From a virus, in IMG/VR virus record IMGVR_UViG_3300035698_003630, positions 1-24,468 of that record: a stretch of DNA of 24,468 nucleotides; one strand, written 5' to 3'. This document shows positions 1 to 24,468 of the stretch, one piece after another. Every line of letters starts with the position of its first letter. The first letter of the stretch is position 1. The translations under genes and the position numbers were made by a program. A model generated the notes under the pieces. The model was not told the DNA's origin and did no database searches. It saw nothing but the letters and a program-made list of their open reading frames with translations.

Positions 1-8159: not shown

Positions 8160-8511
8160 TGGTTTATCAATGGCAATATCAGCATTGACCACAGCAACAT
8201 TACCACCTAAATTTATAGCGTGGGGAACAGGCACAACAACTGCAACAGCAGCTAACACAGCGTTAGAATCTGAAACAGCGACAATAAGATGTACAGGTAC
8301 GGTTACGATTATAACAACAACTACAACTAGCGATACATTACAAGTAACAGGAACTATGACAGCAACGGCAGCATATACAATTTCAGAAGTAGGACTATTT
8401 GACACAAATGCGGCAGGTCTTATGTTCGCAAGAATAACGTTTACCGGAATTGCACTAAACGCATCAGACAGTATAGCGTGGACAATAAAGGCAGTAGCAG
8501 ATCAGGCATAA
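8131..8511 (+). CDS. Phage structural protein, GTGTT-type (tail fibre-like family)
   Basis: This 126-aa beta-rich, Thr/Ala-rich protein has the pattern of a widespread phage structural family: FIAWGTGTTTATAANTALESE (the fixed part is WGTGTT followed by NTALESE, about residues 30-50), a strand-rich centre, then ISEVGLFDTNAAGLMFARITF (about 89-109) and a final DSIAWTIK strand. Relatives are usually annotated as tail-fibre or minor structural proteins. ATG 8131 has a GGAGG site seven bases upstream and a TAA directly before it in frame. It opens the accessory block between the head adaptor and the rest of the neck genes. A terminator-like hairpin follows. Confidence 0.65.
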   Translation: MADTGVVVNSGLSMAISALTTATLPPKFIAWGTGTTTATAANTALESETATIRCTGTVTIITTTTTSDTLQVTGTMTATAAYTISEVGLFDTNAAGLMFARITFTGIALNASDSIAWTIKAVADQA

Positions 8512-8516
8512 ATTAA

Positions 8517-8545
8517 GGGAGTGGGCAACTGCTCCCTATAGTTTT
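8517..8545 (+). terminator. Hairpin terminator or attenuator
   Basis: GGGAG (8517-8521) pairs with CTCCC (8532-8536), and the stem can extend inward by T-G, G-T and G-C pairs to close a GCAA tetraloop. The following TATAGTTTTATTT is T-rich though interrupted. It lies six bases after the stop codon and before the LamG-like gene. The weaker T-tract suggests partial termination. Confidence 0.6.
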
Positions 8546-8588
8546 ATTTGATTCATGATAATAATTTTAGATAACAGGGAGAGATATT

Positions 8589-9488
8589 ATGGCTTCAATA
8601 ACACCTAAAAATGGTCGTGCGGCTTTTATTACAGCACATGACCCACATACTTATTGGGAGTGTAATACCACAAATCTCGGTACTAATTTTGGACATGACG
8701 CTACTTCTAGTGGTGGCGAGAATTCTAACATAGCTTCGGGGGATATATCTATCTCAGATAGTTATGAGGGAATGAACAATCAGAACGACCCAGTTGTAAG
8801 TGGCGATTTTGACAGATGGATTGTTACCGATGCTTGTGCATTGGTTTATATCCCCGCTGGTCTTACTCACAGCCAACATTATGGTTTATGGCATAACGGT
8901 GGTGGCACTAATGCTCAAGGTGCCGGTCTCCGAGCAACAACAACTGGTGTTGAAATTAGTTGTACACATAATAATGCTTCTCAAGTAATGGATACATTGA
9001 TTTATGAAATACCTGATGCAAGTTTGCCGGGTTGGTTTGCTATTGGCTGGCAATTTGCTTCTAATGATGGAAACCAAGGGGATATGGGATTATGGATTAA
9101 TGGTGTTTGTGTAAGAAGCGGTACTCGTATTTATACTCTTGACTATGGTTCGGGAAACCCTAACTTTGGTAATTTTGGTGGAAATGACCCTAATGCATCG
9201 TCTGTTATAGATCCTTCAAGTTATAGTGGTGGAGATTGGGGAGCTAATGCCGCAATTACTAATAGTGGCATTCTTATTGCTAATTTTACTTGTGATAATC
9301 CAACCGATAGTGGCTCTGGATATTCATCACCTGGTGCAGGAAATGATTTTTATACAGATTATTATGATGAACATGTCGAATCAGGAAGTACATCATATTC
9401 CAAAACAGTAATAGCAATGATGAATTTTGTAGAAAAAAGAAAGGTTATAGTAGGCAAAACGACAAAAATATTTAGAAATAGAAAATGA
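8589..9488 (+). CDS. LamG/concanavalin-like structural protein with repeat C-terminus
   Basis: This is a 299-aa probable virion surface protein. Residues about 10-255 look like a jelly-roll of the LamG/concanavalin type: aromatic and Gly/Asn-rich strands, WFAIGWQFASNDGNQGDMGL followed by WINGVCVRSG near the middle, and a long loop rich in Gly, Asn and Asp. The fold assignment is tentative. The last 28 residues (272-299) differ in character: basic, beginning KTVIAMMNF, with a second KTT exactly 18 residues later. That matches the 18-residue repeat of the 1223-aa protein encoded 1.8 kb downstream. The start has a GGGAGA site six bases upstream. Codons end in T more often than in neighbouring core genes, hinting at separate acquisition. 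Confidence 0.6.
   Translation: MASITPKNGRAAFITAHDPHTYWECNTTNLGTNFGHDATSSGGENSNIASGDISISDSYEGMNNQNDPVVSGDFDRWIVTDACALVYIPAGLTHSQHYGLWHNGGGTNAQGAGLRATTTGVEISCTHNNASQVMDTLIYEIPDASLPGWFAIGWQFASNDGNQGDMGLWINGVCVRSGTRIYTLDYGSGNPNFGNFGGNDPNASSVIDPSSYSGGDWGANAAITNSGILIANFTCDNPTDSGSGYSSPGAGNDFYTDYYDEHVESGSTSYSKTVIAMMNFVEKRKVIVGKTTKIFRNRK
9402..9485 (+). repeat. Single 18-aa repeat unit plus partial unit at gene 3' end
   Basis: This codes for residues 272-299 of the LamG-like protein: one full 18-residue unit and ten residues of a second. The unit shares K1, T2, V3, A5, M7 and N8 with unit 34 of the large repeat protein, and the next K falls exactly 18 residues later. At DNA level, 9402-9428 matches 14041-14067 inside the large repeat gene at 21 of 27 positions by eye. 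Confidence 0.65.
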
Positions 9489-9555
9489 AAAAATAATTAT
9501 ATTATTAATAACAGCGGTGGGTACAAAGATTTCAGTTTGATATAAGGGGTGACGT

Positions 9556-11271
9556 ATGGCAACAAGTTTTGATTTTAACGGCACAGATAATTATGTAAAT
9601 ATTATAGACGACCAAGTTTATGACGTTGCAACGTGGACTGTCTCTTATAATGACGGAACAGATAAGACGTGGGACACAGGTGATGCAGCAGTAACAGGTT
9701 TATTACAACTAATCAATGAGACAAGAATGAAATTAGCCTATGATGGAACTGATTATTTTGGGGATAAAATAAGAAGTCTGACAGGGAAAAACTCTGATGA
9801 GTCAACTGTAGTGTATATCCCATTTGACAAATCTTCTGGTTCGGTAGCCGACAGCACGTTCACTCAAACTGATATGGTTATAAACTGGACAACTCCTACT
9901 ATAAGTTTCACAGGCACGAATTATAATGCTAATAGTGAAGCAACACTCAATACTGCTTTAGGGAATGTCACTTCTGGTAACTATGATAAAATCACATTAA
10001 CTGGCAGTTTTTCTATAACTGGGTCAAAAGACATTAGTGGAATAAACGGATTAACTATAGACTTTAATGGGTACACAATCACATATAATTCTGGGGCATC
10101 AGGAGACTATTTCTTCACAATAGAGAACTCAAACACTACCAACTTAAAAGTAATCTCACCAAAACTTGTAAGTCAGAATGACCAGACTAGGTCTAATGGC
10201 AGGGGTGGAAGTGATGGTTCAAACAGACATGGTTTTTACATAGGGGGAAGTGTTGTTAGTAATCTAGTTTTTACAAATCCTCATTTCACAAATTTAGAGT
10301 TTGGCTTTATGATTGCTGGCAAAAGTAACGACCCAGCTAACTCATCAAACATTTTTATTGATGGAACATTTACTACTATAGATACCTTTCAGTCCATATA
10401 TGTTCAGTATTGTAGAAACCTTTATGTTGACACTTTAACAAATGATAACTCAATGGTCGTAAATGGGTTAGACCATCAGTTTTATGGAGCAGCCAAATCG
10501 AGGACATACATTAAATCTATAACTGCTGATAATGTAGATGCTACCTCAAATTGCATGTATGCTCTTCAACTAGAAGTTTCACCAGATGAGTCTAGTGCAG
10601 AGGCATACATAAACTATGCTAATATCCTTGGCAGTTTAAAGCCAGCGTGGCTTCATGGTGGGAAAATGGTTATAAACACCTTAGACTTTGATACTACTCT
10701 CACTGGCACAAATCCATATATAAGGATAGCTAGATATGGACAACTTATTGTTAACGGTGGTACTTGGACTGGGTCTGGTGGCTACTATTTATTTGATAGA
10801 TACAATGAGACTGGTGATGGAAATGAGTGTATCATAATTAGGAATGTAACTATGGACATTACTATTGATTATTATATGATTAACTATACAGATTTAGATT
10901 ATCCAATGTTCGTTCATTTTGAAAATTGCGATATAACCTTTGATTCTAATAATGATAAACCTTTTAAATTCTCACCTTCGGCAAATGTGTTCAAGGATTG
11001 TGATTTTACTTTGGGGTTTGAAAATAGTATTTTCTGGGATTTTTATAATGGTGCTACAATGACATCGATTAACTGTACATATACTGATACAGGTGGATTA
11101 TTTACTCCAACTGATGCAGATGCAACTTTTGTTACTGATGCTAATTATAATACGCAGAAAACTATTGAAGGAACCGTATTAGATTCACAATGGGAAGTTG
11201 ATGATCTTCAGGGATCGTTAGTATTATCAATCAATAGGGTTGTAAAGATATTTAAAATAATCGATATATAA
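9556..11271 (+). CDS. Right-handed beta-helix (tailspike-like) protein with repeat C-terminus
   Basis: This 571-aa protein probably folds largely as a parallel beta-helix, as in phage tailspikes and pectate lyases. After an N-terminal 110-120 residues, a typical entry segment follows (EATLNTALGNVTSGNYDKIT, 128-147, then ITGLSID-like strands GLTIDFNGYTI at 165-175). Further rungs include LVFTNPHFTNLEFGFMIAG, IIIRNVTMDI, VHFENCDITFDS and VFKDCDFTLGF. I see no obvious catalytic triad, so glycan binding is as likely as cleavage. The last 23 residues depart from the helix: SLVLSINRVVKIFK matches the 18-residue repeat of the next gene in exact register. ATG 9556 has AAGGGGTG four bases upstream. 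The position suggests a surface appendage. Confidence 0.65.
   Translation: MATSFDFNGTDNYVNIIDDQVYDVATWTVSYNDGTDKTWDTGDAAVTGLLQLINETRMKLAYDGTDYFGDKIRSLTGKNSDESTVVYIPFDKSSGSVADSTFTQTDMVINWTTPTISFTGTNYNANSEATLNTALGNVTSGNYDKITLTGSFSITGSKDISGINGLTIDFNGYTITYNSGASGDYFFTIENSNTTNLKVISPKLVSQNDQTRSNGRGGSDGSNRHGFYIGGSVVSNLVFTNPHFTNLEFGFMIAGKSNDPANSSNIFIDGTFTTIDTFQSIYVQYCRNLYVDTLTNDNSMVVNGLDHQFYGAAKSRTYIKSITADNVDATSNCMYALQLEVSPDESSAEAYINYANILGSLKPAWLHGGKMVINTLDFDTTLTGTNPYIRIARYGQLIVNGGTWTGSGGYYLFDRYNETGDGNECIIIRNVTMDITIDYYMINYTDLDYPMFVHFENCDITFDSNNDKPFKFSPSANVFKDCDFTLGFENSIFWDFYNGATMTSINCTYTDTGGLFTPTDADATFVTDANYNTQKTIEGTVLDSQWEVDDLQGSLVLSINRVVKIFKIIDI
11200..11268 (+). repeat. Single 18-aa repeat unit plus 5 residues at gene 3' end
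   Basis: This encodes residues 549-571 of the beta-helix protein. Residues 553-567 align without gaps to positions 5-18 and the next position 1 of the large protein's repeat; unit 37 (KIVTASLIMGINR...) shares S6, L7, I11, N12, R13 and V15, and the following K is in place. Only the first four positions are unlike the consensus (DDLQ). Confidence 0.6.
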
Positions 11272-11295
11272 ATAGCTTAGAAGGAGGGAGTAAAT

Positions 11296-14200
11296 TTGAG
11301 TTTTGTTATTTCATCATTTTCAGGTAATGTTGATAATTATATAGGAGTAGATTCTTCCAATACAGAAGTTTCACAATCATTTTTATGCGATGGTCATTAT
11401 CTGGCAGAACAACTAAAGGTTACTGTACTTAAAGGAGCAGGGAGTGATGGTAATTGTTATGGTAGAATATACGCTCATTCTGGTACTTTTGGTACAAGTT
11501 CTGTTCCTACTGGTTCTCCTTTAGGAACTTCTGATGCAATAGATGTTGGAGATATGTCATCAGGCAACCAAGACTATACATTCACTTTTTCTACAAAGGT
11601 AGAATTACAAAAAGATACGCATTATTGTGTTGTTATGTATTTTGCAGGAACGGGTATTACATATTTAAGTAGGGATAGTACGACATCCCCTGAACCAGCA
11701 GGAAACTATGCAAGGAAATCAGGGTCTACTTGGAATGCTTGGGATGCAAGGGATTTTTCTGGTTATGAACTTAGTGGCATTGACGCGACAAGCACAACCG
11801 GTAAAACTGTTACAGCAACAATAGAGATTGCAGGTTCAACCATAAAAAAAGCCAGTAAATTTACTAATTTAATAATGAAGTTGAGTGGGAATAGAGTAAA
11901 TAAAATAAATAAGGCTATGTCCGTTGCATTATCTTTTCTTGTCAAAAAGGGTCGGTCTAACTTTAAGACGGTATCTGCAACGTTTGTACTTGGACGCGAA
12001 AAATTTAATAAGTACACAAAGTCGGTTGCCTCAACTTTTAGTTTGGCAAAAACTAAAACAATTAATGTTTTTAAAACAACCTTGGCAACAATGGAACTAT
12101 CTGTTAACGTGTTAAAAAACATCAAAAAATATACACTGGCAACTTACAAGCTAAGTATTGCGAAATCACAGAGGTTTGTAAAAGTGGTAACGGCAATCGT
12201 GAAATTGAGTACAACAAAGATTGTTAAGGTTTGTAAAACAACTATGGCTATGGTTTCACTTGTTAGTCAGGCTGTTAAAAGAACTATAAAATTTACATCA
12301 GTATCGTTTATGTCGTCTATAAGCCGTTTCACTACAAGCAAATTAACTAGGACAGTTAATGCAACACTCACACTTGGGATTTCAACTATTAAAAAGGTTA
12401 ACAAAACATCATCAGCAACGCTGAAACTATTGGCAAATAAGTTCAAAAAAACCTTCAAGATAGCATTGGTAACATTTGCAATTATATCCACAAAAGCAGT
12501 AAAGCTATCAAAATCTATAGTTGCAACAGCAAAACTTAGCACGAATACAGTTAAAAGGATAAGCAAAGCCACGTCGGCAACATACAATGTAGTGGTTTCC
12601 AAAACACGGACAGCCTTTAAATTAGTGGTCGCAACATTGACTCTTACTGGAAATAAAGTGACGAAAGTTTTTAAAATCTCGACAGCAAACATAAGTTTAA
12701 CCATAACGAGATTGTCTGGGATATTCAAGACCTCAACTATAAACTTTAAACTTTCAACAAATAGATTAACCCAGTTTTTTAAAACAGTAATAGCTAGTTT
12801 GATAACATCCGTAGTAAAATTGGTTAATGTAAATAAAATTACAACGGCAATTTTTAAGTTATCAGTTCAGACTGTGAAGAGGATAGTAAAACCAACAACA
12901 GTGATGTTCTTATTATCTATAAGCCGTTCTGTTTCGAGCTTGTTTGCAAAATCAGTAACGGTATCACTTGTGTTTGGATCTTCTACTATTAAAAAAATTA
13001 GCAAAGTATCGTCTGCAATAGTAAACTTTTCAACATCAAAATTGACAGGATCTTACAAGACAACAATCTTAAACCTTAAATTATCGGTAACAAAAGCTTC
13101 TGGGCTATTTAAAGAGGTAACCGCAACGTTTAAATTATCAGTGGCAAAAGCTGTAAAGGTTTACAAAGCTACGCTAGTATCGATAATGGTAGTGGTTAAT
13201 AAAATATTGAGATTTCCAAAGACTGTTACTTCAATATTAAAACTATCAACAAGTAAATTTAAAACATCTTTTAAATCAATTAGTGCAACGTTCTCACTAA
13301 TTGCAAACAAGACGACAAGAATTTTTAAAGTATCAACAGTAGATTTTAAACTGACCACAAACAGGTTGTCAAGGATTGCAAAAACCATAACGGTAACACT
13401 TAACTTATTAGTCACACGATCAAATATGTATTTTAAATCAGTTTTAGCTACATTGAAATTGTCGGCAAATAAAGTTGTAACCGTTGCAAAAATTATTCAA
13501 GTGTTATTGAAATTGTCAAGCACCAAGACAATTGGTGTTGCAAGAATGGTTTCGGCAAGTCTGACAATGACAGCACAAACTATTAAAAACATCATTAAAA
13601 CAAGCATGGTATCATTTGTATTATCCGCAAGTAGGGTTGTGTCTGGTGCATTTACTAAGACTGTAACAGCTACAATGAACTTGGGAGTTTCGACAGTTAA
13701 AGGAATTAGTAAAATAACCACTGCGATATTTAGTTTGCTTACATCAAGAACTACTAAAATTTACAAAACATCATCAGCAATATTTAATCTCTCAACAAAT
13801 AAATTAAAACAGTTTGCAAAGATTGTAACGGCTAGTTTGATAATGGGAATTAATAGAACTGTAAATGTTTTAAAGACAACTTCGGCAAATATCACCTTAT
13901 CGGTGGCTTCAACAAAAAGGTTCTTTAAAACCGTAACAACTAACTTTAATCTAGCACTTACAAAAACAATTAATATTTTTAAAACTTCAATTGTGAGTTT
14001 TGTATTATCTTTTAGTCGTGCAGTATCAGGAGCATACGCAAAAACAGTTACGGCAACCATGAATTTAAGCACATCAGCGGTTAGAAATATAAGGAAAATA
14101 AGCACTGCAACCATGAAGTTATCAGTATCAAGAATTGCAAAAATATATAAGACAACAACTGCGATATTTAAACTGTCAATAACGAGTTTAAAGGGCTATT

Positions 14201-14967
14201 CTAAGGAAGTTATAGTTAACATGACACTAGCTACCAATAAGACAGTAAAAGCCATTAAAACAACTTCTGTAGGCATAGGGCTATCTGTTACAAGGATAGT
14301 AAACATAATTAAAGCATCAACAGTAGAGTTTGTATTTTCAGTAACTAGAGTTTTAGCGAACCTTTACACAAAATCCGTTACTGCAACAATGAATTTCAGT
14401 GTTTCGACAATTAAGAGAGTACAGAAAATAACATCAATTGGATTGACGGTTTCAACCAATACAATAAAGAACGTAAACAAAATAACTTCATCAATTATAA
14501 ATTTAGCAGTATCAAGACAAAATAAACTATACAAAATCTCAACTGCTACATTAGGTTTTGTTGTAAGTACAGTTAAGGGAATATCAAAGACGACTGTAGT
14601 ATCGTTTATATTATCAGCAATACGATCTAATCTTTATACGAAAATAGTAACAGCTACAATGAACTTTGCCTCAACAGAATTAAAAAGAATTGGTAAGATT
14701 ACATCAGCAAGTTTAGATTTCAGCGTAAGCACAGCAAAGAAGATTTTCAGAACAGTAAGTGCGATATTCAATTGGGCGGTTACAAGATATAAATCATCAG
14801 GGTTAAAGTGTACAGTTTCGGTTGAAAGACGAACTACGACAACTCTAGTAGAACAAAGATCGATTGCATTAGGAATAGCAAAAGCATGGTGTGGAACATT
14901 AGTAGAGTTAAGAGGGAATACAATATCAGTAGAAAAAAGAACATTAGTGACGAGCGTGGAGGTATGA
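11296..14967 (+). CDS. Giant 55-unit 18-residue repeat surface protein
   Basis: This 1223-aa protein is the standout of the window. It starts at TTG 11296, five bases after an AAGGAGGGAG site. Residues 1-169 form a beta-sandwich-like head (IGVDSSNTEVSQSFLCDGHY, RIYAHSGTFGTSSVPTGSPL, THYCVVMYFAGT) similar to the 'choice-of-anchor R' type. Residues 170-1169 are 55 gapless units of 18 residues (five have 20), consensus K-T-V-T-A-T-hydrophobic-x-L-S-V-S-x-V-K-x-I-x. Position 1 is K in 52 units and R in three. Acidic residues are nearly absent. Residues 1170-1223 carry a 9-residue VExR repeat. The alternating pattern implies beta structure, such as a solenoid or fibrous shaft. I infer an appendage or adhesin binding an anionic surface polymer. 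No enzyme motif, signal peptide or clear membrane segment is seen. Confidence 0.8.
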   Translation: MSFVISSFSGNVDNYIGVDSSNTEVSQSFLCDGHYLAEQLKVTVLKGAGSDGNCYGRIYAHSGTFGTSSVPTGSPLGTSDAIDVGDMSSGNQDYTFTFSTKVELQKDTHYCVVMYFAGTGITYLSRDSTTSPEPAGNYARKSGSTWNAWDARDFSGYELSGIDATSTTGKTVTATIEIAGSTIKKASKFTNLIMKLSGNRVNKINKAMSVALSFLVKKGRSNFKTVSATFVLGREKFNKYTKSVASTFSLAKTKTINVFKTTLATMELSVNVLKNIKKYTLATYKLSIAKSQRFVKVVTAIVKLSTTKIVKVCKTTMAMVSLVSQAVKRTIKFTSVSFMSSISRFTTSKLTRTVNATLTLGISTIKKVNKTSSATLKLLANKFKKTFKIALVTFAIISTKAVKLSKSIVATAKLSTNTVKRISKATSATYNVVVSKTRTAFKLVVATLTLTGNKVTKVFKISTANISLTITRLSGIFKTSTINFKLSTNRLTQFFKTVIASLITSVVKLVNVNKITTAIFKLSVQTVKRIVKPTTVMFLLSISRSVSSLFAKSVTVSLVFGSSTIKKISKVSSAIVNFSTSKLTGSYKTTILNLKLSVTKASGLFKEVTATFKLSVAKAVKVYKATLVSIMVVVNKILRFPKTVTSILKLSTSKFKTSFKSISATFSLIANKTTRIFKVSTVDFKLTTNRLSRIAKTITVTLNLLVTRSNMYFKSVLATLKLSANKVVTVAKIIQVLLKLSSTKTIGVARMVSASLTMTAQTIKNIIKTSMVSFVLSASRVVSGAFTKTVTATMNLGVSTVKGISKITTAIFSLLTSRTTKIYKTSSAIFNLSTNKLKQFAKIVTASLIMGINRTVNVLKTTSANITLSVASTKRFFKTVTTNFNLALTKTINIFKTSIVSFVLSFSRAVSGAYAKTVTATMNLSTSAVRNIRKISTATMKLSVSRIAKIYKTTTAIFKLSITSLKGYSKEVIVNMTLATNKTVKAIKTTSVGIGLSVTRIVNIIKASTVEFVFSVTRVLANLYTKSVTATMNFSVSTIKRVQKITSIGLTVSTNTIKNVNKITSSIINLAVSRQNKLYKISTATLGFVVSTVKGISKTTVVSFILSAIRSNLYTKIVTATMNFASTELKRIGKITSASLDFSVSTAKKIFRTVSAIFNWAVTRYKSSGLKCTVSVERRTTTTLVEQRSIALGIAKAWCGTLVELRGNTISVEKRTLVTSVEV
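11803..14802 (+). repeat. 55 tandem 54-bp units (five of 60 bp), coding repeat
   Basis: I counted 55 units by aligning the K/R that opens each one. Units are 54 bp (18 codons) except those starting at 12289, 12889, 13597, 13981 and 14311, which are 60 bp. The sum, 55 x 18 + 10 = 1000 residues, fits exactly between residue 170 and the 54-residue C-terminal segment. The units have diverged at DNA level, though some stretches are still identical (13663-13682 and 14647-14666). Confidence 0.9.
14815..14964 (+). repeat. C-terminal 9-residue VExR repeat
   Basis: The last 50 residues of the large repeat protein contain VERR, VEQR, VELR, VEKR and VEV. Their glutamates fall at residues 1177, 1186, 1204, 1213 and 1222, intervals of 9, 18, 9 and 9. 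The missing position, 1195, is an alanine. The period is exactly half that of the main repeat. Confidence 0.7.
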
Positions 14968-14968
14968 G

Positions 14969-15265
14969 ATGGTAACACAAGTAACGATAGGTGATACGGT
15001 TTGGTTAAAAGGTGAGTTTAAAGACAGAACGGGGGCGTATAAAGACCCTGCATCAAGCTTGACAATGGTAAACATATACGACAAGGGTGAAAGTTTGATT
15101 TCAACCTTATCAGCAAGCCAAACAGATACGGGAAAATACGAACGAGATTACGAGATACCAACAGGGTATGATTATCTGATATTTGAGTTTACAGGCGAAC
15201 TGGACGGGTTCACGGCAAAGAGAAGAGACACATTGGACTGTAAGTTTAGATCATCACCAGCATAG
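14969..15265 (+). CDS. Small Ig-like neck-region structural protein
   Basis: This 98-aa beta-sandwich-like protein opens IGDTVWLKGEFKDRTGAYKD and continues with MVNIYDKGE, a TGKYERDYEIPTG turn and FEFTGELDGF. This is the pattern of a common small phage protein (GDTV-L-A-F, IYD, TG-Y--D--LP, G-LDG) found beside neck genes. It starts one base after the stop of the large repeat gene, with GTGGAGGT six bases upstream. Its function is not established; an accessory neck or connector subunit is the simplest reading. It marks the return from the accessory block to conserved neck genes. Confidence 0.65.
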   Translation: MVTQVTIGDTVWLKGEFKDRTGAYKDPASSLTMVNIYDKGESLISTLSASQTDTGKYERDYEIPTGYDYLIFEFTGELDGFTAKRRDTLDCKFRSSPA

Positions 15266-15272
15266 GAGAATT

Positions 15273-15755
15273 ATGGCTATAATAAGCAGCAAGGATTTCT
15301 TTAAACAGAATGCAGGTGTTAAAAAAGACAGTAAGTTTTGGAAGGGATATTATTCCAACGTACCAAGAGTTAAATACGTCCTAGAAGAGAACGAGAAGTT
15401 AGCATTAAGAGAAGCCGGGAAACTTATTAAAAAAGAAATGACAAAACTTATCAAGTCTAAAATCAAAAAAAGAACCGGCACACTTTTAAAGTCAAGAGGG
15501 TATAAAGTAATCAAAAAAACCAAGTCGGTCAATGTTGGGATATTCGGAGCAAGGAACAATCGTGGACGTGCATTTTATTCGAAGTTTTTAGAATTTGGAA
15601 CGAGTAAAAGAAGAGCAACACCTTTTATTGAACCTGCGGCGGCACAAAACATCCAAGGTATAAAAACCGCAATTGCAAAAGCTATGGGAAATGTCACAAA
15701 AGAAATAGTTGTACCGGTGAAAACAGACGAAATAATTTATGGAGATGACAAATGA
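15273..15755 (+). CDS. HK97 gp10-like neck / tail-joining protein
   Basis: This 160-aa protein belongs to the HK97 gp10-like family of neck proteins that help attach tails to filled heads. The diagnostic C-terminal box is clear: FLEFGTSKRRATPFIEPAA (about residues 106-124), preceded by VNVGIFG and a strongly basic region (KLIKKEMTKLIKSKIKKRTG). The frame is open from 15183, but ATG 15273 has AGGAG four bases upstream and begins just after the previous stop, so I chose it. It overlaps the next gene by four bases (ATGA). In most related phages this gene follows the head adaptor directly; here about 7 kb of accessory genes separate them. Confidence 0.88.
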   Translation: MAIISSKDFFKQNAGVKKDSKFWKGYYSNVPRVKYVLEENEKLALREAGKLIKKEMTKLIKSKIKKRTGTLLKSRGYKVIKKTKSVNVGIFGARNNRGRAFYSKFLEFGTSKRRATPFIEPAAAQNIQGIKTAIAKAMGNVTKEIVVPVKTDEIIYGDDK

Positions 15756-16153
15756 ACGTAATAGAACTTAAAAAGATTATTAAACTATTTTTAGAAACAA
15801 AAGCCGACAGAGTATATGACGGGTGGGGTAGACCTAAAACAGGTTATCCATATGTTACGTACACATTGAACTATTCGGTTACTGATACAAACATGACTAT
15901 GGAACATTTCATGCTTGATATAGACATCTGGGACAACAAGCCTTTAGACACAACTGAACTCGAAACGATATCTGGGGAGATTGACGGGGACGGTGACATC
16001 AGGAACGCAACAGGACTACACCGAAGAAGATACTATGTAAGCAAAACAGTAACGGCAGATTTTTACAAAGAAAGTCGAAATGATATCGAGGACGAAGATC
16101 CGAATATCAGACGGAGACAATTAAGGTATGAAGTATTAGTATATTTAAACTAG
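15752..16153 (+). CDS. Tail terminator / tail completion protein (gp17-like)
   Basis: This 133-aa protein fits the size, order and pattern of siphovirus tail terminator proteins, which cap the growing tail tube and join it to the neck. Visible features are an N-terminal helix (NVIELKKIIKLFLETKADRV), then YPYVTYTLNY, the strand FMLDIDIWDN at about 49-58 followed by an amphipathic helix (LDTTELETISGEIDG), and a final strand pair ending RYEVLVYLN. It is coupled to the gp10-like gene by an ATGA overlap. Family assignment rests on gene order plus this pattern, because sequence conservation in this group is low. Confidence 0.75.
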   Translation: MNVIELKKIIKLFLETKADRVYDGWGRPKTGYPYVTYTLNYSVTDTNMTMEHFMLDIDIWDNKPLDTTELETISGEIDGDGDIRNATGLHRRRYYVSKTVTADFYKESRNDIEDEDPNIRRRQLRYEVLVYLN

Positions 16154-16161
16154 GGGGATTT

Positions 16162-16869
16162 ATGAAGAAAGTTGCATTAGTGGGATATGCAAACAGTTGG
16201 AGAGAAGCACCATGGGAAGATCCGACCTTTGAAATTTGGATAATGAACAACATGTACAACATTGCACCGAGATTCGACAGGGTGTTTGATATTCACGATT
16301 TAGAGGAAATAAAAAACAGACCGCAAAAACCAGACGAAGAAAATCATTATGAGACATTAAAAACCTTCAAGAAACCTGTTTACATGCAAGATCATTACGA
16401 AGATATACCAATGAGTGTTAAGTATCCGCTAGAAGAAATGATAAAAGAGTTTTACATTCCGGCAATGGGAGACAAGTTATTCACTACATGTTCAGTAACA
16501 CATATGTTATCATTGGCAATTTCAGAAGGATACGAAGAAATACATTTATACGGAATTGATGAAGCTGTCGATTCAGAGTATGTGTATGAATTGCCGGGAG
16601 TCTTGTATTGGCTAGGTGTTTGTTATGGTAGAGGAATCAAACTTGTTATAAGCCAGAACTCACCTTTATTGAAAGGGTTTTGGATATATGGGTACGAGGA
16701 CAAACCAAAACAACAACATTTAAGTTTTATGGAAACCGAACTTAAAAGATACAAGTCTATCCAGGACACGGCAATTACTAAACAACGGTTATATCGAGAT
16801 GAAGAAAAGAAATGCGAAGGTGCAGCACTAATGATGGAACATTTAATAAAACTAGAAACAAAAATTTGA
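16162..16869 (+). CDS. Rossmann-like phage protein (MptE/DUF115- or GT42-like)
   Basis: This 235-aa protein is not a standard tail component. The N-terminus VALVGYANSW (4-13) looks like the first strand and loop of a Rossmann-type fold. FEIWIMNNM and RFDRVFDIHD (about 23-46) follow, then TTCSVTHMLSLAISEGYEEI (108-127) with HLYGIDEAVDSEY (128-140). The T-S---M--LAI--GY-EI-LYG-D pattern resembles MptE/DUF115-like proteins and CST-type (GT42) sialyltransferases. Similar proteins occur in other phage late operons, to my knowledge without a proven function. Residues 185-235 are charged helix. It lies between the tail terminator and tail tube genes. Sugar-nucleotide use is a hypothesis only. Confidence 0.6.
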   Translation: MKKVALVGYANSWREAPWEDPTFEIWIMNNMYNIAPRFDRVFDIHDLEEIKNRPQKPDEENHYETLKTFKKPVYMQDHYEDIPMSVKYPLEEMIKEFYIPAMGDKLFTTCSVTHMLSLAISEGYEEIHLYGIDEAVDSEYVYELPGVLYWLGVCYGRGIKLVISQNSPLLKGFWIYGYEDKPKQQHLSFMETELKRYKSIQDTAITKQRLYRDEEKKCEGAALMMEHLIKLETKI

Positions 16870-16878
16870 GGTGACGAA

Positions 16879-17070
16879 ATGAAGAAAACAGATTTTGAAA
16901 AGACACTTGATAAAATCATAGAACAAATGACAAAGAAATACGACATCACGGAACACCGACTTTTGAATTATGGTGGAATGATAGGTGCCGAGTTTCAAGA
17001 GAACATCAAGGAACTAAAAGAACTAGAAGACTTCACGGAGCAATTCGAGAAATACATAGAAAGGAAGTGA
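16879..17070 (+). CDS. Small helical hypothetical protein, 63 aa
   Basis: This short, charged, probably all-helical protein (DFEKTLDKIIEQMTKK, ENIKELKELEDFTEQFEKYI) has heptad-like spacing suggesting a coiled coil. ATG 16879 is preceded by GAGGTG five bases upstream, and the gene fits neatly between its neighbours with gaps of nine and five bases. I do not recognise it. It might partner the upstream Rossmann-like protein or act as a small assembly factor. Confidence 0.7.
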   Translation: MKKTDFEKTLDKIIEQMTKKYDITEHRLLNYGGMIGAEFQENIKELKELEDFTEQFEKYIERK

Positions 17071-17075
17071 TATAA

Positions 17076-17615
17076 ATGGCAGCTGGAGACATAATTTTAG
17101 GTGACGGAGTATTCGCTATAGGTCCAACCACAAGTCAGACAGTTGATATTGCCTTAACAAGGGGCGGCGGTGTTTTTACCGTTGAAAGGGATAATCGACT
17201 AATTGAAGCAGATGGTGACTATGGCCCAGTAAAAGATCGTATAAGAGTAATAAAATCAGTGGCTAAATTAAACATGAAAACACTGGAACTTTTACCTTAC
17301 GATTATGACAGATACTATCCTGGAATGTCAACGACCGTAACGGCAGCATTAACAGCCGGAACAACCGCGACAATAACAGGTGTAGGACTGACAACAAACG
17401 TTACTACAAGCGACTATGGAATAGCATCATGGACAGGTTATACAAGAGCAGGGTCAAGTGTTTATATAGAATTGCAACAGGCTATAAATCTTGAAAATAT
17501 TGATCTGTCAATGGTAGATAAAGAAGAAATACTAAACGAACTGACATTTACAGCGGCATACTTATCAAGTACAAGAAATACAGAGCCTTGGAAAATAATT
17601 TACACAGGCGCGTAA
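17076..17615 (+). CDS. Major tail tube protein, copy 1
   Basis: This 179-aa protein matches a phage tail tube family beginning MAAGDIILGDGVFAIG, with the conserved core IEADGDYGPVKDRIR (about 43-57) and the ending NLENIDLSMVDKEEIL then TEPWKIIYT. It forms the stacked rings of the tail tube around the tape measure. The ribosome site is GGAAG-like and weaker than that of the paralogue directly downstream. By hand alignment the two copies are about 75% identical: about 85% at both ends, but only about 55% in the middle (residues 74-136). No sheath gene is present, which supports a siphovirus tail. Confidence 0.88.
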   Translation: MAAGDIILGDGVFAIGPTTSQTVDIALTRGGGVFTVERDNRLIEADGDYGPVKDRIRVIKSVAKLNMKTLELLPYDYDRYYPGMSTTVTAALTAGTTATITGVGLTTNVTTSDYGIASWTGYTRAGSSVYIELQQAINLENIDLSMVDKEEILNELTFTAAYLSSTRNTEPWKIIYTGA

Positions 17616-17627
17616 GGAGGTAATACT

Positions 17628-18167
17628 ATGGCAGCAGGAGATATAATTTTAGGAGATGGCGTATTTTCAATAGGAGCAACAACCACAGCAACGGCAATCG
17701 CATTGACCCGTGGTGGTGGAACGTTCAGTGTAGAACGCGACAACCGACTAATAGAAGCAGATGGAGATTATGGACCTGTCAAAGACAGAATAAGAGTTAT
17801 AAAATCAGTTGCGAAACTGAATATAAAAAGTCTTGAATGGCTAGCGGATAAATATCAGGACTATTTCCCTAGTTTGACAGCATCCTTAACAACCGCTATA
17901 ACAAGTGGCGTAACTGCAACTATCACAGGTAGAGGCTTGACAACCAATATCACAACTCAAGACTACAATATTGTTACATGGACTGGTTATACACGAGCTA
18001 AAACAAGTGTGTTTATTCAGTTAGACAATGCAATAAATCTTGAAAATATAGATTTTTCGATGGTAGACAAAGAAGAAATATTGAATGATCTAACTTTCAC
18101 AGCGGCTTATGGTTCGACTTCAAGGACAACAGAACCTTGGAAAATAATTTATACAGCGACAAGCTAA
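17628..18167 (+). CDS. Major tail tube protein, copy 2 (tandem paralogue)
   Basis: This second 179-aa tail tube protein starts 12 bases after copy 1, with an ideal TAAGGAGGT site. The N-terminal block and the C-terminal NLENIDFSMVDKEEIL and TEPWKIIYT are nearly the same as in copy 1. The central part, which should include exposed loops, has diverged (for example WLADKYQDYFPSL against LLPYDYDRYYPGM). Both frames are intact, so neither copy looks like a pseudogene. Either both enter the tube, or one is specialised for a tail end or used under different conditions. A terminator-like hairpin follows. Confidence 0.88.
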   Translation: MAAGDIILGDGVFSIGATTTATAIALTRGGGTFSVERDNRLIEADGDYGPVKDRIRVIKSVAKLNIKSLEWLADKYQDYFPSLTASLTTAITSGVTATITGRGLTTNITTQDYNIVTWTGYTRAKTSVFIQLDNAINLENIDFSMVDKEEILNDLTFTAAYGSTSRTTEPWKIIYTATS

Positions 18168-18172
18168 TATAT

Positions 18173-18206
18173 GGGGCTGCATAAAACCCAGCCTCTTATT
18201 AAATTT
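18173..18206 (+). terminator. Hairpin terminator or attenuator after tail tube genes
   Basis: A 7-bp stem with one G-T pair (GGGGCTG at 18173-18179 with CAGCCTC at 18189-18195) encloses a 9-base A-rich loop. It is followed by TTATTAAATTTT, a broken T-tract. It lies six bases after the stop of the second tail tube gene, where phages commonly reduce transcription into chaperone and tape measure genes. Confidence 0.65.
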
Positions 18207-18220
18207 TCTGGAGGGAAAAT

Positions 18221-18553
18221 ATGAAGTCAAGGGAAATGAGAGAATTAGGAAACGAAGATATTTATTTGTTAGCAGAAATAACCGACAAAATGAACATGGA
18301 ACGACCTGAATATACCGAAAGTTTAGAGGGTAAAACCGATGAAGAACTGAAAGAGATTTCAAAAGAATATGGTAAAAAACTGATTAAAATGTTTATGAGA
18401 AACATGTATAAGGCAAAAGACGAAATAAACGAGCTTTTGTCTAACGTAACCGACAGTACGGTTGAAGAAATTAAAAAAACATCAGGTATGGAATCAATGA
18501 AACTTATATTAAATCTAATCAATAAGGCGGTATTCTGGGATTTTTTCGTCTAA
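18221..18553 (+). CDS. Tail assembly chaperone (lambda gpG-like)
   Basis: This 110-aa acidic helical protein sits just upstream of the tape measure gene, the place of tail assembly chaperones that coat the tape measure before tube polymerisation. The body is charged helix (DEELKEISKEYGKKLIKMFM, EEIKKTSGMESMKLILNLIN). A GGAGGG site precedes ATG 18221. Its last codons before TAA contain the slippery heptamer T TTT TTC (18541-18547), allowing a fraction of ribosomes to move to -1 and read on into the next frame. Sequence similarity in this group is weak; gene order and the slip site carry the assignment. Confidence 0.85.
   Translation: MKSREMRELGNEDIYLLAEITDKMNMERPEYTESLEGKTDEELKEISKEYGKKLIKMFMRNMYKAKDEINELLSNVTDSTVEEIKKTSGMESMKLILNLINKAVFWDFFV
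18541..18547 (+). promoter_or_regulatory. Programmed -1 ribosomal frameshift site T_TTT_TTC
   Basis: In the chaperone frame the codons read GAT TTT TTC GTC TAA, so bases 18541-18547 form the canonical X_XXY_YYZ heptamer. A -1 slip gives TTT TTT CGT CTA AGC and stays open to 18831 with no stop. The downstream ORF is exactly in the -1 frame. I found no strong stem-loop downstream. Confidence 0.85.
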
Positions 18554-18831
18554 GCCGTGAGTATGGATTCATTAGTATTCTAGACACCATAATGGCACGG
18601 TACGATATGGATTATTTCATGAAACTAAGATTAAAAATAGGTAATCAATTAATAGCAAAGGCGTATGATGAAATGAGCAAGGCAAAAGCATGGGATATAT
18701 GGTTAGTTAAAAAAGACTTTGAACCATTTTCGCAATTCTACAAAGAACAAAAGGGTACAAAGTCAAGGAAGTCACCAGAGCAGTTATTGGCAGAAGCACA
18801 GAGTATCAGAACACAAATAGAAGGGAGGTGA
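18547..18831 (+). CDS. Tail assembly chaperone frameshift extension (gpT-like)
   Basis: This is the -1 frame extension of the tail chaperone, reached by slippage at 18541-18547. The fusion would be 203 aa: 109 residues of the first protein, then 94 residues beginning RLSREYGFISILDTIMARYD. An independent start at ATG 18592 would give 79 aa, but no good ribosome site precedes that ATG, and the frame is open back to the slip site, so I favour fusion only. The extension is basic and helical (AKAYDEMSKAKAWDIW, QLLAEAQSIRTQIEGR). In lambda the G-T fusion binds the tape measure and recruits tube subunits; the same role is inferred here. The stop overlaps the GGGAGGTG site of the tape measure gene. 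Confidence 0.85.
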   Translation, partial: RLSREYGFISILDTIMARYDMDYFMKLRLKIGNQLIAKAYDEMSKAKAWDIWLVKKDFEPFSQFYKEQKGTKSRKSPEQLLAEAQSIRTQIEGR

Positions 18832-18836
18832 CTTAA

Positions 18837-21281
18837 TTGCAAATTTTTTCCTTATTTGGTTCTATCTACCTAAATGACAAAGAAGCACTTGCCGGATTAA
18901 ACAAGGTTGACAAAACCGGTAATAAAGTAGGTAAAACTTTTTCAGCGATGAGTAGACTAGCAACTAAGGCCGGTATAGCAATGGGTGTTGCTGCGGCTGC
19001 TTTTGTTGTCAAGGGAGTTAAAGGTGCGATTGAATTTGAAAAGGGAATGGCTAACGTTGCCACTCTTTTAGATGGTGAAGTCACTCCGCGAGTTGAAGAA
19101 TTAAGTTCAAGTATAAAAGATTTAATGCAAGAAACCGGTAAGTCAGCAGAAGTTTTACAGGATGGATTGTATCAGGTTATATCGGCATTTGGAGATACAG
19201 CCGCTAGTATGGGCATATTAGAGACTGCAACAAAAGCAGCGGTTGCGGGTAATACAGACGTACTAGGTTCAGTTAATTTATTATCGTCTGTTATGAAAGG
19301 CTATAATGATGTTTCGGAAGAATCGGCAATAAAAGTTTCTGACTTGGCCTTTATCACGGTTAAATTAGGACAGACTACATTCCCTGAATTGGCATCTTCA
19401 ATGGGTGCGGTTGTACCAATGGCTTCGGCTTTAAAAATCAGTCAAGAAGAATTATTCGGAGCAATGGCAACATTAACAGGAGTAACCGGAAGTACAGATG
19501 AAGTTACAACACAGTTAAAAGCAACTTTTACCAACCTTATAAAACCATCAACTGAAATGACCGCTGTATTGAAAAAGATGGGCTACGAGAACGGAGCGGC
19601 GGCGGTTAAGGCATTAGGTTTACAAGGCACTCTTAACGCATTAAAACGTGAAGTTGGTGGAGATTCAATCGCGTTTGCTAATCTATTTGGGAGTGTCAGG
19701 TCAGTATCTGGAGTTCTTGCATTAGCAGGGTCACAGTCTGATAACTTTACACGAAAAACTGATGCTATGGGTGGTGCGGCAGGTTCAACAGAAGTCGCAT
19801 ATGGTAAGATGGCAGATACAGTTCAAGGGTCAATGGATAGATTAAGAGAAACTATTAATACAGTCGCATTATCAATCGGAGAAGATCTAATTCCTGTAAT
19901 TAAATCGCTTACTGAATATTTACCTAAGACAGTTGAGTTTTGGCGTGAAGCATTTGCAACTATGGCAGACAATGTATATCGAACAGTTAAACCTGCACAG
20001 ATGGCATTATACGATCTTACTATCGCATATCAAGATGCTCAAAAGGCAATGATAGCTTCTGTTGAAAGTGAAAATCAAGCAGCCAGGGATGCTATAAAAT
20101 CAACTATTGAAGCAGAGGAATTAGGACTTCAAACAAGACTTAATCTACTTGATGATTGGTATAGTGAAAGCATTGAAAAACATGATAAAATAGCAGTAGA
20201 TACTAAAAAAGCATTAAATCACAGAATGGATGACGAACAAAAAGCCCACGATAAACGAATGAAACTGTTAGATAAGGAATATGATAGGGCAATAGATTCT
20301 CTTGATTCTGTGTCAAAAGCTAGAATAAAAGCACTTCAAGGCGAACTTGATGCAATGGACGAAAAGGAATCTGAAGATAAGCGTGCTGATCTTAAATACA
20401 AAATAGCAAATACAACAAATTTAACAAGAAGGAAAGAGTATCAAAAAGAATTAGAAGAATTAGAAATAGAAGCACGGAAAGAATCAATCAGAGCAGAAAT
20501 AGACAAAATACAAGAAGAGGCATCAGATAAAAAGGATTCGTTAAGAGACGAATACGAGGACAAGAGAGATACAGAACAAGACAAGTATGAAGTAACACAA
20601 GATAGATTAAAAGACGAACTAGACGCTGTTGACGAGTACACGGCAAAATATAAAGAATGGTTAGGCAGAGGGCTTGAGTCTAAAAAAGCAACAGAAAAAG
20701 CCAAGTATGATGACGTTGTTACTAGTTTAAATAAAGAGCTTACGGCAATCGAGGACTTTGTTGCAGACGCTAAAGCCAAACTAGACACGTTTGGTAATGA
20801 AGATATAATTGCAAGAATAAGAAAACAAACACAGTTTAAAATTGATACCCTTAGAAAAATCATTGACGAAGGTGGAATAAGTAAATCATATGAAAGAAGT
20901 TTAGAATCGCAAATATCAATGGCCGAAGATATCATGGGTCAATTGGGTGGATACGTTCCTACAGGTACTTCCGGAAAAAGTTCAGGCAAAAGCAGTGGTC
21001 CGGTAGATACAGGGGTTTGGGATCCATCTAGTTTTCAGGGTATTTGGGGATATGCTAAAGGTACACATTCAGTTCCAAGAACAGATCAATACATGGTTGG
21101 TGAAAAGGGTCCTGAAATCGTAACTTTAAACAAAGGGTCAAGGGTAACACCTAATAACGCAATTGGTTCTTCTATAAACATAACTATAAACAACCCGTTT
21201 TTACTAGATGATTACGGTACTGCAAAGATAACAGACAAGATTGTTTCGAGATTAAAATTACTTGGACTAAATCCAAAATAG
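18837..21281 (+). CDS. Phage tail tape measure protein (TP901 family)
   Basis: This 814-aa protein sets tail length and probably enters the cell during DNA ejection. It starts at TTG 18837, six bases after a GGGAGGTG site. A hydrophobic Ala-rich segment lies at about 43-66, followed by the TP901 core (about 65-290) with IEFEKGMANVATLL, GKSAEVLQDGLYQVISAFGD and QTTFPELASSMGAVVPMASA. A long, highly charged coiled coil covers about 440-690. Near the C-terminus is a YMVGEKGPEIVTLNKGSRVT element (about residues 750-770), common in tape measures. At roughly 0.15 nm per residue, a tail of about 120 nm would be expected, an estimate from general knowledge. No lytic transglycosylase or peptidase domain is evident. 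Confidence 0.93.
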   Translation: MQIFSLFGSIYLNDKEALAGLNKVDKTGNKVGKTFSAMSRLATKAGIAMGVAAAAFVVKGVKGAIEFEKGMANVATLLDGEVTPRVEELSSSIKDLMQETGKSAEVLQDGLYQVISAFGDTAASMGILETATKAAVAGNTDVLGSVNLLSSVMKGYNDVSEESAIKVSDLAFITVKLGQTTFPELASSMGAVVPMASALKISQEELFGAMATLTGVTGSTDEVTTQLKATFTNLIKPSTEMTAVLKKMGYENGAAAVKALGLQGTLNALKREVGGDSIAFANLFGSVRSVSGVLALAGSQSDNFTRKTDAMGGAAGSTEVAYGKMADTVQGSMDRLRETINTVALSIGEDLIPVIKSLTEYLPKTVEFWREAFATMADNVYRTVKPAQMALYDLTIAYQDAQKAMIASVESENQAARDAIKSTIEAEELGLQTRLNLLDDWYSESIEKHDKIAVDTKKALNHRMDDEQKAHDKRMKLLDKEYDRAIDSLDSVSKARIKALQGELDAMDEKESEDKRADLKYKIANTTNLTRRKEYQKELEELEIEARKESIRAEIDKIQEEASDKKDSLRDEYEDKRDTEQDKYEVTQDRLKDELDAVDEYTAKYKEWLGRGLESKKATEKAKYDDVVTSLNKELTAIEDFVADAKAKLDTFGNEDIIARIRKQTQFKIDTLRKIIDEGGISKSYERSLESQISMAEDIMGQLGGYVPTGTSGKSSGKSSGPVDTGVWDPSSFQGIWGYAKGTHSVPRTDQYMVGEKGPEIVTLNKGSRVTPNNAIGSSINITINNPFLLDDYGTAKITDKIVSRLKLLGLNPK

Positions 21282-21288
21282 GAGAAAT

Positions 21289-22794
21289 ATGCAATTACTT
21301 ATTAATAGCGTAGATAAATCAGATATAGTCGCACCTAAGAGCCTAAGAGCTGTCGGAATGGCAGGCAAGACGGGTAATCTTAATATTTCTTTAAATACGA
21401 CTGCAAACAGTTACATGCCACGAATCGGGCAGGATATAAAAATCATGTCGTCAGCTGGTGGAACAACTGTATTCGGTGGAGTTATAAAGACTTTGGCAAA
21501 AACCAAACTCGAGCCTATGTCTGGTGCAGATTCATACATCAGTATTGAAATATCATCAGACGGCTACAATTCAATACCCGCAAGACGTACTTTTTCTGAT
21601 AACTATACGTCAAATACTACAGGAAACCTCGTGAGTGCAATTAGAACACTGGTTTTAGATAATGCAACATGGGGTGATGAAAACATAGGACTTGGAAACA
21701 TCACAGCCGGAATTACAATTGATTCTGAATACTATTCGGTTGAGTGTCAATCCGCAAAAGAAATCCTTGACGATCTAGCTTTGATATCCGGTTGTAAATG
21801 GTATATAGATAATGATAAGGCGTTGAACTTTGTTTCAGAAGATACAGTCGTTACTGCAAATCACACAATAAGTGCAACCGATACAGTGACTAATCTTTAC
21901 AGAGATATTACAGTTACGGAATCACTAGAAAATTACGCTAATAAAATATTCGTAGCAGGGGCAATAGGAGATGACGGAAACCTACTTTATGTAACGGCTT
22001 CTTTAACTTCGGCAATAACCGAGAGAGCATCCATTGAGGGTACAGCTAATTCATCCGGTGTTTATGGTTTTGTTATTCGAGACGAGACAATAGATTCTTT
22101 AACTGCTGCGTCTACAGTCGCAGATAATCATTTGAAAAAATATGGTTTTGAACCAATGGAACTGACTTTTTATTCATACCAAACTGATTGGGTGGCAGGA
22201 ACACAAGTAAGTGTAAACATACCTGAATTTGGTATGACGGCGGCTTCTACGTGTTTGATAGAAGAAGTCACAGTAACTCAAGACGACAACGAAATTCTTT
22301 TATCGTATGTAAAATGTACACGTAGGGATTCGGCTAATTTCTCCACACAACCTTCGGCAGGCGGAGTTGAGTTTTTTGAAAGAATATTAGCAAACAATAC
22401 AGGTGGTAAAGGATTACCTGTTGCACTAGTTGACGACACAGGAACTACTTATTATGTAAATTTATATGTTCAGGACAATGAACCAACAAACGCAAAAAAC
22501 AAAGCCGTATGGGTCGATACAGACGATTACAGTAGGTATGATTATGTTGAAATAACCGCAACTGCTTCTATAAACGTTTCAGACGGTGAGTTCTTTGAGT
22601 GTACAGGAACCGCAGCGTTTACAGTAACGATAGAAACCGCAAATACAACAGCTGGATGTTTGGTAATAATTAAAAACAGTTCAACGGCAGAAATATCAGC
22701 ATCTGCAACAATAGACGGGACAGCTGGTGAAAATATTACAGCATCAGACTCATTAAGACTTATACACAATGGTACTGATTGGAGGATTGTTTAA
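21289..22794 (+). CDS. Tail hub / tail-tip protein with C-terminal beta domain
   Basis: This 501-aa protein starts eight bases after the tape measure stop with an AGGAG site. The first 350 or so residues have the pattern of baseplate hub (gp27/Tal N-terminal-like) proteins: an early beta barrel (LNISLNTTANSYMPRIGQDI), a middle segment SVECQSAKEILDDLALISGC with KWYIDNDKALNFV, and VAGTQVSVNIPEFGM later. The last 110 or so residues form a Thr/Ala-rich beta domain (FFECTGTAAFTVTIETANTT, IDGTAGENITASDSL, HNGTDWRIV) of a type often appended to phage tail proteins, possibly for glycan contact. No separate distal tail (Dit) gene lies between it and the tape measure. The stop overlaps the next start (TAATG). 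Confidence 0.72.
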   Translation: MQLLINSVDKSDIVAPKSLRAVGMAGKTGNLNISLNTTANSYMPRIGQDIKIMSSAGGTTVFGGVIKTLAKTKLEPMSGADSYISIEISSDGYNSIPARRTFSDNYTSNTTGNLVSAIRTLVLDNATWGDENIGLGNITAGITIDSEYYSVECQSAKEILDDLALISGCKWYIDNDKALNFVSEDTVVTANHTISATDTVTNLYRDITVTESLENYANKIFVAGAIGDDGNLLYVTASLTSAITERASIEGTANSSGVYGFVIRDETIDSLTAASTVADNHLKKYGFEPMELTFYSYQTDWVAGTQVSVNIPEFGMTAASTCLIEEVTVTQDDNEILLSYVKCTRRDSANFSTQPSAGGVEFFERILANNTGGKGLPVALVDDTGTTYYVNLYVQDNEPTNAKNKAVWVDTDDYSRYDYVEITATASINVSDGEFFECTGTAAFTVTIETANTTAGCLVIIKNSSTAEISASATIDGTAGENITASDSLRLIHNGTDWRIV

Positions 22795-22841
22795 TGGGCA
22801 ACGCTAGAAAACAAACAGACGGCACAAACTGGAGGTCATAA
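22794..22841 (+). CDS. Mini-ORF, 15 aa, coupled on both sides
   Basis: This 15-codon frame (MGNARKQTDGTNWRS) begins in a TAATG overlap with the tail hub stop and ends in a TAATG overlap with the next start. It has its own GGAGG (22781-22785) eight bases upstream. Its first four residues, MGNA, equal those of the next protein, and TDGTNWR echoes the NGTDWR end of the previous one. It could be a genuine micropeptide, a relic of a duplicated tail gene, or a ribosome relay coupling the flanking genes. Confidence 0.35.
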   Translation: MGNARKQTDGTNWRS

Positions 22842-23431
22842 TGGGAAATGCAATGTATAGACGTAGAGAGGATGGAACATTCGTTACTAAAATCAAATAT
22901 GATTACGGTATCGGTGAAGGGTCGTGGACTCTTTATCAAAATGACAAAGGTTATATTTCAAAGGAATCTGACCATTTTTACGGGTATGCAGGATCCGATG
23001 CTTATACAACTGGAATTGCATATGCTCAACTGGCTTTTGATGTAACAGATTATACAACTATCAGGTTTACGTGGAAAGCATGGAAACCGTCATCTACTGC
23101 TAAACAGGCATATATACGTTGTCTTACAGGTTCAACCTTAGTTGAGCCATATCCTGCTTATGGGACGACAGAACCCGATGAACCTATTACTACAGATTTG
23201 GATATATCAGGAGCAACAGGACTAGCTACAATACAAGCATATGTTGGTGCTGGTACAAGAATAGATGCTTCTGTTATTTTTAAGGTTTATAAAATAGAAT
23301 TAATATCTGATATTCTTATGGATGATTGGGTAAGAGTTCGCAACCTCCGGCACTATAAAGATTCAACATGGATAAGAGAAAACGCTATGTCTCATTATAA
23401 AGACGGAAAATGGAGAAGGACAAACGTATGA
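22841..23431 (+). CDS. Hypothetical tail-tip protein, 196 aa
   Basis: I do not recognise a family. The first 160 or so residues look like a beta-sandwich with aromatic strands (GSWTLYQNDKGYISK, YAQLAFDVTDYTTIRFTWKA, ASVIFKVYKIELI), reminiscent of carbohydrate-binding modules. The C-terminus has two copies of a short motif, HYKDSTWIRE and HYKDGKWRR, typical of short tail-end repeats. ATG 22841 overlaps the preceding TAA, with GGAGG five bases upstream. Between the tail hub and the lysis genes, a receptor-contact role is plausible but not demonstrated. Its stop overlaps another tiny ORF (ATGA). Confidence 0.6.
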   Translation: MGNAMYRRREDGTFVTKIKYDYGIGEGSWTLYQNDKGYISKESDHFYGYAGSDAYTTGIAYAQLAFDVTDYTTIRFTWKAWKPSSTAKQAYIRCLTGSTLVEPYPAYGTTEPDEPITTDLDISGATGLATIQAYVGAGTRIDASVIFKVYKIELISDILMDDWVRVRNLRHYKDSTWIRENAMSHYKDGKWRRTNV

Positions 23432-23493
23432 ATAGCCAAAGAAACATAACAACTAAAACAGCAACCGATACTATAACTGTAGCAGAAATGTAA
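23428..23493 (+). CDS. Mini-ORF, 21 aa, coupled to upstream gene
   Basis: A 21-codon frame starts in an ATGA overlap with the preceding stop, with a GGAGAAGG site (23412-23419) eight bases upstream. The peptide is Thr-rich (NITTKTATDTITVAEM) with no recognisable motif. A 40-base gap then leads to the holin-like gene. The evidence is only coupling and ribosome-site quality; it may be a decayed gene end. Confidence 0.3.
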   Translation: MNSQRNITTKTATDTITVAEM

Positions 23494-23533
23494 TCAAAAG
23501 AAGCCAGAAAATAATGGGAACGGAGGATAGAAT

Positions 23534-23824
23534 ATGACTAATGAAAAGCTAACAGAAGAATTTATCAAATTGGTTGCGGTTACGACTGAAATCAAAACAC
23601 ACACAGAGGTGCTGCCTAAAATGCTTGACGATTTAGAGGATGCTTGTATTGCGGTGCATGACAACACATCTCATCGTTTGAAGATGGAGAAGAAAATTCC
23701 CGATATAGACGACAACACCAAGTTTAGAAAGAACTATGTAAAGATGTTGTGGGTATCGGGTGGAGCGGTTATCACAAGTATTGTGGCATTTATATTTGCT
23801 ATGCTGGGGATAGCTCAAAAATAG
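23534..23824 (+). CDS. Holin-like / XhlA-like membrane protein
   Basis: This 96-aa protein has a charged, helical N-terminal part (residues 1-68, with heptad-like MLDDLEDACIAVHDN) and a single hydrophobic segment near the C-terminus (MLWVSGGAVITSIVAFIFAM, about 71-90), then a short basic end (AQK). This layout matches XhlA/hemolysin-type phage lysis proteins rather than multi-pass holins. Its position directly before a putative lysis enzyme supports a role in membrane permeabilisation or lysis timing. An alternative is a small tail-associated membrane anchor. ATG 23534 has CGGAGG about eight bases upstream. Confidence 0.6.
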   Translation: MTNEKLTEEFIKLVAVTTEIKTHTEVLPKMLDDLEDACIAVHDNTSHRLKMEKKIPDIDDNTKFRKNYVKMLWVSGGAVITSIVAFIFAMLGIAQK

Positions 23825-23834
23825 GAGGGTTAAA

Positions 23835-24468
23835 ATGTCAGACATTATAATCAAAAAAGATTATATAAAAAAATATGATATTATCAATATTAAAGGGGGT
23901 ATATCGGCAAAAGACGTATATGCTAAATATAAACCAGATGCATTTTGTAATCTTGCTTTATATGCCTCTGATGTTATGACTAATATCACTAGACTTGAAG
24001 ATGAAAATGTGAAGGCGGGATACCTATTTTCAGATGAAGTATTAGGTATTAAAGGTGACAATGAAATTGTTTGGTGTCATTATAGTGAAGCCTTTGCCGA
24101 TAAAAAGATTAGAGACTGTGTGGGAGGATCACCAATTTTGGGTATGAACGATAAGATAGACATAAAATGGGGGAATAAACATTCATCTTATCTTGACCGA
24201 AACTGGATGAGAACTGCAATAGGGGATAATGACTCCGAATTCATTATGCACACAAGCGATGAGGCTCTCACAATCCCAGAGCTTGCTACAATAATGACAT
24301 ATAACAAACATTGCAAAAATTCTTTAGCCTGTGATGGCAGTGGTAGCAGTCATCTTCAAATGGGGCAAAGGGTATTAAAAGAAAGCACAAGAGCAAATGT
24401 GTCATGGTTCTTAATTTATTTTGACAAAACACAAATGTTTATCGACGTAATGACCGACCAGATATTAA
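23835..24468 (+). CDS. Phosphodiester glycosidase-domain protein, likely lysis enzyme (partial)
   Basis: This frame starts at ATG 23835, five bases after a GGAGGG site, and stays open to the window end (211 complete codons), so its C-terminus is missing. The visible part resembles the phosphodiester glycosidase family (NAGPA, Pfam PF09992): CVGGSPILGMNDKID (95-109), RTAIGDNDSEFIMHT (126-140), ALTIPELATIM (144-154) and ACDGSGSSHLQMG (165-177), corresponding to the family's R-TAIG and N-DGGGSS motifs. The usual DGGG is DGSG here. Family members cut phosphodiester-linked sugars. Following a holin-like gene, it may act on wall polymers as an endolysin or endolysin module. The missing C-terminus could hold a wall-binding or second catalytic domain. 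Confidence 0.7.
   Translation, partial: MSDIIIKKDYIKKYDIINIKGGISAKDVYAKYKPDAFCNLALYASDVMTNITRLEDENVKAGYLFSDEVLGIKGDNEIVWCHYSEAFADKKIRDCVGGSPILGMNDKIDIKWGNKHSSYLDRNWMRTAIGDNDSEFIMHTSDEALTIPELATIMTYNKHCKNSLACDGSGSSHLQMGQRVLKESTRANVSWFLIYFDKTQMFIDVMTDQIL

Follow-up and report, generated by a model that had tools for sequence, protein, structure and literature searches.

An array of 55 basic 18-residue repeats encoded among the head-tail genes of a phage: candidate shaft of an accessory adhesin

Among phage adhesion shafts whose structure is known, coiled coils, triple beta-helices and beta-spirals predominate. The triple beta-spiral of the adenovirus fibre is a shaft of short repeats with alternating hydrophobic residues and a period of 15 residues. 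A closer parallel to the locus described here is provided by the NPS proteins of 936 and P335 lactococcal phages, whose BppU_N-type domains are thought to form a collar round the portal-adaptor junction (PMC6669499, PMC10747895). This collar projects shafts or fibres tipped with carbohydrate-binding modules (CBMs) and, in the case of TP901-1, has been reported to be non-essential (PMC6669499, PMC10747895). BppU of TP901-1 is a baseplate protein, and in siphophages CBM decorations are found on structural proteins, tail tubes among them (PMC6669499).

The DNA analysed here comprises 24,468 nucleotides (IMG/VR record IMGVR_UViG_3300035698_003630, positions 1 to 24,468) and is referred to as the window. 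Like NPS fibres (e.g. TP901-1 ORF51), it would encode an optional accessory fibre among head-tail genes. Its late operon follows the usual gene order and opens with terminase, portal, ClpP-type protease, HK97-type capsid, adaptor and head closure genes; these are followed by five adhesion-type genes, neck1, terminator, two major tail proteins and tape measure, with a holin-type gene further on. The first-pass annotation had placed the repeat gene in a virion operon, which fits the surrounding genes running from TerS to tape measure. The features discussed below are as follows:

6747..7676, + strand: head-tail adaptor (phrog_442) containing an additional inner domain
7664..7999, + strand: head closure protein, bordering the accessory block on the left
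8131..8511, + strand: 126-aa protein (phrog_5417), a family that precedes the repeat gene in relative L113 too
8589..9488, + strand: adhesin-type protein of 299 aa with partial terminal repeat unit YSKTVIAMMNF
9556..11271, + strand: adhesin-type protein of 571 aa with partial terminal repeat unit SLVLSINRVVKIFK
11296..14967, + strand: repeat protein of 1223 aa, fourth of the five block genes, TTG start behind AAGGAGG, stop included
11296..11802, + strand: N-terminal domain of the repeat protein (residues 1-169), acidic, pI 4.5
11803..14802, + strand: 55 repeat units (residues 170-1169), pI 11.7, 162 K+R and 9 D+E
14803..14964, + strand: C-terminal cap (residues 1170-1223) with short T/V/E-K-R repeats (by eye)
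14969..15265, + strand: 98-aa Ig-like-looking partner (phrog_18294, E 2.2e-7), in the place of the relatives' BppU_N-like partner
15183..15755, + strand: neck1/tail completion protein, right border of the accessory block

L417, the closest relative found, has a capsid protein 59% identical to that of the window and is collinear with it from TerS to the major tail protein (33-64% identity). The five genes at 8131-15265 are absent from L417, in which head closure overlaps neck1 (L417:13393-14272). Hence, the five genes make up an accessory insert, ~7.2 kb in length, placed between head closure and neck1. The array itself is absent from all 16 loci found through the capsid, and the adaptor's inner domain of ~110 residues is apparently common to the window and L417. 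Elsewhere in the window, tandem major tail proteins are encoded at 17076-17615 and 17628-18167 (both phrog_885; L417 has one), and a 235-aa protein at 16162-16869, between the terminator and tail protein genes, is 56% identical in L417 and gives a weak MptE-like match (E 0.07). A phosphodiester glycosidase domain (NAGPA, E 6e-8) lies at the record's end (23835-24467), after the holin-type gene. Within the block, the product of 8131..8511 also matches phrog_4176 (tail fibre), and similar proteins were recognized by eye in the relatives L061, L031, L169 and L379. When scored with the window profile, the C-terminal tails of both adhesin-type proteins (8589-9488 and 9556-11271) outscore all of ~900-1,000 shuffled tails each; these partial terminal units may serve in docking to the array or may be a trace of recombination. 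A general rule that upstream adhesins end in a repeat unit was tested on the relatives and found unsupported, being true of the window alone.

Residues 170-1169 of the repeat protein divide without gaps into 50 units of 18 residues and five of 20, the latter beginning at residues 332, 532, 768, 896 and 1006 (units 10, 21, 34, 41 and 47). Segmentation was performed with an iterated position matrix, and rebuilding from the coordinates returned exactly the 55 consecutive basic units first annotated at 11803-14802, with K at position 1 in 52 units, R in three, and the five 20-mers. The proposed 18-residue period was likewise confirmed by a lag-18 identity of 0.231, above every one of 1,000 shuffles (≤0.142 at any lag from 10 to 39). 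The approximate consensus is K-[TI]-[VT]-[TS]-A-T-[FL]-[KN]-L-S-V-[SN]-[KR]-[VIL]-K-[KR]-[IV]-F, and hydrophobic residues account for 93% of the units at position 5 (A/V), 100% at 7, 96% at 9, 62% at 11, 73% at 14 and 80% at 17. This agrees with the hydrophobic or small positions listed by the first-pass annotation except for position 3, which is hydrophobic in 47% (V/T/S) and as often T or S. The array as a whole carries a net charge of about +153 over 1,000 residues. Comparison of codons between units reveals conservation above that expected from composition at position 1 (0.49 vs 0.36) and position 2 (0.49 vs 0.29), whereas position 3 is hardly conserved (0.35 vs 0.32), from which it follows that the units are old and have been kept by protein-level selection. 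Order shuffles showed unit lags 11 and 13 to be enriched (P 0.0002 and 0.0024), and units 34-35 resemble units 41-42, indicating duplication of a block of ~7 units; the array has thus grown at least partly by block copying. Similarity between adjacent units is, if anything, lower than that between distant ones (P 0.03 at lag 1, with no correction for the 14 lags examined).

Known families were searched with the repeat protein as well as with its repeat. Pfam yielded no match to the 1223-aa protein up to E 1, hexapeptide, curlin/CsgA and BppU_N profiles included, NCBIfam none up to E 0.1, and PDB sequences none with the whole protein, so that the earlier statement that the units belong to no named repeat family stands as far as Pfam and NCBIfam are concerned, as does, by the lack of any Pfam hexapeptide match, that of a missing hexapeptide signature. 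The single PHROG match is a weak one to the unnamed phrog_20262 of unknown function (E 1.5e-5, 70 of 146 positions), covering residues 198-267 or roughly four units. A PDB profile match to 8ga7 (THR5, E 1.3e-4), which we take to be a designed helical repeat protein, was set aside since it spans 52 positions only and the profile is compositionally biased. Using tblastn with the whole protein, the consensus and relatives, no family member was found in 50,697 phage records, a blank weakened by the low-complexity filter; a weak match for L015 (E 0.04) fell on a short hypothetical ORF of the record on the opposite strand, with no array. The repeat profile gave no hit in 398 genomes from one phylum or in 301 from a second, in searches run without a positive control, and no literature on such repeats was found among open-access papers. 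Hence, the repeat is apparently undescribed in the literature and databases searched.

The hexapeptide-type left-handed beta-helix shares with the window unit its length, one coil being 18 residues, but hydrophobic residues in the window occur at positions 3, 5, 7, 9 and 11 and then at 14 and 17 instead of every six residues, and there is no profile match. Alternating hydrophobics, and in the relatives a Gly after the strand core (position 11), are reminiscent of the triple beta-spiral; the period, however, is 18 with steps to 20 and 22 rather than 15, the G/P turn is absent from most window units (position 11 is mostly V/T/I), and the window is strongly basic. The curlin repeat profile of curli (CsgA) is unmatched by the array. 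Structure prediction, a check that the first-pass annotation had proposed for 6-10 units, succeeded in part: the window's AF2 model is all-strand without helix but unusable at pLDDT 42 and was not considered further, while 13 units of relative L231 (16-row alignment) gave a regular, helix-free model of low confidence (pLDDT 58, pTM 0.53). Here, each unit forms one 11-residue strand at positions 3-13 followed by a 7-residue loop. With one strand per unit, this model lends no support to the equation of one unit with one left-handed beta-helix coil; one unit would instead be half a coil. VIA-align superposes the low-confidence model on the SufB/SufD beta-helix, a flattened, right-handed parallel fold of two sheets, with Z 14.3 and rmsd 2.9 (191 of 232 residues), a Z score well above those of unrelated rows, whereas every Foldseek E-value against the PDB exceeds 0.1 (best 0.12). 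At 3-10% identity, with no Pfam match and an unrelated function, the likeness to SufB/SufD is, as modelled, a fold resemblance only. From this model we infer that the array would be a flattened two-sheet beta-helix in which the unit is half a coil. If this is right, there are two units per coil, the 55 units would make ~27 coils with a length of roughly 13 nm, and both edges would carry rows of basic residues, those of positions 1, 13, 15 and 16. Coils built of two units could leave an odd/even alternation in the sequence; this was looked for across the window units and not seen.

Arrays of the same kind, with units of 18, 20 and 22 residues, are borne by ~20 other distinct IMG/VR contigs of uncultured phages, which were found with degenerate DNA patterns combining two or three units at a spacing and confirmed with unit-built profiles. 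One row of the search alignment (A4) is a hand-typed composite of an L061 unit; it entered the searches and the relatives-only profile but not the folding. The relatives' consensus reads K-A-[LF]-T-A-T-L-S-F-x-G-A-L-x-[RK]-[RK]-[TI]-x, and their units comprise 66 of 18, 15 of 20, six of 22 and five of 19 residues, a stepping mostly by two as expected if strands lengthen in register. The number of repeats differs widely among phages. In seven arrays with clean limits, 0-3 D+E occur over 113-439 residues (G001 was left out of this count, its figure taking in the N-terminal domain), and the basic content of most relatives is just 7-12 per 100 residues; the searches turned up no close relative of the lysine-rich variant seen in the window. 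The case for homology is weakened by a reversal control: because the repeat pattern is nearly palindromic, the window HMM gives scores to reversed ORFs as well, and that of L407 is even higher than in the forward direction. In a column-permuted control, none of 300 permutations matched the true order in seven of the 11 relatives, and one of 300 did in L413, with less clear results for L169, L113 and L392 (6, 10 and 22 of 300). A shared order of positions is thereby supported for most relatives but not for all, and common ancestry of all array members is likely, though not proven.

Several relatives have a binding-type domain ahead of the array. A LamG domain lies within the L031 repeat protein (PF13385, E 6e-17), and inspection by eye suggested a LamG-like region ahead of the array in L377 as well as jelly-roll-like N-termini before the arrays in L398, L407 and L386. 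The N-terminal domain of the window protein resembles that of L386 by eye (GQSF...KLYASTG) and is probably a jelly-roll binding domain. Short non-repeat caps also end most of the relatives' repeat proteins. Glycosyltransferase-like genes were noted by eye near the repeat gene of L377 (L377:1474-2520) and of L231 (L231:2323-3573, minus strand); their arrays, rich in Ser/Thr, could be glycosylated. Downstream of the array, 10 of ~16 readable genes encode either a BppU_N-like protein or a head-tail adaptor/connector: BppU_N-like or phrog_1627 proteins follow in L061, L031, L089, L097 and L399 (Pfam BppU_N scores below the cut-off), and adaptors or connectors in L015, L231, L392, L413 and L406, those directly after the array in L392, L413 and L406 belonging to phrog_442, the family of the window's own adaptor (6747-7676). 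A portal is found downstream in L388, small proteins without family in L401 and L183, and other genes in L113, L112 and L189. The window's 98-aa partner gave no match to the BppU_N-like profile in hhalign.

Seen at the level of genes, the likeness to NPS consists in a BppU_N-type domain linked in several relatives, a probable carbohydrate-binding domain and a shaft in between. NPS, however, is a single chain running from BppU_N through a coiled coil to the CBM, whereas in the relatives a gene of its own encodes the BppU_N-like part or an adaptor gene stands in its stead, and the chain of the 1223-aa protein shows no N-terminal BppU_N beta-sandwich in the Pfam search. Furthermore, the binding-type domain of the window is N-terminal, and in place of the coiled-coil shaft a basic beta repeat is predicted, both low-confidence AF2 models being all-strand without helix. 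By analogy, the window's block would be a split version of NPS with a new shaft.

The reading we favour, tentatively and as a good possibility rather than a probability, is that an accessory virion adhesin has the repeats as its shaft, a rigid, positively charged and beta-structured element probably attached to the neck or collar. The N-terminal domain, probably carbohydrate-binding, would sit at one end of the shaft and the short cap at the other, and attachment near the neck would probably be mediated by the adjacent small Ig-like partner or by the head-tail adaptor. In this way, the shaft would hold the binding domain off the particle, and its basic edges might stick weakly to polyanionic host surface polymers, making a first contact likelier. 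This reading must be tempered, as proximity to neck genes does not make a gene product a neck protein. The same adhesive shaft might instead sit on the tail tube or baseplate as a tail or side fibre, for which the adhesin-type domains, the phrog_4176 match of the 8131 protein and the baseplate role of TP901-1 BppU itself (PMC6669499) can be cited; in view of the adaptor, connector or portal neighbours in six relatives and the position of the window's block between head closure and neck1, we regard this placement as unlikely. Arrays lying flat on capsid or tube, with their domains binding host or mucus glycans, would have a precedent in the CBM decorations that siphophages carry on tail tubes and further structural proteins (PMC6669499), but long arrays of varied length suggest a projecting shaft and the neighbours point to the connector, which renders such a coat improbable.

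Two further explanations were considered. The array's net charge and the near-absence of acids in the relatives would suit a nucleic-acid-binding polycation, located inside the head or travelling with the DNA, which compacts it or aids ejection. The joining of arrays to lectin-type domains, exemplified by the LamG of L031, the low basic content of most relatives and a strand alternation implying a folded core, however, make this role distinctly improbable. A structurally idle simple repeat that expanded neutrally, as low-complexity sequence, would account for the widely varying repeat number and the duplicated block of ~7 units; it is hard to reconcile with conservation at codon positions 1 and 2 but not 3, adjacent units that are not the most similar, a frame open across 3.7 kb and the same pattern in ~20 contigs, and is given very little credence.

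Returning to the neck-attached adhesin, a more specific proposal, which is doubtful when all its parts are taken together, is that of an undescribed repeat family, distributed across uncultured phages, in which each unit is one strand of a flattened beta-helix with basic edge ladders, yielding a length-adjustable polycationic shaft that an Ig-like collar protein anchors to the head-tail adaptor as a split neck fibre. This kind of adhesin device is already known; the shaft module and the split arrangement appear to be new. A regular, acid-poor basic repeat present in ~20 contigs, without Pfam or NCBIfam entry and often beside neck genes, would constitute a new shaft module. Its simple unit could be used to build structures whose length can be adjusted, and the family would give a name to many 'hypothetical' genes of metagenomic phages.
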